Source: Planococcus shixiaomingii (GTDB taxonomy: Bacteria; Bacillota; Bacilli; Bacillales_A; Planococcaceae). Taken from it: 64,000 bases of DNA. Both the position numbers and the translations under genes were made by a program. The notes beneath the pieces were generated by a model, which saw only the letters and a list, made by a program, of their open reading frames with translations, searched no databases and was not told the origin of the DNA. Shown one piece after another: positions 1-64,000 of the stretch (within the stretch, counting starts at the first letter, position 1; each line of letters opens with the position of its first letter). The DNA lies in assembly GCF_030413615.1 (NCBI RefSeq), contig NZ_CP129236.1:1410001-1474000 (forward strand), read 5' to 3'.

Positions 1-405
1 GCAACTGCAACAACAGCTGGACAAGACAACTTTACGTCTACTGCTGATGCGTTGAGAGAAGCAGTTGAAGAAGTGAAAGAAGAAAACAATGTAGGCTCAA
101 GCTCAACAAGCACTTCAGGTTCTACAGGAACTTCAGGAACTTCTAGCACTTCAAGCACTACTGGATCTAAAGGCACATCAGGATCTACTGGCACTTCAGG
201 AACTACGGCATCAGGAACTACAGGAACAGCAGGCTCTACAAGTTCTTCAGGTTCTTCAAGCAATAAAGGATCTGGCTCTAATTCAACATCTAACAACTCT
301 AACAAATCGACGAATTCCAATAGCTCAGAGCGCTGGAACAATTCGAACGGATCTAACAAATCTAATAACAAATCCAACAACTCTAATAACAAAAATACCA
401 AATAA
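1..405 (+). CDS. ytxH: YtxH-like general stress protein, C-terminal part (5' end outside window)
   Basis: The frame is open from base 1 to a TAA at 403-405, so the 5' part is missing. About 30 residues of a helical, charged region remain, followed by a tail of about 90 residues made almost only of Ser, Thr, Gly and then Asn and Lys. The next gene is ytxJ, and in B. subtilis ytxG-ytxH-ytxJ form a SigB-controlled stress operon; position is the main reason for the YtxH call. YtxG (DUF948) is the alternative, since the diagnostic N-terminal domain is not visible. The low-complexity tail is unusual and is treated as a separate finding. Function in the family is unknown; the protein is membrane-associated. 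Confidence 0.6.
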   Translation, partial: ATATTAGQDNFTSTADALREAVEEVKEENNVGSSSTSTSGSTGTSGTSSTSSTTGSKGTSGSTGTSGTTASGTTGTAGSTSSSGSSSNKGSGSNSTSNNSNKSTNSNSSERWNNSNGSNKSNNKSNNSNNKNTK

Positions 406-432
406 TTTAGAAATAACTTGGGAGCGGGTTTC

Positions 433-762
433 ATGAAAAATTTAGTTCGAGTTCAAAATTTGGATGGATTAAAACAAGCAACTTCGGGTACTGAGCATTA
501 TTGGCTGTTTAAACACAGCAGTACCTGCCCAGTATCGGCGGCTGCTTGGAATGAATACAATGAATACTGTTCGTTGCACCCAAACCAACTATTTCTGTTT
601 TTAGTTGTACAAGAAGATCGTGAACTGTCGAATGCAATTGAGGAAATTACGCAAGTTAAACACGAATCGCCTCAGCTGTTCCATTTTTCAAATCAAGTGG
701 TAGACTGGCACGCTTCTCACAACAAAATTAAAAGCAACGCCATGCAAGAATTTATAGCTTGA
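433..762 (+). CDS. ytxJ: YtxJ, bacillithiol-system redox-active protein
   Basis: 109 residues with a thioredoxin-like fold pattern. The single-cysteine active site TCPVS lies near residue 32, followed by a helix rich in aromatic residues, as in the monothiol bacilliredoxin-like YtxJ family that is thought to act on bacillithiol-mixed disulfides. The ATG at 433 is preferred to the in-frame TTG at 418 because GGAGCGGG lies just upstream of it. The gene follows the ytxH-like gene by 27 bases and ends before a strong terminator, so it is the last gene of the stress operon. The cysteine and neighbourhood make the family call firm; the redox role is known only from the family. Confidence 0.85.
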   Translation: MKNLVRVQNLDGLKQATSGTEHYWLFKHSSTCPVSAAAWNEYNEYCSLHPNQLFLFLVVQEDRELSNAIEEITQVKHESPQLFHFSNQVVDWHASHNKIKSNAMQEFIA

Positions 763-764
763 CC

Positions 765-796
765 AAAAAGCCGAAGCCTTAGTGCTTCGGCTTTTT
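765..796 (+). terminator. Rho-independent terminator after ytxJ
   Basis: A 13-base perfect stem (AAAAAGCCGAAGC with its complement) has a 6-base loop and ends in five T residues. It closes the ytxHJ operon and separates it from aroA. Confidence 0.9.
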
Positions 797-839
797 AATG
801 CTTTAAATACTTTAGCGCGTTGAATCGCTAAAATATTTC

Positions 840-868
840 GTGACTTTACCGAATACTTTGCTTATAAT
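840..868 (+). promoter_or_regulatory. Candidate sigma-A promoter of aroA
   Basis: GTGACT at 840-845 is separated by 17 bases from a perfect TATAAT at 863-868, placing transcription start about 55 bases before the aroA ATG. The -35 box is a near match only. Confidence 0.55.
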
Positions 869-930
869 AGTTCTAATATGATAAGATGAGTCACTAAGTA
901 AGGTGATTTGCGAAAGGGGAAGTTAACAGA

Positions 931-2016
931 ATGAGCAATTTAGATTTAGAGCAGCTAAGAGAAAAAGTCGACGCAGTGAACATTCAAATTTTGTCCCTAA
1001 TTAACGAAAGGGCCTCTATCGTGCAAGACATCGGGAAATTGAAAGAAAAGCAGGGGATGGATCGCTTTGATCCAATGCGCGAGCGCCATATGCTGAATTT
1101 GTTAAAAGAAAATAATAATGGGCCATTAGACCAGAAAACGGTTGATCATATATTTAAGGAAATCTTTAAATTGGCTCTTGATATGCAAGAAGATGACCAG
1201 CGTAAAGCTTTGTTGGTTTCTCGTAAAAAGAAAGCGGAAGACACAATTATTACAATCAACGGCGAAAAAATTGGAGATGGCACGCCATCCTTCATCTTTG
1301 GCCCTTGTGCAGTAGAATCACAAGAACAAGTATCAATAGTTGCTGAGGCGATTGGCGCTAAAGGACTGCGGATGATACGCGGGGGAGCATACAAACCTCG
1401 TACTTCTCCATACGATTTCCAAGGACTTGGACTTGAAGGCTTGAAGATGCTGAAAAAAGCGGCTGTTGAAAACAACTTAGCTGTTGTTTCTGAGATTGTT
1501 ACACCGCATCATTTGGAAGCGGCATTGGATTATGTGGATGTAGTTCAAGTCGGAGCACGCAATATGCAGAACTTTGAGTTGCTGAAAGCTGTCGGTTCGA
1601 TCAATAAACCGGTACTTTTAAAGAGAGGCTTGTCTGCCACGATTGATGAATTCATCAATGCAGCCGAATACATTATCGCTAACGGCAATAGCCAAATTAT
1701 TCTTTGTGAACGTGGAATTCGGACATATGAAAAAGCGACAAGAAACACGCTTGATATTTCTGCTGTGCCAATCCTGAAACAAGAAACGCATCTTCCGGTA
1801 TTTGTAGATGTTACACATTCTACCGGACGCCGTGATTTGTTGTTGCCGACTGCAAAAGCCGCAATCGCAATAGGTGCAGACGGAGTAATGGCTGAAGTTC
1901 ATCCAGATCCTGCAGTTGCTTTATCTGATGCTCAGCAGCAAATGAATCTTCCTCAATTCGATGAATACTACGATGCTTTGATGAAGTTCATGAAGCAATA
2001 CGAATTCAAAGCTTAA
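931..2016 (+). CDS. aroA: Bifunctional chorismate mutase / DAHP synthase
   Basis: 361 residues. Residues 1-90 form an AroQ-type chorismate mutase helical domain. The rest is a DAHP synthase (type I beta/KDO8P-synthase-like) with GPCAVES at 124-130 and KPRTSPY at 155-161. The enzyme condenses phosphoenolpyruvate and erythrose 4-phosphate as the first step of aromatic amino-acid synthesis; in Bacillus the mutase domain provides feedback inhibition by chorismate and prephenate. An AAAGGGGA ribosome site precedes the ATG. The gene lies between the ytxHJ operon and ccpA as in B. subtilis, and a terminator follows it. The family call is very secure; allosteric behaviour is inferred from the fusion. 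Confidence 0.97.
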
Positions 2017-2023
2017 GACCGAA

Positions 2024-2054
2024 GAGCCGGGAATCTACCCGGCTTTTCTTTTTT
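2024..2054 (+). terminator. Terminator after aroA
   Basis: The stem AGCCGGG pairs with CCCGGCT around a 6-base loop and is followed by a T-rich run interrupted by one C. It may be only partly efficient, since ccpA follows within 60 bases. Confidence 0.8.
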
Positions 2055-2114
2055 AGTTGATATCATGAAAGTTTCTATCGTATGATTAAAGGAGCAATGG
2101 AAAGGAGGCGTACA

Positions 2115-3116
2115 ATGACTGTTACAATTTACGACGTGGCAAGAGAAGCAAATGTGTCCATGGCTACCGTTTCACGAGTAGTAAATGGAAACCAGAATGT
2201 AAAACCTGCCACACGAAAGAAAGTATTAAAAGTTATAGAAGAATTGGGTTACCGTCCCAATGCAGTAGCAAGAGGGCTTGCCAGCAAAAAAACCACAACG
2301 GTTGGCGTAATCATCCCTGATATATCCAACAGTATGTATGCTGAACTTGCACGTGGTATTGAGGATATCGCTACAATGTACCGTTACAACATCATTTTGT
2401 CGAATTCAGATCAAAACCAAAACAAAGAACTTCAGCTATTGGAAACAATGCTTGGGAAACAAGTAGATGGAATTGTTTTCATGAGTGGTGTCATCACGCC
2501 AGAACTTCTGCATGAAATGGAGCGTTCCTCTACTCCGATTGTTTTGGCAGGATCTATCGACGAGTCGGCAGCAATTGCATCAGTAAATATCGATTATTAT
2601 GGCGCTGCTTATGAGGCCGTAAAAAAATTGATTGATAATGGCCACAAAAAAATCGCTTTTGTTTCAGGGCCACTAACCTCGAAAGTGAATAAAGACTATA
2701 AGCTTAAAGCCTATAGACAAGCGTTGTTGGATGCCGACATTGAGTTTGAAGAACAGCTGGTCGTCGAGTGCAACAATTCGTACGAAGAAGGCATGGAAGC
2801 AGTTGAAACGCTAAAAGCGCTGGACCCGACAGCTTACTTTGTCAGCAACGACGAAATGTCCATCGGCGTTATTCATCAATTAGAGGCAAATGGCAAACGT
2901 ATTCCGGAAGATGTAGAAATCGTCAGTTATGAGAATTCGAAATTAGCTCGTATGGCGAGACCTATGCTCACCTCTATCGCTTTCCCCCTATACGATATTG
3001 GAGCTGTATCCATGCGTTTGTTGACGAAATACATGAACAAAGAAGAAATTGAAGAAAAACAAGTGATTCTTCCGTATCGAATTGAAGAACGCCAGTCTAC
3101 AAAAAATAACGATTAA
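2115..3116 (+). CDS. ccpA: Catabolite control protein A
   Basis: 333 residues. An N-terminal LacI-type helix-turn-helix and hinge helix (residues 3-60, with the core [19 protein letters not shown]) are followed by a periplasmic-binding-protein-like effector and dimer domain. CcpA binds HPr-Ser46-P and cre sites to drive carbon catabolite control. The ATG at 2115 is chosen over the upstream in-frame ATG at 2082 because AAAGGAGG lies directly before it and the resulting N-terminus matches CcpA. It sits between aroA and acuC, as in Bacillus but without the motPS pair often found there. A cre-like box near 15877 in this window is a possible target. Confidence 0.96.
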
Positions 3117-3143
3117 AAAAGCTCCCAGCTAGGGAGCTTTTTT
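3115..3143. terminator. Bidirectional terminator between ccpA and acuC
   Basis: A stem of AAAAAAGCTCCC and its complement surrounds a short loop between the convergent ccpA and acuC stop codons. It has A residues upstream and T residues downstream on each strand, so it can serve both genes. Confidence 0.88.
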
Positions 3144-4293
3144 ACGTATTTCGAATCATGTACAATGCCTTATTAAGCATTTGCTGGTTTTTATCCGTAA
3201 TTTCTTCTTTTCTTGGAATGGCTTCATACATATTCGCTGGATCCTGCCAAGTCTCAATCAGCCGGACAGGAGATTCCGGCTGCCATCGGGAAAGCCAGGA
3301 TTCAGGCAATTTTCCTTCAGGAAGGGGAATGTTGTTCATTTCCATCCAGAGGAGGGACCAGGCTCTTGGCACAACTCGCCAAATGTCGTAGCCACCGCCG
3401 CCCACAGCTATCCAGCGGCCATCGCAGTATTCATGGGCAAGTTCATGGGCAATCTTCGGTATCTCCCTGTAGATGTTCATGGTGCCGTATAAATGGGTGA
3501 GAGGATCCAAATAATGTGCATCAGCACCGTTTTGGGTAAGGATGACATCCGGTTTGAAAAATTCCATGATTTCTTTCATTGAAGTGCGGTAAATTTCCAA
3601 AAATGATTCGTCTTCCGTGAAAGCATCGATCGGAAAGTTGAAGCTAGTTCCATAACCTTGGCCGCTGCCGCGTTCATTGATGTTTCCTGTGCCCGGAAAC
3701 AGGTAGCGGCCTGTTTCATGGATAGAAACCGTACAGACGTCCGGATCTTCGTAGAAGCACCACTGAACGCCGTCTCCGTGGTGGGCATCGGTATCGATGT
3801 AAAGTACACGGGCACCATATTTTTTCTTAATGTAGTTGATGGCTACTGAACTGTCGTTGTAAATGCAAAAGCCGGAAGCCTTGCCGCGGAATCCGTGATG
3901 GAGGCCTCCGCCAAGGTTTAAGGCATGCTGGGCTTTTCCTTCCATTACGTAGTCGACAGCGGTTAAGGTTCCGCCAACCAGCCGGGCACTGGCTTCATGC
4001 ATATTTTCGAAAATAGGTGTATCTTCAGTGCCAATGCCATAACTTTCGCCGGCTTCCGGTGTAATCTCACCTCGGCTCGCTTTTTTGACAATGTCGATGT
4101 AGCGCTGGTCATGAGCCAGCAATAACTCCTCGTCCGTCGCTATGCGAGCTGGAACGATAGAATCGTTTGAAAGCGCATTCATTTTTCTGAGTAAATCAAT
4201 GGTCAAGACGAGCCTTTTCTGATTGAACGGATGTGTCTCGGAAAACTTATACCCTAATTGATCTTCTGAAAAAACAAAGACTGCATGTTTCAT
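3142..4293 (-). CDS. acuC: AcuC, class I histone-deacetylase-like protein deacetylase
   Basis: 383 residues from the ATG at 4293. The histone-deacetylase fold shows its zinc and catalytic motifs: the GGGLHHGF loop, DTDAHHGDGVQ, and later NGADAHYLDP and GGGGYD. AcuC removes acetyl groups from lysines, reactivating acetyl-CoA synthetase. The ATG at 4293 overlaps the acuB stop as ATGA, which suggests coupling, and begins exactly where B. subtilis AcuC begins. An upstream in-frame ATG at 4320 would add nine residues and has a weak AAGAAGG site, so it remains possible. It is the last gene of acuABC, opposite acsA. Confidence 0.93.
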   Translation of the reverse strand: MKHAVFVFSEDQLGYKFSETHPFNQKRLVLTIDLLRKMNALSNDSIVPARIATDEELLLAHDQRYIDIVKKASRGEITPEAGESYGIGTEDTPIFENMHEASARLVGGTLTAVDYVMEGKAQHALNLGGGLHHGFRGKASGFCIYNDSSVAINYIKKKYGARVLYIDTDAHHGDGVQWCFYEDPDVCTVSIHETGRYLFPGTGNINERGSGQGYGTSFNFPIDAFTEDESFLEIYRTSMKEIMEFFKPDVILTQNGADAHYLDPLTHLYGTMNIYREIPKIAHELAHEYCDGRWIAVGGGGYDIWRVVPRAWSLLWMEMNNIPLPEGKLPESWLSRWQPESPVRLIETWQDPANMYEAIPRKEEITDKNQQMLNKALYMIRNT

Positions 4294-4934
4294 TTGTTCG
4301 TTTTGGGAATGTTTGGCCATAAAACATCGAAACCTTCTTTGCGTAAGTCATTGATTACAGCTAAGGGATTCATCGTCTGGACGCGGAAAACCAGGATTTT
4401 ATTGCCGGTATTCTGCTTGTCCGGATAAACCAAGACACTTAGAATATTTATGTTTTTTTCATAAAAAACTTTTGATACTTCATACAGCACACCGGATCGG
4501 TTCGGCACTTTAATTTCGATTTGAGAACCTGGCTGATGCGCACCGGTCAATTCAATGTATTTGTATAAGAGATCAGTCTCCGTCAAAAAACCGACAAGCT
4601 CATTTCCACTGATTACCGGAAGGCAGCCAATTTTCTGTTCGTAAAAAACCAATGCGATTTCTTCCACAAAATCCATCGGATGCGCAGTAATTGGTTGTTT
4701 CATCATGATGTTTTCTATTTTGTTTTCATATCTTTCGGGTGGTGGAGAAGTGGCGAAAGTCGACGGCAATGCATCTTTAAGGTCACGGTCTGATAATACG
4801 CCGACAAGTTTTCCCTCTTCTACAACTGGTGCGTGGCGAATGTGTTTTTCTTCGAATAAAAGTACAGCGTCTTTAACAGTTTGATCAGGTCGAAGCGTGT
4901 AGACATCGGTTTTCATGATTTCTTCTACTAACAT
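4290..4934 (-). CDS. acuB: AcuB, CBS- and ACT-domain protein of acetoin/acetate utilisation
   Basis: 214 residues. Two CBS repeats (about 1-130, with characteristic SDRDL and TETDL ends) are followed by a C-terminal ACT-like domain beginning near IEIKVPNRSGVLYEVS. CBS pairs usually bind adenine nucleotides and ACT domains bind small metabolites, so a nucleotide-sensing role in controlling AcuA and AcuC is plausible, but the exact function of AcuB is not established. It lies 17 bases after acuA and overlaps acuC by ATGA, so the three genes form one operon. Confidence 0.92.
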   Translation of the reverse strand: MLVEEIMKTDVYTLRPDQTVKDAVLLFEEKHIRHAPVVEEGKLVGVLSDRDLKDALPSTFATSPPPERYENKIENIMMKQPITAHPMDFVEEIALVFYEQKIGCLPVISGNELVGFLTETDLLYKYIELTGAHQPGSQIEIKVPNRSGVLYEVSKVFYEKNINILSVLVYPDKQNTGNKILVFRVQTMNPLAVINDLRKEGFDVLWPNIPKTNK

Positions 4935-4951
4935 ACAGACACCCCTTCAAA

Positions 4952-5587
4952 TTAATACATATAACGATTCATAAAACGCAATTGATCAAATTTTTGGACC
5001 GACTCCGGATCGACTCGGCTGCCGATTTTCGCCATCAAACAGTTTGCGGGGTGCGAACTGATTTCCGGGTCATCGGTGGCGTAATATTCAAGGCCGCCAG
5101 CCTGCATCATTTTCTCCATGATTTTCCGGTATTCCCAAACGTTCAACCCGGTGCCTTTTAAATCCCAGTGCCAATAATATTCGGTCGTAATGACGATAAA
5201 GTCTTCCAAGGCGTCGTCCATCATTGAAACTTTCAATAAGGCTTTGCCGACACCGCTTCCTCTGAATTTAGGTATAACTTCAATTGCACCTAATTCAATC
5301 AGGTTTTCCATTTTGCCTTGAGACCAGCGTTCAAGAGGATCGGGGTATAAATATGTAACATAACCGACAATGGTATTATTGTCTCTCGCAATAAGGATGC
5401 GGCCTTCCGGCAAATCGGCAATTCCGGTTATCGCTTTATGCTGCTGTTCGGGTGGCCGGAAAGCGATCAGATCTTCATGAAAATCAAGTTCTTTCAATTC
5501 GCGGGACGGAACCGGTCCTTCAATGACGAGAGGGCCATGCTTCGTCTTCAATTCCATTACATTATACGTTTTTTTATGCTCCATCAT
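4952..5587 (-). CDS. acuA: AcuA, GNAT protein acetyltransferase acting on acetyl-CoA synthetase
   Basis: 211 residues with a GNAT core. The acetyl-CoA-binding motif is in the segment FRGSGVGKALLKVS (about residues 108-121). In B. subtilis AcuA acetylates AcsA on a C-terminal lysine and switches it off. The first two codons are both ATG (5587 and 5584); AGGCGGTGA lies slightly better for the second. It is the first gene of acuABC, divergent from acsA across 164 bases, and a TATAAT reading in the acuA direction lies at 5617-5622. The neighbourhood makes the assignment firm. Confidence 0.94.
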   Translation of the reverse strand: MMEHKKTYNVMELKTKHGPLVIEGPVPSRELKELDFHEDLIAFRPPEQQHKAITGIADLPEGRILIARDNNTIVGYVTYLYPDPLERWSQGKMENLIELGAIEVIPKFRGSGVGKALLKVSMMDDALEDFIVITTEYYWHWDLKGTGLNVWEYRKIMEKMMQAGGLEYYATDDPEISSHPANCLMAKIGSRVDPESVQKFDQLRFMNRYMY

Positions 5588-5751
5588 TTCACCGCCTGTT
5601 GGTTACAATTAGCTTTATTATACATGAACTGGAGGTAAATGGGGACTATGGTCGTAATAGAGAGCGCATTTTCTAAAAAATTAAAATAATTGGCTTTCAA
5701 TTGTCAGATTGTTGTAGAATGGAAGAGAATCGATACGAAAGGATGATTTAG

Positions 5752-7470
5752 ATGAAAGTGGAAGCCATACCAGCGGTACAAGGAAATTATTTATTACATA
5801 ATTACGAAGAAACTGCTGCAAATTTTGACTGGTCTGATATTGAAAAAGAATTCAGTTGGTTTGAGACTGGCAAATTAAATATGGCGTACGAAGCCATTGA
5901 CCGCCACGCAGATTCTGATCGAAAAAACAAAGTCGCTCTGTATTACAAAGACCAAAACAGAAGCGAGTCGTACACATTCTATGAAATGAAACGGATGACG
6001 AACCGGGCGGCAAACTTGTTGAAAGCGCATTCTAACTTGGAAAAAGGGGACCGTATTTTCATTTTCATGCCAAGATCACCGGAATTGTATTTCCTGATGT
6101 TTGGCGCTTTGAAAATGGGCTTGATCGTCGGACCTCTCTTTGAAGCATTCATGGAAGGGGCCATTTACGACCGCTTGGATGACAGCGATGCAAAAGCGAT
6201 CATCACGACACCGGACTTGCTGCCGCGAGTTCCGCATGACCGGTTGCCGCATTTAAAAACGGTTTTCCTGGTGGGCGAGAATATTGAAGAAGACAACAAA
6301 ATCATTGATGTCCATAAATACTTGCACTCCAGTTCAGATCAGTTTGACATCGAATGGCTCGATAAAGAAGATGGACTGGTACTGCATTATACTTCCGGTT
6401 CGACCGGCAAGCCTAAAGGTGTGCTTCATGCCCAGTATGCGATGGTTCAACAATACCAGACAGCCAAATGGGTACTCGATTTAAATGAACAGGATATCTA
6501 TTGGTGCACAGCCGATCCAGGCTGGGTAACCGGTACAGCTTACGGTGTATTCGCTCCATGGCTGACAGGGACAACGACGGTTATTTTAGGAGGGCGCTTT
6601 TCACCCGAAGGCTGGTACAAAGCGATTGAAGATTTTGGTGTGACTGTCTGGTACAGTGCACCGACGGCTTTCCGCATGTTGATGGGAGCAGGCGACGCAT
6701 TAGTGAAAGAGTTCAATTTGTCGACTCTTCGCCACGTGCTGTCTGTCGGGGAACCTTTAAATCCGGAAGTGGTCCGCTGGGGCATGCAAGTGTTCAAAAA
6801 GCGGATTCATGATACGTGGTGGATGACCGAAACTGGCGCCCACATGATTTGCAACTATCCGTCCATGACGATCAAACCGGGCTCGATGGGCAAACCGGTG
6901 CCAGGCATTACAGCTGCCATAGTCGATGATCAAGGAAAAGAACTTCCACCGAATCAAATGGGCAACTTGGCGATTAAAAAAGGGTGGCCATCCATGATGC
7001 GCCAAATTTGGAACAATCCATCGAAATACGAATCGTATTTCATGAACGACGAGTGGTACGTTTCCGGCGATTCAGCGTATATGGACGAAGAAGGATATTT
7101 CTGGTTCCAAGGACGCGTGGATGACGTCATCATGACTTCCGGGGAACGTGTGGGACCATTCGAAGTCGAAAGCACGTTGCTGGAACATCCCGCTGTAGCA
7201 GAAGCTGGCGTTATCGGAAAGCCAGATCCGGTGCGAGGAGAAGTTATTAAAGCATTTGTGGCTTTAAATGAAGGGTACGAGCCTTCTGAAGAGCTGATTC
7301 AGGACATTCAGCAGTTTGTTAAGAAAGGGCTAGCAGCACACGCAGCTCCGAGGGAAATCGAATTCAAAGATAAGTTGCCAAAAACAAGAAGCGGAAAAAT
7401 CATGCGCCGCGTATTGAAAGCTTGGGAGTTGGATTTACCGACAGGTGACTTGTCCACAATGGAAGATTAA
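5752..7470 (+). CDS. acsA: Acetyl-CoA synthetase
   Basis: 572 residues of the ANL adenylating family. The AMP-binding signature YTSGSTGKPKG starts near residue 214, the hinge region follows YVSGDSAYMDEEGYFWFQGR, and the C-terminal TRSGKIMRR places the acetylation-type lysine at K549. That is the residue number reported for B. subtilis AcsA, the target of AcuA. It activates acetate to acetyl-CoA using ATP. A GAAAGGATG ribosome site precedes the ATG. The divergent acuABC operon supplies its acetylation switch. A bidirectional terminator follows the stop codon. Confidence 0.96.
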   Translation: MKVEAIPAVQGNYLLHNYEETAANFDWSDIEKEFSWFETGKLNMAYEAIDRHADSDRKNKVALYYKDQNRSESYTFYEMKRMTNRAANLLKAHSNLEKGDRIFIFMPRSPELYFLMFGALKMGLIVGPLFEAFMEGAIYDRLDDSDAKAIITTPDLLPRVPHDRLPHLKTVFLVGENIEEDNKIIDVHKYLHSSSDQFDIEWLDKEDGLVLHYTSGSTGKPKGVLHAQYAMVQQYQTAKWVLDLNEQDIYWCTADPGWVTGTAYGVFAPWLTGTTTVILGGRFSPEGWYKAIEDFGVTVWYSAPTAFRMLMGAGDALVKEFNLSTLRHVLSVGEPLNPEVVRWGMQVFKKRIHDTWWMTETGAHMICNYPSMTIKPGSMGKPVPGITAAIVDDQGKELPPNQMGNLAIKKGWPSMMRQIWNNPSKYESYFMNDEWYVSGDSAYMDEEGYFWFQGRVDDVIMTSGERVGPFEVESTLLEHPAVAEAGVIGKPDPVRGEVIKAFVALNEGYEPSEELIQDIQQFVKKGLAAHAAPREIEFKDKLPKTRSGKIMRRVLKAWELDLPTGDLSTMED

Positions 7471-7475
7471 TAATT

Positions 7476-7511
7476 AAAAAAGGCCAGACCGAATTTCGGT
7501 CTGGCCTTTTT
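7476..7511. terminator. Bidirectional terminator after acsA
   Basis: A perfect long stem (AAAAAGGCCAGACCGAA with its complement) lies between the convergent acsA and penicillin-binding-protein genes, with A and T runs on both flanks. Confidence 0.92.
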
Positions 7512-7515
7512 CTGC

Positions 7516-7549
7516 ATAAAAAACCCCGGAATGCAATGTGCAGTCCGGG
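7516..7549 (-). terminator. Terminator of the penicillin-binding protein gene
   Basis: Read on the minus strand, CCCGGA pairs with TCCGGG around a 13-base loop and is followed by a T run (the AAAAAA at 7518-7523 on plus). It sits 15 bases beyond the PBP stop codon. Confidence 0.8.
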
Positions 7550-7563
7550 TAAAGAGGAGCTAG

Positions 7564-10500
7564 TTATTCTTCGTCTTTTGGTTTTTCTTCTTCCTCTTCA
7601 GGCTCTTCGGGTTCTTCAGGCTCTGTTGGTTTATCTTTGTCTTTATCTTTTTCTTTATCTTGTTCTTTATCTTGTTCTTTTTCTTTTTCTTTATCTTTTT
7701 CTTTATCTTTTTCTTTGTCTTGTTCTTTTTCTTCGTCTTTCTTGCCATCGTCAACCGGTTTGGTTTCTTCATCTTTTTTATCGTCAGAAGAATCGTTTTC
7801 TTCCGGTGCTGGTTTTGATTCTTCTTCATCTTTTTTCGGTTCAGGTTTTGGTTTTTCTTTTTCTATGCTTACTATATTGGATTTCCCTGATTGTTTCCCG
7901 GTAATATCGACGGCTACTACATAATAGCTGCCGGCACCAGAAACGCTATACGAATTTCCTCTGGATTCTGAAATAGAAGCGAGAGGAGAGCCGCTGCCTT
8001 CTCTGTATACGCGATACCCGACAACGTCATTCGAAGGTGAGTTGCTCCAAGTCAAGGTGTTGCCGCTCAACGACGCACTGACCCCAGCAGGAGCAGAGCC
8101 ATCGACATTAAAGGAAGCGCCTGCAACCACTTTTCCAAAGCGGGAACTTCCAGGGAACAATTTGCTGGCGTCGCCTCCGTACGGTGCAAGCATTCGGTCA
8201 ATAAATGCTTGGGAAACGCCAGTGCCTCCACTAATCACAAATTCTCTTGGTGTGCTGGAAAGTGCAGCATAACGGCTGCCGTTGATCGTTGTGTAAGATC
8301 CAGAAGTTAAGCTATCATCCTTTTTAGAAGGAACCATAACTTTTTCATTGAATAAATCAGATATTACAAGTCCGCTGCCTGCACATGCACCGCCTGGAGC
8401 GAGGCCAGAAATTGCGCAGAATGAACGAGTAACAACGCCATCAGGTTCTTTGAATTTCTTTTTCGTGCCGATTAGTTTTGGTTCGGCATCATAGGACGTA
8501 TTCATCAAGCTTGCCCACAACTCGTTTACTCGGGTGGAAGGCTGCAAATCCCGGTTAGGGAATTCTGCCAATGAATATTTTTCTTTATCGTATCCAAGCC
8601 AAACGCTCATAGTAACGTTCGGATTGTAGCCGACAAGCCAAACATCTCTTGTTTCTTGGGTTGTACCCGTTTTACCGGCAAAGTCGGCGTCGAATTTCAG
8701 TAGGCCGTTTGCGCGGCCTGCTGTTCCACGCTCATCTTTAAATACATCCCGGAGCATGTCTGTCAAAATATAAGAAGTTTGAGGTGTGAATACTTCTTTT
8801 TCTTTTGACTTGTGTTCAAAAATTACGTTGCCTTCATCGTCTTCAATTCTATCAATCATGTAGGACGGGACAAATTTCCCGCCATTGGCTACCATTGCAT
8901 AACCGTTTGTAAGTTCTTCAACGGATCCTTCAATCCCGCCGCCCAGTGCAGCAGAAGGGATGTAGTTTTCGTCTTCCTCAACTCTAGTGAAACCGGATTT
9001 CATCATATAGTTGATTGGCATTTGGTCATTGATTTGAGCGAATAACCGAAGTGCCGGCAAGTTTTGGGATTGGGCCAAGGCGTCGCGCGCAGGCATGATG
9101 CCTTGTTCGCTCGTCGGGATGAAGTTAGCTGGCTCCCACATAGTGCCGTTGTCGTTCTTTTTAAATTTCACATCGACTACCGGGCTGCCGGCGCCAATTT
9201 TTCCATATTCAATGGCCGGGCCGTAAACAAGCAACGGTTTTACTGTCGATCCGATTGAGCGGTATGCTTGAGTTGCATGGTTCAATTTTTCGATTTCTGG
9301 GTCACGGCCGCCGACAAAGCTTAATATACGGCCTGTTTTGTTTTCAATCGTCATACTTCCGACTTGTACAGGGAACTCTTTTTCTTCCTCTTCGCCTTCG
9401 TTATTGACAATTGTTCCGTTTCTAGTCGTTCCATACGTTTTATAGTTATCTTTTGCTTTTTGCTGTGCATTGTATAAATCTTTGTTGATTGTGGAATGGA
9501 TCCGGTAGCCGTCCGCGCGGACTGCACGGTCAGCTAGAATAGCGTATTCTTCGTAAAGTTTATCGTTTTCGTTCAATGTTTTAGGGTCAATCCCATCTTT
9601 TTCCGCTAAAACATCCATGATGATGCGGGTTGCCCGCTTTTCGAGCTCGGTAGTCACGTAATAGTATTTATCGTAAGCGCGTGGTTCGTTTTTACGAAAA
9701 TCTTTTTTAATATCATAAGCGAGGGCTTCTTTGTACTCTTCTTCTGTGATGTATTCCGTTTCTTTCATGCGGAACAAAACAGTTTTCATCCGGTCGATCC
9801 CAGGTTGAAGGCCTTCATCATTTTTCAACTTACCGCCTTGTGCTTGGTAAGGAGTATAGAGGAAAGGGGCTTTCGGAATACCGGCAATAAATGCTGACTG
9901 CGGCAAATTCAATTCGCTTGCAGGAACATTAAAAATGCTTTTAGCTGCCGTTTCTATCCCGGCAATATTCGTGCCAGCAGAATTTCGGCCGTAAGGAATA
10001 ATATTTAAATATGCTTCCATGATTTCGTCTTTTGTCATGAATTTTTCAAGGCGCATCGCCAGCAAAATTTCCTTTGCTTTCCGTTCATAGGAAACTTCAT
10101 TTGTCAAAATCTGGTTTTTGATCAACTGCTGCGTCAAGGTAGAACCGCCGGTCTGGCTGTCAGAGTTCGATACGTCCTGAAATAGTCCGCGGAAAATGGC
10201 TTTTGGCACGATGCCTTTATGTTCTTTAAAATACTCATCTTCTGTGGCAAGAACCGCATTGATGGCATTTTGGGATACTTTGTCTAAAGAGGTTTCTGTT
10301 CGTTCCAGGTCAGTGCGAAGTTTCCCGAGGTAAACTTCTCCATCAAAATAAAGTTCCGAGGTCTCTTCGTAGCTGTAAACTTCATCGCGCATTTCTTCAG
10401 AAGTCCGAAGTTTTTCTTCATCGACTAACGAAGCAAAATAGCCGGCTCCAACTGAAGCGGCAAAAACACCACTGGCGACAAAGATAATAGCCAGCAAGAT

Positions 10501-10617
10501 GGCCAAATTCCAAAGGACGCTTGTTGTAATGTTCAGGCGTTTAACCCATTTGGTTGATGACCATCTATTGTAGGACTCGTCAGCTTTAGCGAGCCATTTT
10601 TTAATTTGATCCAGCAC
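7564..10617 (-). CDS. Class A penicillin-binding protein (PBP1A-type) with FN3 domain and charged tail
   Basis: 1017 residues, longer than most class A PBPs. An N-terminal membrane anchor (about 32-60) precedes a GT51 glycosyltransferase domain with the ED...H-G motif near 125 and GGSTLTQQ near 157. The transpeptidase domain has STVK near 456, SQN, and KTGTT near 645. A fibronectin type III-like domain (about 840-915) is followed by a roughly 100-residue tail of Lys, Glu, Asp and Pro. It polymerises and crosslinks peptidoglycan outside the membrane. The start is GTG at 10617, with AGGAGG eight bases upstream; the overlapping ATG is out of frame. It lies between acsA and tyrS, convergent with acsA. 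The tail is separately noted. Confidence 0.95.
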   Translation of the reverse strand: MLDQIKKWLAKADESYNRWSSTKWVKRLNITTSVLWNLAILLAIIFVASGVFAASVGAGYFASLVDEEKLRTSEEMRDEVYSYEETSELYFDGEVYLGKLRTDLERTETSLDKVSQNAINAVLATEDEYFKEHKGIVPKAIFRGLFQDVSNSDSQTGGSTLTQQLIKNQILTNEVSYERKAKEILLAMRLEKFMTKDEIMEAYLNIIPYGRNSAGTNIAGIETAAKSIFNVPASELNLPQSAFIAGIPKAPFLYTPYQAQGGKLKNDEGLQPGIDRMKTVLFRMKETEYITEEEYKEALAYDIKKDFRKNEPRAYDKYYYVTTELEKRATRIIMDVLAEKDGIDPKTLNENDKLYEEYAILADRAVRADGYRIHSTINKDLYNAQQKAKDNYKTYGTTRNGTIVNNEGEEEEKEFPVQVGSMTIENKTGRILSFVGGRDPEIEKLNHATQAYRSIGSTVKPLLVYGPAIEYGKIGAGSPVVDVKFKKNDNGTMWEPANFIPTSEQGIMPARDALAQSQNLPALRLFAQINDQMPINYMMKSGFTRVEEDENYIPSAALGGGIEGSVEELTNGYAMVANGGKFVPSYMIDRIEDDEGNVIFEHKSKEKEVFTPQTSYILTDMLRDVFKDERGTAGRANGLLKFDADFAGKTGTTQETRDVWLVGYNPNVTMSVWLGYDKEKYSLAEFPNRDLQPSTRVNELWASLMNTSYDAEPKLIGTKKKFKEPDGVVTRSFCAISGLAPGGACAGSGLVISDLFNEKVMVPSKKDDSLTSGSYTTINGSRYAALSSTPREFVISGGTGVSQAFIDRMLAPYGGDASKLFPGSSRFGKVVAGASFNVDGSAPAGVSASLSGNTLTWSNSPSNDVVGYRVYREGSGSPLASISESRGNSYSVSGAGSYYVVAVDITGKQSGKSNIVSIEKEKPKPEPKKDEEESKPAPEENDSSDDKKDEETKPVDDGKKDEEKEQDKEKDKEKDKEKEKEQDKEQDKEKDKDKDKPTEPEEPEEPEEEEEKPKDEE

Positions 10618-10644
10618 ATTATCACCCTCCTAAAATCTTGTCTT

Positions 10645-10653
10645 ATTATAGCA
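10645..10653 (-). promoter_or_regulatory. Candidate extended -10 promoter of the penicillin-binding protein gene
   Basis: On the minus strand TGC precedes a perfect TATAAT (10650-10645), giving an extended -10 box 28 bases before the GTG start. A weak TTCATT lies 18 bases further upstream. Confidence 0.5.
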
Positions 10654-10679
10654 TATTCTCATTTCGGCAATGAACAATA

Positions 10680-10707
10680 TTGACAAAATCTTATAATAAA
10701 GTAAACT
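10680..10707 (+). promoter_or_regulatory. Candidate sigma-A promoter of the tyrS T-box transcript
   Basis: A perfect TTGACA at 10680-10685 is followed after 16 bases by TAAACT. Transcription would begin just before the T-box leader. Confidence 0.6.
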
Positions 10708-10729
10708 ACTAATTATATTAATATTTTAA

Positions 10730-10942
10730 ACGTTGAAGAGTCCGAAGTAGGGCGTGCGAATTTTGTTAAGAGAGCCGGTGGATGGTGCGAACCGGTCAAA
10801 GCGCAGCGGCTGAATTACAGGCTTGGAGTTTTCGGAAGTGCCCCGTTTGGCACATTTAAAGTCGGGAGAGAAAATCTCCAAGCTGGGTGGTACCGCGCAT
10901 TAGCGTCCCTGCATGAATTTCATGCAGGGGCGTTTTTATTTT
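10730..10942 (+). promoter_or_regulatory. Tyrosyl T-box riboswitch leader
   Basis: The leader carries the features of a T-box: an AGAGAG...GGTG stem I apical segment (about 10760-10785), a specifier segment GAATTACAGG with the tyrosine codon TAC followed by a purine (about 10812-10822), and the T-box core GGGTGGTACCGCG at 10885-10897. The antiterminator competes with the terminator that follows. Uncharged tRNA-Tyr would pair with the specifier and the UGG-type core, allowing read-through into tyrS. The specifier placement is read by eye and not folded. Confidence 0.93.
10903..10940 (+). terminator. T-box attenuator terminator
   Basis: GCGTCCCTGCATGAA pairs with its complement and is followed by a T-rich run. 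Its 5' arm overlaps the antiterminator region, giving conditional termination upstream of tyrS. Confidence 0.92.
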
Positions 10943-10953
10943 GACTATGTTAA

Positions 10954-12243
<1,290 letters not shown>

Positions 12244-12245
12244 AA

Positions 12246-12293
12246 TAAAAAAAGGCCGACCGCATAAGTTTTCTTATGCGGTCGGCCTTTTTT
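12246..12293. terminator. Bidirectional terminator between tyrS and ktrA
   Basis: A very long stem (AAAAAGGCCGACCGCATAAG with its complement) around a TTTT loop lies between convergent genes. Confidence 0.93.
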
Positions 12294-12306
12294 ATGGAGA
12301 TAGAAG

Positions 12307-12963
12307 TTAAACGCTTTTATCCTCAAACCGTTTTAAATCTTCCCGGTGCCCAATGAGAATCAAAATATCGCCATATTGGATGACATCAGAAGGAAGCGGC
12401 ACAATGTTAACATCTTCTCCTCGTTTGATGGCAAGGATGGTGCAGCCGAATTTTGCGTTTACATTCAGTTGATTTAACGTTTTATTTGCCGTCTTTTCGG
12501 TGGCCACCAATTCAACGATACTGTAATCTTTTGACAGATCAATGTAGTCGATCAGTTTTTCTGAATCCATATGATGGGCTACTCGGATGCCCATGTCATG
12601 TTCCGGCTGTATGACCCGGTCGGCACCAACGCGCTCTAATATTTTTTGATGCTGCAAATCGCGCGCTTTGACCCAAACTTTTTTCAAGCCGATTTCCTTT
12701 AACATTAACGTGCACAAAACGCTCGACTGGAGATTGTCGCCGATTGCGACAATGGCATGATCAAAATTGCGCACACCTAATGATTTTAAACTTCTCTCGT
12801 CTGTTGCGTCCGCCACTACGGCATGAGCAGAATAGTCCATTAACCCATTGACTCGTTCAGCGTCACGGTCAATTGCTAATACTTCATGGCCCAGTTTGTT
12901 CAGCTCTTTGCAAACGCTAGTGCCAAATCGGCCAAGGCCGATGACAACTACTTGTTTCTTCAC
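12307..12963 (-). CDS. ktrA: KtrA/KtrC-type potassium channel regulatory (RCK) protein
   Basis: 218 residues. An RCK_N Rossmann domain begins with VVVIGLGRFGTSV (NAD/ATP-binding glycine motif) and is followed by an RCK_C domain near 140-215. Such cytoplasmic rings gate KtrB or KtrD potassium transporters in response to nucleotide and c-di-AMP. The C-terminal half (DYIDLSKDYSIVEL, KFGCTILAIKRG) resembles KtrA more than KtrC by recall. The start is a GTG at 12963, with GGAGG seven bases upstream; the longer reading frame to 13077 lacks a ribosome site and adds non-family sequence. No ktrB or ktrD partner is adjacent, so it works with a channel encoded elsewhere. Confidence 0.88.
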   Translation of the reverse strand: MKKQVVVIGLGRFGTSVCKELNKLGHEVLAIDRDAERVNGLMDYSAHAVVADATDERSLKSLGVRNFDHAIVAIGDNLQSSVLCTLMLKEIGLKKVWVKARDLQHQKILERVGADRVIQPEHDMGIRVAHHMDSEKLIDYIDLSKDYSIVELVATEKTANKTLNQLNVNAKFGCTILAIKRGEDVNIVPLPSDVIQYGDILILIGHREDLKRFEDKSV

Positions 12964-13052
12964 TTTATTTCCTCCAATCGGTCTGCAGTTTATGCAGCCG
13001 CTATTCTTTTTACATAGTAACGCGAATAGGTAAAGCTGTCTAAACGAAAAAA

Positions 13053-13091
13053 GAAAAAGACCGGAAAACGGCAACATTTTTCGGTCTTTTC
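13053..13091 (-). terminator. Terminator of corA
   Basis: On the minus strand AAAAGACCG pairs with CGGTCTTTT across an 18-base loop, followed by a T-rich run towards ktrA. Confidence 0.7.
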
Positions 13092-13102
13092 GTTACAATT
13101 TG

Positions 13103-14056
13103 TTACCCGTTTTCAAACCAGCCTTTGTATTTGAACCAGATAAACATGCTGATGCCTATTAAAAGCATGATGAAGAGGATTACGTAATAGCCAGCGTCCC
13201 AGTTCAATTCAGGCATATTTGCGAAATTCATCCCATAAATACCTGCCAGGAACGTGAGCGGCATGAAGATGGTCGTAATGACCGTCAAGGTTTTCATAAT
13301 GTTATTCATCCGGAAAGAGTTCATGGATATGTAATTATCTCTTATATCTGAAGTCAGTTCTCGGTTGGATTCAATAATTTGGCTTAACTTGATCAAATGG
13401 TCATGAATATCTTGGAAATAAGCTCTTTTTTGTTCTTGAATGATAAAGCGTTTGGATTCCAAAATCCGATAGACCAAATCGCGTGTAGGCAAAACAGTCT
13501 GCCGCAGCTTCAGCAAATCTTTTCGAATCTCAAAGGTCTTCTGAATAATCATATTTCCAGCGAGCCGTTCTTCGCCGCTATTCTCAATTCCAAGCAAATG
13601 ATCTTCCATTTCGTCCATGATTGGGAAAAAAGAATCCACTACTTTGTCCATGATTTTATAGGCCACTTCGACAGGTTTTAAGCGGTCATTGCTTGTCGAA
13701 CGCTGGAAATAATCCCAAACATAATTGATTTCATTCAAGTCTTCATAATGGAAAGAAACCGTGAAGTTTTCAGCGATAAACAAATCGACTTCCAATGCTT
13801 CGAGTGTCTTCTGATTCAATGTATGAAAGACTAGAAAGCTCAAATTTTCATAATGCTCCAGCTTGGGCCGTTGAAGCGAGTGGATGCAATCCTCAATCGC
13901 CAGTGGGTGAAAATGAAAAAAACTTCCAAGTAAACTGGTTTCTTCATCAGTCGGCATATTGAAATCTGCCCAGTACCATTTCATGCCTTCAAGTGATTCG
14001 AGGGGGGGATTTACGAGCAACTCGTTTTCTTGGTTGATTGCTAATATTCTAAGCAT
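13103..14056 (-). CDS. corA: CorA-family magnesium/divalent cation transporter
   Basis: 317 residues. A large cytoplasmic N-terminal domain is followed by two C-terminal membrane helices (about 255-277 and 288-308). The signature YGMN lies at the end of the first helix near residue 274, as required for the CorA selectivity loop, and the C-terminus is short and basic. It forms a pentameric Mg2+ channel, possibly passing Co2+ or Ni2+. AGGAG precedes the ATG. It starts 10 bases after the stop of the upstream cobalamin-binding-like gene, so the two probably share a transcript. The CorA family call is secure; the precise ion is not shown. Confidence 0.93.
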   Translation of the reverse strand: MLRILAINQENELLVNPPLESLEGMKWYWADFNMPTDEETSLLGSFFHFHPLAIEDCIHSLQRPKLEHYENLSFLVFHTLNQKTLEALEVDLFIAENFTVSFHYEDLNEINYVWDYFQRSTSNDRLKPVEVAYKIMDKVVDSFFPIMDEMEDHLLGIENSGEERLAGNMIIQKTFEIRKDLLKLRQTVLPTRDLVYRILESKRFIIQEQKRAYFQDIHDHLIKLSQIIESNRELTSDIRDNYISMNSFRMNNIMKTLTVITTIFMPLTFLAGIYGMNFANMPELNWDAGYYVILFIMLLIGISMFIWFKYKGWFENG

Positions 14057-14065
14057 ACGTTTCTC

Positions 14066-14872
14066 CTATAGTTGTTTTTCTCTAATAAACCGAGGCAATT
14101 CCATATCTCCATACAAGTCCGGGTGAATCAAGTTCCCGAGCCGAAGCGCGCCTTCAATAAGGCGGGGAGAAGGGCGGCAATACAGTTCTTCTTCCATGAT
14201 ATGGATGTTTTCGAAAGCTTTCATTTCATTCCAGCCTGGCCGTTTCCGGACAAGTTCCGGCTTAACTTTGGAAGTCATAATACCGACCCATGCCAATAAA
14301 ATATAATCGGGATTCCGTTTTTTCACTTCGTCCCAGTCGGTCTGAAAGTTTGCTGTGTCGATATCGGCAAATACGTTGCGGCCGCCCGCAATCTCGCTTA
14401 TTTCCGTCAGCCAATTGATGCCGCCGGGCGTAAAGACCGGCTTAGGCCACCATTCCCAGTAAAGGGATGGGCGGGACTTCGCTTTTGCCGAGCGGCTTTG
14501 GAGTTCTGCTATGACGGCTGAATATTCGGCATGGACCGGCTTTGCATCGATTCCGCAAGCTTGTCCGACTGTCAGCAAGTCAGTGCCGATTTCATCCAAG
14601 GTTTGCGGATCTAAAACCAAGTGAGGAATCTTGCGTTTGACCAACTCGTCAACGTTTTTTTCCATACCAGGTACGCTGAGCGAGGCGAGAACCAAATCAG
14701 GCTTTAACGCTTCCAATTCGTCCATGCGAATGGATAAATCAGGGCCGAGCTTTGGCAAATTCAACACATGCTTTGGCCAGTCGGAAAAATCGTCAACAGC
14801 CACCAATAAATCATCGGCGCCTAAAAAAGCGAGCAGTTCTGTATTGCTTGGGCAAATTGAAATGATGCGCAT
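14066..14872 (-). CDS. BtuF-like cobalamin/iron-siderophore-binding protein without signal peptide
   Basis: 268 residues with the class III periplasmic-binding-protein fold. It starts MRIISICPSNTELLAFLGA and continues with the LVAVDDFSDWP and LEALKPDLVLAS blocks seen in cobalamin-binding proteins of the BtuF type. Residues near 148-157 (WEWWPKPVFTPGG) are also typical. No signal peptide or lipobox is present; GGAGG sits at a suitable distance before this ATG, so the start is probably correct. There is no adjacent permease or ATPase. It lies just upstream of corA on the same strand. A cytoplasmic binding protein or an orphan solute-binding fold are both possible. Confidence 0.8.
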   Translation of the reverse strand: MRIISICPSNTELLAFLGADDLLVAVDDFSDWPKHVLNLPKLGPDLSIRMDELEALKPDLVLASLSVPGMEKNVDELVKRKIPHLVLDPQTLDEIGTDLLTVGQACGIDAKPVHAEYSAVIAELQSRSAKAKSRPSLYWEWWPKPVFTPGGINWLTEISEIAGGRNVFADIDTANFQTDWDEVKKRNPDYILLAWVGIMTSKVKPELVRKRPGWNEMKAFENIHIMEEELYCRPSPRLIEGALRLGNLIHPDLYGDMELPRFIREKQL

Positions 14873-14941
14873 TCCTTAACACCTCCGCTTTTCCTCAGTT
14901 TACCATATAGAAAAGGAGGAAGTAAAAACTCGTCCGACAAC

Positions 14942-14977
14942 AAAAAAAGAAGCCTCCGCAAAAGCGGAAGCTTCTTT
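14942..14977 (-). terminator. Terminator of rpsD
   Basis: On the minus strand AAAGAAGCTTCCGC pairs with GCGGAGGCTTCTTT around a TTTT loop and is followed by T residues, just after the rpsD stop. Confidence 0.9.
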
Positions 14978-14986
14978 AAATCGAAA

Positions 14987-15589
14987 TTAACGAGAATAGA
15001 ATTCTACGATTAATGCTTCGTTGATTTCAGCAGACAATTCGCTGCGCTCTGGAAGGCGTACGAATGTTCCTGTTTTGCTATCAGTATCGATAGTTACGTA
15101 TTCAGGAACAAAGTTGTTTACTTCGATTGCTTCGTTAACTACGTCCATGTTGTTAGAACGTTCGCGGAAAGCGATCGTTTGACCTGGTTTCACGCTGAAT
15201 GACGGAATGTCAACGCGTTTGCCATCAACAAGGATGTGGCCGTGGTTTACGATTTGGCGAGCTTGGCGACGAGTGCGCGCAAGACCTAAACGATAAACAA
15301 CGTTATCAAGGCGAGCTTCAAGCAAGATCATGAAGTTTTCACCGTGTTTACCTGGCATTTTGCCGGCTTTGTTGAATAAAGTTCTGAATTGGCGTTCGTT
15401 TACTCCGTACATGAAACGAAGTTTTTGTTTTTCTTGAAGTTGCAAACCGTATTCAGAAACTTTTCTGCGTTGGTTAGCTCCGTGTTGACCTGGTGCGTAA
15501 GGGCGTTTTTCTAATTCTTTACCTGTACCACTAAGAGATACTCCTAGACGGCGTGACAGTTTCCATGATGGACCTGTATAACGAGACAT
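14987..15589 (-). CDS. rpsD: Small ribosomal subunit protein S4
   Basis: 200 residues. It starts [16 protein letters not shown], includes the family segment [15 protein letters not shown], and carries a central S4 RNA-binding domain ([19 protein letters not shown]). S4 binds 16S rRNA early in 30S assembly and represses its own synthesis in Bacillus. GGAGGAG lies before the ATG. The gene is monocistronic, downstream of tyrS in the genome as in B. subtilis, with a long leader and a strong promoter. Identity is certain. Confidence 0.99.
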
Positions 15590-15767
15590 ATATGTCTCCT
15601 CCTCTGTTTTTGGTTTTTAGAGTAAAATAAAAACCAGATGCATTCATGCTGTAAGCCATTTTATTTTCATGTACCTTCGCTCTGCAGCCATGAGTTACGC
15701 GATACACCTACTATGAGGAACAAAATGGACAAACCCGCACATACAACTGCTGCGATTATTTTACACA
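15590..15767 (-). promoter_or_regulatory. Long rpsD leader, probable S4 autoregulatory RNA
   Basis: About 178 bases separate the predicted transcription start from the rpsD ATG. The segment is rich in potential stems, including GGTTTTTA...TAAAAACC directly upstream of the ribosome site. B. subtilis rpsD is known to be repressed by S4 through its leader; here the leader length and structure agree, but I did not fold it or match a covariance model. Confidence 0.6.
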
Positions 15768-15773
15768 AAGAGT

Positions 15774-15803
15774 AGTATAACAGATTTTAACGGTTGAAGT
15801 CAA
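15774..15803 (-). promoter_or_regulatory. Sigma-A promoter of rpsD
   Basis: On the minus strand TTGACT (15803-15798) is followed after 18 bases by TATACT (15779-15774). Both boxes are near consensus. Confidence 0.75.
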
Positions 15804-15876
15804 TTGAAAGAATAGCGACAAGAAAATGAGATGCTTTCTTTTTTCATCTATACACGATAGAATGAAATTAAAAGAA

Positions 15877-15892
15877 ATGTAAGCGCTTTCTA
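15877..15892 (+). promoter_or_regulatory. Candidate CcpA cre box upstream of the methionine gamma-lyase gene
   Basis: ATGTAAGCGCTTTCTA differs from the cre consensus WTGNAARCGYWWWCAW at one position and contains the typical central AAGCGCTT palindrome. It ends 22 bases before the ATG, where CcpA binding would block initiation or elongation. Confidence 0.65.
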
Positions 15893-15914
15893 AATTTGAT
15901 AAGGGGTGTATGAA

Positions 15915-17123
15915 ATGAAAAAGCAAAACATGAAGATGGAGACAGCTGTTATCCATCAAGGGTATGACAGCAAGGTTCATCACGACAGTTTAGCAACACC
16001 GCTCTACCAAACTTCTACGTTTTCATTCTCGAATGCTGAAGAAGGAGAAAATCGCTTTGCAGGAAACAGTGAAGGCAATATTTATTCCAGGCTGGGCAAT
16101 CCAACCGTACGGGTGTTGGAAGAACGCATGAAAGAAATCGAGTTTGGCGAAGGCGCGCTTGCATTTGGTTCGGGAATGGCAGCGGTCAGTGCCATCTTGG
16201 TGTATTTGACCAAGGCGGGCGACCACGTTCTTTGTTCAAGAGGAATATATGGCTGCACATTCGGTTTATTGGAGATCATGCAAGAAAAATATGGGATCAC
16301 TCATAGCTTAGTATCGATGACGACGGAAGAAGAAATTGAACAGGCGATCCAGCCTGAAACAGTTTGTATCTTTTTAGAGACACCAATCAATCCGACAATG
16401 GAACTGGTCAATTTGGAAGCCGTAGTGGCAGTCGCCTCTAGGCGGGGCATCCAAGTAGTTGTGGACAATACGTTCAGCTCGCCGTATTTGCAAAACCCGA
16501 TATGTATGGGAGCGGATTTTGTCTTGCACAGTGCAACGAAATATTTGAATGGGCATGGCGATGTGGTAGGCGGCATATTGGTCGGAAAAGATAAGGAAGA
16601 AATAGCTCACCTGCGGAAAACTGTCCAAAAAGACATGGGCGGCATCATGTCGCCGTTTGATGCCTGGTTATTATTGAGAGGCTTGAAGACGCTCCACGTC
16701 CGGATGGACAGGCATGTCGCCAATGCCAAAAAAATACTGGCATTTTTGCAGAAAGAGCCGAGTGTGAAAAAGATTTTCTATCCTTTTGATCCTGCACATC
16801 CGCAATATGACATCGCCGTAAAGCAAATGCGCGAAGGAGGCGGCTTAATTTCATTTGAAGTAGAGGGCGGCAAAAAAGAAGCGCAGGCATTTATGAATGC
16901 ATTATCTCTTATAAAAATTGCTGTTAGTTTGGGCGATGCAGAAACTTTAATCCAGCATCCGGCATCAATGACACATGCTGCTGTGCCGAAAAAAGAAAGA
17001 GACAAGATGGGAATTAGTGATTCATTGGTGCGTTTGTCAGTAGGCCTTGAACACACGGATGATTTGATATCCGATTTGGCACAGGCTTTTGAAAAAGCGA
17101 AACTGGAGTTGCAAGAGATCTGA
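15915..17123 (+). CDS. megL: Methionine gamma-lyase (Cys/Met metabolism PLP enzyme)
   Basis: 402 residues of the trans-sulfuration PLP family. The PLP lysine lies in SATKYLNGHGD, the family segment YSRLGNPTV is near residue 60, and YGCTF carries the cysteine that marks methionine gamma-lyases within the family. The enzyme cleaves methionine to methanethiol, ammonia and 2-oxobutyrate; cystathionine gamma-lyase is the main alternative. The ATG at 15915 follows AAGGGGTG; the GTG at 15906 overlaps that site and is rejected. It is divergent from rpsD, and a cre-like box lies just upstream, so glucose repression by CcpA is plausible. Confidence 0.85.
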   Translation: MKKQNMKMETAVIHQGYDSKVHHDSLATPLYQTSTFSFSNAEEGENRFAGNSEGNIYSRLGNPTVRVLEERMKEIEFGEGALAFGSGMAAVSAILVYLTKAGDHVLCSRGIYGCTFGLLEIMQEKYGITHSLVSMTTEEEIEQAIQPETVCIFLETPINPTMELVNLEAVVAVASRRGIQVVVDNTFSSPYLQNPICMGADFVLHSATKYLNGHGDVVGGILVGKDKEEIAHLRKTVQKDMGGIMSPFDAWLLLRGLKTLHVRMDRHVANAKKILAFLQKEPSVKKIFYPFDPAHPQYDIAVKQMREGGGLISFEVEGGKKEAQAFMNALSLIKIAVSLGDAETLIQHPASMTHAAVPKKERDKMGISDSLVRLSVGLEHTDDLISDLAQAFEKAKLELQEI

Positions 17124-17234
17124 CAAGCTGTGGACTGATAATGAACAGGGAATCTGTTCACTTTTTTATAACAGAGGAACTGGAATGGGGATAGGATGAA
17201 AACGATTACTTCCATATAAAGGTGATTGAAAAAT

Positions 17235-17272
17235 AAAACTGCCCGCAACGGAAAATCGTTGCGGGCAGTTTT
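17235..17272. terminator. Bidirectional terminator between the lyase gene and ytsP
   Basis: AAAACTGCCCGCAACG pairs perfectly with its complement around a 6-base loop, between convergent genes. Confidence 0.92.
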
Positions 17273-17278
17273 ATGCGC

Positions 17279-17758
17279 TTAAAGGTGCTTCAGCAAAATT
17301 TCTGTAAAATGTTCCAATCCTTCTTGGTCATCTTTTGTAAAACGGCTAAGTTCCGGACTATCGATATCGAGAACACCGATAACTTCTCCATTTTTAATGA
17401 GGGGGATAACGATCTCGGATTGAGAAGCGGCATCGCACGCGATATGTCCAGGGAATTCGTGGACATTATCAATCAACATCGTTTTCTTCTCTGAAACCGC
17501 TGTACCGCAAACGCCTCTGCCGACCGGGATGCGGACGCAGGCTGGCAGTCCCTGGAACGGCCCGAGAACCAGTTCACCCTTTTCCATCAAGTAAAAACCG
17601 ACCCAGTTGGTCCGTTCTAAAAACTGATTTAATAAAGCGGAAGCGTTGCTTAAATTGGCGATTTGGTTTGATTCGCCGGTTAAAAGAGCATCTAATTGTT
17701 TGCCAAGCATATTGTATTGTTCTATGCTTGTGCCGCTATAACTTGTTTGCGTGAACAT
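17279..17758 (-). CDS. ytsP: Free methionine-(R)-sulfoxide reductase, GAF domain (YtsP)
   Basis: 159 residues forming one GAF domain. Three conserved cysteines (in LPACVRI, GVCGTA and IACDAAS) match those used by free methionine-R-sulfoxide reductases. It reduces free oxidised methionine, using thioredoxin. The ATG at 17758 has AGAGG six bases upstream; an in-frame TTG at 17764 is a less likely start. It lies 13 bases after hisJ on the same strand, probably co-transcribed, and beside a methionine gamma-lyase, which is convergent. Confidence 0.9.
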   Translation of the reverse strand: MFTQTSYSGTSIEQYNMLGKQLDALLTGESNQIANLSNASALLNQFLERTNWVGFYLMEKGELVLGPFQGLPACVRIPVGRGVCGTAVSEKKTMLIDNVHEFPGHIACDAASQSEIVIPLIKNGEVIGVLDIDSPELSRFTKDDQEGLEHFTEILLKHL

Positions 17759-17771
17759 AAGCAACCTCTTT

Positions 17772-18578
17772 TCATCTTAAGATTTCTTTATTATAGAGTT
17801 TGCTGTAATGGTTATGCAAGCCTTTGGCACTATGGGCATCGGAACCAAAGACAAGCGGAATGCCAAGTTTTACGGCTTCGGCTATATAAGGTTCCGGCGG
17901 GTAGGATTCCAAGCATTCCGGCTTAGAAAAACCCGCACTGTTCAAGTCGATTTCATAACCAGCTTCGGCCACCCTGCGAAGGATCCCTCTGATTTGGCTG
18001 CTGTCATCAATTTTTTCTCCATGCGCAAGCTGGAATTTATGCACCAGCGTCGGATGTCCAATTCTTTTCGGCTTATAATTGCCAAGTTCGGCTGAAATCG
18101 AAGATTGGACTGTTTTATAGTAGAGGTCGTAAACGGCTTGAACCGATCCGGCTTTAGACACGATATCGGCAAAAAATTCCTTGCTGTAATCGACACAATA
18201 ATGTTGCCCATCAATTTGTAAAAAATGGACAGATAAAATGGCGTCGTCTAGAATGGGGCCAACTTCGTCTAATAGATTCCGTGTTTCTTCTTCGTATCCC
18301 TCGATAAAATCAACTTCAAGCCCCACTCGGATACGGATGTCTTCTTTGTATGCATCTTTTGCTTGGGCAACGGCGTCAATATATGGGTATAATTCTTCTT
18401 GGCGCATTCCGCTGTCTTTCAAAGGTGTTGGATCGGTGAAAGAAGAGGGAAGGGGAGCGTGTTCTGTAAAAGAAATGTCCGTGAAGCCTGAAGCAATCGC
18501 TTTTTCTATGTAAAGACTAAGAGAATCTTTTGTTCCGTGCGGGCAAAAGGGCGTATGGATGTGTCCATCCCGTTTCAT
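17772..18578 (-). CDS. hisJ: Histidinol-phosphatase, PHP family (HisJ)
   Basis: 268 residues. The N-terminus HIHTPFCPHG and the downstream TEHAPLP, LGLEVD-like and SDAHSAKGL segments supply the metal ligands of PHP-type phosphatases. It removes phosphate from L-histidinol phosphate in histidine synthesis. The start at ATG 18578 fits the family; a GTG at 18587 is in frame but overlaps the weak AGGTG ribosome site. It precedes ytsP on the same strand and is divergent from ezrA, as in B. subtilis. Confidence 0.92.
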   Translation of the reverse strand: MKRDGHIHTPFCPHGTKDSLSLYIEKAIASGFTDISFTEHAPLPSSFTDPTPLKDSGMRQEELYPYIDAVAQAKDAYKEDIRIRVGLEVDFIEGYEEETRNLLDEVGPILDDAILSVHFLQIDGQHYCVDYSKEFFADIVSKAGSVQAVYDLYYKTVQSSISAELGNYKPKRIGHPTLVHKFQLAHGEKIDDSSQIRGILRRVAEAGYEIDLNSAGFSKPECLESYPPEPYIAEAVKLGIPLVFGSDAHSAKGLHNHYSKLYNKEILR

Positions 18579-18731
18579 AAAAAACACCTGCTTTCTTTTA
18601 GCTGAAAAATATTTATCGGATTTCTTCTAAAATGGCAAACAAAAAGGTAGAATACATGTTAAAATGAAAGAATCATGAAATGCATTTACATTAGGCTGGA
18701 AATGGATTTTGAACAGGAGGCTAAATGACTT

Positions 18732-20435
18732 ATGATGAAGTATATCATCATTGCGGTCATCATTCTATTAGCGCTAATTATCCTCGGCTTTTTGTTTCGC
18801 AAGAAGCACTACGCGGAAATTGAACGCTTGGAACAGTTAAAACTGCAAATACAAAACAAACCGATACTTGAAGAATTGACAAAAGTGAAACAGTTGAACA
18901 TGAACGGCCAAACGGAAGAAATGTTTGAACGTTGGCGTAACATATGGACTGAAGTTATGGATGTACATATTCCGAAAATCGATGCCTCAATGTTTGATGC
19001 AGAAGATGCCATTGAGCACTTTAAATTCGGGAAAGCTACTTCAATTGAACGCGATATTGAAACCAAAATAGAAAAAGTCGACCAGCAAATGACCGAAATA
19101 TTGATTGAGCTGGAAGATTTAATTGGCAGTGAAGAAAAAAACCGCAGCGAAATGGAACTGATGAAAGATCAGTACCGTCAAGCGCGCAAAAACTTGCTTG
19201 CCCATCAGCATTCTTACGGAGCAGCGGCTTTGCCTCTTGAAAAAAGATTGGAATCGTTTACGCCGCTATTCAATGAATACGACAAGCTGACTGCAGAAGG
19301 AAATTACTTGAAAGCCCGGGAAATCGTCATGGGCCTTACTGGAGAAAGCGCACTTGTTTTCTCGCTGATTGATGATATTCCACCGCTTTTGGCGGAAGTC
19401 CAATCACGTATTCCTTCCTATATCAGTGAGTTGCGCAGCGGACAGCGTGAAATGGAAGACCAGTCGTACTATTTGAATCATCTGGAATTGACCTCGCAAC
19501 TGGACGAGATGGAAGATGAACTTGTTGTATTAAAACAAAATATAGTTGAGTTAAATGTGGCGGAAACTAAAGTTAAAGTAGAAGAGATGAAAGAAAAGAT
19601 CGATACTTTCTACGAATTGCTTGAAAGAGAAGTTGAAGCGAAACACTATGTCGACCAGCACAAAGTAGAAACAGCCAACCAGCTGGAAATTGTATCACGC
19701 GATACTCGTGATATGTCCGATGAATGTGCCGTTGTTCAATTAAGCTATAAGATTTCTGAAAGCGATGCGGCGATTCCGAAGAAGTGCCAAGAGAAAATTG
19801 ACGAATTGCATAAACGCTTTGACTTGCTTGAATCCCGGTTGAACGAAGATCAAGCCGCTTATGCCAACTTAGCAGAAGAAATGATTGATATCCGCGAGGA
19901 ATTGGTGAAAGTCGATCACATTCAGCGGGACTTCACCGATTCCATGAAGAGCTTGCGAATTGATGAACACGAAGCGCGGGCAAAACTGGAGACACTTAAG
20001 CGCACGCTGCAAGAAACTGATCGGATGCTTCATAAAGCCAATATGCCTGGTATTCCAGAAGAAATGGACGTCCGTTTGGAAGAAGCGGAAGAGCATTTGT
20101 TTGTGAGTATGCAAGGGTTGCAGGAAGTGCCGCTTAATATGAAACTAGTCGACAATTATTTGACAAAAGCCGAAAAATGCGTGGATGAAGTTGAAGAAAA
20201 AGCGAAAGAAATGGTGGAAAATGTATTGCTGATTGAACGCATTATTCAATATGGCAACCGCTTCCGCAAAACAAATCCTGAGATGAACGCAAAATTGATG
20301 GAAGCCGAAGAATCATTCCGACAGCTGCGCTATACGAAAGCGCTGGAAGAAGCGGCTACTGCAGTTGAAAATTTTGAGCCCGGTGCGATGAAACGCATCG
20401 AAGTGCTGGCTAAAAACGAAGCTTGGCACACGTAA
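18732..20435 (+). CDS. ezrA: Septation ring formation regulator EzrA
   Basis: 567 residues, the usual EzrA length. An N-terminal membrane helix (about 3-22) is followed by long spectrin-like coiled-coil repeats rich in Glu, Lys and Leu. EzrA sits at the membrane and prevents FtsZ ring formation away from midcell while helping recruit division and wall-synthesis proteins. AGGAGG lies 11 bases before the ATG-ATG pair; a closer ATG at 18725 is out of frame and opens only a short frame. It is followed by a terminator and then the cysteine desulfurase gene, as in Bacillus. Confidence 0.95.
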   Translation: MMKYIIIAVIILLALIILGFLFRKKHYAEIERLEQLKLQIQNKPILEELTKVKQLNMNGQTEEMFERWRNIWTEVMDVHIPKIDASMFDAEDAIEHFKFGKATSIERDIETKIEKVDQQMTEILIELEDLIGSEEKNRSEMELMKDQYRQARKNLLAHQHSYGAAALPLEKRLESFTPLFNEYDKLTAEGNYLKAREIVMGLTGESALVFSLIDDIPPLLAEVQSRIPSYISELRSGQREMEDQSYYLNHLELTSQLDEMEDELVVLKQNIVELNVAETKVKVEEMKEKIDTFYELLEREVEAKHYVDQHKVETANQLEIVSRDTRDMSDECAVVQLSYKISESDAAIPKKCQEKIDELHKRFDLLESRLNEDQAAYANLAEEMIDIREELVKVDHIQRDFTDSMKSLRIDEHEARAKLETLKRTLQETDRMLHKANMPGIPEEMDVRLEEAEEHLFVSMQGLQEVPLNMKLVDNYLTKAEKCVDEVEEKAKEMVENVLLIERIIQYGNRFRKTNPEMNAKLMEAEESFRQLRYTKALEEAATAVENFEPGAMKRIEVLAKNEAWHT

Positions 20436-20447
20436 AACAAGAGCAGA

Positions 20448-20480
20448 AACCACCAGCCCCCTAGCTGGTGGTTTTCTTTT
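20448..20480 (+). terminator. Terminator after ezrA
   Basis: AAACCACCAGC pairs with GCTGGTGGTTT around a 5-base loop, with a T-rich tail, 13 bases after the stop. Confidence 0.88.
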
Positions 20481-20493
20481 CGGAGGTGGAAAT

Positions 20494-21597
20494 ATGATTT
20501 ACTTGGACAATAGCGCAACAACAAAACCCAAAAAAGAAGTGCTTGATTCTTTTGTGAAAGCTAATGAGCAATTTTATGCCAATCCGGCATCATTGCATCA
20601 AATGGGAAATGCGGCAGAAGATTTATTGGAAAAAGCCCGTGCACAAATAGCGGAACTTTTGCACATGAAGCAAGTCGTTTTTACATCAGGCGGAACAGAA
20701 TCGAACAACTTGGCGATTTTCGGGACAGCCTATGCCTATCAGCACCGAGGCAAGCACATCATAACAGCTGTAACGGAACATCCTTCGGTATTGAATAGCT
20801 TAAATGTTCTAGAAGAACAAGGCTATGAAATTACTCGTTTGCCTGTCGACAGTTGGGGAAGGATCAGCATGGAAGAGTTGAAGAACTCACTGAGAAACGA
20901 TACGATTCTGGTGAGCCTTATGCACGTCAACAATGAGATAGGCATAATTCATCCTATCGCTGAAATTGCACGGCTCCTCAAAGGCACACAAACATTTTTC
21001 CACGTCGATGGGGTTCAAAGCATCGGAAAAGTGGCGTTTGACCAAACGGCGATGCCGGATTTATTGACCATGTCTGCTCATAAAATCCACGGCTTAAAAG
21101 GAAGCGGCGTTTTGGCGTTCAACCAGGTGGAACTGAAAGCTGTGCAATTCGGCGGAGGACAGGAATCGGGTTTAAGAAGCGGAACAGTATCTGTGCCGCA
21201 CGCCGCTGCACTGGCGAAAGCGCTGAGACTGGCCGAAAAGAATCCTAGGCATGAGGGCTGGAATGAAGAGTTGCGCCGTTTTTTTGAAAGGTATCCCAAT
21301 GTACGAGTGGTTAGCCCGGAAACAGGAGCCCCCCATATTTTATCAATAGCAGTAAAAGGCATAAAAGGAGAAGTGCTAGTTTCGGCATTGCAAAAAGAGT
21401 CCATCATTGTCTCAACGTCAAGCGCGTGTTCTTCTAAAAGCAAGGAAGCGAGTCATGTGATTGAAGCGATTCGTTTGCCTCATAATTATAAAGACGGCGT
21501 TATTCGAATCAGCTTTGGCGCATTTACAACCGAACAGGACATCCGCGATTTTAAAAAAGCATTTGAACGGGTCAACCGTTTAATTAAAGGAGTATAA
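20494..21597 (+). CDS. Cysteine desulfurase (NifS/IscS family), ThiI partner
   Basis: 367 residues of a class V aminotransferase-fold PLP enzyme. The N-terminus IYLDNSATTKP, the PLP lysine in SAHKIHGLKG (near 197) and the active-site cysteine C312 in STSSACSSK are visible. It transfers sulfur from cysteine to acceptor proteins. Only 5 bases separate it from thiI, and in B. subtilis the equivalent NifZ supplies sulfur to ThiI for 4-thiouridine. GGAGG precedes the ATG. The role as a dedicated ThiI donor is inferred from position. Confidence 0.94.
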   Translation: MIYLDNSATTKPKKEVLDSFVKANEQFYANPASLHQMGNAAEDLLEKARAQIAELLHMKQVVFTSGGTESNNLAIFGTAYAYQHRGKHIITAVTEHPSVLNSLNVLEEQGYEITRLPVDSWGRISMEELKNSLRNDTILVSLMHVNNEIGIIHPIAEIARLLKGTQTFFHVDGVQSIGKVAFDQTAMPDLLTMSAHKIHGLKGSGVLAFNQVELKAVQFGGGQESGLRSGTVSVPHAAALAKALRLAEKNPRHEGWNEELRRFFERYPNVRVVSPETGAPHILSIAVKGIKGEVLVSALQKESIIVSTSSACSSKSKEASHVIEAIRLPHNYKDGVIRISFGAFTTEQDIRDFKKAFERVNRLIKGV

Positions 21598-21602
21598 CCA
21601 GC

Positions 21603-22811
21603 ATGAAGACAAGCCAAATTCTCGTCCGGTACGGGGAATTATCGACAAAAGGAAAAAATCGCAGTTCTTTTATTGGCCGGCTGCGTGATAACGTCCGGCA
21701 AACATTTTCTGATTTAAGCAGCATCCGAATCAAAGCAGAACGCGACCGGATGTTTATCACTTCGGACAATGAAGAGGAGATACAACAAGTCATCGACCGG
21801 CTGCCCGCCGTATTTGGGATCCAATCGTTCAGCCCGGTTATAGAAGCAGAACTGGATTTGGAAGCGATGAAACAAGCAGCCTTCAAAGTTGTAGACAAAC
21901 TGGAGCGCGAAGGAAAAACGTTCAAGGTATCGGTCAAACGCCCGTACAAAGAATTTCCGCATGAAAAAATGGAAATTATGCATGAAATCGGTTCGCATGT
22001 GCTTCGCAATTTTCCGGAATTGACTGTTCAGATGCAGCATCCCGACATTGAGCTGAAAGTGGAAATCCGGGAAGAAGCGGTCTATATGATGGCGGAAGTC
22101 ATTGCGGGAGCGGGAGGTTTGCCGGTAGGTGCGGGAGGCAAAGGGCTGCTTATGCTGTCAGGCGGCCTTGACAGCCCGGTTGCCGGATACCATATGTTAA
22201 AACGAGGCGTCCGTCTCGAACTAATCCATTTTTTCAGCCCTCCGTTTACCAATGACCGGGCAAAAGAAAAAGTGTTTGATATGGCAGAAAAACTTAGCCA
22301 GTTCGGCTCTTCCGTGAACTTGCACATTATTCCGTTCACCAAACTGCAGCAAGAAGTGCACAAACAAGTTCCGGACAACATTACGATGACATCTACCCGG
22401 CGCATGATGATGCGGGTGGCGGATAAAGTGCTGGAAGAAACAAATTGCAAAGCAATCATCACAGGGGAAAGCCTCGGGCAAGTGGCGAGCCAAACTTTAG
22501 AAAGTTTGAATGCCATCAATGCGGTGACTCATACACCCGTGCTGCGTCCATTGATTGCAGTGGATAAATTAGACATCATTGAAACGGCACAGAAAATCGG
22601 GACGTATGATATTTCCATCCGCCCGTTTGAAGATTGCTGTACCATCTTTACGCCAGCCAATCCAAAGACAAAGCCGAAGCTTGAAAAAGTCGAGTATTAT
22701 GAGAACTTCGTGTCTTTTGATGAGCTGATCCAGGAAGCGGTGGACCAACGTGAAATCGTGAAATTCCCGAGAGTGAAAGAAAATGAAATGGTCTATGAAG
22801 ATTTACTGTAA
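21603..22811 (+). CDS. thiI: tRNA 4-thiouridine synthase ThiI
   Basis: 402 residues. A ferredoxin-like and THUMP RNA-binding region (about 1-165) is followed by a PP-loop ATP pyrophosphatase domain with LSGGLDSPVAGY near residue 185. There is no C-terminal rhodanese domain, as in Bacillus ThiI, so sulfur must come directly from the desulfurase encoded upstream. It makes 4-thiouridine at position 8 of tRNA and may assist thiamine thiazole synthesis. It is the second gene of the desulfurase-thiI operon and is followed by a repeat element and a terminator. Confidence 0.96.
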   Translation: MKTSQILVRYGELSTKGKNRSSFIGRLRDNVRQTFSDLSSIRIKAERDRMFITSDNEEEIQQVIDRLPAVFGIQSFSPVIEAELDLEAMKQAAFKVVDKLEREGKTFKVSVKRPYKEFPHEKMEIMHEIGSHVLRNFPELTVQMQHPDIELKVEIREEAVYMMAEVIAGAGGLPVGAGGKGLLMLSGGLDSPVAGYHMLKRGVRLELIHFFSPPFTNDRAKEKVFDMAEKLSQFGSSVNLHIIPFTKLQQEVHKQVPDNITMTSTRRMMMRVADKVLEETNCKAIITGESLGQVASQTLESLNAINAVTHTPVLRPLIAVDKLDIIETAQKIGTYDISIRPFEDCCTIFTPANPKTKPKLEKVEYYENFVSFDELIQEAVDQREIVKFPRVKENEMVYEDLL

Positions 22812-22836
22812 AGCTGTCAATTTAGCAGCTCGAGGT

Positions 22837-23057
22837 TGTAGACAAAAGTATAGTTAACTTTCTACTGGAATAAACGTACTCATTTTGCCAAAACGATTCC
22901 GGCACCTCCGCTTCAGCCGGTCACTTTCCGCGGGCTCGCGCCGAACTAACTCGGTCCTGGCGTCCCGAGTGGATTTCGGAACTTCGCTGTGCCGCTGGAG
23001 TCGCCGGCCCGGTTGGTTTTCTGCCTTCTTATTCAACTATCCTGCACTTTGTCTACA
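22837..23057. repeat. Intergenic element copy A with TGTAGACAAA inverted ends
   Basis: The 221-base segment begins TGTAGACAAA and ends TTTGTCTACA, a perfect 10-base inverted pair. Its GC-rich core contains CCGGCACCTCCGCTTCAGCC and a hairpin CCGAA...CTCGG / CCGAG...TTCGG. The left 200 bases match the left part of copy B (37694) almost base for base. It fills the gap between thiI and the next gene together with the thiI terminator. No convincing protein is encoded; the minus-strand frame across it is a by-product of GC-rich repeat sequence. It looks like a MITE-like or REP-like element. Confidence 0.8.
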
Positions 23058-23061
23058 GTCT

Positions 23062-23091
23062 AAAGCTGCCTGCTTGGCGGCTTTTTCTTTT
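23062..23091 (+). terminator. Terminator of the desulfurase-thiI operon, displaced by element A
   Basis: AAAGCTGCC pairs with GGCGGCTTT around a 5-base loop, followed by a T-rich run. It lies five bases after element A, about 250 bases from the thiI stop. Confidence 0.8.
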
Positions 23092-23150
23092 TGTAAAGAT
23101 ATTTTATAGTTCTTTATGGAAATACTGGATTACCATACTTGTTAAATTAT

Positions 23151-23179
23151 TTTGAATACTAAAACTCTTCCGGTATAAT
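23151..23179 (+). promoter_or_regulatory. Candidate sigma-A promoter of the acyl-CoA synthetase gene
   Basis: TTTGAA at 23151-23156 is separated by 17 bases from a perfect TATAAT at 23174-23179. Confidence 0.6.
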
Positions 23180-23223
23180 AAAAGGCGTGAAGTGATTTAT
23201 TACATACCAAGGGGGATTCGAAG

Positions 23224-24798
23224 ATGAAACGAGAAGAATTGGTGGCGCCTGAATCTTATAATTTGGTGCAGGAAATTGAACGGTTCGCGACGGGCGACGG
23301 AAAACTCGCGATCATTTGGGAAAACGATAAAGGTGAAACCAAACAAGTTACATATGATGAGTTGATCAAGCAAGCCAACCGTGCGGCCAACAGTTTCCAA
23401 AAAGCCGGTTTGAAAAAAGGGGATGTCGTGCTCGTTATGGTCCCTCGGTTGATTGAAGCCTACGTTTCGTATATCGGTGCCTTAAAAGCGGGACTTGTCG
23501 TCATACCAAGTTCTGAAATGCTGCGGGCAAAAGATATCTCTTATCGCTTAAACCATAGCGAAGCAAAAGCGGTCATAGCGTATGAACCGTTTATGGACCA
23601 GTTTGCGGACGTTGAAGAAATGAACAATGTCGCCAAATTTGTTATCGGCCACTCCGGAAGTTCATGGATTTCGTTAACGGAAGAGATGAAAAATGCATCC
23701 GATGAATTCGAAACAGCTGCTACACGCAACAATGATATGGCTTTTTTGTCTTATACATCCGGCACGACAGGAAATCCGAAAGGCGCTGTTCATAGCCACG
23801 GCTGGGCATATGCGCATCTTCGGACTTCCGCAGAGCACTGGCTTGGTGCGAAAGAAGGCGATCTTGTTTGGGCGACTGCAAGCCCGGGGTGGCAAAAGTG
23901 GATCTGGAGCCCATTTGTTGCGACTTTGGGAAGCGGTGCTACCGGATTTGTCTACAACGGAAAATTCGAGCCAGAAACCTATCTGCGAATTTTAGAGCGC
24001 CGAAAAATCAATGTTTTGTGCTGCACGCCGACAGAATATCGCTTGCTGGCCAAGCAGAAAAACTTGGCGTCATTTAATTTATCGTCGCTGCACAGTGCCG
24101 TCTCTGCTGGAGAGCCTTTAAATGCGGAAGTGATCAATGTCTTCAAAGAGAATTTCGGGCTTGAAGTGCGCGATGGCTATGGCCAAACCGAAAATACGTT
24201 ATTGGTTGGAGTCATGAAAGGCATGGAAATCCGCATCGGTTCAATGGGTAAACCGACGCCGGGCAACCGGGTCGAAATCATCAATGAGCTAGGGGAGCCT
24301 GCAGCGGCTGGAGAAGTTGGCGACATTGCGGTCCATGTTGAAACACCGGCTCTGTTTAAAGGTTATTTTAAAGATGATGAACGGACGAAAATGCAGTTCC
24401 GGGGGGATTATTACGTAACCGGAGATAAAGCGTCAAAAGATGATGATGGCTATTTCTGGTTTGAAGGACGGGGAGACGATATCATCATTTCTTCCGGCTA
24501 CACGATTGGGCCGTTCGAAGTGGAAGATGCACTCGTTAAACACCCGGCTGTTCAGGAATGCGCGGTGGTGGGAGCGCCAGACGAGATTCGCGGGACGATT
24601 GTTAAAGCATTTGTCGTGCCCGTTGCCGGTACAGAAAGAACTCCTGAACTGGTGAAGGAATTGCAGGAACATGTCAAAAACCTAACGGCGCCATATAAAT
24701 ACCCACGGGCGATTGAATTCTTAAAGGAATTGCCAAAAACAGCTTCCGGCAAAATTCGCCGAGTGGAATTGCGCCAGATGGAACAAAGCAAAAAGTAA
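23224..24798 (+). CDS. ytcI: Acyl-CoA synthetase (YtcI/MbcS type)
   Basis: 524 residues of the ANL family. The AMP-binding signature YTSGTTGNPKG lies near 177-187, the hinge region is DDDGYFWFEGRGDD, and the C-terminal catalytic lysine is in TASGKIRR near 517. Its closest recalled relatives are B. subtilis YtcI and branched-chain MbcS-type synthetases, which activate short branched or medium-chain carboxylic acids to CoA esters. The substrate cannot be read from sequence. A GGGGGA site precedes the ATG. It stands between thiI and rarD, each with its own promoter. Confidence 0.88.
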   Translation: MKREELVAPESYNLVQEIERFATGDGKLAIIWENDKGETKQVTYDELIKQANRAANSFQKAGLKKGDVVLVMVPRLIEAYVSYIGALKAGLVVIPSSEMLRAKDISYRLNHSEAKAVIAYEPFMDQFADVEEMNNVAKFVIGHSGSSWISLTEEMKNASDEFETAATRNNDMAFLSYTSGTTGNPKGAVHSHGWAYAHLRTSAEHWLGAKEGDLVWATASPGWQKWIWSPFVATLGSGATGFVYNGKFEPETYLRILERRKINVLCCTPTEYRLLAKQKNLASFNLSSLHSAVSAGEPLNAEVINVFKENFGLEVRDGYGQTENTLLVGVMKGMEIRIGSMGKPTPGNRVEIINELGEPAAAGEVGDIAVHVETPALFKGYFKDDERTKMQFRGDYYVTGDKASKDDDGYFWFEGRGDDIIISSGYTIGPFEVEDALVKHPAVQECAVVGAPDEIRGTIVKAFVVPVAGTERTPELVKELQEHVKNLTAPYKYPRAIEFLKELPKTASGKIRRVELRQMEQSKK

Positions 24799-24805
24799 AC
24801 AATTC

Positions 24806-24842
24806 AAGGATTCCGGTATGCATTTTTCCGGAATCCTTTTTT
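24806..24842 (+). terminator. Terminator after the acyl-CoA synthetase gene
   Basis: AAGGATTCCGG pairs with CCGGAATCCTT around an 11-base loop, followed by T residues. Confidence 0.88.
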
Positions 24843-24920
24843 ATTGCAGCCTGCCATTTTAGCTTTCTATAAGCTCTGTTTTTTGCTTAGCTAATCAATA
24901 AAAAGGATAGGCTCGTTAGG

Positions 24921-24949
24921 TTTACATTACAAGGGCCCGGGCATATAAT
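24921..24949 (+). promoter_or_regulatory. Sigma-A promoter of rarD
   Basis: TTTACA at 24921-24926 and a perfect TATAAT at 24944-24949 are spaced by 17 bases. This is one of the best promoter matches in the window. Confidence 0.75.
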
Positions 24950-25003
24950 TAAGCTTGTTATTTCGAAAGGCAAAATAAATAAAAGAGTGGTGCAGAAAGC
25001 GAT

Positions 25004-25921
25004 ATGGCAGATGAAAGAAAAGGAATGATTTATACTATTTTTACTTATGCGATTTGGGGCATCTTGCCGATTTATTGGAAGCAAGTCGGCCATGTTGCAA
25101 GCGACGAAATTTTAACATCGCGTATCTTCTGGGCTTTTTGGTTGACCCTTGCCTTCATCTTTTTAATAAAAGGCGGAAAGCTGCTCTTAGCTGACATAAA
25201 GACATTGTGGAAATCGAAAAAAAGTTTTTTCACGTTGATGTTGGCTTCCTATTTAATCACAGCCAATTGGTTCTTGTATATTTTTGCAGTGACCAATGAC
25301 CGAATTGTTGAAACAAGTCTCGGCTACTACGTGAACCCGCTTGTCTCTGTATTGCTAGGTGTCTTTTTCTTAAAAGAAAAGTTGACGCCTGCCATTAAAG
25401 TGGCGTTTGGCCTCGCGGCAGTAGGTGTCATAATTATGACGGCTTCCTATGGAACTTTTCCGTGGTTGGCTTTTGGCATGGCGTTCTCTTTTGCTTTTTA
25501 TGGCTTGATCAAAAAAACTATCAAGCTCAATGCGCTGCGCGGTTTAGCCCTTGAAACATTATTCGTTTTGCCCCTTGCAATCATTTACTATGCCTATCTT
25601 TTTTATACCGGCCAGGCAGCCTTTTTGCATGGCAGCGGAACGACGGACCTGCTGCTTATATTGAGCGGTGCAGCTACAGCTTTGCCTTTGGTGCTGTTTG
25701 CAACCGGAGCGCCGCTCATCCCGATGTACATGATCGGGTTCTTGCAATACATTGCCCCGTCGCTGATGTTGATCATTGGTGTTTTGATTTACGGAGAGTC
25801 ATTCGGCTTGATCGAAATAATTTCCTTCTCATTGATTTGGTGCGCGTTGATTTTATTCACGGCTTCTAAGATCATCCAAGTGCGGGCAACAAAAAAAGAC
25901 AAAGTGAAAGCCGCAGCCTGA
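25004..25921 (+). CDS. rarD: RarD, EamA-family transporter
   Basis: 305 residues with about ten hydrophobic helices. The N-terminus (YAIWGILPIYWKQV) and internal SLGYYVNPLVSVLLG are characteristic of RarD within the drug/metabolite transporter superfamily. The substrate is unknown. The gene starts without a strong ribosome site. It sits where B. subtilis has the NAD kinase gene ytdI, upstream of sppA, and it ends 73 bases before the sppA start. Confidence 0.9.
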   Translation: MADERKGMIYTIFTYAIWGILPIYWKQVGHVASDEILTSRIFWAFWLTLAFIFLIKGGKLLLADIKTLWKSKKSFFTLMLASYLITANWFLYIFAVTNDRIVETSLGYYVNPLVSVLLGVFFLKEKLTPAIKVAFGLAAVGVIIMTASYGTFPWLAFGMAFSFAFYGLIKKTIKLNALRGLALETLFVLPLAIIYYAYLFYTGQAAFLHGSGTTDLLLILSGAATALPLVLFATGAPLIPMYMIGFLQYIAPSLMLIIGVLIYGESFGLIEIISFSLIWCALILFTASKIIQVRATKKDKVKAAA

Positions 25922-25994
25922 TGTGTTAAAAAATGAAACATTTGGCGAAGATTCACGTATAGTTAGAAGTAGAAATAAAGGAGGGAATGTGCAA

Positions 25995-27008
25995 ATGAAC
26001 ACAAAGAGATGGATTGCACTTGTTGCAGCCGCAGTATTATTAGGAATTTCACTTGTCATCAATTCAGCTTTTGCTCTGTTTCAGACAAACCTGGATACAG
26101 GATTAGCGGATATCATGGCTCCGGCTGGATCAGATTACATGGAGTATGTGATTGAAGAAGGAAGCATGGACGAACGGATTGCTGTCTTGAATGTTGATGG
26201 CGTCATCCAAGACACGGGAGAAGCTTCGCCGCTATTCGGTGCCTCCGGCTATAACCACAGCTTTTTTATGGACCAATTGGAACAAGTAAAACAGGATGAC
26301 ACAGTAAAAGCCATTATGCTCAAAGTGAATTCACCGGGCGGTGGCGTTGTCGAGTCTGCACAGATATATGACAAAATCAAAGAAATCCAAGATGAGACGA
26401 AAAAACCCATCTATGTATCGATGGGCGCGATCGCTGCATCTGGAGGCTATTACATTGCTGCTCCAGCAGAAAAGATTTTTGTAAACGAAGAAACGTTGAC
26501 TGGATCTATTGGAGTTATTATGGAAAGCGTCAATTATGGTGAACTGGCTGAGCGATATGGCGTTGATTTTGTAACGATCAAATCCGGCCCTTACAAAGAC
26601 ATCATGAGCCCGACGCGCGATATGACGGACGAAGAGCGCGACCTTCTCCAAGGGATGCTGAATGAGTCCTACGAATCGTTCGTTGATATTGTCGAAGAAG
26701 GACGCAACATGTCTGAAAAAGAAGTGAAGGAATTTGCTGATGGCCGCATTATGAGCGGCCGCCAAGCGGTTGAAATCGGCATGGCAGATGATTTCGGTTT
26801 TGAGGAAGACGTTATTGCCAACTTGAAAAAGGATTTTGATTTAGGAGATGCGGAAGTATTTGAGTATGGCGCATCTGAAGGATGGGGTTCGTTGCTTTCA
26901 ATGAAGGTCAATTCTTTCTTTGGCAACGACATGGAATCTCAATTATTGGGAAAACTTTTTTCTGATTATAATTCTCCGCGGATGATGTACCTATACGGCG
27001 AAAAATAA
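25995..27008 (+). CDS. sppA: Signal peptide peptidase SppA
   Basis: 337 residues. An N-terminal membrane anchor (about 4-25) precedes a Clp-like serine/lysine peptidase domain. The catalytic Ser is in LTGSIGV near 170 and the general-base Lys is in SGPYKDIM near 200. It degrades remnant signal peptides and is involved in lantibiotic tolerance in Bacillus. The ATG at 25995 follows GGAGG and begins with the basic residues expected before the anchor; the longer frame from 25923 has no ribosome site. yteJ follows after 12 bases, so they form an operon. Confidence 0.95.
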   Translation: MNTKRWIALVAAAVLLGISLVINSAFALFQTNLDTGLADIMAPAGSDYMEYVIEEGSMDERIAVLNVDGVIQDTGEASPLFGASGYNHSFFMDQLEQVKQDDTVKAIMLKVNSPGGGVVESAQIYDKIKEIQDETKKPIYVSMGAIAASGGYYIAAPAEKIFVNEETLTGSIGVIMESVNYGELAERYGVDFVTIKSGPYKDIMSPTRDMTDEERDLLQGMLNESYESFVDIVEEGRNMSEKEVKEFADGRIMSGRQAVEIGMADDFGFEEDVIANLKKDFDLGDAEVFEYGASEGWGSLLSMKVNSFFGNDMESQLLGKLFSDYNSPRMMYLYGEK

Positions 27009-27020
27009 GGAGGGTCGATT

Positions 27021-27602
27021 ATGACAGAACATAGTAATGAAGAAACATTAGCCGCCGAGCAAGCGGTGGATCCTATACAGCCTAATACGCCAAGTTATGA
27101 GGAAGTCTTGTTTTATGAAAGAAAACCTGCTGGCTTTTGGGTCCGGTTTTGGGCTTATGTGATCGATCTTCTTGTAGTTTTTGCGGTGACATCGATTTTG
27201 ATTAAACCTGTTTTTGCGCTTCTCGGCCTGGAAACCAGTTCAACATCGTGGTATGCGCCTTACGCTATTTTGTCCGCAATAATCTTTTACGGCTATTTTG
27301 TCTTGATGACAAAGTTCTTCAGACAGACGGTCGGGAAAATGATTATGGGCATTCGCGTAGTTTCGTTAAAAACAGACGACCTTTCTTGGGGGACTTTATT
27401 GTTCCGGGAATGGATCGGCCGTTTTATATCTACAACGATTCTGCCGCTGTACTGGATTGTCGGATTTACGCCTCTTAAGCAAGGAATCCACGATTTTATT
27501 GCCGATACAACAGTTATCCATGAAGAGTCGTACCGCAAGCGGACGATGTTGCAAAAAAGGAAAGCTGAAGGCTCCGAGTTGCATGAGACGGAAGCCTTCT
27601 AG
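27021..27602 (+). CDS. yteJ: RDD-family membrane protein YteJ
   Basis: 193 residues. An RDD domain begins at about residue 32 (PAGFWVRFWAYVIDLLVVF, with conserved Arg and Asp in the first helix) and spans three to four membrane helices. In B. subtilis YteJ works with SppA in resistance to lantibiotics. An AGGAGG site precedes the ATG, and it is the second gene of sppA-yteJ. An acidic N-terminal stretch and a charged C-terminus flank the membrane part. Confidence 0.9.
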   Translation: MTEHSNEETLAAEQAVDPIQPNTPSYEEVLFYERKPAGFWVRFWAYVIDLLVVFAVTSILIKPVFALLGLETSSTSWYAPYAILSAIIFYGYFVLMTKFFRQTVGKMIMGIRVVSLKTDDLSWGTLLFREWIGRFISTTILPLYWIVGFTPLKQGIHDFIADTTVIHEESYRKRTMLQKRKAEGSELHETEAF

Positions 27603-27644
27603 TAAGATTGGATAGTGAAGTAAAATATATAGGAGGCGTTTTGA

Positions 27645-28151
27645 TTGGTACAGATTACATTTAAGCAAAACCCCGTGACATTGCCGGGCCGTGAAGTGAA
27701 AGTGGGAGATCAAGCACCAGGCTTTACTGTTCTCGCGAATGATTTAAGCCCTGTAACATTAGAGGACAGTGCAGGAAAGATTCGTTTGATCAGCGTGGTC
27801 CCGTCACTTGACACAGGTGTTTGCTCGCTTCAGACAAAACGGTTTGAAAAAGAAGCGGCTTCTTTCGGGGAAGATGTTGAAGTGCTGACGATTTCCGCCG
27901 ACTTGCCGTTTGCGCAAAAACGCTGGGTGCAAGAAAACGGAATTGAAGGCATTGCCACTTTATCAGACCATCGCGACTTATCATTTGGGGAAGCGTATGG
28001 TTTATCGATGATGGAACTGCGGCTTTTGGCCCGTTCAATTTTTGTCATCGATGAAAATGACAAAGTGACTTATGTAGAATACGTGCCAGAAGGAACCGAC
28101 CATCCAGATTACGATAAAGCGATCGATGCAGTAAAAGCATTAACAAACTAA
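27645..28151 (+). CDS. tpx: Thiol peroxidase Tpx lacking the resolving cysteine
   Basis: 168 residues of the atypical 2-Cys peroxiredoxin Tpx family. The peroxidatic cysteine is C60 in [12 protein letters not shown]. The usual second cysteine, in the RWC or RFC motif near residue 95, is valine here ([13 protein letters not shown]), and no other cysteine exists. It probably still reduces peroxides, but must be resolved by an external thiol such as bacillithiol, or a partner protein. The start is TTG at 27645, with AGGAGG eight bases before it. Genome position after yteJ matches B. subtilis tpx (ytgI). Confidence 0.95.
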
Positions 28152-28156
28152 TACAA

Positions 28157-28183
28157 GAAACCCACTCCAATCGAGTGGGTTTC
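28157..28183 (+). terminator. Weak terminator after tpx
   Basis: GAAACCCACTC pairs with GAGTGGGTTTC, but the following T run is broken by CC, so read-through to ytxK is likely. Confidence 0.65.
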
Positions 28184-28209
28184 CTTATTGAGGACGGAGA
28201 ACAAAATCT

Positions 28210-29133
28210 ATGAATTCAGCAATGGAAAAAGTCTTTAATTTTATTGATGTAAACGCAACGGCAGTGCAAAAAGAACAAGACCTTTCGTATTTGGAAAGTT
28301 TGCTGACGGTGACAGAAAGTTGGCTGGATGGACATATCCAACCGACAGAACAAGCAGGCAAGGAAGACGTCCGAAAAGCGATTCAACTGGCCGTCTTGAA
28401 AGGCATGAAAGAGCACGTTCAGCCGCATCACCAAATGACTCCGGATGCGCTAGGATTACTGATGGGGTATTTAGTGGAATTGTTCATGAAGGAAAAACAG
28501 CTGACGATTTTGGATCCGGCTGTCGGCACCGGCAATCTTTTGTTGACGGTGATGAATTATTTGGACGGGCGCATTACAGGAGCCGGCGTGGAACTGGACG
28601 ATTTGCTGATCCGTTTGGCCTCGAATGCCGGCAACCTTGTTGAGCAGCCGGTGACATTGTATTTGCAGGATGCTTTGCAGCCGTTATTGATCGATCCAGT
28701 CGATGCTGTTGTTTCCGATTTGCCTGTCGGCTACTATCCGGATGAAGAAAATGCCAGCTCTTTTGAATTGAAAGCGGACGAAGGCATGTCGTACGCCCAT
28801 CACTTGTTTATCGAGCAGTCTTTAAAACATACAGCAGATGGGGGCTATCTGTTTTTTGTCATCCCGAAAGGCCTGTTTGAATCGCCGCAAGCGCCGCAAT
28901 TGCATAGCTTCTTGAAAAAGCATGCGCATATCCAAGCGGTCATGGAATTGCCGGATACTCTTTTCAAAAACTCTGCCCATGCAAAAGGCATTTTGATTTT
29001 GCAGAAGAAAAAAGACGGAGTCAAAGCGCCTAAGGAAGTATTGCTTGCGCGCGTTCCGAATATGTCGAAACCGGATTCGATGGCGAAGTTCTTCTCGCAA
29101 GTCAGCGGCTGGTTCCAAGAAAATAAAGGATAA
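28210..29133 (+). CDS. ytxK: YtxK, class I SAM-dependent N6-DNA-methyltransferase-like protein
   Basis: 307 residues. The SAM-binding motif LDPAVGTGNLL is near residue 101, and the motif IV position reads SDLPVGYYP rather than NPPY. The fold matches type I HsdM-like methyltransferases, but no restriction or specificity subunit is nearby. The substrate of YtxK proteins is unknown, and the altered motif IV makes adenine-DNA activity uncertain. It lies 58 bases after tpx, as in B. subtilis; the ackA gene that follows there is absent here. Confidence 0.88.
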   Translation: MNSAMEKVFNFIDVNATAVQKEQDLSYLESLLTVTESWLDGHIQPTEQAGKEDVRKAIQLAVLKGMKEHVQPHHQMTPDALGLLMGYLVELFMKEKQLTILDPAVGTGNLLLTVMNYLDGRITGAGVELDDLLIRLASNAGNLVEQPVTLYLQDALQPLLIDPVDAVVSDLPVGYYPDEENASSFELKADEGMSYAHHLFIEQSLKHTADGGYLFFVIPKGLFESPQAPQLHSFLKKHAHIQAVMELPDTLFKNSAHAKGILILQKKKDGVKAPKEVLLARVPNMSKPDSMAKFFSQVSGWFQENKG

Positions 29134-29195
29134 AGTAAAACAGCCCTTGGTTCCGCTTTTTTTGCTATAGATAGGATGCCCGAATTCTACTAATG

Positions 29196-29204
29196 TGGTA
29201 TAAT
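29196..29204 (+). promoter_or_regulatory. Candidate extended -10 promoter for the small basic protein gene
   Basis: TGG followed by a perfect TATAAT (29199-29204) gives an extended -10 box, 55 bases before the ATG at 29260. No clear -35 box is present. Confidence 0.5.
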
Positions 29205-29259
29205 AAAAGGCATAAAGTAGCCTGGAAATGGAATTTTTAACAGAAAAGAGGGATGGGAC

Positions 29260-29445
29260 ATGACCGAGTCTAATGAAACTCCTAAAAAAGTGAGTTTGCA
29301 AGAAGCGGTAAAACGCCAGCTGGAAGCAAAGAAAAACCAAGCGTCCAATAGCCAAGGCGGAGCAAATGCTTCAAAGGAAACGAAAAAAATGAAGAGCCAA
29401 CAAACGAAAAAAGTAAGCAACACGCGCCGCAAAATGGGCGTGTAA
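29260..29445 (+). CDS. Small conserved basic protein of unknown function
   Basis: 61 residues, lysine- and glutamine-rich, without cysteine or hydrophobic helix. It starts with acidic MTESNETPKK, has a helical KVSLQEAVKRQLEAKKNQ segment, and ends in a basic KSQQTKKVSNTRRKMGV stretch that could bind nucleic acid. AAGAGGGATGGGAC before the ATG, an own promoter and an immediate terminator indicate a real, monocistronic gene. I recall similar small proteins in other Bacillales but cannot name a function. Confidence 0.75.
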   Translation: MTESNETPKKVSLQEAVKRQLEAKKNQASNSQGGANASKETKKMKSQQTKKVSNTRRKMGV

Positions 29446-29472
29446 AAAAACCGGCCAAGTGCCGGTTTTTTT
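29444..29472 (+). terminator. Terminator after the small basic protein gene
   Basis: AAAAAAACCGGC pairs with GCCGGTTTTTTT around a 5-base loop, overlapping the stop codon. Confidence 0.92.
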
Positions 29473-29618
29473 GTGCTTAAAATCCGAGAGATTGTTCAAA
29501 TTAAAAGCTACAAAAGTGGAACATAAATACATGCAATTTAATTTAAGGAAATATTGTATAACTTAATATGTCTTTTATCTCAAAAAACCGAAAAATGTGA
29601 ATATTAATACAAAAAATG

Positions 29619-29643
29619 GTTTGTAATAAATCCATTTGGGAAT
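29619..29643 (+). promoter_or_regulatory. Candidate SigB-type promoter of the TM-helix protein gene
   Basis: GTTTGT at 29619-29624 and GGGAAT at 29638-29643 are spaced by 13 bases, close to the SigB consensus GTTTAA-N12-15-GGGTAT. It lies about 50 bases before the ATG, and no sigma-A pair of similar quality is seen. Confidence 0.6.
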
Positions 29644-29693
29644 ATTGCAGTAACACCATAAACTAAATTCACAACTGGAAGGGAGATTAACAG

Positions 29694-30962
29694 ATGAACA
29701 CGAATCAAGTATCTGGAGCATTTCGTGACATGTTCACTACTATCGTGAACTTTCTGCCGAATGTCATTGGCGCCATCTTATTGCTACTTGTAGCATGGGT
29801 CGTTGCAAGCATCGTCAGAGCAATTTTTACAAAAGGGTTAAGAAAGTTAGGGGCAAGACGCGCCATGGTCAAAGGCCATATGGCAGCGGATGAAAGAGAC
29901 GCGGACAGCAAATTGAAATCGATCGGGAAAATATTCTATTACCTTGTCTTTATCCTTTTCATCCCGAGCGTGCTGGACCAATTGAACATGGGGACAGTTG
30001 CTGCACCGATCACCAACATGATGAACAAATTGTTGGCGTTCCTGCCAAACTTATTGACGGCAATTGTTATTCTTGTCATCGGCTATTTTGTTGCAAAGTT
30101 TGTCAAAAACCTTGTGGTTACCGTTTTATCTACAATTAATATCGACAAATGGTTCAACAAATTGACGAACAAAACAGGAAGCCAGCAAAGCATGTCAGGC
30201 GATAATAAAAACACATTGGCAAATGTTTTAGGCAATGTTGTTTTCATTCTAGTCTTGATTCCAATCGTTACGATCGCTTTAGAAACGTTGAACATTGATT
30301 CGATTGCTCGACCAATTACAGCGATGCTAAATCAAGTGCTGAACATGATTCCAAATATTTTTGTAGCAGTTATCCTAATTCTTGTGGGTATCGCTATCGG
30401 TAAATTTGTTGGAGACTTGTTATCTAGTCTTTTAAAAGGCACAGGAATCGACAACGTTTCCAAGTATATGAATACTGGAAGCAAATCGAGTACTCCTACA
30501 TTTGACTTAGCTAACATTGTTGGAAAAGTTGTCCAAACGTTAATCATCATCTTCTTTACAGTTGAAGCATTGAACGTATTGAAACTGGATGTATTGAATA
30601 ACATCGGAACTGCTGTTATCGGATACTTGCCAAACATTCTGAGCGCTTTGATCATCTTGGGCCTTGGTTTAGTTGGGGGTAACTTGCTAGGAAACTATGT
30701 TAACCAGGCTTCTGGCAACCGGATAATGGGCGCAATCGTTAAATACGCCATCATGATCATTGCAGTGTTTATGACACTCGATCAATTGAACTTTGCGACA
30801 AGCATTGTCAACACAGCATTCCTATTCATCATTGCTGGATTGGCAGTAGCCTTCGCAGTAGCCTTCGGTATTGGCGGCCGCGAATTTGCGAAACGCCAAT
30901 TGGAACGATTTGAAGCAAAATCGCAAGCTGAAAGCAAAAAACCACCAACTGGTGGAGTTTAA
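29694..30962 (+). CDS. TM-helix repeat mechanosensitive-channel-like membrane protein
   Basis: 422 residues with about four copies of the conserved TM-helix module found in small-conductance channel proteins. Each module has a membrane helix of the type LPNVIGAILLLLVAWVVA, followed by a basic amphipathic link; recurrent signatures are NMMNKLLAFLPNLL, MLNQVLNMIPNIF and IGTAVIGYLPNIL. The soluble MscS beta-domain is missing. It is likely an integral membrane protein of osmotic or general stress response. GAAGGGAGA precedes the ATG. The candidate SigB promoter supports a stress role, but the physiological function is not known. Confidence 0.85.
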   Translation: MNTNQVSGAFRDMFTTIVNFLPNVIGAILLLLVAWVVASIVRAIFTKGLRKLGARRAMVKGHMAADERDADSKLKSIGKIFYYLVFILFIPSVLDQLNMGTVAAPITNMMNKLLAFLPNLLTAIVILVIGYFVAKFVKNLVVTVLSTINIDKWFNKLTNKTGSQQSMSGDNKNTLANVLGNVVFILVLIPIVTIALETLNIDSIARPITAMLNQVLNMIPNIFVAVILILVGIAIGKFVGDLLSSLLKGTGIDNVSKYMNTGSKSSTPTFDLANIVGKVVQTLIIIFFTVEALNVLKLDVLNNIGTAVIGYLPNILSALIILGLGLVGGNLLGNYVNQASGNRIMGAIVKYAIMIIAVFMTLDQLNFATSIVNTAFLFIIAGLAVAFAVAFGIGGREFAKRQLERFEAKSQAESKKPPTGGV

Positions 30963-30970
30963 TACAATTT

Positions 30971-31008
30971 TAAAATCCCTTTGTTTCTTCGGAAACAAAG
31001 GGATTTTT
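30971..31008 (+). terminator. Terminator after the TM-helix protein gene
   Basis: AAAATCCCTTTGTTTC pairs with its complement around a TTCG tetraloop, followed by T residues. Confidence 0.93.
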
Positions 31009-31098
31009 GTATGCCATTATATAGCATATTTTTAATGATAATGGATAAATATTATCCATCCATTAATTGGATATCCGGCTTATAATGAGGAGTAAGGG

Positions 31099-32430
31099 GT
31101 GATTCCAATAAGTTCAATAAGTGAAGACTTGGAAAAATGGATAGATGCGTACCAGAGTAACGGTTATCTGCATGGTGCTATTTTAGTAGCCAAAGGGGAC
31201 GACGTGCTTTTGAGCGAAGGATTTGGAATGGCTAATGTAGAACATCAAGCGGCGAATTCTCCTAAAACAAAATTCCGGATTGGATCTATAACTAAAGGAT
31301 TTACTGCCATGGCAATTTTTCAGCTTTACGAGAATAAGCAACTGGATATTAACGATTCAATTGATAAATATTTTCCCAGTTATCCGAATGGCAATAAAAT
31401 AACTTTGTATCATTATTTAACCAATTCCTCAGGTATATCTAATTTTACTGGAGCTACTGATTTTTGGTCCCGGAAAATGCGGCTGCCTTTTACGTTGAGT
31501 GAAATGATCGATTCATTTAAACAAACTGAATTGGAATTTGAACCTGGCCATGAATATAGCTATTCTTCTTCAGGATATTTGGTGCTAACTGCAATTATTC
31601 AAAAGCTTTCGGGAAAGACATATGAAGAATATATGTATGACTATATTTTTTTGCCGCTCGGCATGGAGAATACTGGGGTCGACAATGGAAGGACGGTTGT
31701 TCCAGACCTAGCTTCCGGTTATTCATACTGGGAAGCTCCCATACATGCGGAGTATGCTGATATGTCTTTTCCTTCAGGTGGTTACGGCATTTATTCAACG
31801 ACTGAAGACTTGTTGAAGTGGAGCCGCTCTTTGATGGACCCGGTATTGATCAGCTGTGAAACCACAGCAAAAATGTTGAAGGCGTATTTGAATGATTATG
31901 CCTGCGGCTGGTCGGTTGCTCCTCAGTTCGGAAAACGTTGTTTAAGTCATTTCGGCGATGTCAGTGGGTATGCTAGTAATTTTCTTCAGTTTACTGATGA
32001 TCAAATAACGATAATTTTTTTAAGCAATTTGAGCGTGTCGCCGGTAGTGGATTTGACGAAGGAACTCGCAAAGTTGATATATGGAAAACCGGCCATGTTA
32101 CCTGATCCGTTAAAGCCGATAAGCTTTGAACCAGATAGAGAACTATGCGGAACTTATTATTTTGAGAATGAGCCAGACAAATCAATAGAAATTTCTTTCA
32201 AGGATCAAGGATTTTTTGTGACGGTGCCGAAAATGTACGGCACGCTTTACAAGTTTAAACTTCATCTTATAGAGCGTGGGACAGGTGAACTATTATTCAT
32301 GACGGAAGGGGTTCATGAAAGACTAGTTATTTCTTCAGGCCGTACAGGCGTTGAGTTTGTTTTCTATACCGATTGCCATGGCAATAACTTTTGTCTGAAG
32401 GCATATAGAGGAGAGAAAAAAGGTGGGTAG
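31099..32430 (+). CDS. Beta-lactamase-family serine hydrolase
   Basis: 443 residues. The nucleophile motif SITK lies near residue 63 (FRIGSITKGF), the tyrosine motif reads YSYSSSGY near 154, and a C-terminal beta-rich extension (about 350-440) follows. Such class C-like serine hydrolases include DD-peptidases and esterases; no signal peptide is visible, so this one probably acts in the cytoplasm. The start is GTG at 31099 with AGGAG upstream. The next gene overlaps its end by eight bases, so the two are coupled. It begins a more variable region of the window. Confidence 0.88.
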   Translation: MIPISSISEDLEKWIDAYQSNGYLHGAILVAKGDDVLLSEGFGMANVEHQAANSPKTKFRIGSITKGFTAMAIFQLYENKQLDINDSIDKYFPSYPNGNKITLYHYLTNSSGISNFTGATDFWSRKMRLPFTLSEMIDSFKQTELEFEPGHEYSYSSSGYLVLTAIIQKLSGKTYEEYMYDYIFLPLGMENTGVDNGRTVVPDLASGYSYWEAPIHAEYADMSFPSGGYGIYSTTEDLLKWSRSLMDPVLISCETTAKMLKAYLNDYACGWSVAPQFGKRCLSHFGDVSGYASNFLQFTDDQITIIFLSNLSVSPVVDLTKELAKLIYGKPAMLPDPLKPISFEPDRELCGTYYFENEPDKSIEISFKDQGFFVTVPKMYGTLYKFKLHLIERGTGELLFMTEGVHERLVISSGRTGVEFVFYTDCHGNNFCLKAYRGEKKGG

Positions 32431-32995
32431 CGAGGCAATAGTGGAAATACTGATAGATCAATATTTAGCGCGCTTTATTCGAACCCGGCCTTACATCGTT
32501 GGTATTGACGGCTTAAGTGGATCCGGAAAAACCACCTTAACTAAAGAACTAGAGAGGCAATTAATAAATCGCCATTTGAAGGTGCAGTTGTTTCACTTGG
32601 ATGATTATGTAGTTGGCCGTTCGAAGCGTTATCTTACGGGTTATCCGGAGTGGTACGAATATTATGCGCTGCAGTGGGATATAGCGAACTTGTCAGCTGA
32701 ACTTTTCGGGAAATTGCAGCAAGGCAAGAAAAAAATAGCGCCTGACACGATCGTTTTAATTGAAGGCGTCTTCCTGCAACGGACAGAGTGGCAAGATTTC
32801 TATGATTTTGTTCTGTATGTTGATTGCCCACGCGAATTGCGATATGAGCGGACACTGCGTCGCAGCGAGAATCCAGGCAATCTTGATGAGAGAAGAGCTT
32901 TATATAGCCGGCGTTACTGGCCAGGGGAAGATCATTATTTATCGGTGGAACAGCCGCATGAAAAAGCGGATTTAATAGTGAAAACAAATAATTAG
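32423..32995 (+). CDS. Uridine kinase-like P-loop kinase
   Basis: 190 residues. The Walker A motif GLSGSGKTTL lies at about 30-39, followed by a LFHLDDYV segment and an RTLRRSENPG lid, as in uridine kinase or phosphoribulokinase-like small-molecule kinases. The substrate is not known. The start is GTG at 32423, overlapping the serine hydrolase gene; GAGGAG lies nine bases upstream. A GTG at 32441 is a possible alternative. The overlap suggests translational coupling to the hydrolase. Confidence 0.8.
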   Translation: MGSEAIVEILIDQYLARFIRTRPYIVGIDGLSGSGKTTLTKELERQLINRHLKVQLFHLDDYVVGRSKRYLTGYPEWYEYYALQWDIANLSAELFGKLQQGKKKIAPDTIVLIEGVFLQRTEWQDFYDFVLYVDCPRELRYERTLRRSENPGNLDERRALYSRRYWPGEDHYLSVEQPHEKADLIVKTNN

Positions 32996-33068
32996 CAGTT
33001 AGATTTGAAGCAAGTTCAGATAAGTAAACTTCTGATCTTGCTTCTTTTATAAAAAACTTATTTTGTCA

Positions 33069-33096
33069 TGAACTTTTTCTCGCATCCACTGTCTAA
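33069..33096 (+). promoter_or_regulatory. Candidate ECF-type autoregulated promoter
   Basis: TGAACTTTTT at 33069-33078 followed by TGTCTAA at 33090-33096 resembles ECF promoters (GAAC-type -35 with CGTCTA-type -10). It lies 30 bases before the sigma factor start, where an autoregulated promoter is expected. Confidence 0.5.
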
Positions 33097-33125
33097 TGTT
33101 AAACCAATGCAAAAGGGGTGCCAAT

Positions 33126-33644
33126 TTGGAAGAGCATGAGGTCAACATAAAAGCGATTAGCGGTGATGACGAAGCATTTCTGTCGTTAATGCATCTACAT
33201 AAAGAAGCGCTGCTTCGCACGGCGCTAGCATTCTTGAAAAGCGACCAGGAAGCCATTGAAGCGCTTCAAGAAGTGACGTATCGCGCTTATAAAAAAATTC
33301 ATACCGTCAAAGAACCGGCTTACGTAAAAACGTGGTTGATCCGCATTATGATCAACTACTGCCAAGATCAATTAAAGAAAAACAAACGGTTTGCTGTTGG
33401 AAACAACAATCTAGACTTTCCGGCAACCGATCAATTTGCTTTACTGGAACTGGCCGAAGCGCTCGCTGTTTTGTCAGCGGAAGAACAGCAATTGATTTAT
33501 ATGAAGTACTTTCAAGATGTGAAAATAAAAGACATAGCAAAGCTGGAAAAAATTCCGGAAGGCACTGTTAAATCACGGCTGCATAAAACATTGAAGACAT
33601 TGCGCATTTATTTTGATAGGAAAGGGGGAGTGGACCATGTTTGA
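33126..33644 (+). CDS. ECF-type RNA polymerase sigma factor
   Basis: 172 residues. Region 2 (about 10-75, with DQEAIEALQEVTYRAYKKI) and region 4 (about 115-165, LSAEEQQLIYMKYFQDVKIKD and IPEGTVKSRLHK) are both present, with nothing between, as in group IV sigma factors. The start is TTG at 33126, with AAGGGGTG upstream; the ATG at 33096 lacks a ribosome site. It overlaps the downstream anti-sigma gene by eight bases (ATGTTTGA), so the two are translated together. Targets unknown; the pair probably responds to envelope stress. Confidence 0.92.
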   Translation: MEEHEVNIKAISGDDEAFLSLMHLHKEALLRTALAFLKSDQEAIEALQEVTYRAYKKIHTVKEPAYVKTWLIRIMINYCQDQLKKNKRFAVGNNNLDFPATDQFALLELAEALAVLSAEEQQLIYMKYFQDVKIKDIAKLEKIPEGTVKSRLHKTLKTLRIYFDRKGGVDHV

Positions 33645-34959
33645 AAAAGAAGAAAAAAACCTGAATCGGTTGAAAATGGAGCTTGAGAACACCACTCTCC
33701 CTCTTGAAAAAGCTGACGGTGCTATTCTTCGCGGGATGGAGCAGGCAAAGGTAGAAAAAAGAAGAACGCGTACAAAACGAATCAGAAGTCTATGGACGAT
33801 CGCCGCAACGGCCATCTTAATGGTTGCCCTTATAGGGACGATCCGTGTCTCGCCTGCCTTTGCACATGCAGTAGCGAGTATTCCGGGCATGGAAAAATTC
33901 GTCTCTTTCGTTCAACATGACAAAGGATTAAATGCCGTGTTCGAAAATGATTATTATCAACCTATCAATGTCACTCAAGAAAAAGATGGTCTTACGCTCA
34001 AAGTGGAAGGAGTTATTTTAGATGAATCTGGAATGAATATCTTCTATTCGGTAACATCTCAACAGTCGTTAGAAGCGATAAGCATACAAAAGCCGGAACT
34101 GCACAACCAGCAAAAAATTCCTCCGGGCAGTATCTCGTATGGCTATCCGCATAATGGAAAAGACCCTTACGTTTACCACGACCGAATTGATTATCACTTT
34201 GTGGATTCCGTGAAATTTGATGACTTGTCTTTTAAATTCGACGTGACGGTTTTGTTGAATGGACATAAAACATTGTTTTCAGTGCCGATTGAAGTGCCGG
34301 AAAACGTCCGGCCGAATATCGTTTACGCAGTCAATGAGGAAGTGGAAATTGAATCGCAAAAGATAACGATAAAAGAAATAATCGTCTCGCCATTACGCGT
34401 CGGAGTGAAAATATCTGTCGACCTGGATAACAGCAAAAAAATATTGAATTTTGAAGATCTGCGGCTGGAAGATGAGAATGGCGAGATTTGGGGTTCTATC
34501 CGAAACGGAATTTCTGCAACTGGAGCTCCCGGTTCAGAAACTATATATTATTTACAAAGCAATTATTTCGAACAGCCGAAAGAACTATATTTGCAGATAA
34601 ACAAAATCCAGGCGCTGGATAAAGAAGAGGCGTTTCTCGAAGTCGATACAGAAAAAAACAAGTTGATCCGCGCGCCGAATGACGGAAGATTAACGTTGGG
34701 AACTTCGGAAAAATCTCGTGTGGAGTTTTTCTTAGCGGATATTCCTGAAGATGAGCAGAACCACGAGTTAATCTTGTCAATATTAGATGCAGAAGGGAAA
34801 TCGATTGAAATATCTTCTGCTCTGACTGAAGTGAGCGAAAACCAAAAACGATGGGATATCGGCTTTGGTACAAGCAGCTATACCAATCCGCTGCGCCTTG
34901 AGTTAGTGGCTTATCCGAATTATATTGAAGGCGATGTGAAGATAAAACTGTCGCATTAA
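33637..34959 (+). CDS. Anti-sigma factor, DUF4179/DUF5643-like membrane protein
   Basis: 440 residues. A short cytoplasmic N-terminus (about 1-50) would bind the sigma factor, one membrane helix lies near 52-72 (TIAATAILMVALIGTIR), and the long extracellular part begins with an FAHAVASIPGMEKFV segment typical of DUF4179 proteins and ends in two beta-sandwich regions. By family and coupling it should hold the ECF sigma factor at the membrane until a signal arrives. The ATG at 33637 follows AAAGGGGGAG; the in-frame start at 33613 is inside the sigma gene. Confidence 0.88.
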   Translation: MFEKEEKNLNRLKMELENTTLPLEKADGAILRGMEQAKVEKRRTRTKRIRSLWTIAATAILMVALIGTIRVSPAFAHAVASIPGMEKFVSFVQHDKGLNAVFENDYYQPINVTQEKDGLTLKVEGVILDESGMNIFYSVTSQQSLEAISIQKPELHNQQKIPPGSISYGYPHNGKDPYVYHDRIDYHFVDSVKFDDLSFKFDVTVLLNGHKTLFSVPIEVPENVRPNIVYAVNEEVEIESQKITIKEIIVSPLRVGVKISVDLDNSKKILNFEDLRLEDENGEIWGSIRNGISATGAPGSETIYYLQSNYFEQPKELYLQINKIQALDKEEAFLEVDTEKNKLIRAPNDGRLTLGTSEKSRVEFFLADIPEDEQNHELILSILDAEGKSIEISSALTEVSENQKRWDIGFGTSSYTNPLRLELVAYPNYIEGDVKIKLSH

Positions 34960-35003
34960 GAAAAAGCAGGCTGGAGATGAATTGTCTCCGCCTGCTTTTT
35001 CTT
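34960..35003. terminator. Bidirectional terminator after the anti-sigma gene
   Basis: AAAAAGCAGGC pairs with GCCTGCTTTTT, and an inner GGAGA/TCTCC stem extends the hairpin. It lies between convergent genes. Confidence 0.9.
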
Positions 35004-35499
35004 AATCCACTCCAACAACGTTACTTCTTCTTTCCAAAAAGACATTATCCCGCCAAACACCGTCGCGTTTGCCGATCCGTTCCCGCACGCCGACAATCCG
35101 GAAACCATTGTTCAAATGCAGTTTAATGCTGGCCTCATTTTCAGGGAAAATGGCTGCTTGCAGCATCCAAAACCCTTCGTTTTCAGAATGGCGGATTAAT
35201 TCCTGAAGCAGTAAAGTTCCGATGCCTTTTCCTTTTTCGTTTAGATCGATATAGACGCTTGTTTCACCGACACCGGCATAAACTTCTCGGGTGGAAACCC
35301 GACTGATTTTGCACCAGCCGAGTATGTTTTGCTGCTCTTCTAAAACAAGGCGGCAGGCAGGAGTAGCTTGGCGAATCCACTGTTCATAAGTAGGGGCACT
35401 TTTTTCAAAGGTCGCGTTTTTTGTGGCTATGCCTTGTTCGTATATCCGTTTGACAGAAGGCCAATCCTGTTCAGTCATTGTTCTAATTGTATGAGCCAT
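35002..35499 (-). CDS. ArsN1/phosphinothricin-acetyltransferase-like GNAT
   Basis: 165 residues of the Pat/YncA branch of GNAT enzymes. Visible family landmarks are RIYEQGIATKNATFE near 20-34, ETSVYIDLNEKGKGIGTLLL (acetyl-CoA-binding loop) near 81-100, and NGFRIVGVRERIGKRDGVW near 133-151. Members acetylate amino groups of amino-acid-like toxins such as phosphinothricin or, for ArsN1, arsinothricin. It is divergent from a MarR regulator, and an operator-like palindrome lies between them. The toxin specificity is not shown by sequence. GGAGGAAAG precedes the ATG. Confidence 0.82.
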   Translation of the reverse strand: MAHTIRTMTEQDWPSVKRIYEQGIATKNATFEKSAPTYEQWIRQATPACRLVLEEQQNILGWCKISRVSTREVYAGVGETSVYIDLNEKGKGIGTLLLQELIRHSENEGFWMLQAAIFPENEASIKLHLNNGFRIVGVRERIGKRDGVWRDNVFLERRSNVVGVD

Positions 35500-35544
35500 G
35501 CGGGCTTTCCTCCTTAATAGTAATCATAAAATAAGCTTAAATAA

Positions 35545-35567
35545 AATAGTTGCAATTTGCAAGTAAA
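35545..35567. promoter_or_regulatory. Candidate MarR operator in the acetyltransferase/marR divergent promoter
   Basis: AATAGTTG and CAAGTAAA flank a 7-base centre CAATTTG. The layout matches the perfect palindrome AATACTTG-N7-CAAGTATT at 36051. TTGCAA inside it can be the -35 box of marR, with TACTCT 17 bases on. Confidence 0.65.
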
Positions 35568-35596
35568 TATTTTACTCTAAGAGTGAGGTGAGAAAT

Positions 35597-36046
35597 GTGG
35601 AAACAAAACGAGATACATTCCAAACTATGATGAAACGATTTGGCTTATTAAATAAAAACAGCTGCATGGTTGGCGGGCTGGAAATAACGCTCGTGCAAAG
35701 CCATATTTTATATGAAATAGATAAACGAGAAGAACCGTCGATGCAAGAAGTGGCTGAAACACTCGGTATTGATATTTCTACATTCAGCCGTCAGATCCAA
35801 ACTCTGATTAAAATGAAACTTGTAAGGAAAACACCATCTTCTCAAGACAAAAGAATATATCTTCTTTCGTTAACTACGGAAGGGAAGTTTGTAGCAGCGA
35901 CTGTCGAAGAAAGCATGGAGCAACACCTGGATGAAATTTTCTCGCATATGAGCGAGTTTGAACAAGAAACCGTCTTGCACTCCATGAAAGTGCTGAACGA
36001 AGCGATGGCGAAATCGACGGTTTGCTGTAAACCGATATATAAATAA
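35597..36046 (+). CDS. MarR-family regulator with Cys23 and Cys143-Cys144
   Basis: 149 residues with the MarR winged-helix fold. The recognition region is EVAETLGIDISTFSRQIQTLIKM (about 51-73) and the wing is TPSSQDKRIYLLSLT (79-93). Cysteines at 23 and, in the C-terminal STVCCKPIYK, at 143 and 144 could form a thiol or metal(loid) sensing site. The GTG at 35597 has GAGGTG six bases before it; an upstream GTG at 35588 overlaps that site. It lies between a Pat-like acetyltransferase and a Cys-Cys flavoprotein, with similar operators before both promoters. Sensing chemistry is inferred. Confidence 0.88.
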   Translation: METKRDTFQTMMKRFGLLNKNSCMVGGLEITLVQSHILYEIDKREEPSMQEVAETLGIDISTFSRQIQTLIKMKLVRKTPSSQDKRIYLLSLTTEGKFVAATVEESMEQHLDEIFSHMSEFEQETVLHSMKVLNEAMAKSTVCCKPIYK

Positions 36047-36050
36047 AACT

Positions 36051-36073
36051 AATACTTGCAAAAATCAAGTATT
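36051..36073. promoter_or_regulatory. Candidate MarR operator before the flavoprotein gene
   Basis: AATACTTG and CAAGTATT form a perfect 8-base inverted repeat around 7 bases, starting 5 bases after the marR stop and ending 23 bases before the flavoprotein ATG. Confidence 0.75.
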
Positions 36074-36096
36074 AAAATATCAAAGGGGGAAATAAT

Positions 36097-37440
36097 ATGA
36101 CAAACCAATCTTCATGTTGTTCAACAGGACCAGTACCTATTCATTTTGATCTGCCGAAAAAGCAGTCCACTTTACTTCCTGTTGCCATTATTGGAGGAGG
36201 GCCGATTGGGCTGGCAGCAGCGGCTCATTTAGCACGGGCCGGCAAAAGATTTATTGTGCTGGAAGCTGGAGAGAAAGTAGGGCACCATGTGCTGCAGTGG
36301 GGACATGTCCGGTTATTTTCTCCTTGGCAATACAATATTGATAAAGCGGCGAGAAGTTTGTTGGAACAAGTTGGCTGGTCTGCGCCAGATGCTGATAAAC
36401 TGCCGACCGGCAAAGAACTGGTAGAAGAGTATTTAGTGAAATTAGCTGAACTTCCAGAAATCAAACCTTTTATTCGCATGAATACAAAGGTTGTGTCCAT
36501 CAGCAAAAAAGGGCTCGATAAAATGAAGACGGCAAATCGTGAAGAAATGTCGTTTGTATTGTATGTGGAAAACGGAAAAGGCGAAACCGAACAAATTAAA
36601 GCGGAAGCAGTTATTGATGCAACAGGAACATGGGGACAGCCGAACCCGGCCCAAGCTGCTGGCGTCTGGACACAAGAAGAAAAAGCTCTCGCTGAACATA
36701 TTCATTATGGCATCCCGGATATAGCCGACAAAGACCGAGACAAGTTTGCTGGAAAGCGGATAGCGGTCATTGGCGGCGGGCATTCAGCGATTAATACAAT
36801 TTTGGATTTAGCACAGAAGGCCACCGAAATCATCTGGATTCTTCGAAAGAACAACGTGGAGGAAGTGTATGGAGGAGAAGAAATGGATGCTCTTGAAGCG
36901 AGAGGAGAACTTGGTTCTAGAATCCACGAACTAGTTGATAGTGGCGCTGTAACCGTAGTAACACCATATAACATTGAAAAAATAAAAAAACATGGCGACA
37001 CGTTAACATTGCATGGCGAGTGGAACGGAGGCTCGCATGCCATTGAAGAACTGGACCAGCTGATAGTCAATGCCGGAAGCCGGCCGGACTTTACATTTTT
37101 ATCGGAAATTCGGTTGACTATCGATCCAGCAACCGAAAGCGTCAAGGCGCTTGCGCCGCTTATCGACCCGAACCTTCATAGCTGCGGTACGGTCCGTCCG
37201 CATGGTGAAGCAGAATTGAGGCAGCCGGAAAAAGATTTTTATATCGTTGGCATGAAAAGTTATGGCCGTGCACCAACTTTTCTGATGGCGACGGGTTATG
37301 AGCAAGTCCGTTCAGTCGTGGCTTATTTGACGGGTGACGTCGAAGCGGCAAGGAAAGTGGAATTGGAACTGCCGGAAACGGGTGTTTGCAGCATAAATGT
37401 GAAAGCAAAGGTTGGAAGCTCGCCAACACTGTGCTGTTAG
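36097..37440 (+). CDS. FAD/NAD(P)-dependent flavoprotein with Cys-Cys pairs at both ends (CzcO/ArsO-like)
   Basis: 447 residues. The FAD-binding GGGPIG is at 33-38, an ATGTWG motif is at 175-180, and a second Rossmann motif GGGHSA for NAD(P)H is at 226-231, as in CzcO-type and flavin-monooxygenase-like proteins. Distinctive SSCC at residues 5-8 and LCC as the last three residues could bind soft metals, arsenite or a thiol cofactor. AAAGGGGGA precedes the ATG. It stands after a Cys-Cys MarR regulator and a matching operator. Similarity to ArsO, the flavoprotein of some ars operons, is suggested by context and cysteines and is not proven. Confidence 0.85.
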   Translation: MTNQSSCCSTGPVPIHFDLPKKQSTLLPVAIIGGGPIGLAAAAHLARAGKRFIVLEAGEKVGHHVLQWGHVRLFSPWQYNIDKAARSLLEQVGWSAPDADKLPTGKELVEEYLVKLAELPEIKPFIRMNTKVVSISKKGLDKMKTANREEMSFVLYVENGKGETEQIKAEAVIDATGTWGQPNPAQAAGVWTQEEKALAEHIHYGIPDIADKDRDKFAGKRIAVIGGGHSAINTILDLAQKATEIIWILRKNNVEEVYGGEEMDALEARGELGSRIHELVDSGAVTVVTPYNIEKIKKHGDTLTLHGEWNGGSHAIEELDQLIVNAGSRPDFTFLSEIRLTIDPATESVKALAPLIDPNLHSCGTVRPHGEAELRQPEKDFYIVGMKSYGRAPTFLMATGYEQVRSVVAYLTGDVEAARKVELELPETGVCSINVKAKVGSSPTLCC

Positions 37441-37455
37441 AAGGGAGCCATCACG

Positions 37456-37656
37456 ATGACAGTCAATCACGGAGGAAATTTAAAGCCGCATTATTTTCGT
37501 TCTTATTTATCGCTGATTATGCTTTCAAGAAATTGCAATTTGGAACAAGCTGAAAACTATATGATGAAGTCGTTTTTTAAGGGTAATAGGACACATTTTG
37601 GTTCAACGACCTATGAGAATTTTGTAAAAGCCGTCGATAGTTTCATGGAAAACTAA
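37456..37656 (+). CDS. Small hypothetical protein downstream of the flavoprotein
   Basis: 66 residues, soluble, mixed helix, with one cysteine in MLSRNCNLEQAE. It starts 15 bases after the flavoprotein stop with AGAAGGGAG upstream, and is followed directly by a terminator, so it is the last gene of the marR-flavoprotein unit. I do not recognise a family. The spacing and ribosome site support a real gene; its role would be in the same response. Confidence 0.65.
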   Translation: MTVNHGGNLKPHYFRSYLSLIMLSRNCNLEQAENYMMKSFFKGNRTHFGSTTYENFVKAVDSFMEN

Positions 37657-37691
37657 AAGGTTGAAAGGCATTATGCCTTTCAACCTTTTAG
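37653..37691 (+). terminator. Terminator of the flavoprotein unit (left of element B)
   Basis: CTAAAAGGTTGAAAGGCA pairs perfectly with its complement around TTA and overlaps the end of the small gene. The same stem recurs on the other side of element B at 38243-38286. Confidence 0.85.
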
Positions 37692-37693
37692 TT

Positions 37694-38242
37694 TGTAGAC
37701 AAAAGAATAATTAACTTTCTAACGGAATAAATAGACCTATTTTATCAGAACCGTACCGGCACCTCCGCTTCAGCCGGTCGCTTTCCGCGGGCTCGCGCCG
37801 AACTAACTCGGTCCTGGCGTCCCGAGTGGATTTCGGCACTTCGCTGTCCCGCTGGAGTCGCCGGCCTACGCTCCGGTGCCTGAAGCTAGAAGAGAATACT
37901 CGGTGTCTTGTACCATCTTTTACTCCATCCAAATACTTAGCAGTTGCCCTGATTTGAGAAAGACGCCCAACCGGGCGGGACACGCAGACTCCTGTGGGAC
38001 AGCTCGAGCGGAAGACCCCGCAGGCAAGACATTGGCCGAAAGTCTTGAGGCCATGTCTTTGCGACGAAGCTAGCGCAGCGATGCAACGCTTTTTCATGTC
38101 TCGAAGCTAGCGAAGCGATGCAGAGACAGGAGCAACAGTCTTTTCAGTGACGAGGAGGCTGAAGCCGAGCCCACGGAAAGCGAAGTGGCCGGCCCGGTTG
38201 CTTTTATGCATCCTTCTTCAACTATCCTGCACTATGTCTACA
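37694..38242. repeat. Intergenic element copy B with TGTAGAC inverted ends
   Basis: The 549-base segment begins TGTAGACAAA and ends TATGTCTACA. Its first 180 bases match copy A (22837), and its last about 50 bases match the right end of copy A. About 330 extra bases in between resemble the GC-rich palindromic repeats common between genes in Bacillaceae: CGCAGACTCCTGTGGGACAG, a GACGAGGAGGCTGAAGCC segment, and two GAAGCTAGCGNAGCGATGCA units at about 38067 and 38104. Open frames across it are repeat by-products. No transposase is encoded. It fills the gap between the flavoprotein unit and queE. Confidence 0.8.
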
Positions 38243-38286
38243 GTATAAAAGGTTGAAAGGCAAAATTGCCTTTCAACCTTTTATAC
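38243..38286 (-). terminator. Terminator of queCDE (right of element B)
   Basis: GTATAAAAGGTTGAAAGGCA pairs with its complement around AAAT and overlaps the queE stop codon. It repeats the stem found at 37653-37691. Confidence 0.85.
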
Positions 38287-38988
38287 GCCGCGCTTATTTC
38301 CCCAAACCAATGTATGAAGCTGAGGCAGCACTTTAGCATCGTTCATAATCGATGAGTTGATCGATATGTCGATCAGCCATTCGTAGCGTTCCAACAAATC
38401 TTTCACCAGTCGGGCATCATCCGTTGTCACTGTGTCGCTGTTGCCGGTCTGTAAAAAGAACGGAACTGCCGGATAGCGCAAGTGAACATCTTCTGCGTAT
38501 TTAAAATCTTCTTCATCAAAAATAACCACTTTCAAACTGGCATTGGCGCTGCTCAAGTTCTCCATGAAGAAATCCAATTTGCTGAAGTCGGTTATCATAC
38601 CGGAACTTGGCGGCTTCGGGGAGATAGTAATGTCATCGATATTTCGAAGCCACTCCTGCCACATGGATCCTTGTGTTTCTACAGCGACTTTCCAGCCGTT
38701 TTCGTGGCATAAATCAACCAGTTCGCCGATTCCTTTGTGAAGAGCCGGGTTACCGCCGGAAATGGTCACGTGAGAGAAGGATTCCCCACCTATTTGCCGA
38801 AGTTCTTCTATAATATCTTGAGGCTGTTTCGAGACACTTTTACCCGTGCCATCCCATGTAAAGCTGGAATCGCACCAGGCACATGAGTAATCACAGCCGG
38901 CCGTGCGGACAAACATCGTTTTTTGTCCCATAACCATGCCTTCGCCTTGGATCGTCGGACCGAACACTTCCATTACGGGTATCTTCAT
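38281..38988 (-). CDS. queE: 7-carboxy-7-deazaguanine synthase QueE
   Basis: 235 residues of the radical-SAM superfamily. The cluster-binding cysteines lie in CDYSCAWC (CX3CX2C), and GPTIQGEG near the N-terminus is a QueE hallmark. It converts 6-carboxytetrahydropterin to 7-carboxy-7-deazaguanine in queuosine synthesis. The ATG at 38988 overlaps the queD stop as ATGA and has GGAGGA upstream; the longer frame to 39108 lies inside queD. It is the last gene of queCDE, followed by a terminator and element B. Confidence 0.96.
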   Translation of the reverse strand: MKIPVMEVFGPTIQGEGMVMGQKTMFVRTAGCDYSCAWCDSSFTWDGTGKSVSKQPQDIIEELRQIGGESFSHVTISGGNPALHKGIGELVDLCHENGWKVAVETQGSMWQEWLRNIDDITISPKPPSSGMITDFSKLDFFMENLSSANASLKVVIFDEEDFKYAEDVHLRYPAVPFFLQTGNSDTVTTDDARLVKDLLERYEWLIDISINSSIMNDAKVLPQLHTLVWGNKRGV

Positions 38989-39407
38989 GAAAAGTCCTCC
39001 TGTCTCGGACGGTAGACAACGTAGCTTGTCGGTGTTTCCCGGACAATCACTTGCAGGCATTTCGGTTCGTTGCTGCGCGTGTTGAGCACTTCTTGGATCG
39101 TCTTCCATATTTGTTCTGCCAACAATTCAGTCGTCGGAAACTTGTTTTGGAATTCAGGATGGTCATTTAATACGGAATGATCGTATTTCTTATGGACAAT
39201 ATCTTTTAAAATTTTAAAATCAATCAAAAAACCGATCGAATCAAGTTCATTGCCGCCAATGGTAACATTGACATGATACGTATGCCCATGCACCGCTTGG
39301 CATTTTCCTGCTTCTTCACTTGGAATAAAATGAGCAGCGGAAAAGTTCATGTCTTTGTTGAGTTCAAATCGGTAAGAGTGGGTAACAGAAGGATAGAATT
39401 GCTGCAT
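38985..39407 (-). CDS. queD: 6-carboxy-5,6,7,8-tetrahydropterin synthase QueD
   Basis: 140 residues of the PTPS fold. Zinc ligands are His in FSAAHF and HGHTYHV, the catalytic Cys is in GKCQAVHGH, and the Asp-His pair is near KKYDHSVLND. It makes carboxytetrahydropterin from dihydroneopterin triphosphate. The ATG at 39407 overlaps the queC stop as TGATG, and GGAAAGTG lies upstream; the longer frame begins inside queC. Tight overlaps with queC and queE show one translationally coupled operon. Confidence 0.95.
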   Translation of the reverse strand: MQQFYPSVTHSYRFELNKDMNFSAAHFIPSEEAGKCQAVHGHTYHVNVTIGGNELDSIGFLIDFKILKDIVHKKYDHSVLNDHPEFQNKFPTTELLAEQIWKTIQEVLNTRSNEPKCLQVIVRETPTSYVVYRPRQEDFS

Positions 39408-40078
39408 CACTTTCCAACACCTGCCGATTTTTGATCCAGATAAGTTTTTAAGCCATCGTTTCGAAGCTTGCATGAAGGGCATTCTCCGCAGCCGGTGCTC
39501 GGGATTCCCTCATAGCAAGTCAACGTTTTTTCCTGGACAAAATCCAACGCGCCAAGATCATCGGACAATTCCCAGACACCTGCTTTGTCGAGCCACATGA
39601 GCGGGGTATGGATGATGAACTGCTTATCCATTGCCAAGTTCAAAGAGACGTTTAATGACCGGATAAAGGTGTCCCGGCAATCCGGATAGCCGCTGAAATC
39701 GGTCTCACTGACACCCGTAATCAAATGGCGTGAACCAATAGCATCGGCGTAGACCGCTGCAAAAGACAGGAATAATAAGTTTCTTCCTGGAACAAAGGTA
39801 GAAGGCAATTCGCCTTCTTTTGTTGTTATGTCAATATCATCGCGAGTTAGCGCATTAGCAGACAACTGATTAATTAATGTCATATCCAATACTTTGAAAG
39901 ACACGCCGAGTTCGTCGGCAATTTTCCGTGCCACTTCGATTTCGGCTGAATGGCGCTGCCCATAATCGAACGTTACCGTTGCTACTTCGTTAAAATTTTG
40001 CAATGCCCAAAAAAGGCAAGTCGTGCTGTCCTGGCCGCCGCTGAAGACGACCACCGCTTTTTCATTTTTCATTTCCAT
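39407..40078 (-). CDS. queC: 7-cyano-7-deazaguanine (preQ0) synthase QueC
   Basis: 223 residues. The PP-loop FSGGQDSTT is at about 13-21 and a C-terminal zinc site is formed by cysteines in [10 protein letters not shown] and the preceding LTCYEG. It converts carboxydeazaguanine to preQ0 using ATP and ammonia. ATG at 40078 is used; a second in-frame ATG at 40072 lies at a more usual distance from AAGGAG. It is the first gene of queCDE and carries a preQ1 riboswitch that overlaps its ribosome site. Confidence 0.96.
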
Positions 40079-40082
40079 TAGC

Positions 40083-40119
40083 TCCTTAGTTTTTTTGAGA
40101 GGGAGTTTGCGAACCTCTT
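40083..40119 (-). promoter_or_regulatory. PreQ1-I riboswitch of queCDE
   Basis: On the minus strand AGAGGTTCGC, a CCCTCT closing arm and an A-rich segment ending in CTAAGGA match the class I preQ1 aptamer: stem AGAGG/CCTCT, C-rich loop, A tail and pseudoknot with the 3' bases. The 3' part includes the queC ribosome site, so binding of preQ1 would block translation. Placement before queuosine genes supports it strongly. Confidence 0.92.
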
Positions 40120-40295
40120 TTTTTGACCACAGTCAATAATACCATAGCTATAAGCGCAACGTTAAACAGAACTTCAAGTTTCAAAATGAAAACAGGAAAT
40201 AAGCATTGCTAATAGAATGGGCTGCAGTTAATATTTGGATATAAGAAAGCGGTTCAAAGGTGCATCTGAATGATTTCGAGTGATGGGGGATATAA

Positions 40296-41666
40296 ATGCC
40301 GAAAAAGAAAAAGTGGTTAGTGGTTCTTGTTAGTGTTTTTATTATTTTGCTCTTTTTATTGCCATTATTAAGCAGTTCAGAAGAAGGCGAATTAGATCCG
40401 GAATCGAGTGCGTCCTATGACTTGCAGGTAGTACTGGATGATAGCGGCCAATTTCGCATCAGCGCTGAAATTGACGTATTGAATGAGTCTGAAGATACTT
40501 GGGAAACACTGGGTTTTTATTTCATTCCGAATGCACTTAATGTAGAAGAAACCCCGACATTGATGCAAGATTCGGCCGCCGCTGCCATTTCGTCGGTAAC
40601 CGATTCTGGACAATCATTGCCCTATGACCTGGAAAACAACCGTTTGTTAATTGAACTGGAAGAAAAGCTGCTCCCGGGAGAACGACAGCGTGTGAAAATC
40701 GACTACACGCTTCGGCTTCCTAAAGACGGACTTCGGTTGTCCCAAGACGGCGGCAGCTATTTTTTGGCGCAATGGTATCCGATGCTCAGTTTTTACCAAG
40801 ATGGATGGAGCATTGAGGATTATGAAACGAAAGGCGAATCTTACCATACCAGTTACGGTAGCTATAGAGTAACTTATGATTTGCCAAAAGAATTTTTTGT
40901 TGCAAGTTCAGCGGATGATGGAGAAATACAGACAGCTTCTTCTGGGAAAATTGAAGGTGAAAACATCAAAGACTTTTATCTGGCGTTCATGGACCCTGAA
41001 GAATGGACCACTGAAACAACAGCAGCGAACGATACCACACTGCGGATGTTCTTTCCTGCAGGATCAGACATTATAGAAGAAACAGCAGAAATGGCGGTTG
41101 AGGCGTATAACTTTTTTGAAGAGAATATAGGAGACAATCCATCTCAGGAACTGGATATTATCGCTAATGACGGCTATATGGAATACCCGAATGCCATCGA
41201 AGTTGCATCCGATCAGGAAAATTTGGAAGATGTACTGGTACATGAAATAGGCCATCAATGGTTTTATTATCTTGTGGCGAACGATCCTTTTGAGCATGCC
41301 TGGCTTGACGAAAGCATCACGGAATATGTGACGTCCCTGTTTTTATCCCATTACTATGATAATGAGGATTATGGTTTCGAATCCGAAGCCGCCATGGCAG
41401 AATATCCTGGCACCAATAGATACAGCAACCTTCCCTTGGATGATTACGAAGAAACGGAATATGTAGCAACCATTTACGGCAAAACTCCGGTCATCCTTCG
41501 CGATTTCTTTAACGAACGGGGAGGTTCCGAAGAGGCATTTGACTTTTTGGCTGCGTATTACAAAGAATACCAATTCAAGAATGTGGACACCGAAACTTTC
41601 AAGGAGTTCTTCAATGAATATTACGGCGAAGATTATAGTGGATTTTTTGATGAATGGTTAAAATAA
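40296..41666 (+). CDS. M1-family zinc metallopeptidase, membrane-anchored
   Basis: 456 residues. An N-terminal anchor or signal (about 6-27, basic then hydrophobic) is followed by a beta-rich domain and a gluzincin domain. HEIGHQW lies near 315-321 and the third zinc ligand Glu is in WLDESITEY about 20 residues later, the M1 aminopeptidase pattern HExxH-18-E. The usual GAMEN exopeptidase motif appears replaced by YMEYPNAIE-like sequence. It likely acts outside the membrane; its substrate is unknown. GATGGGGGA precedes the ATG. It is divergent from queC and followed by a lipoprotein gene on the same strand. Confidence 0.88.
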   Translation: MPKKKKWLVVLVSVFIILLFLLPLLSSSEEGELDPESSASYDLQVVLDDSGQFRISAEIDVLNESEDTWETLGFYFIPNALNVEETPTLMQDSAAAAISSVTDSGQSLPYDLENNRLLIELEEKLLPGERQRVKIDYTLRLPKDGLRLSQDGGSYFLAQWYPMLSFYQDGWSIEDYETKGESYHTSYGSYRVTYDLPKEFFVASSADDGEIQTASSGKIEGENIKDFYLAFMDPEEWTTETTAANDTTLRMFFPAGSDIIEETAEMAVEAYNFFEENIGDNPSQELDIIANDGYMEYPNAIEVASDQENLEDVLVHEIGHQWFYYLVANDPFEHAWLDESITEYVTSLFLSHYYDNEDYGFESEAAMAEYPGTNRYSNLPLDDYEETEYVATIYGKTPVILRDFFNERGGSEEAFDFLAAYYKEYQFKNVDTETFKEFFNEYYGEDYSGFFDEWLK

Positions 41667-41729
41667 ATTGAAAAACCGCTGTAATTATTGGGACGCTGCT
41701 TCGTCAAATTGAAAAAGTAGGTGTCGGAT

Positions 41730-42179
41730 ATGAAAAGGGCTGTAATGCTAGCACTCCTGGCATTTTTAATAATTCTTGCCGGGTGCAGAGAAGAGGAAAT
41801 CGCGGCAAACGAGAAAGGCGATGTTCAGATCGGCAGCTCCACTGTAGCAGATGATACGGTAGTGGACCGTCATGGCAAATTGAGAAATGAAGAGCGGTTT
41901 TCGGAATTTTTATTGAATGTGGAAGATGAGAAGAGTGATCAAATTCAAATTATTGTTTTTACCACGGAAGGAGATCCGATTTATCGTGAACTTTCATTTG
42001 ATGGAGTTGCTGTAAAGTCGGTCATGGATTCCACTAAAGACCAATATGGTTCTGGAGAAATCGCTGAAATGACGTGTAAAACAATCAAAGAAGAAGAGTC
42101 GCCAGATCGAATTGAATATAGTCTTGAAGACTGTGATGCAACAGATGGAGATCCTATTGTTTTAGTGAAGTGGAAATAA
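41730..42179 (+). CDS. DUF4362-like lipoprotein
   Basis: 149 residues. The signal peptide ends in the lipobox LAGC with the lipidated Cys at 19. The mature part has VVDRHGKLRNEERFSEFL followed by IQIIVFTTEGDPI, which I recall as a pattern of DUF4362 proteins; the function is unknown. The ATG at 41730 has AGGTG at good distance; the in-frame GTG at 41721 overlaps it. It starts 63 bases after the peptidase gene and ends before a terminator. Confidence 0.8.
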   Translation: MKRAVMLALLAFLIILAGCREEEIAANEKGDVQIGSSTVADDTVVDRHGKLRNEERFSEFLLNVEDEKSDQIQIIVFTTEGDPIYRELSFDGVAVKSVMDSTKDQYGSGEIAEMTCKTIKEEESPDRIEYSLEDCDATDGDPIVLVKWK

Positions 42180-42191
42180 CATGAAATTATG

Positions 42192-42229
42192 AAAAAGACG
42201 GACCTACAATAGTAGATCCGTCTTTTTTT
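42192..42229 (+). terminator. Terminator after the lipoprotein gene
   Basis: AAAAAGACGGA pairs with TCCGTCTTTTT around a 14-base loop, followed by T residues. Confidence 0.88.
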
Positions 42230-42391
42230 GTGGCCATTGGTAAGTAGTATTCAAGGATTTCAACGCAAGCCAACTTGGACGCGAATACTACTATTAACCT
42301 GTTAAAAAATACAGATAATAGTACAAATGGTTTAAAAAAATGATGTATTTAGATAATAGAGCTGTTAAAATATAGAAAAAGAGGTGGGAGC

Positions 42392-42907
42392 ATGGAAATT
42401 AGGAAAGCGGAAAGTTCGGATGCTAAAGGAATTGCCAAAGTTCACGTAGACAGTTGGAAAACTACATATGCTCATATATTGCCCAGTGAGTATTTGCAGA
42501 ATCTCTCTTATGAGCAGCGTGAAATAATTTGGCTGCAGAATATAAAAGAAAGCATCGTTTATGTAATAAAAAACCAGCAACAGGAGATTGTCGGTTTTTC
42601 CACTGGAGGATTAGAGAGAAGTGGAAACTACCCGAACCATACCGGTGAATTGTACGCAATTTACATAGTAAAAGAATACCAAAAGCAAGGCTTAGGGAGA
42701 AAATTGATCCAGCCGGTCCTGGAGCAGCTCAAAAAAGAGAACATTACCGGCATTGTCGTGTTAGTGCTGGAAGACAATAGCTCTTGCCGTTTTTATGAAG
42801 CTCTTGGAGCGAAGATGATTGACCGCATACAGGTTAAAATCGCTGGAAAACAACTGCCCGAGCTGGTTTATGCCTGGGATGACATTGGAGCGGTTTTTGA
42901 TCAGTAG
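42392..42907 (+). CDS. GNAT-family N-acetyltransferase
   Basis: 171 residues. The acetyl-CoA-binding region is YIVKEYQKQGLGRKLIQPVL (near 91-110), with an N-terminal IRKAESSDAKGIAKVHVDSWKTTY segment typical of small-molecule N-acetyltransferases. Substrate unknown. AAAGAGGTGGGAG precedes the ATG. An alpha/beta hydrolase gene follows after 35 bases on the same strand. Confidence 0.87.
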   Translation: MEIRKAESSDAKGIAKVHVDSWKTTYAHILPSEYLQNLSYEQREIIWLQNIKESIVYVIKNQQQEIVGFSTGGLERSGNYPNHTGELYAIYIVKEYQKQGLGRKLIQPVLEQLKKENITGIVVLVLEDNSSCRFYEALGAKMIDRIQVKIAGKQLPELVYAWDDIGAVFDQ

Positions 42908-42942
42908 GGGTTATTTGAAATAGCTATATAGGAGGTGGCAAA

Positions 42943-43653
42943 GTGATTCTACATACTGAAGTTTTTGGAGAAGGTGACCCGATTGTTTTTCTTCATACAG
43001 GACTGCAAACCAGCTTAACTGATTTTGAATATCAGAAAGACTATTTTGCTGATGCATTCAAAGTGGTACTTCCCGATTTGAGAGGGCACGGGAAGTCGAT
43101 TACTGACAACTTCTCAAACTATTTTGTGGGTGCCACAACAGACTTAGATGAAACATTGGATCATTTGGGAATCCTATCAGCGCATATCGTAGGTTGTTCG
43201 CTAGGAGCGTTAGTGGGACTGTTTTTTGCTAAAACTTATACAAAGAAAGTAAAAAGTCTAACCCTTTCAGGGGTATTAGCTGAAAAACCTGCAAATTGGG
43301 AAGAAATGAACCAAGCAGAAGCTGATCAACAAAAACACTTATTGCAAAATGAACAGGCCACTGGCTATTTTGATCAATTGCATCAAAGTGACTGGCGAAA
43401 ATTTATCGCCATGGGAAAAGATCCAAACTGGTATCCATTTCATGAAACCACCAGCTTAATTGGAATAAAGGCACCTGTTCTTTATCTCGTAGGAGAAGAA
43501 AACAGCACTGAAACAAAAGGATCTTTGCTATACCCGGCCATTGGAGAAAATGTCCATGTGGGAATTATTCCGTTTGCTGGGCATTTAGTCCATGATGAAC
43601 AGCCGGAAATTTACTCGAAAATAGTAGAATGCTTTCCCGGTAAAATCGGCTAA
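42943..43653 (+). CDS. Alpha/beta-fold hydrolase
   Basis: 236 residues. The oxyanion region VFLHTG, a LPDLRGHGKS strand-loop, the nucleophile elbow GCSLGA near 85-90 and a late AGHLVHDE with the catalytic His show an alpha/beta hydrolase; the Asp is probably in the LYLVGEE region. Substrate unknown. The start is GTG at 42943, preceded by GGAGGTGG. It is between two acetyltransferase genes on the same strand with small gaps. Confidence 0.87.
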   Translation: MILHTEVFGEGDPIVFLHTGLQTSLTDFEYQKDYFADAFKVVLPDLRGHGKSITDNFSNYFVGATTDLDETLDHLGILSAHIVGCSLGALVGLFFAKTYTKKVKSLTLSGVLAEKPANWEEMNQAEADQQKHLLQNEQATGYFDQLHQSDWRKFIAMGKDPNWYPFHETTSLIGIKAPVLYLVGEENSTETKGSLLYPAIGENVHVGIIPFAGHLVHDEQPEIYSKIVECFPGKIG

Positions 43654-43698
43654 CTTTCGGCATAGAGTAGAAATTAAAAATATAAAGGGAGAACGCCA

Positions 43699-44166
43699 AT
43701 GCCATTACATTTCCGATCCATGGATGAACTAAAATATAACGATTTTATTGAAAAGTTAGTAGCAGAATATGCAGGAGAGCACATTAAGGCAGGAACTTGG
43801 GATCCGGAAGAAGCCCATGGACTTGCGCAATCGCAAATTCAACAATTGGTGCCTGAAGGTCTTGGTACATCGGGACATAGATTTTTTATTGCATTGGATA
43901 AGAGTGAACCGGTTGGAAGTGTGTGGTTAAACATTCAACCGCGTGAAAAAAAGAAGCAGGCGTTTATTTTTGATTTGAAAATTGAAGAACAGCAGCAGGG
44001 CAAGGGATACGGCAAAGCCATCATGGCGGCGCTTGATGAATATGCGAAAGCTGAAAACTTTGAGAAAATCGCCTTGCATGTGTTCGCGCACAACGAACGC
44101 GCATTAAAGCTGTATCAAACAATGGGATATGAAATCAAAAGCTACAATATGGAGAAACGTTTTTAA
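43699..44166 (+). CDS. GNAT-family N-acetyltransferase
   Basis: 155 residues. The acetyl-CoA-binding loop is in IEEQQQGKGYGKAIMAALDEYA and the C-terminal helix-strand NERALKLYQTMGYE is typical of RimI-like enzymes. Substrate unknown. AAAGGGAGA precedes the ATG. It follows the hydrolase gene by 45 bases and precedes the peptidase gene by 34 bases, so all four may be one transcript. Confidence 0.88.
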   Translation: MPLHFRSMDELKYNDFIEKLVAEYAGEHIKAGTWDPEEAHGLAQSQIQQLVPEGLGTSGHRFFIALDKSEPVGSVWLNIQPREKKKQAFIFDLKIEEQQQGKGYGKAIMAALDEYAKAENFEKIALHVFAHNERALKLYQTMGYEIKSYNMEKRF

Positions 44167-44200
44167 AATCAATGGAAATAAAAAAATTAGGGAGTATCCT

Positions 44201-45724
44201 ATGAAAAACATATTTAAATATTCGTTGTATGTCACGCTGTTTATAATTTCAGCTTTTTTAAGTGTCTTTCTGATTTTTAGTCAAGGCATGGAAAATGGTT
44301 TTAAAACAGCTGTTTTGTTGATTGTGCTTTGTTTTTCTGTGGTTTGCATCAGTATAGTGGGCATTGTAATAGGAAATTTGAATTTCCTGCTGATTCATAG
44401 AAGATTAGACGCTGTTATCATAACGGCCTTATCGGGCATCCTTGCCGTTTTTATTGGAGCGGCGGCTTTAGGGAATATTGTGAGTGGTGACAGGTTAGAT
44501 GGGAAAGAAGCAGGCATATCCGAGAAACTGTGGTTATTGAAAAGCGAATTTACACAAAATCCGGTTCAAAAAAATCTAGTGGAAAAAGAAGTGAATGGCA
44601 TTACGTATTTTTACCGAATCACCGATGAACAGCTTGTAGAGCAATTTGATAGTTTACTGCTTGAGGAACAAGGCATATTCGATCAGTATTTCGGCAAGCA
44701 AAAAAATGGAGAGAACCCGTTAGCAATTGAATTGCACGAAAACAAAAAAGCGATGCACCCAGGTTCATTATTGGAAGGGGCAGGCGGCTACTACAATGAA
44801 CTGACGGAAACGCTTCATATTGATATAGAGCAAAAGTTCTGGGGCGATCTATTGCTTCATGAGTATACGCATTATCGAATTGATCAATTTTTAACAGAGC
44901 ATGGAATAGCATCCGGAAATACCCCGCAATGGTTCCAAGAAGGTGTTTCGGAGTTTATGGGAAGCGGCAGAGGTGAGCTGGCATCTCATTACAAACCCAT
45001 GAAGACGGTGGATTTTCATTTGTTGGATGACAATGGAGGTTTCCACGCTTCAGCCAGCGGAAATTTCGATCCGTATAAGCAAGGGTGGTGGGCTGTAGAT
45101 TCACTCGTTCAGAATTACGGCGAGAAAACGATATCTGAACTGTTGCTTTCGGAATCGATAGACGAATTTTATAAGAAGATTGAAGCGCTCACACAGCAAA
45201 GTACGGCCGATTTTCAAGGGACGTTTTTAGATGAATTGATAAATGGCAGGGAAGACATTCGAAAGAAAATAACCCAAGTGTACAAAGCGATGAAAGCACA
45301 GAAATACACCGAAGCAAAAACCATTGCCTCCCAAATCAAAGCTACTGGACGACGGGATGATAAGGTCCTTGGTGCCGGGATGTTAATCGATATTTACCTT
45401 CTGGAAGGACTGTATGACGAAGCGATTACAGAACAAAAGTCGATAATCAGAAAAGGGGATGAATGGTCTCAGATAAATGGTTGGCTGCTGTTAGGCGAGC
45501 TTTACTTGATGTCTGAACCCGATAAAGCATTGATGTATGTTCAAAAGGCAAATGAAGCTATTGACTCCGAACATTCCAGAGCTGAAGGCGTCGCAAAAAT
45601 GGCCGAAGCCTATAAAAAAATAAATACGGGCCGTTCGCTGGAAGGGTATAAAATGTTGCTTGAACAAGATCTTTTATCAAAGGAGGCCATCAAAGAAGAT
45701 CTAGCCCAGCAACTTAAAAGGTAA
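44201..45724 (+). CDS. Membrane protein with gluzincin metallopeptidase (peptidase MA-like) domain and TPR-like tail
   Basis: 507 residues. Three hydrophobic helices in the first 100 residues are followed by an extracytoplasmic domain. HEYTH near 219-223 and a downstream WFQEGVSEFMG supply the HExxH and Glu zinc ligands of peptidase-MA-like gluzincins. The last 130 residues are helical repeats of TPR character (KYTEAKTIASQIK, GLYDEAITEQKS). Substrate unknown. The ATG at 44201 follows TTAGGGAGT; the longer frame from 44129 lies inside the acetyltransferase gene. It ends before a terminator. Confidence 0.82.
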   Translation: MKNIFKYSLYVTLFIISAFLSVFLIFSQGMENGFKTAVLLIVLCFSVVCISIVGIVIGNLNFLLIHRRLDAVIITALSGILAVFIGAAALGNIVSGDRLDGKEAGISEKLWLLKSEFTQNPVQKNLVEKEVNGITYFYRITDEQLVEQFDSLLLEEQGIFDQYFGKQKNGENPLAIELHENKKAMHPGSLLEGAGGYYNELTETLHIDIEQKFWGDLLLHEYTHYRIDQFLTEHGIASGNTPQWFQEGVSEFMGSGRGELASHYKPMKTVDFHLLDDNGGFHASASGNFDPYKQGWWAVDSLVQNYGEKTISELLLSESIDEFYKKIEALTQQSTADFQGTFLDELINGREDIRKKITQVYKAMKAQKYTEAKTIASQIKATGRRDDKVLGAGMLIDIYLLEGLYDEAITEQKSIIRKGDEWSQINGWLLLGELYLMSEPDKALMYVQKANEAIDSEHSRAEGVAKMAEAYKKINTGRSLEGYKMLLEQDLLSKEAIKEDLAQQLKR

Positions 45725-45743
45725 TTTCAAAGTTAATAAACAC

Positions 45744-45778
45744 AAAAAAGGCAAACAACGATGGTTGCTTGCCTTTTA
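45744..45778. terminator. Bidirectional terminator after the peptidase gene
   Basis: AAAAAAGGCAA pairs with TTGCCTTTT, with an inner CAAC/GTTG stem. It lies between convergent genes. Confidence 0.8.
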
Positions 45779-45790
45779 CTAGCTATATCC

Positions 45791-46348
45791 TTATCGTCTG
45801 TCGATGTTTTCTCCGACTTTATAATGTTTATCGCCGCGTCCATCGTCTTCGAAATTCCGGTCGATGTCAGTGCTGGTTTCATAATCGGCTGGGATTTCAT
45901 CATAGGGTTCTTCGGTACGGACAACGAGAACGTCGCATTTTGCTGAACGGACAATGTGCTCGGAAACGCTGCCTATCAGAAAACGTTCCACTGCATTCAA
46001 CCCGGTAGCTCCGCAAACAATCAAATCGGCGTGTACTCTTCCAGCTATATCTCTGGAAATGAGGGTTTTGGGAGAGCCATAGTCAACCAGCGTGTTGACG
46101 CTTTGGACTCCAGCATCCATCGCTTCTTTTTTATAGTTGTTGAGCAAGTCTTCCGCGAATCGTTGAGCGCGATCGGCAATCGAGCGATCGTAAGCCTCAA
46201 TGGCCGCAAATGACCGGGTGTCAATGATGTTAGCCAAGTTTAAAGTGGCATTGTTTCGTTTAGCGATGCCGACTGATTTTTTAAAAGCCCACTCAGCTTC
46301 TTTTGATCCGTCTACCGCTACTAAAATTTGCGAATACTTTAAAGTCAT
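45791..46348 (-). CDS. Universal stress protein UspA family, with charged C-terminal tail
   Basis: 185 residues. The UspA core spans about 1-145, with the ATP-binding glycine motif GATGLNAVERFLIGSVSEHI and a closing CDVLVVR strand. A further 40 residues after the core are strongly charged (ending in KHYKVGENIDRR) and are not part of the domain; most single-domain Usps end near 145-150. Nucleotide-binding Usps act in stress survival. GGGAGGAATG precedes the ATG. It is divergent from ald across 312 bases in which no further gene is seen. Confidence 0.9.
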   Translation of the reverse strand: MTLKYSQILVAVDGSKEAEWAFKKSVGIAKRNNATLNLANIIDTRSFAAIEAYDRSIADRAQRFAEDLLNNYKKEAMDAGVQSVNTLVDYGSPKTLISRDIAGRVHADLIVCGATGLNAVERFLIGSVSEHIVRSAKCDVLVVRTEEPYDEIPADYETSTDIDRNFEDDGRGDKHYKVGENIDRR

Positions 46349-46660
46349 AGCACATTCCTCCCTTTTTCTTATATATGGAATTCGCTAGACAGTTGCACAG
46401 TTCCTTCTTTTTTTATTACTTATTTGTGGAAAATAACGTAAAAAGAAAAGAAAACACTATACTGATATAGTTAGAGTGGTTTCTCTTGGTTCATAAGTTT
46501 CCCTTATTCTATTTGTAATTCCTTTAGTTGGAAGATAAAATTAACTTGTGTTAAATAATTAAAGCGAAAATGAATAATATCTGTTAGAATGGATTTGCTG
46601 TGAGAAAATTAAGCGTTTTCATTCTATCGTTATTTTGATTACATACTGGAGGGTTTTGCA

Positions 46661-47776
46661 ATGCGTATTGGTGTACCGACTGAAGTAAAAAACAATGAAA
46701 ACCGAGTAGCAATGACACCAGCTGGAGTTGTTAACTTGGGGCTGTTCGGCCATGAAGTGTTTATCGAAGCGGGAGCAGGACTAGGTTCAGGCTTTACGGA
46801 TGAAGATTATAAAAATGCCGGAGCGCAAATTGTGCCGACCGCACAAGAGGCTTGGGCACAGGAAATGATCATGAAAGTAAAAGAACCGGTTCCTGCTGAG
46901 TATGGCTATTTCCGCGAAGGCATGATTTTGTTTACGTACCTTCATCTAGCTCCAGAAGCTGAGTTAACAAAAGCATTACTTGATGCAAAAGTTATCGGCA
47001 TCGCATACGAAACAGTACAACTTCCAAACAATACTTTGCCATTGCTTACACCGATGAGCGAAGTAGCCGGCAAAATGTCAACACAAATCGGAGCGCAATT
47101 CCTTGAAAAAATTCACGGGGGCGGCGGAATTTTACTTGGTGGTATTCCTGGCGTTTCCCGTGGCAAAGTAACTGTAATCGGCGGCGGTGTTGCTGGTACG
47201 CACGCTGCGAAAGTTGCAGTTGGTATGGGCGCAAACGTGACGATCCTCGACTTGAACCCGGATCGCCTTCGCCAATTGGACGATTTGTTCGGGCAAGACG
47301 TACAGACGCTTATTTCAAATCCATTAAATATCGCTGACTCAGTAAAAGAATCGGATTTGGTAGTAGGAGCTGTATTGATTCCAGGAGCGAAAGCGCCTAA
47401 ATTGGTGACGGAAGAAATGATCAAGTCGATGAAGCCGGGATCAGTCGTGGTCGATATCGCAATCGACCAAGGCGGAATTTTCGAAACGAGCGATCGCATC
47501 ACAACTCACGATAACCCGACATACTTGAAGCACGACGTGGTTCACTATGCAGTTGCCAATATGCCAGGAGCGGTTCCGCGCACGTCAACAATCGGCTTGA
47601 CGAATGTTACGGTTCCTTACGCTGTGCAGATTGCGAACAAAGGCTTTAAAGAAGCGGTTCTTCAAAACGAAGCGTTGAAAAAAGGCGTGAACACGTACGA
47701 AGGTCATGTAACTTATAAAGCAGTAGCTGACGATCAAGGACTGGAATACAAATCAGTCGACGAATTGTTGGCATAA
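46661..47776 (+). CDS. ald: Alanine dehydrogenase
   Basis: 371 residues, the standard length. It starts [17 protein letters not shown], has the catalytic Lys and His regions ([17 protein letters not shown]) and the NAD-binding [18 protein letters not shown] near 173-190. It interconverts alanine and pyruvate with ammonia and NAD. TGGAGGG precedes the ATG. It is monocistronic and ends in a strong terminator. Confidence 0.98.
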
Positions 47777-47777
47777 C

Positions 47778-47816
47778 AAAAAAGGCTGGCCCGGGAAATT
47801 CCGGGCCAGCCTTTTT
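47778..47816 (+). terminator. Terminator after ald
   Basis: AAAAAAGGCTGGCCCGG pairs with its complement around a 6-base loop and ends in a T run. Confidence 0.93.
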
Positions 47817-47833
47817 AAATTGGATTTGTTGAT

Positions 47834-47940
47834 ATTCCGCAAAAAAAACTGCGCTTTCCGCGGGCTCGAGCCGAAGCCTGCGAGGCTATGGCTTTGCGAC
47901 GAAGCGCGCAGCGCTGCAGGAGCACATGTTTTCTCCGTTA
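47834..47940. repeat. Decayed fragment of the GC-rich intergenic repeat
   Basis: ATTCCGCAA, CTTTCCGCGGGCTCG and GCTTTGCGACGAAGC are shared with elements A and B, but the inverted TGTAGAC ends are missing. It lies in the 184-base gap between ald and pepQ. Confidence 0.5.
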
Positions 47941-48000
47941 TTTTGCTTCATATCTATAATGCATATAATTATCAACTTAGAATATTTATCGAACTTTTGA

Positions 48001-49092
48001 TTATAAAATTAGAAGTTCTTTCGGGAATTTCGTCAGCACTTCGACGCCGTCTGCAGTAACCGCAACATCGTCTTCGATGCGAACGCCGACTTTGCCAGGC
48101 ACATAAACGCCAGGTTCAATCGTGAAGACCATGCCGGATTCCATTTTCATATCGTTTGAGCCATGCAACGATGGGAACTCATGGACAGAAATGCCAAGGC
48201 CGTGGCCAAGGCGGTGGGTGAAGAACTCGCCGTAACCAGCGTCTTCGATAACCTGGCGGGCTGTTTGGTCAAGTTCGGCAGCCGTGATGCCCGGTTTAAC
48301 CGCATTCACTGCAGCCAATTCAGCTTGCAGCACAACATCATAAACCGCTTTTTGCTCTTCGTTTGGCTCACCGAATGCCACTGTGCGAGTAATGTCTGAA
48401 CAGTAACCTTTGTGGATAACGCCAAGGTCGAACAAAACTAAATCGCCTTTTTGGATTTTACGGTCGCCGGTTTTGCCATGGGGCGATGCTGCTTTCGGGC
48501 CGCTAAGGACAGTCGTGTCGAACGACATGTGCGTAACGCCGCGTTTTTTTAGCGCCAGTTCGATTTCTGTCATCACTTCAATTTCAGTGATGCCTTCTTT
48601 GATGGCCTTCGTTCCGACTTCAATGGCGTAATCGGCAAGTGCTGCCGCTTCGCGTAAAATCTGAAGTTCTTCTTCGTCTTTTACGACTCGCAAGGCATTA
48701 ATTTTGTCATCTAGTTGGACAAACTCAATGCTGCCAAAAAGGGAAATCAACGCGTCATAGCGGTCCACGGTCATGTGCGATTTCTCAATCGCCAGCTTGC
48801 TTAAAGCGACACCGCGGCTTGAAGCTGTGCGGTGAAGCACTTCCATGGCGTTTTCCGTATCGACGTGGCCGACAATTTCGCCGCTCCAACCGGCACTTTT
48901 CGCATCCGGCATTTCCATTTGCGGACAAATGAGAAACGGTTCGGCTTGTTGAAACACCATGACACCAAGCAGGCGCTCATGTGGATTGCTCTGGAACCCG
49001 CTGACGTAAAAAACGTTGTCCGGATTTGTAATAAAAGCCGCATCAATCGATTGTTCTTTTAAATAACTTTGCAATTGCTGAATTTTATTCAT
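48001..49092 (-). CDS. pepQ: Xaa-Pro peptidase, M24 family
   Basis: 363 residues. An N-terminal creatinase-like domain is followed by a pita-bread domain. Metal ligands are in LVLFDLGVIHKGYCSD, the His in HRLGHGLGISVHE, and Glu residues in FTIEPGVYVP and GVRIEDD. It cleaves X-Pro dipeptides or N-terminal X-Pro bonds in the cytoplasm. AGGAGGTAATAC precedes the ATG. It is divergent from ytkL. PepQ and YqhT-like aminopeptidase P cannot be separated by eye. Confidence 0.9.
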   Translation of the reverse strand: MNKIQQLQSYLKEQSIDAAFITNPDNVFYVSGFQSNPHERLLGVMVFQQAEPFLICPQMEMPDAKSAGWSGEIVGHVDTENAMEVLHRTASSRGVALSKLAIEKSHMTVDRYDALISLFGSIEFVQLDDKINALRVVKDEEELQILREAAALADYAIEVGTKAIKEGITEIEVMTEIELALKKRGVTHMSFDTTVLSGPKAASPHGKTGDRKIQKGDLVLFDLGVIHKGYCSDITRTVAFGEPNEEQKAVYDVVLQAELAAVNAVKPGITAAELDQTARQVIEDAGYGEFFTHRLGHGLGISVHEFPSLHGSNDMKMESGMVFTIEPGVYVPGKVGVRIEDDVAVTADGVEVLTKFPKELLIL

Positions 49093-49184
49093 ATGTATTA
49101 CCTCCTCTATAAGTGTAGTTTAACAAAGTTAAGGGTATAAGACAGCTAGTAATAGTTCAGGTAAATAAAAATGGGAGGGATTTT

Positions 49185-49865
49185 ATGCAAGTTTCTTATC
49201 ATGGCCATTCAATAGTGAAAATTAAAACCGGGAATTACACCATCTTGATTGATCCGTTTATCACTGGCAACGGATTGACCGATCTGCAGGTGGAAAATGA
49301 AAAACCCGACGCAATACTGCTTACACATGCCCATAACGACCATGTCGGCGATACGATCGAACTGGCAACGAAGAGCAATGCACAAGTAGTAGCTCCAGTA
49401 GAGCTTGCCAACTATTTGGGGAGCAAAGGCTTAAACACTGTAGGGATGAACCTGGGCGGGGCGCATGAATTTGAATTTGGAACTGTTAAGTTCACGAAAG
49501 CATTCCATAGCTCTTCTTATACTTCGGCAGAAGACGGCGTCATTTACGGCGGCATGCCGGCTGGAATTTTATTTAAAGCAGAAGGGAAGACCATTTACCA
49601 TGCAGGAGATACGGAAGTATTTGGTGATATGGAAATCATCGGGAAGATGAATGCAATTGATTTGGCGTTTGTGCCGATCGGCGATTTTTTCACGATGGGG
49701 CCGGAAGATGCAGCTTATGCAGTCAGCCTGCTAAAACCAAAAACAGTAGTGCCCATCCACTACAATACGTTTCCTCCAATCAAACAAGACCCGGAACACT
49801 TTAAGGGACTTGTTAAAGACACTGAAGTCAACGTTCTGCAAGCCGGCGGAGTCATCAATATATAA
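49185..49865 (+). CDS. ytkL: Metal-dependent hydrolase YtkL (UPF0173)
   Basis: 226 residues of the metallo-beta-lactamase fold. The metal site is in [12 protein letters not shown] near 45-56, with further ligands at [18 protein letters not shown] and VPIHYNTF. The UPF0173 family has no settled substrate. TGGGAGGGA precedes the ATG. It is next to pepQ and upstream of ytoI, as in B. subtilis, and ends in a terminator. Confidence 0.93.
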
Positions 49866-49870
49866 GCAGG

Positions 49871-49908
49871 CATCCGAAGAGAAACTTCTCTTCGGATGTT
49901 TTTGTTTT
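49871..49908 (+). terminator. Terminator after ytkL
   Basis: CATCCGAAGAG pairs with CTCTTCGGATG around a short loop and ends in TTTTTGTTTT. Confidence 0.9.
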
Positions 49909-50043
49909 AGCCCTATTTCGTACATTTTCGGATTGCTGTAAAAGCCACCGAAATGCGCTTGCCGGGGTATTTTCATCGCCTTTGTTTTTAATACGGATAT
50001 GGTACACTAAAAGAACAGGATAGCAGAGGAAATGGGTGAAACT

Positions 50044-51351
50044 ATGGTGACGAAGCACGAGCAAATACTGGATTTTATTGAGAAACTGGAGGTCGGCGAG
50101 AAAATTTCGGTCCGGCGTATTGCGAAAGATCTCCATGTCAGTGAAGGAACAGCCTATCGGGCGATAAAAGAAGCCGAAACCAAACGGCTAGTCTCCACCA
50201 TTGAACGAGTCGGAACCATTCGGATCGAACGGAAAAAGAAAGAAAACATCGAGCGGCTGACATACGCTGAAATCGTCAATATCGTGGACGGCCAAGTTTT
50301 GGGAGGCCGGGCAGGACTACATAAATCATTAACGAAATTTGTCATCGGGGCCATGCAGCTTGAAGACATGATGCGCTATACCGAAGCAGGGAATCTGTTG
50401 ATTGTCGGCAACCGGCTGAAAGCGCATGAAAATGCCCTAAGAGCAGGCGCGGCAGTGCTCGTGACGGGCGGATTTGACACGACAGATGCGGTTAAAAATC
50501 TGGCCGATGAGTTTGCACTTCCGGTTATCTCAACAAGCTATGACACGTTTACGGTAGCGACAATGATCAACCGGGCCATTTATGACCAGCTGATCAAAAA
50601 AGAGATTTTGCTGATAGAAGATATATTAATTCCGCTGGAAAATACCGCCGTCCTGCATTTTAAAGAAACGATTAAGCGGTATAATGACTTAAACGAAGAA
50701 ACTACACACGGCGGCTTTCCAGTGGTCGATGAAAACCAGAAATTGGTCGGTATCATTACGTCTCGGGATGTCATCGGCCATAGCCCAACGGACGTAATCG
50801 AGAAAGTCATGACGAAAGATCCCATTACGGTTTCCATGCAGACAAGTGTGGCCGCAGCCGGGCACCGCATGATTTGGGAAGGCATCGATTTGCTGCCGGT
50901 TACGGATGACCACGGCTTTTTAAAGGGCGTTATCAGCCGCCAGGACGTTTTAAAAGCGATTCAAACTGCACAACGACAGCCGCAGCAAGGTGAAACAATC
51001 GATGATATCATCAAAAGCCAATTGCGCCTCCAGTCGTCTGATAAATTGACATTGGAATTCCGTGTCACACCGCAAATGACCAATGCTTACGGTTCCATGT
51101 CATACGGCGCCTACACCACCATACTGACTGAGGCTGCCATTGCGGCGCTAAAAACAAAAAACCGCAAAGACAGCGTGTTGGAGAATATGGCAGTTTATTA
51201 CTTAAAGCCTGTCCAGCATGATTCGGTCATGCTTGTCCGGCCGGTCATCTTGGATATTACGCGAAAATCTGCAAAAGTGGACATTGAAGTTTCCTTTGAA
51301 AACGAAATTGTCGGCAAAGCGCTGCTGACATTCCAGCTTTTGGATCGCTAA
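50044..51351 (+). CDS. ytoI: YtoI: HTH, DRTGG, CBS-pair and hotdog-domain protein
   Basis: 435 residues. An N-terminal helix-turn-helix (about 1-65, ISVRRIAKDLHVSEGTAYRAI) is followed by a DRTGG-type domain (70-180), two CBS repeats (about 190-305) and a C-terminal thioesterase-like hotdog domain (about 320-435). This order suggests a nucleotide- and acyl-CoA-responsive DNA-binding protein; the function of YtoI is not known. The ATG at 50044 fits GGGTGA; an ATG at 50032 is only two bases from AGAGGA. It stands alone, between ytkL and ytpI. Confidence 0.9.
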   Translation: MVTKHEQILDFIEKLEVGEKISVRRIAKDLHVSEGTAYRAIKEAETKRLVSTIERVGTIRIERKKKENIERLTYAEIVNIVDGQVLGGRAGLHKSLTKFVIGAMQLEDMMRYTEAGNLLIVGNRLKAHENALRAGAAVLVTGGFDTTDAVKNLADEFALPVISTSYDTFTVATMINRAIYDQLIKKEILLIEDILIPLENTAVLHFKETIKRYNDLNEETTHGGFPVVDENQKLVGIITSRDVIGHSPTDVIEKVMTKDPITVSMQTSVAAAGHRMIWEGIDLLPVTDDHGFLKGVISRQDVLKAIQTAQRQPQQGETIDDIIKSQLRLQSSDKLTLEFRVTPQMTNAYGSMSYGAYTTILTEAAIAALKTKNRKDSVLENMAVYYLKPVQHDSVMLVRPVILDITRKSAKVDIEVSFENEIVGKALLTFQLLDR

Positions 51352-51390
51352 AAACTATATAAGTTGAGCTTGAATTTTTTGGGGTGCTGA

Positions 51391-51465
51391 CATTCCGCAA
51401 TACAGCTTCGCTTTCCTGCAGCAGTCGTCTTTGCTCTTCCCAAAGCGGCCGAAGCGGTGAGAAAA
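51391..51465. repeat. Decayed fragment of the GC-rich intergenic repeat
   Basis: ATTCCGCAA and CGCTTTCC are spaced as in the fragment at 47834, followed by GCAG- and CGGCCGAAGCGG-type sequence. It is strongly degenerated and lies in the 170-base gap between ytoI and ytpI. Confidence 0.35.
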
Positions 51466-51489
51466 ACAATTTTCTGGTTCAACTCAAAA

Positions 51490-51519
51490 ATAAAAAAAAC
51501 TCTCCTGGATAGGAGAGTT
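51490..51519 (-). terminator. Terminator of ytpI
   Basis: On the minus strand CAACTCTCCT pairs with AGGAGAGTT and is followed by a long T run. Confidence 0.88.
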
Positions 51520-51521
51520 GA

Positions 51522-51833
51522 TTATTTATTCAGCCGTGCTTCTTCAGCAAGAAACTGTTTGTAGTGCTTGGCTGCCTTGAAATTGTAGACGATTAAACCT
51601 AAGCCGAGAATAACAAAAATACCGGCAATAATATAGGTTACGACTGTATGGAATAGCAACAGCTGATTGATTCCAAAGAACATGACGAAGCTGCCAAGGG
51701 CAACCGATGCCATAGATGTGTACCATTTTTTGCGGATTGGCAAAGACGTACGGAACTGCTTTGTTTTATAATAAAAATAAACCGCAAACGACAAAGTAAT
51801 CAAAATTACACTTAAAAACACTAATATTTTCAT
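51522..51833 (-). CDS. ytpI: YtpI-family small membrane protein
   Basis: 103 residues with three hydrophobic helices (about 3-20, 42-60, 66-86) and a basic/helical C-terminus KHYKQFLAEEARLNK. The YtpI family is conserved in Bacillales and has no known function. The ATG at 51833 has AGGAGG seven bases before it; the frame reaching 51986 is antisense to nrnA. It is divergent from nrnA, as in B. subtilis. Confidence 0.85.
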   Translation of the reverse strand: MKILVFLSVILITLSFAVYFYYKTKQFRTSLPIRKKWYTSMASVALGSFVMFFGINQLLLFHTVVTYIIAGIFVILGLGLIVYNFKAAKHYKQFLAEEARLNK

Positions 51834-51926
51834 AGGGACCTCCTGTATTCCAAAATTCATTCTTAATTGTACTAGAAAGTAATGGATTTGCGAACGGATT
51901 TCCTTATTAAGAAGAGGAGCATGTAC

Positions 51927-52865
51927 TTGAACAGTCAAATCATCGACACAATTAAACAATTTGATACCATTATTATCCATAGGCACGTCCGTCCGGATCC
52001 GGATGCATACGGTTCCCAGTTAGGTTTGAAGTATTTGCTGCAGCACAATTACCCGACCAAGCGGATACTTGCTGCAGGCGAACACGATTTTACGTTGGAT
52101 TTCCTTGATTTTCCAGATGCTGTGAAAGATGCAGATTTTGAAGGGGCTTTAGTCATCGTTACAGATACGGCCAATACGGAACGGGTGGACGACCAGCGCT
52201 ATTTGCAAGGAACCAAAGTAATTAAAATTGATCACCATCCGAACGACGATGCCTATGGGGATGTTGTCTGGGTGGACATATCAGCAAGTTCTGCTTCAGA
52301 ACTGGTTTATGAATTGTTTACATACGGACAACAAAATGAAGGCTGGGCGCTGCCGAATAAAGTGGCGCGGCTGTTATATGCGGGCATCGTTGGAGATACT
52401 GGCCGGTTCTTATTTCCTAGCGCGACACAAAAAACGTTTGAAATCGCCGGTGAATTGATCAAATATGATTTTGACCGGACTGCGTTATATAACGGCATGT
52501 ATGAAATGGACCGCAGCTTGCTGCATTTGCAAGGTTATATTTACCAAAACTTTAAGATGGATGAAAGCGGCGCAGCGTATGTCAAAATCACTTTGGAAAT
52601 ATTGAAGGAATTTGGCGTAACAGCGACTGAGACGTCTTTGCTTGTAAGCTCACTAGGCAACGTCAAAGGCATGAAAGCTTGGGTCATCTTCATAGAAGAA
52701 GAAACGGAAATCCGGGTGCGCCTGCGTTCGAAAGGCCCAGTTATCAACGAGTTGGCCAAAGAATTTGGCGGCGGTGGACATCCGATGGCTTCTGGCGCGA
52801 CAGCTTATTCATGGGAAGAAGCCGACCGCGTCATCGACCGATTGATTGAAATTTGCTCATCATGA
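51927..52865 (+). CDS. nrnA: Oligoribonuclease / pAp phosphatase NrnA
   Basis: 312 residues of the DHH-DHHA1 family. Metal motifs are HVRPDPDAYGS near 21-31, VTDTANTER near 79, the DHH in KIDHHPND, and a late GGGHPMASGA substrate-binding loop. It degrades nanoRNA and dephosphorylates 3'-phosphoadenosine phosphate. The start is TTG at 51927, with AAGAGGAG seven bases upstream, matching the B. subtilis N-terminus; the ATG at 51921 is too close to that site. dnaE starts 16 bases after its stop, so the two form an operon. Confidence 0.94.
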   Translation: MNSQIIDTIKQFDTIIIHRHVRPDPDAYGSQLGLKYLLQHNYPTKRILAAGEHDFTLDFLDFPDAVKDADFEGALVIVTDTANTERVDDQRYLQGTKVIKIDHHPNDDAYGDVVWVDISASSASELVYELFTYGQQNEGWALPNKVARLLYAGIVGDTGRFLFPSATQKTFEIAGELIKYDFDRTALYNGMYEMDRSLLHLQGYIYQNFKMDESGAAYVKITLEILKEFGVTATETSLLVSSLGNVKGMKAWVIFIEEETEIRVRLRSKGPVINELAKEFGGGGHPMASGATAYSWEEADRVIDRLIEICSS

Positions 52866-52881
52866 AAAAGGAGGGATCCAG

Positions 52882-55800
52882 TTGTCCATGGTTTATCCGT
52901 ATATAAGCACGTCGGCTGATTTGCTGAAAAGCACGGTGCGCCTAGACGAACTATTCCCTTTTTTAAAGGAACAGGGCACAGCTTCAGTTGCAATCGTCAA
53001 TACGAAAATGTACGGCATTCTTCCTTTTTGGGAAGCGTGCAGCCGCGCAGGCATTCATGGGGTTATCGGCTTTTCGACATGCATTGAATTTGAAGAACTG
53101 ACGCTTCCGATTGTGCTATATGCCAAAACGAATGAAGGCTACAGCAATCTTTTGAAAATTTCGAGTGCGCTGGCGACGCGTGATAAAAAAGCGATTCCGG
53201 AACAATGGCTGAAAGCATACAAAAATGGGTTGATTTGCGTTGTGCCAAACAAAATAGAGTGGGTGATGACTGACCGGACTCCGGCCTTTCGTTACGTGAA
53301 ATCCATTTTCGGAGGCGATTGTTTCGGCAGCGTAGAACGTCCAGGCGGCGAAAAGTCTCCTGAAGAAACTGCATTTTTGCAAACATGCCAAGCAGCGGAG
53401 ATGTCCATTATTGCGACACAGGAAAGCCGCTATATGAAGGAGCAGGATGCTTTTGCGTTTGAAGTGGCTTCTGCCATCGGCCAAGGATTAAAGCTGAACG
53501 ACCCACAGCGTGAGCGCCCTGTGCATACAAAAGCGTACGTCCCTGCAGCGGAAGAACTCCGCGCTTGGTTCTCTGACCAGCCCGAATGGCTGGAAGAAAC
53601 AGCGCGCATGCTCGAAAACTGCCAAGTTACGATTCCGATGAACCGGCAATTGCTCCCGGTCTTTCCTTTAGCAGAGAGCGTTGATCGTTCTCAATATATT
53701 GCTGAACTTTGCAAAAAAGGATTGGAAGAACGGATTCCCAATTATTCCAGTGACTATCAGAACCGGTTGGACTATGAGCTGTCGGTCATCGGAAAAATGG
53801 GCTATATCGATTATTTCTTGATCGTGACGGATTTTATGAAATTTGCCCGAGACAATGAAATTTTAACCGGACCTGGACGGGGATCTTCTGCAAGTTCGCT
53901 CGTTGCTTTTTCGTTGCGAATTACGGATGTTGATCCTCTCGAACACGGCTTGCTGTTTGAACGGTTTTTAAATCCGGAGCGGGTGACGCTGCCGGATATC
54001 GACATTGACTTTGCGGATTACCGGCGCCACGAAGTGGTGGAATACGTAGCTCGTAAATACGGGGAAGCGCGCACCGCACAAATTATCACGTTCGGAACGC
54101 TATCGGCTAAAGCGGTAGCCAGGGATACGGCGCGGGTTTTTGGTTTTGAGGCGGAAGAACTTGACGCCATATCGAAAATGATACCGAACCGGCCGGGCAC
54201 CACATTAAAATCCGCTTTGAAAGAATCCCCTCACTTGAACAATTGGATTGTTGAAAAAGAAGAACGCAAAACCTGGTTCAAAACAGCTATAAAGCTGGAA
54301 GGGTTGCCGCGCCATGCATCTACGCATGCTGCCGGGGTCATATTAAGCCCATCTCCGCTTGTGGACCATGTGCCGATTGAAAAAGGCAATGAAGGAATTT
54401 ATATAACGCAATGGCCGATGCAGGACCTTGAAGCGGTCGGCTTGTTGAAAATGGATTTTTTAGGGCTGCGAAATTTAACGCTTCTTGAACACATCCGGCG
54501 TTTGATGCTGTTCGATAAAAAAGTGCGGATCGATTACAGGAAACTGCCGTTGACCGATCCAGAAACCTTTTCTTTGCTGGCTCATGGAGATACAACCGGT
54601 GTTTTCCAATTGGAATCGGATGGAATGAGGCGGGCACTGAAAGAAATCCGGCCGACTGCATTTGGCGACATTGTCGCCGTCAATGCCTTGTTCCGTCCAG
54701 GTCCGATGGAGTTTATCCATTTGTATGCTAAACGCAAGCACAGGAAAGAAAAGGTTGTTTACGTTCATCCCATACTGGAGCCGATTTTAAAAGAAACGCA
54801 TGGCGTCATTGTCTATCAGGAACAAATCATGCAGATTGCTGCTGCAATGGCCGGGTTTTCATACGGAGAAGCGGATTTGCTGCGACGGGCAGTCAGCAAA
54901 AAGAAACGGGAAATTTTGGACGAAGAACGCCTTCATTTTGTCCGCGGAGCTTTATCAAAAGGCTTTCCAGAATCAGCCGCGACCGCGGTATATGATCTGA
55001 TCGTCCGATTTGCAGATTACGGCTTTCCGAAAAGCCACGCCGTTGCCTACAGCATGATTTCCTATCAATTGGCCTATATGAAAACCCATTACGCTGTTTA
55101 CTTTTACGCGGCGCTGTTGTCGACAAATACCGGCAATGCGGAAAAGATCAAAGCGCTGTTGCAGGAAATAAAAGAAAAGAAAATACCGTTGCTTCCCCCG
55201 TCTGTCCAGAAGAGCACTGGCTCTTTTACTGTAGAAAACGGCAAGATCCGCATTGGCTTGAGTTCGGTGAAAGGGGTGCCGGCAACTGCCATCAAAGCGC
55301 TTCTCTCGGCACGAAAAGAAGGGGCATTCAGCAGCATGTTCAATATCGCCGAACGCATTTCCGCCATCCACTTTACGCGCAAAGCATTTGAACCTTTGAT
55401 TAAAGCGGGAGCGCTTGATGATTTTGAGTTGGACCGTGGCATACTGTTAGCTTCACTGGACAGCGCTGTCAAGCATGCGGAACTTGTAAAACCCGATGAA
55501 GAACCCGGCCTCTTCGACGACATGGGGACAAGCTTCATGAAACCGAAATATGCCCAGGCTTCTCCAATACCAGACAACTTGAAATTGGATTTTGAGAAAG
55601 ACGTTCTCGGGTTTTATTTGTCTCCTCACCCTATTGAAAGTGAGAAGGAAAAACGCAACAAGCCGTACGCTGATTTGAACGGAGTGAAAAACCGGAGGGA
55701 CAAAGAACTGGTCACTGTTCTTGGGCTAGTTGAGGACATCAAACGAATCAGGACGAAAAAGGGTGATGCCATGGCCTTTGTGACCTTGCAGGACGAAACC

Positions 55801-55944
55801 GGACCGGCTTCTCTGACTCTTTTCCCGGCAGAATACGCGAAATACAATGCATTGTTGGAACCTCACGCCATGCTGGAAGTACATGGTGTCATCGAAAATC
55901 GCAACCAGCAAAGCGCTATCATATGCAAATCCATACACCTTTGA
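52882..55944 (+). CDS. dnaE: DNA polymerase III alpha subunit DnaE
   Basis: 1020 residues, somewhat short for DnaE (about 1115 in B. subtilis). The N-terminal PHP domain (1-230) lacks the usual metal histidines. The polymerase core has GPGRGSSASSLV and PDIDIDFAD with catalytic Asp near 370-375, followed by a helix-hairpin-helix region and a C-terminal OB fold. It extends RNA primers mainly during lagging-strand synthesis. The start is TTG at 52882, with AAGGAGG upstream; an ATG at 52888 is possible. It is transcribed with nrnA, and the terminator separates it from the FadR-like gene. Confidence 0.96.
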   Translation: MSMVYPYISTSADLLKSTVRLDELFPFLKEQGTASVAIVNTKMYGILPFWEACSRAGIHGVIGFSTCIEFEELTLPIVLYAKTNEGYSNLLKISSALATRDKKAIPEQWLKAYKNGLICVVPNKIEWVMTDRTPAFRYVKSIFGGDCFGSVERPGGEKSPEETAFLQTCQAAEMSIIATQESRYMKEQDAFAFEVASAIGQGLKLNDPQRERPVHTKAYVPAAEELRAWFSDQPEWLEETARMLENCQVTIPMNRQLLPVFPLAESVDRSQYIAELCKKGLEERIPNYSSDYQNRLDYELSVIGKMGYIDYFLIVTDFMKFARDNEILTGPGRGSSASSLVAFSLRITDVDPLEHGLLFERFLNPERVTLPDIDIDFADYRRHEVVEYVARKYGEARTAQIITFGTLSAKAVARDTARVFGFEAEELDAISKMIPNRPGTTLKSALKESPHLNNWIVEKEERKTWFKTAIKLEGLPRHASTHAAGVILSPSPLVDHVPIEKGNEGIYITQWPMQDLEAVGLLKMDFLGLRNLTLLEHIRRLMLFDKKVRIDYRKLPLTDPETFSLLAHGDTTGVFQLESDGMRRALKEIRPTAFGDIVAVNALFRPGPMEFIHLYAKRKHRKEKVVYVHPILEPILKETHGVIVYQEQIMQIAAAMAGFSYGEADLLRRAVSKKKREILDEERLHFVRGALSKGFPESAATAVYDLIVRFADYGFPKSHAVAYSMISYQLAYMKTHYAVYFYAALLSTNTGNAEKIKALLQEIKEKKIPLLPPSVQKSTGSFTVENGKIRIGLSSVKGVPATAIKALLSARKEGAFSSMFNIAERISAIHFTRKAFEPLIKAGALDDFELDRGILLASLDSAVKHAELVKPDEEPGLFDDMGTSFMKPKYAQASPIPDNLKLDFEKDVLGFYLSPHPIESEKEKRNKPYADLNGVKNRRDKELVTVLGLVEDIKRIRTKKGDAMAFVTLQDETGPASLTLFPAEYAKYNALLEPHAMLEVHGVIENRNQQSAIICKSIHL

Positions 55945-55978
55945 CTGCTTTTCTGAAAAGAAATGCAGTTTTTTCTTT
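55944..55978 (+). terminator. Terminator after dnaE
   Basis: ACTGC pairs with GCAGT, with an inner CTTTTC/AGAAA stem, and a T run follows. It overlaps the dnaE stop codon. Confidence 0.75.
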
Positions 55979-56004
55979 ACGGGAACCGAAAAGTTTTGTA
56001 TCCT
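55976..56004 (+). promoter_or_regulatory. Candidate sigma-A promoter of the fadR-like/accDA operon
   Basis: TTTACG at 55976-55981 is followed after 17 bases by TATCCT at 55999-56004. The predicted start (near 56011) is next to the operator at 56015. Confidence 0.6.
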
Positions 56005-56014
56005 AGTGAATATG

Positions 56015-56029
56015 AGTGGTCAGACCACT
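56015..56029. promoter_or_regulatory. FadR/GntR-type operator
   Basis: AGTGGTCAGACCACT is a perfect 7-base inverted repeat around one base. It contains TGGTNNNACCA, the core recognised by FadR-subfamily regulators, and covers the predicted start of transcription. Confidence 0.8.
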
Positions 56030-56058
56030 TTCAAAAAAATGGAAGACAAGGAGCGACC

Positions 56059-56709
56059 ATGAATCAATCTAAACGATATTTAGATATAGTCCGCGACATA
56101 AGGGACATGATCAGGCAGGAAAAAATCCGGCCGGGCGACCGCATTCCATCAGAAAGAGAATTGGCCGAAACGCTGCAAGTTGGGCGTTCGACTATCAGGG
56201 AAGCTTTGAGAAGTTTAGAATTGTTGGGTTTAATTGAAACGCGCAGAGGAGAAGGCACTTTTTTGGCTGATCACCGGAATCATCGGTTGGTAGAAGTGCT
56301 TTCCACATTTATCTTACAGGATAACCAGTCTCAAAAAGACGTGAGGGAAACGAGGCTGATGCATGAATTGTCAGCCATACAAACCATTTGCCAGAGCGAT
56401 TCAATTAGCCAAATGGGTGTTTGGAATAGTTTTCGCATACGCTTACTAGAGGAAGAAAGTGAATTTCAACGTGAGGATTTTGTCCGGGAACTAATGGTGT
56501 TGTCAGGCAATCGCTTATCCTTGAAAATTTGGTTTCTATTGCAACAATACAGTGGGAGTCCGTATAACGGAACGGTTACTGAACCTGAAAAAGAACAGCT
56601 GCTGAATATATTGGCGGCTATTGAGCAACGACAAACGGATAAAGCCGCAAATGAGTTCAAAACTTGGAGCGATTGGCTACTAAAGGAGAGAATGCGCAAT
56701 GATTCGTGA
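56059..56709 (+). CDS. GntR/FadR-family regulator upstream of accDA
   Basis: 216 residues. The N-terminal winged helix (about 5-72) has the subfamily signature [20 protein letters not shown] and [21 protein letters not shown]. The C-terminal helical effector domain (about 80-216) lacks the histidines that bind metal in FCD domains. AAGGAG precedes the ATG. Its stop overlaps the accD start region by 11 bases, so regulator and enzyme are made together, and its own promoter carries a FadR-type operator. It is therefore probably an autoregulator of acetyl-CoA carboxylase responding to an acyl-CoA or related metabolite; the ligand is inferred only. Confidence 0.88.
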
Positions 56710-57565
56710 TATTTTTAAACGAAATAAAGACAAAAAAGGGGCGACGATCCCTACAAAAGCCGCAAAAGGGATGCCGGAAGGATTAATGACCAAATGCCCT
56801 GAATGCAAATACATCGCACTGACAAAAGAATTAATAACGGTCCATAAAGTATGCCCGAAATGTGATCATCACTTTAAATTGACGGCTCACGAACGGATTG
56901 CGAGTCTGCTTGATGAAGGGTCATTTTCATCTATGGACGATCACTTGAAATCGGAAAACCCGCTTGGTTTCCCGGGATATGCAGAGAAAATTCAGCAAGA
57001 CAGTGAAAAGACCGGATTGAATGAAGCTGTGTTGACAGGCATCGGCAAATTATCGGGCCATGAAGTGGCCATTGCTGTCATGGATTCCCATTTCCGAATG
57101 GGCTCTATGGGATCCGTAGTAGGCGAAAAGATTACGCGTGCGATTGAAGCGGCTACTGAAAAGAAACTGCCGTTCATCATCTTTACGGCCAGCGGCGGTG
57201 CACGGATGCAAGAAGGCGTTTTATCGTTGATGCAGATGGCTAAAACGAGCGTTGCATTAAAACGGCACAGCAATGAGGGACTGCTGTTCGTATCCGTCTT
57301 AACTCATCCGACAACAGGCGGGGTATCAGCTAGCTTTGCGTCTGTCGGCGATATAAATATCGCGGAGCCAAAAGCATTGATCGGCTTTGCTGGACGGCGC
57401 GTCATCGAACAAACGGTTCGCGAGAAACTGCCGGAAGATTTCCAGACTGCTGAATTTCTGCTTGCGCATGGCCAGCTTGATGCAGTAGTGCACCGGGCTG
57501 ACATGCAGGAAACTTTATCTTCAATTGTACGCTTACACACGAAAGGGGCAGTCCAAAATGGCTAA
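56699..57565 (+). CDS. accD: Acetyl-CoA carboxylase carboxyltransferase beta subunit
   Basis: 288 residues. A four-cysteine zinc ribbon (TKCPECKYI and [10 protein letters not shown]) near 33-56 is followed by a crotonase-like carboxyltransferase domain with [11 protein letters not shown]. With AccA it transfers carboxyl from biotin to acetyl-CoA to make malonyl-CoA. The start overlaps the end of the FadR-like gene, and its own end overlaps accA by eight bases, so all three are coupled. Confidence 0.97.
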
Positions 57566-58523
57566 AACTACGCCGAAATCGATGCCTTTTGAAGAACCGC
57601 TGATTGAATTGCGGAAAAAAATAGACGAGTTGAAAGAATATACAACTACGGCTGAAGTGGATTTGAGTTCAGGAATCCAAAGTTTGGAAGATCGCCTTGC
57701 TAAGTTGGAATGCGATATCTATGAAAACATGAAGCCGTGGGACCGTGTCCAAGTTGCCCGGCACCCTAATCGCCCGACGACGTTGGATTATATTTCGCTT
57801 CTTTTCAAAGACTTTATTGAGCTTCATGGCGACCGGTCGTTTGGAGACGATGAAGCGATTGTAGGCGGTATTGCGTCATTCCAAGGCCAGCCAGTTACGG
57901 TAATCGGCCATCAGCGCGGCAAAGATACGAAAGAAAACATTCGCCGCAATTTTGGCATGCCGCATCCAGAAGGTTACCGAAAAGCGCTTCGCTTGATGAA
58001 GCAAGCGGAAAAATTCAAACGCCCGATCATTTGCTTGATCGATACGAAAGGCGCGTATCCCGGGAAAGCTGCAGAAGAACGCGGCCAAAGCGAAGCAATT
58101 GCACGCAATTTAGTGGAAATGGCGGGACTTGAAGTTCCGGTCATCTCTATCGTAATAGGAGAAGGGGGAAGCGGCGGCGCATTGGCGCTTGGCGTCGGCA
58201 ACCATATTTTGATGCTTGAAAACTCAACGTTCTCCGTTATTTCACCTGAAGGGGCAGCGTCTATTTTATGGAAAGATTCAGCGCTTGCCCAAACGGCTGC
58301 GGAAGCCATGAAGATTACAGCTCCTGATTTATTGGAAATGAAAGTCATTGAACGAGTGATTCCAGAAGTTCGAGGCGGAGCGCATCACGACTGCAATAAA
58401 CAAGCTTCTTATATTAGCGATGCAATCAAGCAATCGTTCGATGAACTATGCTCGTTATCCGGGCAGGAATTGATCGATCAGCGCTACGCTAAATTTAAAT
58501 CTATCGGCATATTCAGTGAATAA
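57558..58523 (+). CDS. accA: Acetyl-CoA carboxylase carboxyltransferase alpha subunit
   Basis: 321 residues. Early helical region ([15 protein letters not shown]), then the crotonase fold with [22 protein letters not shown] and the [15 protein letters not shown] oxyanion segment. The partner of AccD in the carboxyltransferase tetramer. The ATG at 57558 overlaps the accD stop (ATGGCTAA) and has AAAGGGG upstream; the longer frame to 57525 is inside accD. Followed by a terminator; pfkA has its own region. Confidence 0.97.
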
Positions 58524-58548
58524 AAACCGCTTAGGCGGTTTTTTTTTG
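58523..58548 (+). terminator. Terminator after accA
   Basis: AAAAACCGC pairs with GCGGTTTTT around a TTAG loop, followed by more T residues, directly after the stop codon. Confidence 0.92.
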
Positions 58549-58696
58549 ATAAATGGGATGTGAGTTTTGCTGTTAAAATTCTGCAAGGCATTCCTTTTCC
58601 CAGGTGAGAGCCAAACCTCTCTTTACCAGACTGATTATGCAAATTTATTTTAAACAGCAGCGTGACACTTCCACTCATTGAAGGGATGCATGTTTT

Positions 58697-58780
58697 ATCG
58701 CTTTTTTGTTTCGAAGTTAGTGCAGCTACACAGGTACAGAAGGAGAATCAGCGCACCAATGGTGTGAGGCTGCTCTGTAT
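58697..58780. repeat. Decayed relic of the GC-rich intergenic repeat
   Basis: TCGAAGTTAGTGCAGC, an ACAGGTACAGAAGGAG segment and GTGAGGCTG follow the same order as TCGAAGCTAGCGAAGC, AGACAGGAG and GGAGGCTG in element B (38099-38170). The 386-base gap between accA and pfkA otherwise holds only a weak promoter-like CTGACA-N18-TAAGGT near 58850. Confidence 0.35.
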
Positions 58781-58871
58781 TGGTTAATTTGTGAAAATCC
58801 TAAGAAGTTTATTACAAAACTTACACTGGAAATATTACTCACGACTGACAGCAAAGAACCCTTCGTGGTAA

Positions 58872-59870
<999 letters not shown>

Positions 59871-59892
59871 AACAATAACTGGAGTGAGTCTA

Positions 59893-61653
59893 TTGAGAAA
59901 AACAAAAATCGTATGTACGATTGGTCCTGCAAGTGAATCTCCTGAAACGCTTGAAGCATTAATCCATGCAGGTATGAACGTAGCACGTCTGAACTTTTCA
60001 CACGGAAGCCACGAAGAACATGGAACGCGTATTCAACGCATCCGCGAGGCTGCAGAAAAGACCGGGAAAATTGTCGGGATCCTTCTTGATACAAAAGGTC
60101 CTGAAATCCGAACTCACCAAATGGAGAACAATGGGGTGGATTTAGTTACCGGCCAAAAACTAGCGATCTCAATGACGGAAGTACTTGGCAACGCTGAAAT
60201 GTTTTCTATTACGTATGAAAAACTGATTGAAGATGTCTCGGAAGGCTCAATCATTTTGCTGGATGACGGCTTAATCGAATTGCGTACAGAATCGATCGAC
60301 AAAGAAAATGGCCTAATCCATACAGTTGTTGAAAATGCCGGAACACTAAAAAGCAAAAAAGGTGTCAATGTGCCAGGAGTTTCTGTTCAGCTGCCTGGAA
60401 TTACGGAAAAGGATGCACAGGATATTTTGTTCGGAATCGAGCAAAAAGTTGACTTTGTAGCTGCTTCTTTTGTAAGAAGAGCTTCTGATGTTATGGAAAT
60501 CCGCAGCTTGCTTGAAAACAACAATGGCGCTCATATTCAAATCATTCCGAAAATCGAAAACGGTGAAGGCGTTGACAACATTGACGAAATCATCATGGTT
60601 TCTGACGGCTTGATGGTTGCCCGTGGAGATTTAGGTGTTGAGATTCCAGCTGAAGAAGTGCCGATTGTGCAAAAATCGTTGATCGAAAAATGCAATAGTG
60701 CAGGTAAACCGGTCATTACAGCTACGCAAATGCTTGATTCGATGCAGCGCAATCCACGTCCTACGCGAGCGGAAGCAAGCGATGTGGCGAACGCAATCTT
60801 TGACGGCACTGATGCAATCATGCTGTCTGGTGAAACAGCGGCAGGAATTTATCCGGTCGAATCGGTGGAAACGATGCACCGCATTGCCATGACGACGGAA
60901 GCAGCGCTAAACTATAAGCAAATCGTTTCAGCAAGAAGCAAGGAAAAAGAATCGAATATGACAGAAGCAATCGGCCAGGCAGTTGCCTATACGGCATTGA
61001 ATTTGAAAGTCAGAGCAATCATTGCGCCGACTGAAAGTGGCCATACAGCTAAGATGATTTCCAAATATCGTCCGGAAGCGCCGATTATTGCAGTGACTTC
61101 TTCTGAAATTCCGTCGCGCAAACTGACTTTGGTTTGGGGCGTACAGCCAATCGTAGGAACGAAAGTCGAGTCGACGGATGACTTGTTGGAAAAAGCGGTT
61201 GATGAAAGCTTGAAACACCATTACGTAAAGCATGGCGATCTTGTCGTTATTACAGCAGGCGTGCCGGTAGGGCAAGCAGGTACAACTAACTTAATGAAGA
61301 TTCATGTTATTGGCGACATCATTGCTAAAGGACAAGGAATCGGAAGAGCGTCTGCTTTAGGTGCCACTCTGGTTGCCAGAAACGCAGAAGAAGCGAATGC
61401 TATGGACGCAGAAGGAAAAATTCTCGTCACGATCGGAACGGATCGCGAAATGATGCCTGCCATCAACAAATGCGCTGGCATCATTACAGAAGAAGGCGGG
61501 TTGACGAGCCATGCTGCGGTTGTAGGTTTAAGCCTAGGAATTCCTGTAATCGTAGGGGTTCCTGATGCCACAAATTTAATTAAAAATAATTACGAGATAA
61601 CTATTGACGCTGAATCCGGGATGATTTACCACGGGCACGCAAGTGTCTTGTAA
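59893..61653 (+). CDS. pyk: Pyruvate kinase with C-terminal PEP-utilising extension
   Basis: 586 residues. The TIM-barrel core includes [16 protein letters not shown] and the [12 protein letters not shown] active site, and the core C-domain follows. An extra domain (about 505-586, with [22 protein letters not shown]) resembles the phosphohistidine domain of PEP synthases and is characteristic of Bacillus-type pyruvate kinases. It makes pyruvate and ATP from PEP. The start is TTG at 59893, preceded by TGGAGTGA; the longer frame from 59821 lies in pfkA. Confidence 0.97.
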
Positions 61654-61677
61654 ACACTCATAAGGAGGGAGGATACT

Positions 61678-62064
61678 ATGATGAAATGGTTCTTTTTAGC
61701 ACTGGTCATAGTTCCGACACTCGAACTGGCCCTGCTCATATGGGCCGGAGGAAAAATAGGCTTTTTTCCAACGATCGCCATTATCGTGGCAACCGGTCTA
61801 GTAGGCGCTTATTTAGCCAAGAAAAAAGGTTTGAAAGCAATACGGGATGTTCAAGAAGCACTGAACAATTTCCAAGCCCCGGCCGATCAATTGATAAGTG
61901 CCGCGTTTGTGTTAGTCGGTGGCATTTTGCTTTTGACGCCGGGATTCATTTCGGATGCAGTCGGCTTTAGCATGTTGTTTACTCCAACTCAAAAGCTCTA
62001 TAAGCCGATTGTTTACCGGTTGATCCAGAAAAAAATGAGAAATGCTCGGGTTATCGTACAATAA
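61678..62064 (+). CDS. fxsA: FxsA-family membrane protein
   Basis: 128 residues with three hydrophobic helices (about 3-20, 26-46 and 72-98) and a short basic C-terminus. The pattern VIVPTLELALLIWAGGKIG and LLTPGFISDAVGF defines FxsA, a membrane protein that interferes with exclusion of phage T7 in E. coli when overproduced; its normal role is unknown. GGAGGGAGG precedes the ATG pair. It follows pyk by 24 bases and ends in a GCTCGGGTTAT hairpin without a clear T run. Confidence 0.9.
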   Translation: MMKWFFLALVIVPTLELALLIWAGGKIGFFPTIAIIVATGLVGAYLAKKKGLKAIRDVQEALNNFQAPADQLISAAFVLVGGILLLTPGFISDAVGFSMLFTPTQKLYKPIVYRLIQKKMRNARVIVQ

Positions 62065-62116
62065 CCCGAGTAAACTCATCATTTTTAGGAAAGTTTTAGA
62101 AAAACAGGCGTTTTCA

Positions 62117-62145
62117 TTCACAAAGCTTTCAAAATTGATTATAAT
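62117..62145 (+). promoter_or_regulatory. Sigma-A promoter of citZ
   Basis: TTCACA at 62117-62122 is followed after 17 bases by a perfect TATAAT at 62140-62145. It gives a leader of about 95 bases that contains an 8-base inverted repeat CATCATTC...GAATGATG (62190-62220), a possible control hairpin. Confidence 0.72.
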
Positions 62146-62246
62146 GGCAAGGTAAGGAATTTAGCATAGGTTCATAAACGCAGATGAGCCATCATTCTGC
62201 CTTTTTTTATGGAATGATGAATTATACTGAAGAAGGAGCGATTTAA

Positions 62247-63362
62247 ATGACATCGTCAAAAGGTTTAGAAGGTGTAGTAGCAACACAATCTGCCATCAGT
62301 TCCATTATTGATGACACTCTTACATACGTTGGCTACGATATCGATGATTTAGCAGTAAACGCAAGCTTTGAAGAAGTGATTTACTTATTGTGGCACCAGC
62401 GTCTGCCTAAAGCAGATGAATTGGCAGAACTAAAACAGCAATTAGCTGATAATATGTCAGTTCCACAAGCAGTGCTAGATCACTTTAAAACATACGAAAT
62501 TAAAAAAGTTCACCCAATGGCGGCTCTCCGCACAGCAGTTTCTATGCTTGGCTTGTTTGACGAAGAAGCAGAAGACATGGATCCGGAAGCTAACTACCGC
62601 AAGGCGATCAAAATCCAAGCGAAGATTTCTACGCTTGTAACTGCATTTGCCCGCATCCGCAATGGCCAAGAGCCAGTAGCTCCAAAAACGGATTTAAACT
62701 TTGCTGCAAACTTCCTTTATATGCTTTCTGGCAGCATGCCGGAAGATATCGAAGTTGAAGCTTTCAACAAAGCGCTTGTTCTTCATGCTGACCACGAATT
62801 GAACGCATCTACATTCACTGCGCGTGTAGCTGTTGCGACTCTTTCTGACGTCTATTCTGGCGTTACGGCTGCAATCGGCGCATTAAAAGGCCCATTGCAC
62901 GGTGGAGCAAACGAACAGGTAATGAAAATGTTGACTGAAATCGATTCTGTTGAAAATGTAGATTCTTACATCAACGGAAAATTAGCGAACAAAGAAAAAA
63001 TCATGGGCTTCGGCCACCGCGTGTACCGCAAAGGCGACCCGCGTGCAAAACACCTTCGCGAAATGTCTCAAAAACTGACAAAAATCCGCGGAGAAGAAAA
63101 ATGGTATGAAATGTCGATCAAGATTGATGAAATCGTATCTGGCCAGAAAAACCTTCCACCAAACGTGGATTTCTACTCTGCATCGGTTTACCATTCATTG
63201 AACATCGAACATGATTTGTTTACTCCGATTTTTGCAGTATCACGTACTTCCGGCTGGTTGGCTCACATCCTTGAGCAGTACGCAGACAACCGCCTAATTC
63301 GTCCGCGCGCGGAATATATCGGACCTGGCATGCAGACATACGTACCAGTTGAAGAACGCTAA
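62247..63362 (+). CDS. citZ: Citrate synthase
   Basis: 371 residues, the short Gram-positive type. Catalytic residues are in LHADHELNAS, GPLHGGANE and FGHRVYRKGDPR; the Asp is in PNVDFYSASVYH. It condenses oxaloacetate and acetyl-CoA. GAAGGAGCG precedes the ATG. icd follows after 80 bases, as in the Bacillus citZ-icd-mdh operon. Confidence 0.98.
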   Translation: MTSSKGLEGVVATQSAISSIIDDTLTYVGYDIDDLAVNASFEEVIYLLWHQRLPKADELAELKQQLADNMSVPQAVLDHFKTYEIKKVHPMAALRTAVSMLGLFDEEAEDMDPEANYRKAIKIQAKISTLVTAFARIRNGQEPVAPKTDLNFAANFLYMLSGSMPEDIEVEAFNKALVLHADHELNASTFTARVAVATLSDVYSGVTAAIGALKGPLHGGANEQVMKMLTEIDSVENVDSYINGKLANKEKIMGFGHRVYRKGDPRAKHLREMSQKLTKIRGEEKWYEMSIKIDEIVSGQKNLPPNVDFYSASVYHSLNIEHDLFTPIFAVSRTSGWLAHILEQYADNRLIRPRAEYIGPGMQTYVPVEER

Positions 63363-63442
63363 TACCGAATAAAAATAAAACAAATTCCATAGGACTTGCA
63401 CACGATGCAGGCCTATGAACTTGACACAGGAGGCAATTCTAA

Positions 63443-64000
63443 ATGGCTAACGGCGAAAAAATTACAGTTGAAAACGGCATATTAAACGTACCAAATAACG
63501 CAGTCATTCCTTTCATCATCGGTGACGGAACAGGACCTGACATTTGGCATGCAGCTTCTCGCGTTTTAGAAGAAGCAGTAACAAAAGCTTACAATGGCGA
63601 AAAATCAATCGTTTGGAAAGAAGTTCTTGCAGGCCAAAAAGCTTTCGACGAAACTGGCGAATGGCTTCCTGAAGAAACTCTTGAAGTAATCCGTGAGTAC
63701 TTGATCGCTATCAAAGGTCCTCTTACAACGCCAATCGGCGGCGGGATTCGTTCATTGAACGTTGCGCTACGCCAAGAACTTGACCTATACACTTGCTTAC
63801 GTCCAGTGCGTTATTTCGACGGTGTACCTTCACCAGTTAAACGTCCGGAAGATACAGACATGGTTATTTTCCGTGAAAACACAGAAGATATTTATGCAGG
63901 TATTGAGTACGCTAGCGGTTCTGAAGAAGTTGCGAAATTGCTTTCTTTCCTTCAAAACGAAATGGGCGTAAACAAAATTCGTTTCCCTGAAACTTCAGGA
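63443..64000 (+). CDS. icd: Isocitrate dehydrogenase (NADP), N-terminal part, cut by window end
   Basis: 186 codons are open to the end of the window without a stop. The start ATG at 63443 has AGGAGG ahead of it. The sequence has [36 protein letters not shown] (substrate-binding Ser/Asn) and [15 protein letters not shown], as in NADP-dependent isocitrate dehydrogenases. It makes 2-oxoglutarate from isocitrate and is the second gene of the citZ-icd operon. The 3' end lies outside this window. Confidence 0.97.

Follow-up and report, generated by a model that had tools for sequence, protein, structure and literature searches.

Closest described systems and layout of the locus

Bacterial arsenic sensing has been described mainly through ArsR proteins, and the regulator NemR is of the TetR type. 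As described in PMC10080717, NemR is a repressor selective for trivalent organoarsenicals; like the MarR protein proposed here, it is a non-ArsR regulator of an organoarsenical gene, but it is no MarR protein. According to the excerpted description of TnARS1 from Bacillus sp. MB24 (PMC6920998), arsRBCDA-orf11-orf12 (orf12, phosphatase) stands beside arsR1-orf3-orf4-orf5, in which orf3 is glutamate-synthase-like, orf4 is flavoprotein-monooxygenase-like, and orf5 is a GNAT gene. ArsV is presented in two reports (PMC10080717, PMC11719878) as a methylarsenite-oxidising flavin enzyme.

The window, that is, the whole 64-kb stretch of Planococcus shixiaomingii DNA analysed here, holds genes of kinds similar to those of TnARS1 (record AY780525), as judged by the kinds given in that description. 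The TnARS1 regulator is described there as an ArsR protein with a CVC motif, whereas the window regulator is a MarR protein with C23 and a CC tail. In many relatives this MarR occurs among arsenic-resistance genes, which suggests that it senses arsenic, probably in organic form; regulators of its kind are seldom linked to arsenic. Taken as a whole, the unit is best explained as a small arsenical-response regulon with a MarR sensor, a flavoprotein, and a GNAT enzyme, a reading to which we assign a probability of roughly 0.6. The features are as follows:

35002–35499, minus strand: GNAT acetyltransferase, ArsN1-family-A-like, divergent from MarR (NCBIfam NF040503, Pfam Acetyltransf_4)
35546–35566, no strand: candidate operator 1, 21-bp palindrome ATAGTTGCAATTTGCAAGTAA in the GNAT-MarR spacer (29.2 bits)
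35597–36046, plus strand: MarR-family regulator with C23, C143, and C144 (Pfam MarR and MarR_2, cysteine conservation, AlphaFold2 MarR fold)
35663–35665, plus strand: codon of MarR C23 (from the sequence; invariant)
36023–36028, plus strand: codons of MarR C143-C144, the CC tail (from the sequence; invariant; absent from 20 MarR paralogues)
36052–36072, no strand: candidate operator 2, ATACTTGCAAAAATCAAGTAT, in the MarR-flavoprotein spacer (26.0 bits)
36097–37440, plus strand: FAD/NAD(P)H flavoprotein with an N-terminal CC and an LPETGVC...CC tail (Pfam Pyr_redox_3)
37456–37656, plus strand: 66-aa protein without a known domain, flavoprotein neighbour (conserved cluster)

The first-pass annotation had grouped the GNAT, MarR, and flavoprotein genes at 35002–37656 as one candidate detoxification unit, and a check of the sequence found all three genes at the coordinates that it gave. 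That they are unrelated genes merely adjoining has an almost negligible probability: the window is without any ars gene, as chance neighbours might be, but the identical gene order recurs in many genomes together with common palindromes, and this recurrence rules out a chance neighbourhood as far as order can. Scans for sigma-70 promoters (5 versus a shuffle mean of 4.8) and terminators (3 versus 3.5 in shuffles) showed no enrichment.

Conserved cysteines of the MarR regulator

The GTG start at 35597, with a Shine-Dalgarno-like GAGGTGA just upstream (by eye), fits the numbering C23 and C143-C144, and the cysteines claimed for this protein are present in its sequence; the earliest possible GTG given by the ORF lister (35588) shifts the residue numbers by 3. 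C23, C143, and C144 are invariant in 75 aligned rows, one of which (L223) duplicates another (L158); 3 more rows of the cluster, each a second copy of MarR (L112, L126, and L135), could not be aligned and were left out. All 80 named Bacillales loci, in part from the same genomes, likewise have C23 and the CC tail; these counts are not independent, because the named loci and the other genomes overlap and are related. Such invariance is not due to chance. Homologues that lack the cysteine pairs and keep the neighbourhood, which the first-pass annotation had named as evidence against its proposal, did not appear for MarR in the 75 rows or the 80 loci. The CC tail is absent from all 20 MarR paralogues compared, many of which keep a C23-like cysteine.

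The protein matches the Pfam MarR families PF12802 (43.6 bits; cut-off 27) and PF01047 (42.5 bits; cut-off 24.6) and falls short of the ArsR/SmtB repressor family NF033788 (23.4 bits; cut-off 55). Its monomeric AlphaFold2 model (mean pLDDT 83.7) has a MarR fold and matched MexR (top match), ZitR, and FabT with Foldseek E values of ~1e-7, at 16–26% identity among the 50 matches listed. MexR, ZitR, and FabT, which have the fold in common with the window MarR, are redox, zinc, and lipid sensors, respectively. The CC tail is disordered in the model, with residues 144–149 below pLDDT 50; for this reason, and because the model is a monomer, it does not place the thiol site. Structure prediction of the cysteine pairs, proposed earlier as a check, thus located neither the MarR CC tail nor the thiols of the flavoprotein, whose own AlphaFold model is poor (mean pLDDT 64.9) and too uncertain for thiol placement. 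Judged from sequence, C23, C143, and C144 are conserved candidate thiol ligands, as in a putative arsenical-responsive repressor. Among the literature matches listed, outside subscription literature, no published MarR regulator of ars genes was noticed.

Arsenic genes around related loci

The gene behind MarR, defined as the best-scoring labelled gene starting at most 900 bp after it, varied among the 80 named loci: flavoprotein in 35, ArsP-type permease in 17, ArsO-like in 7, ArsM and ArsI in 5 each, GNAT in 4, and none in 7. NCBIfam cut-offs were passed in three of the four checks on ArsI and in both on ArsM; the GNAT, ArsO-like, and ArsP-type genes all scored below the NCBIfam equivalog cut-offs, and the ArsP-type permeases were assigned by Pfam PF03773, which also includes exporters of other metals. 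Within about 8 kb, 78 of the 80 loci held an ars core gene or a gene of organoarsenical type, the flavoprotein included. This gene set points to trivalent organoarsenicals. The first-pass annotation had left the stress open among soft metal(loids), arsenicals, and reactive thiol stress; that reading was largely right, and the fact that ArsI, ArsM, ArsP-type, and ArsO-like genes can take the place of the target gene favours arsenicals among them.

Core ars genes (arsB, acr3, arsA, arsD, and arsC, within about 7 kb) accompany the flavoprotein in 100 of 141 regions, comprising 38 of the 66 with MarR and 62 of the 75 without it, and none was found around the MarR paralogues lacking the CC tail (0/20). 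The search for co-occurrence with ars genes across Bacillales that had been called for was thus borne out. The flavoprotein regions without MarR usually also hold ArsR. No core gene lies within about 7 kb in 28 of the 66 MarR-flavoprotein regions, the window's included. The statement that arsR, arsB, and arsC are not present holds for the 64-kb window but not for the genome, which carries arsB (C1:464258) next to an arsR-like gene and arsC (C1:3912519) together with arsR; acr3 had no match in the genome. With arsR, pump, and arsC absent from the window and found in separate genome loci, the locus is, as had been concluded, no classic ars operon. On a Planococcus glaciei plasmid, a single row comprises arsR, an arsenic transporter, arsC, arsD, arsA, a phosphatase, an Fe-S protein, GNAT, MarR, and the flavoprotein.

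Candidate operators

A 21-bp palindrome lies upstream of MarR (35546–35566) and again upstream of the neighbouring flavoprotein gene (36052–36072), and the latter position is kept in other MarR-flavoprotein loci. The matrix was trained on MarR-flavoprotein spacers, so that the 36052 site was in the training set and the 35546 site was not. Sites at ≥13 bits occurred in all 75 MarR-positive regions, two or more of them in 73, against a background of 13 sites in 2.28 Mb of shuffled sequence. Among the 78 MarR-negative regions, 70 had no site, five had one (13.4–16.9 bits), and three (L024, L026, and L110) had two; in these three, MarR had been missed by the ORF caller or was broken, and a search matched it. 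In a scan of the entire genome, the operator pattern was matched without mismatch at the 35546 site and nowhere else. Allowing at most two mismatches gave 55 places versus 57 for the reversed-pattern control, three of them with one mismatch; since the flavoprotein site itself has two, no further MarR target can be claimed among the matches listed.

The palindrome also occurs at ≥14 bits in all 20 regions of the MarR paralogues, which lack ars genes. It thus marks the MarR subfamily and is ruled out as an arsenic-specific mark. All 47 sites in these regions lie downstream of MarR and none upstream, and they adjoin other genes in the ten regions inspected.

Alternatively, the ligand of MarR could be inorganic As(III)/Sb(III), or soft metals broadly, sensed by a three-thiol site like that of ArsR, with the flavoprotein as an efflux auxiliary. 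Three conserved cysteines would fit trigonal coordination of As(III)/Sb(III), arsB, acr3, arsA, arsD, or arsC is present in over half of the MarR-flavoprotein regions (38/66), the family name ArsI/CadI leaves cadmium open, and a box lies at most 200 bp upstream of arsR in three of the 80 named loci (L288, L292, and L333), a position that counts for the organoarsenical reading as well. We nevertheless consider this alternative unlikely, as 34 of 40 named loci that encode an arsB or acr3 pump have arsR as well, the MarR boxes stand mostly before organoarsenical-type genes, and the genome's own arsB and arsC have no box of ≥10 bits within about 1.5 kb.

Flavoprotein and acetyltransferase

The flavoprotein begins with MTNQSSCC and ends with LCC, which confirms the SSCC start and LCC end noted earlier. 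Fifteen of the 141 proteins lacked the exact motif or were incomplete and were set aside. Among the complete flavoproteins, the CC following the PETGVC motif was found in 61 of 64 encoded at MarR loci and 59 of 62 encoded elsewhere, and the N-terminal CC in 56 of 64 and 46 of 62, respectively. Of the two proposed pairs, the C-terminal one is nearly fixed; the N-terminal one is partly dispensable with the neighbourhood kept and is therefore the weaker evidence. Within the order, 128 of 261 genomes encode homologues at E ≤ 1e-60, and in Ensifer adhaerens M8 a homologue lies between an arsR-type gene and arsK. The ArsO family (NF040505) also comprises FAD/NAD(P)H flavoproteins of ars clusters, but the window protein scores far below its cut-off (67.6 versus 425 bits), and Streptomyces sp. 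FR-008 has both an annotated ArsO and a homologue of the flavoprotein, as separate genes of one cluster. With ArsV, compared by its description, the window flavoprotein would share the proposed substrate class; identity of the two is a lead only.

Foldseek matches confirm only a flavoprotein with two dinucleotide-binding folds, with YpdA/Bdr, a bacillithiol disulfide reductase, as a near match. This match, together with MexR as the top match of MarR and the C23-like cysteine in many paralogues without ars genes, would fit a MexR/OhrR-like sensor of thiol redox state or electrophiles paired with a YpdA-related disulfide reductase, the arsenic linkage being secondary. We regard this as very unlikely: the CC tail tracks the ars-linked MarR group, the flavoprotein reaches 61.3 of the 339.9 bits required by TIGR04018 (YpdA), and its replacement by ArsI, ArsM, or ArsP-type genes is unexpected under thiol stress.

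The GNAT protein (cluster of 74 members in 74 of 153 regions) had been placed in the branch that acetylates phosphinothricin or arsinothricin. Its nearest NCBIfam family is indeed ArsN1 family A (NF040503; arsinothricin N-acetyltransferase), at 141.1 bits and so below the cut-off of 170, and a GNAT gene beside MarR in Paenibacillus sp. Cedars carries the annotation ArsN1 family A. In the excerpted account of PpArsN1, the gate arginines are Arg75 and Arg77 (PMC6465285). By an indirect alignment via another acetyltransferase, the corresponding residues in the window protein are S69 and R71, and across the cluster the first is serine in 72 of 74 members and the second arginine in 71 of 74.

Proposed response to organoarsenicals

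From the genes, cysteine conservation, palindromes, ars neighbourhood, and exchange of target gene, all found by computation, we infer repression, its ligand, thiol ligation, and both enzyme reactions within the arsenical-response regulon. A MarR dimer seated on the palindromes of the TACTTGCAA type (35546 and 36052) would repress both the flavoprotein promoter and the promoter region of GNAT and MarR. Its ligand would be a trivalent arsenical, most probably an organoarsenical, for example methylarsenite, with antimonite or arsenite as the alternative; C23 and C143-C144 would bind it together, and binding would release the DNA. The flavoprotein may then use NAD(P)H and O2 to oxidise this trivalent species to a pentavalent form of lower toxicity, with its GVC...CC tail presenting the thiophilic substrate, and the GNAT enzyme may acetylate an amino-bearing arsenical of the arsinothricin type.

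A bolder reading, to which we give slightly less than even odds, is that MarR sensors of this type, common across Bacillales, respond specifically to trivalent organoarsenicals and switch on the organoarsenical defence gene that each locus happens to carry (a flavoprotein, ArsP-type permease, ArsO-like enzyme, ArsM, ArsI, or ArsN1-like GNAT). The flavoprotein would then act with the 66-aa protein in a detoxification route of its own, directed at arsenical antibiotics. If so, a cysteine-tailed MarR that recurs in front of organoarsenical genes would add one more sensor fold and a possible biosensor part, and its palindrome would guide to unassigned arsenic genes, the gene behind it in such a locus being a candidate. 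Two genes common in the ars loci examined, those for the flavoprotein and the 66-aa orphan, would gain a testable function.

The 66-aa protein and two relatives gave no Pfam or NCBIfam match. The conserved orphan belongs to the unit, and its cluster has 64 members in 63 of 153 regions. Its reading frame (37456–37656) lies within the interval of the first-pass annotation, whose reasoning did not mention it.

Genes of the unit

Sequence reading bore out the first-pass annotation of a GNAT acetyltransferase, a MarR regulator and a flavoprotein, all three of whose genes were found where it had placed them. The genes read from the sequence are:

35002-35499, minus strand, GNAT gene
GTG 35597 or 35588 to 36046, plus strand, MarR gene, divergent from the GNAT gene
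36097-37440, plus strand, flavoprotein gene
37456-37656, plus strand, 66-aa ORF

Pfam and NCBIfam profiles placed the MarR gene in the MarR family and the flavoprotein in the Pyr_redox type, with weak NCBIfam matches of the latter to ArsO (67.6 bits, cut-off 425) and YpdA (61.3 bits, cut-off 339.9). The GNAT is closest to ArsN1 family A, at 141.1 bits and thus below the NCBIfam cut-off of 170. We suspect that the flavoprotein is ArsV or its close kin. The 66-aa protein matched no Pfam or NCBIfam profile, nor did the members of its family that were tried; ORF clustering of 153 regions placed 64 members in 63 of them, adjoining or near the flavoprotein gene.

Compared with L022 and L023, the regions of its two closest relatives, the window carries extra genes (31099-34959) between a conserved 422-aa gene and the GNAT gene, encoding a beta-lactamase-like serine hydrolase (by eye), a kinase, an ECF sigma factor and a DUF4179/DUF5643 protein. 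Behind the unit, GC-richer, repeat-like intergenic sequence without a convincing gene (37711-38281) and overlapping genes resembling queE, queD and queC (38281-40078) were recognized by eye; the latter are kept in L022 and L023.

Distribution and ars neighbourhood of the homologues

Flavoprotein homologues occurred in 19 of 60 genomes of a single genus, including the source genome (E ≤ 1e-30), at 141 places spread over 128 of the 261 genomes searched in the order (E ≤ 1e-60), and on 123 plasmid records from Bacillota, Actinomycetota and Pseudomonadota (E ≤ 1e-60). MarR homologues occurred in 97 of the 261 genomes at E ≤ 1e-15, the weaker ones among these being paralogues, and on 30 plasmid records (1e-20). 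The closest named relatives among the matches listed were Planomicrobium sp. CPCC 101110 and 101079 (MarR identity 87 and 85%). Gene orders included (i) arsR, arsenic transporter, arsC, arsD, arsA, phosphatase, Fe-S protein, GNAT, MarR and flavoprotein on a Planococcus glaciei plasmid; (ii) GNAT, arsR-type gene, flavoprotein homologue and arsK in Ensifer adhaerens M8; and (iii) a flavoprotein homologue adjoining an acr3-arsO cluster, then an MFS gene, in Streptomyces sp. FR-008.

The comparison covered the surroundings of the remaining 140 flavoprotein places and 10 further regions around MarR matches, and ORF clustering took in 153 regions. Besides the four genes of the unit, the biggest clusters were arsR (98 regions), arsC (81), arsB (49), arsA (38), a HesB-like protein (33), arsD (30) and acr3 (30); a phosphatase cluster occupied 12, and the top unrelated clusters just 19 and 17. 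Cluster representatives exceeded the NCBIfam cut-offs for ArsC, ArsB-family pump, ArsA, ArsD, Acr3 and ArsR/SmtB; those of the HesB and phosphatase clusters lay far under theirs. By tblastn, an ars core gene (arsB, acr3, arsA, arsD or arsC) lay within about 7 kb in 100 of 141 flavoprotein regions, comprising 38/66 with MarR and 62/75 without it; no such gene was found in 28 of those 66, which include the window, L022 and L023. Among the 10 further MarR regions, one had an ars core gene and three, including that one, an ArsP-type gene. The same search within about 7 kb of 20 MarR paralogues, taken from the same MarR search, found no ars core gene (0/20).

We infer that MarR substitutes for ArsR ahead of the flavoprotein gene, because 70 of the 75 flavoprotein regions without MarR hold arsR, mostly upstream and in the same direction. 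Elsewhere in the source genome lie an arsR-like gene with arsB (C1:464258, away from the window) and arsR with arsC and, by eye, a thioredoxin-reductase-like gene (C1:3912519); a search of this genome for acr3 gave no match, and no MarR box of ≥10 bits was found within about 1.5 kb of either locus.

The enzyme set of the unit is not new, since its gene kinds are already known from ars clusters such as TnARS1 (PMC6920998). A MarR-type regulator of ars genes was not found in the partial literature examined; NemR is another non-ArsR regulator (PMC10080717).

Conserved cysteines of MarR

The cysteine sites are covered by 75 of the 78 MarR cluster rows, among which L158 appears a second time as L223; the other three rows, each a second and dissimilar MarR copy, were set aside. 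Every one of the 75 has Cys23, Cys143 and Cys144 (counted from the start at 35597). At position 22, Cys occurs in 72 of them, and the window, L022 and L023 are the sole rows with Ser. A named-genome scan covered at least 596 stretches and at least 369 relatives, and in the best 80 loci retained from these, C23 and the CC tail were invariant (80/80) and C22 was present in 78. The 20 paralogues (L224-L243) often retain a C23-like Cys, and none has the CC tail. Judged from the alignments, the CC tail is thus the feature that tracks the arsenic-linked MarR group, being fixed there while the paralogues end without it. In the flavoprotein, with 15 of 141 proteins left out of the counts, the tail CC occurs in 61/64 complete proteins of MarR loci and 59/62 of other loci, and the N-terminal CC in 56/64 and 46/62, respectively.

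The AlphaFold2 model of MarR has a MarR fold (mean pLDDT 83.7), nearest to MexR, ZitR and FabT in structure comparison. Helix 1 spans residues 4-15, ahead of positions 22-23; the last helix (residues 120-139) precedes the CC tail, with residues 144-149 under pLDDT 50. Because the terminal helices of both chains interlock in MarR dimers, a thiol site might possibly be formed between the two chains.

A candidate operator

A 21-bp matrix was derived from the spacer that separates MarR from the flavoprotein gene following it (ArsO-like in L216) in 57 loci, giving the predicted operator consensus ATACTTGCAAAATGCAAGTAA (26 bits). A second site 5' of MarR, outside the training set, scored ≥15.2 bits in 55/57 loci, compared with a maximum of 14.6 bits in 1,140 shuffles of the upstream regions; in L023 and L145, the two remaining loci, the assigned start lay too far upstream, and the site appears in the scan of 153 regions. 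In that scan, which includes some overlapping regions, sites of ≥13 bits occurred in 75/75 MarR-positive regions, with two or more in 73, and a shuffled-sequence control gave 13 sites per 2.28 Mb. The 78 MarR-negative regions had no site in 70, one in five, and two in L024, L026 and L110, because in these three MarR is either disrupted or was overlooked in ORF calling. Two strong sites (35546-35566 and 36052-36072) stand out in the window, where the next best reaches 8 bits.

Sites of ≥14 bits were also present in 20/20 paralogue regions, so the box is a mark of the MarR subfamily and by itself no evidence of arsenic. All 47 paralogue sites lie 3' of MarR, whereas the arsenic-linked loci have one site 5' of it.

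In L100-L107 and other non-Planococcus loci, the inverted repeat AAGCAAGA...TCTTGCTT was noticed by eye directly past the MarR stop and ahead of the operator site between MarR and the flavoprotein gene; it resembles a terminator that would part MarR from the flavoprotein, and is absent from the window.

Predicted targets and ligand

The 80 best named loci come from Planococcus, Ureibacillus, Psychrobacillus, Anoxybacillus, Geobacillus, Neobacillus, Paenibacillus and others, one being labelled a Bacteroidetes MAG. All 80 have a box of ≥14 bits, immediately 5' of MarR in 75. The target was called as the top-scoring labelled gene starting ≤900 bp behind MarR: flavoprotein (35 loci), ArsP-type permease (17), ArsO-like flavoprotein (7), ArsM (5), ArsI (5) and GNAT (4); the other seven loci had none of these there, three of them with a divergent GNAT. 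NCBIfam scores were 165.6-174.6 bits for ArsI/CadI in L304, L316 and L340 (cut-off 116; 80.1 for the shorter ORF of L338), 364.7 and 368.7 for ArsM in L280 and L298 (cut-off 263), 273.9-285.1 for ArsO-like examples (under the cut-off of 425) and 134.2-147.2 for GNAT examples (under 170). The permease belongs to PF03773 (ArsP_1), a family that also includes other exporters, and is under the SaoE and SO_0444 cut-offs.

An organoarsenical-type gene, counting the flavoprotein, was present in 75/80 loci, an ars core gene in 49 and either kind in 78. Among the 40 pump-gene loci, 34 have arsR; three of the 80 loci have the box no more than 200 bp 5' of an arsR gene. ArsP is reported to be an exporter of trivalent organoarsenicals (PMC11653729), ArsI to demethylate methylarsenite and ArsV to oxidise it (PMC10080717). 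MarR is best read as a putative sensor of trivalent organoarsenicals, because it retains its candidate sensor cysteines while the target varies among ArsP-, ArsI-type and other genes. Antimonite and arsenite are other possible ligands.

Genes of cluster C33, an MFS transporter family, are also preceded by the MarR palindrome in several loci of Ureibacillus and of Psychrobacillus, those of Psychrobacillus beside an ArsO-like gene (examples: L118 8603-9844, L218 13500-14750 and L106 3011-4306). This transporter is likely an additional predicted target of MarR.
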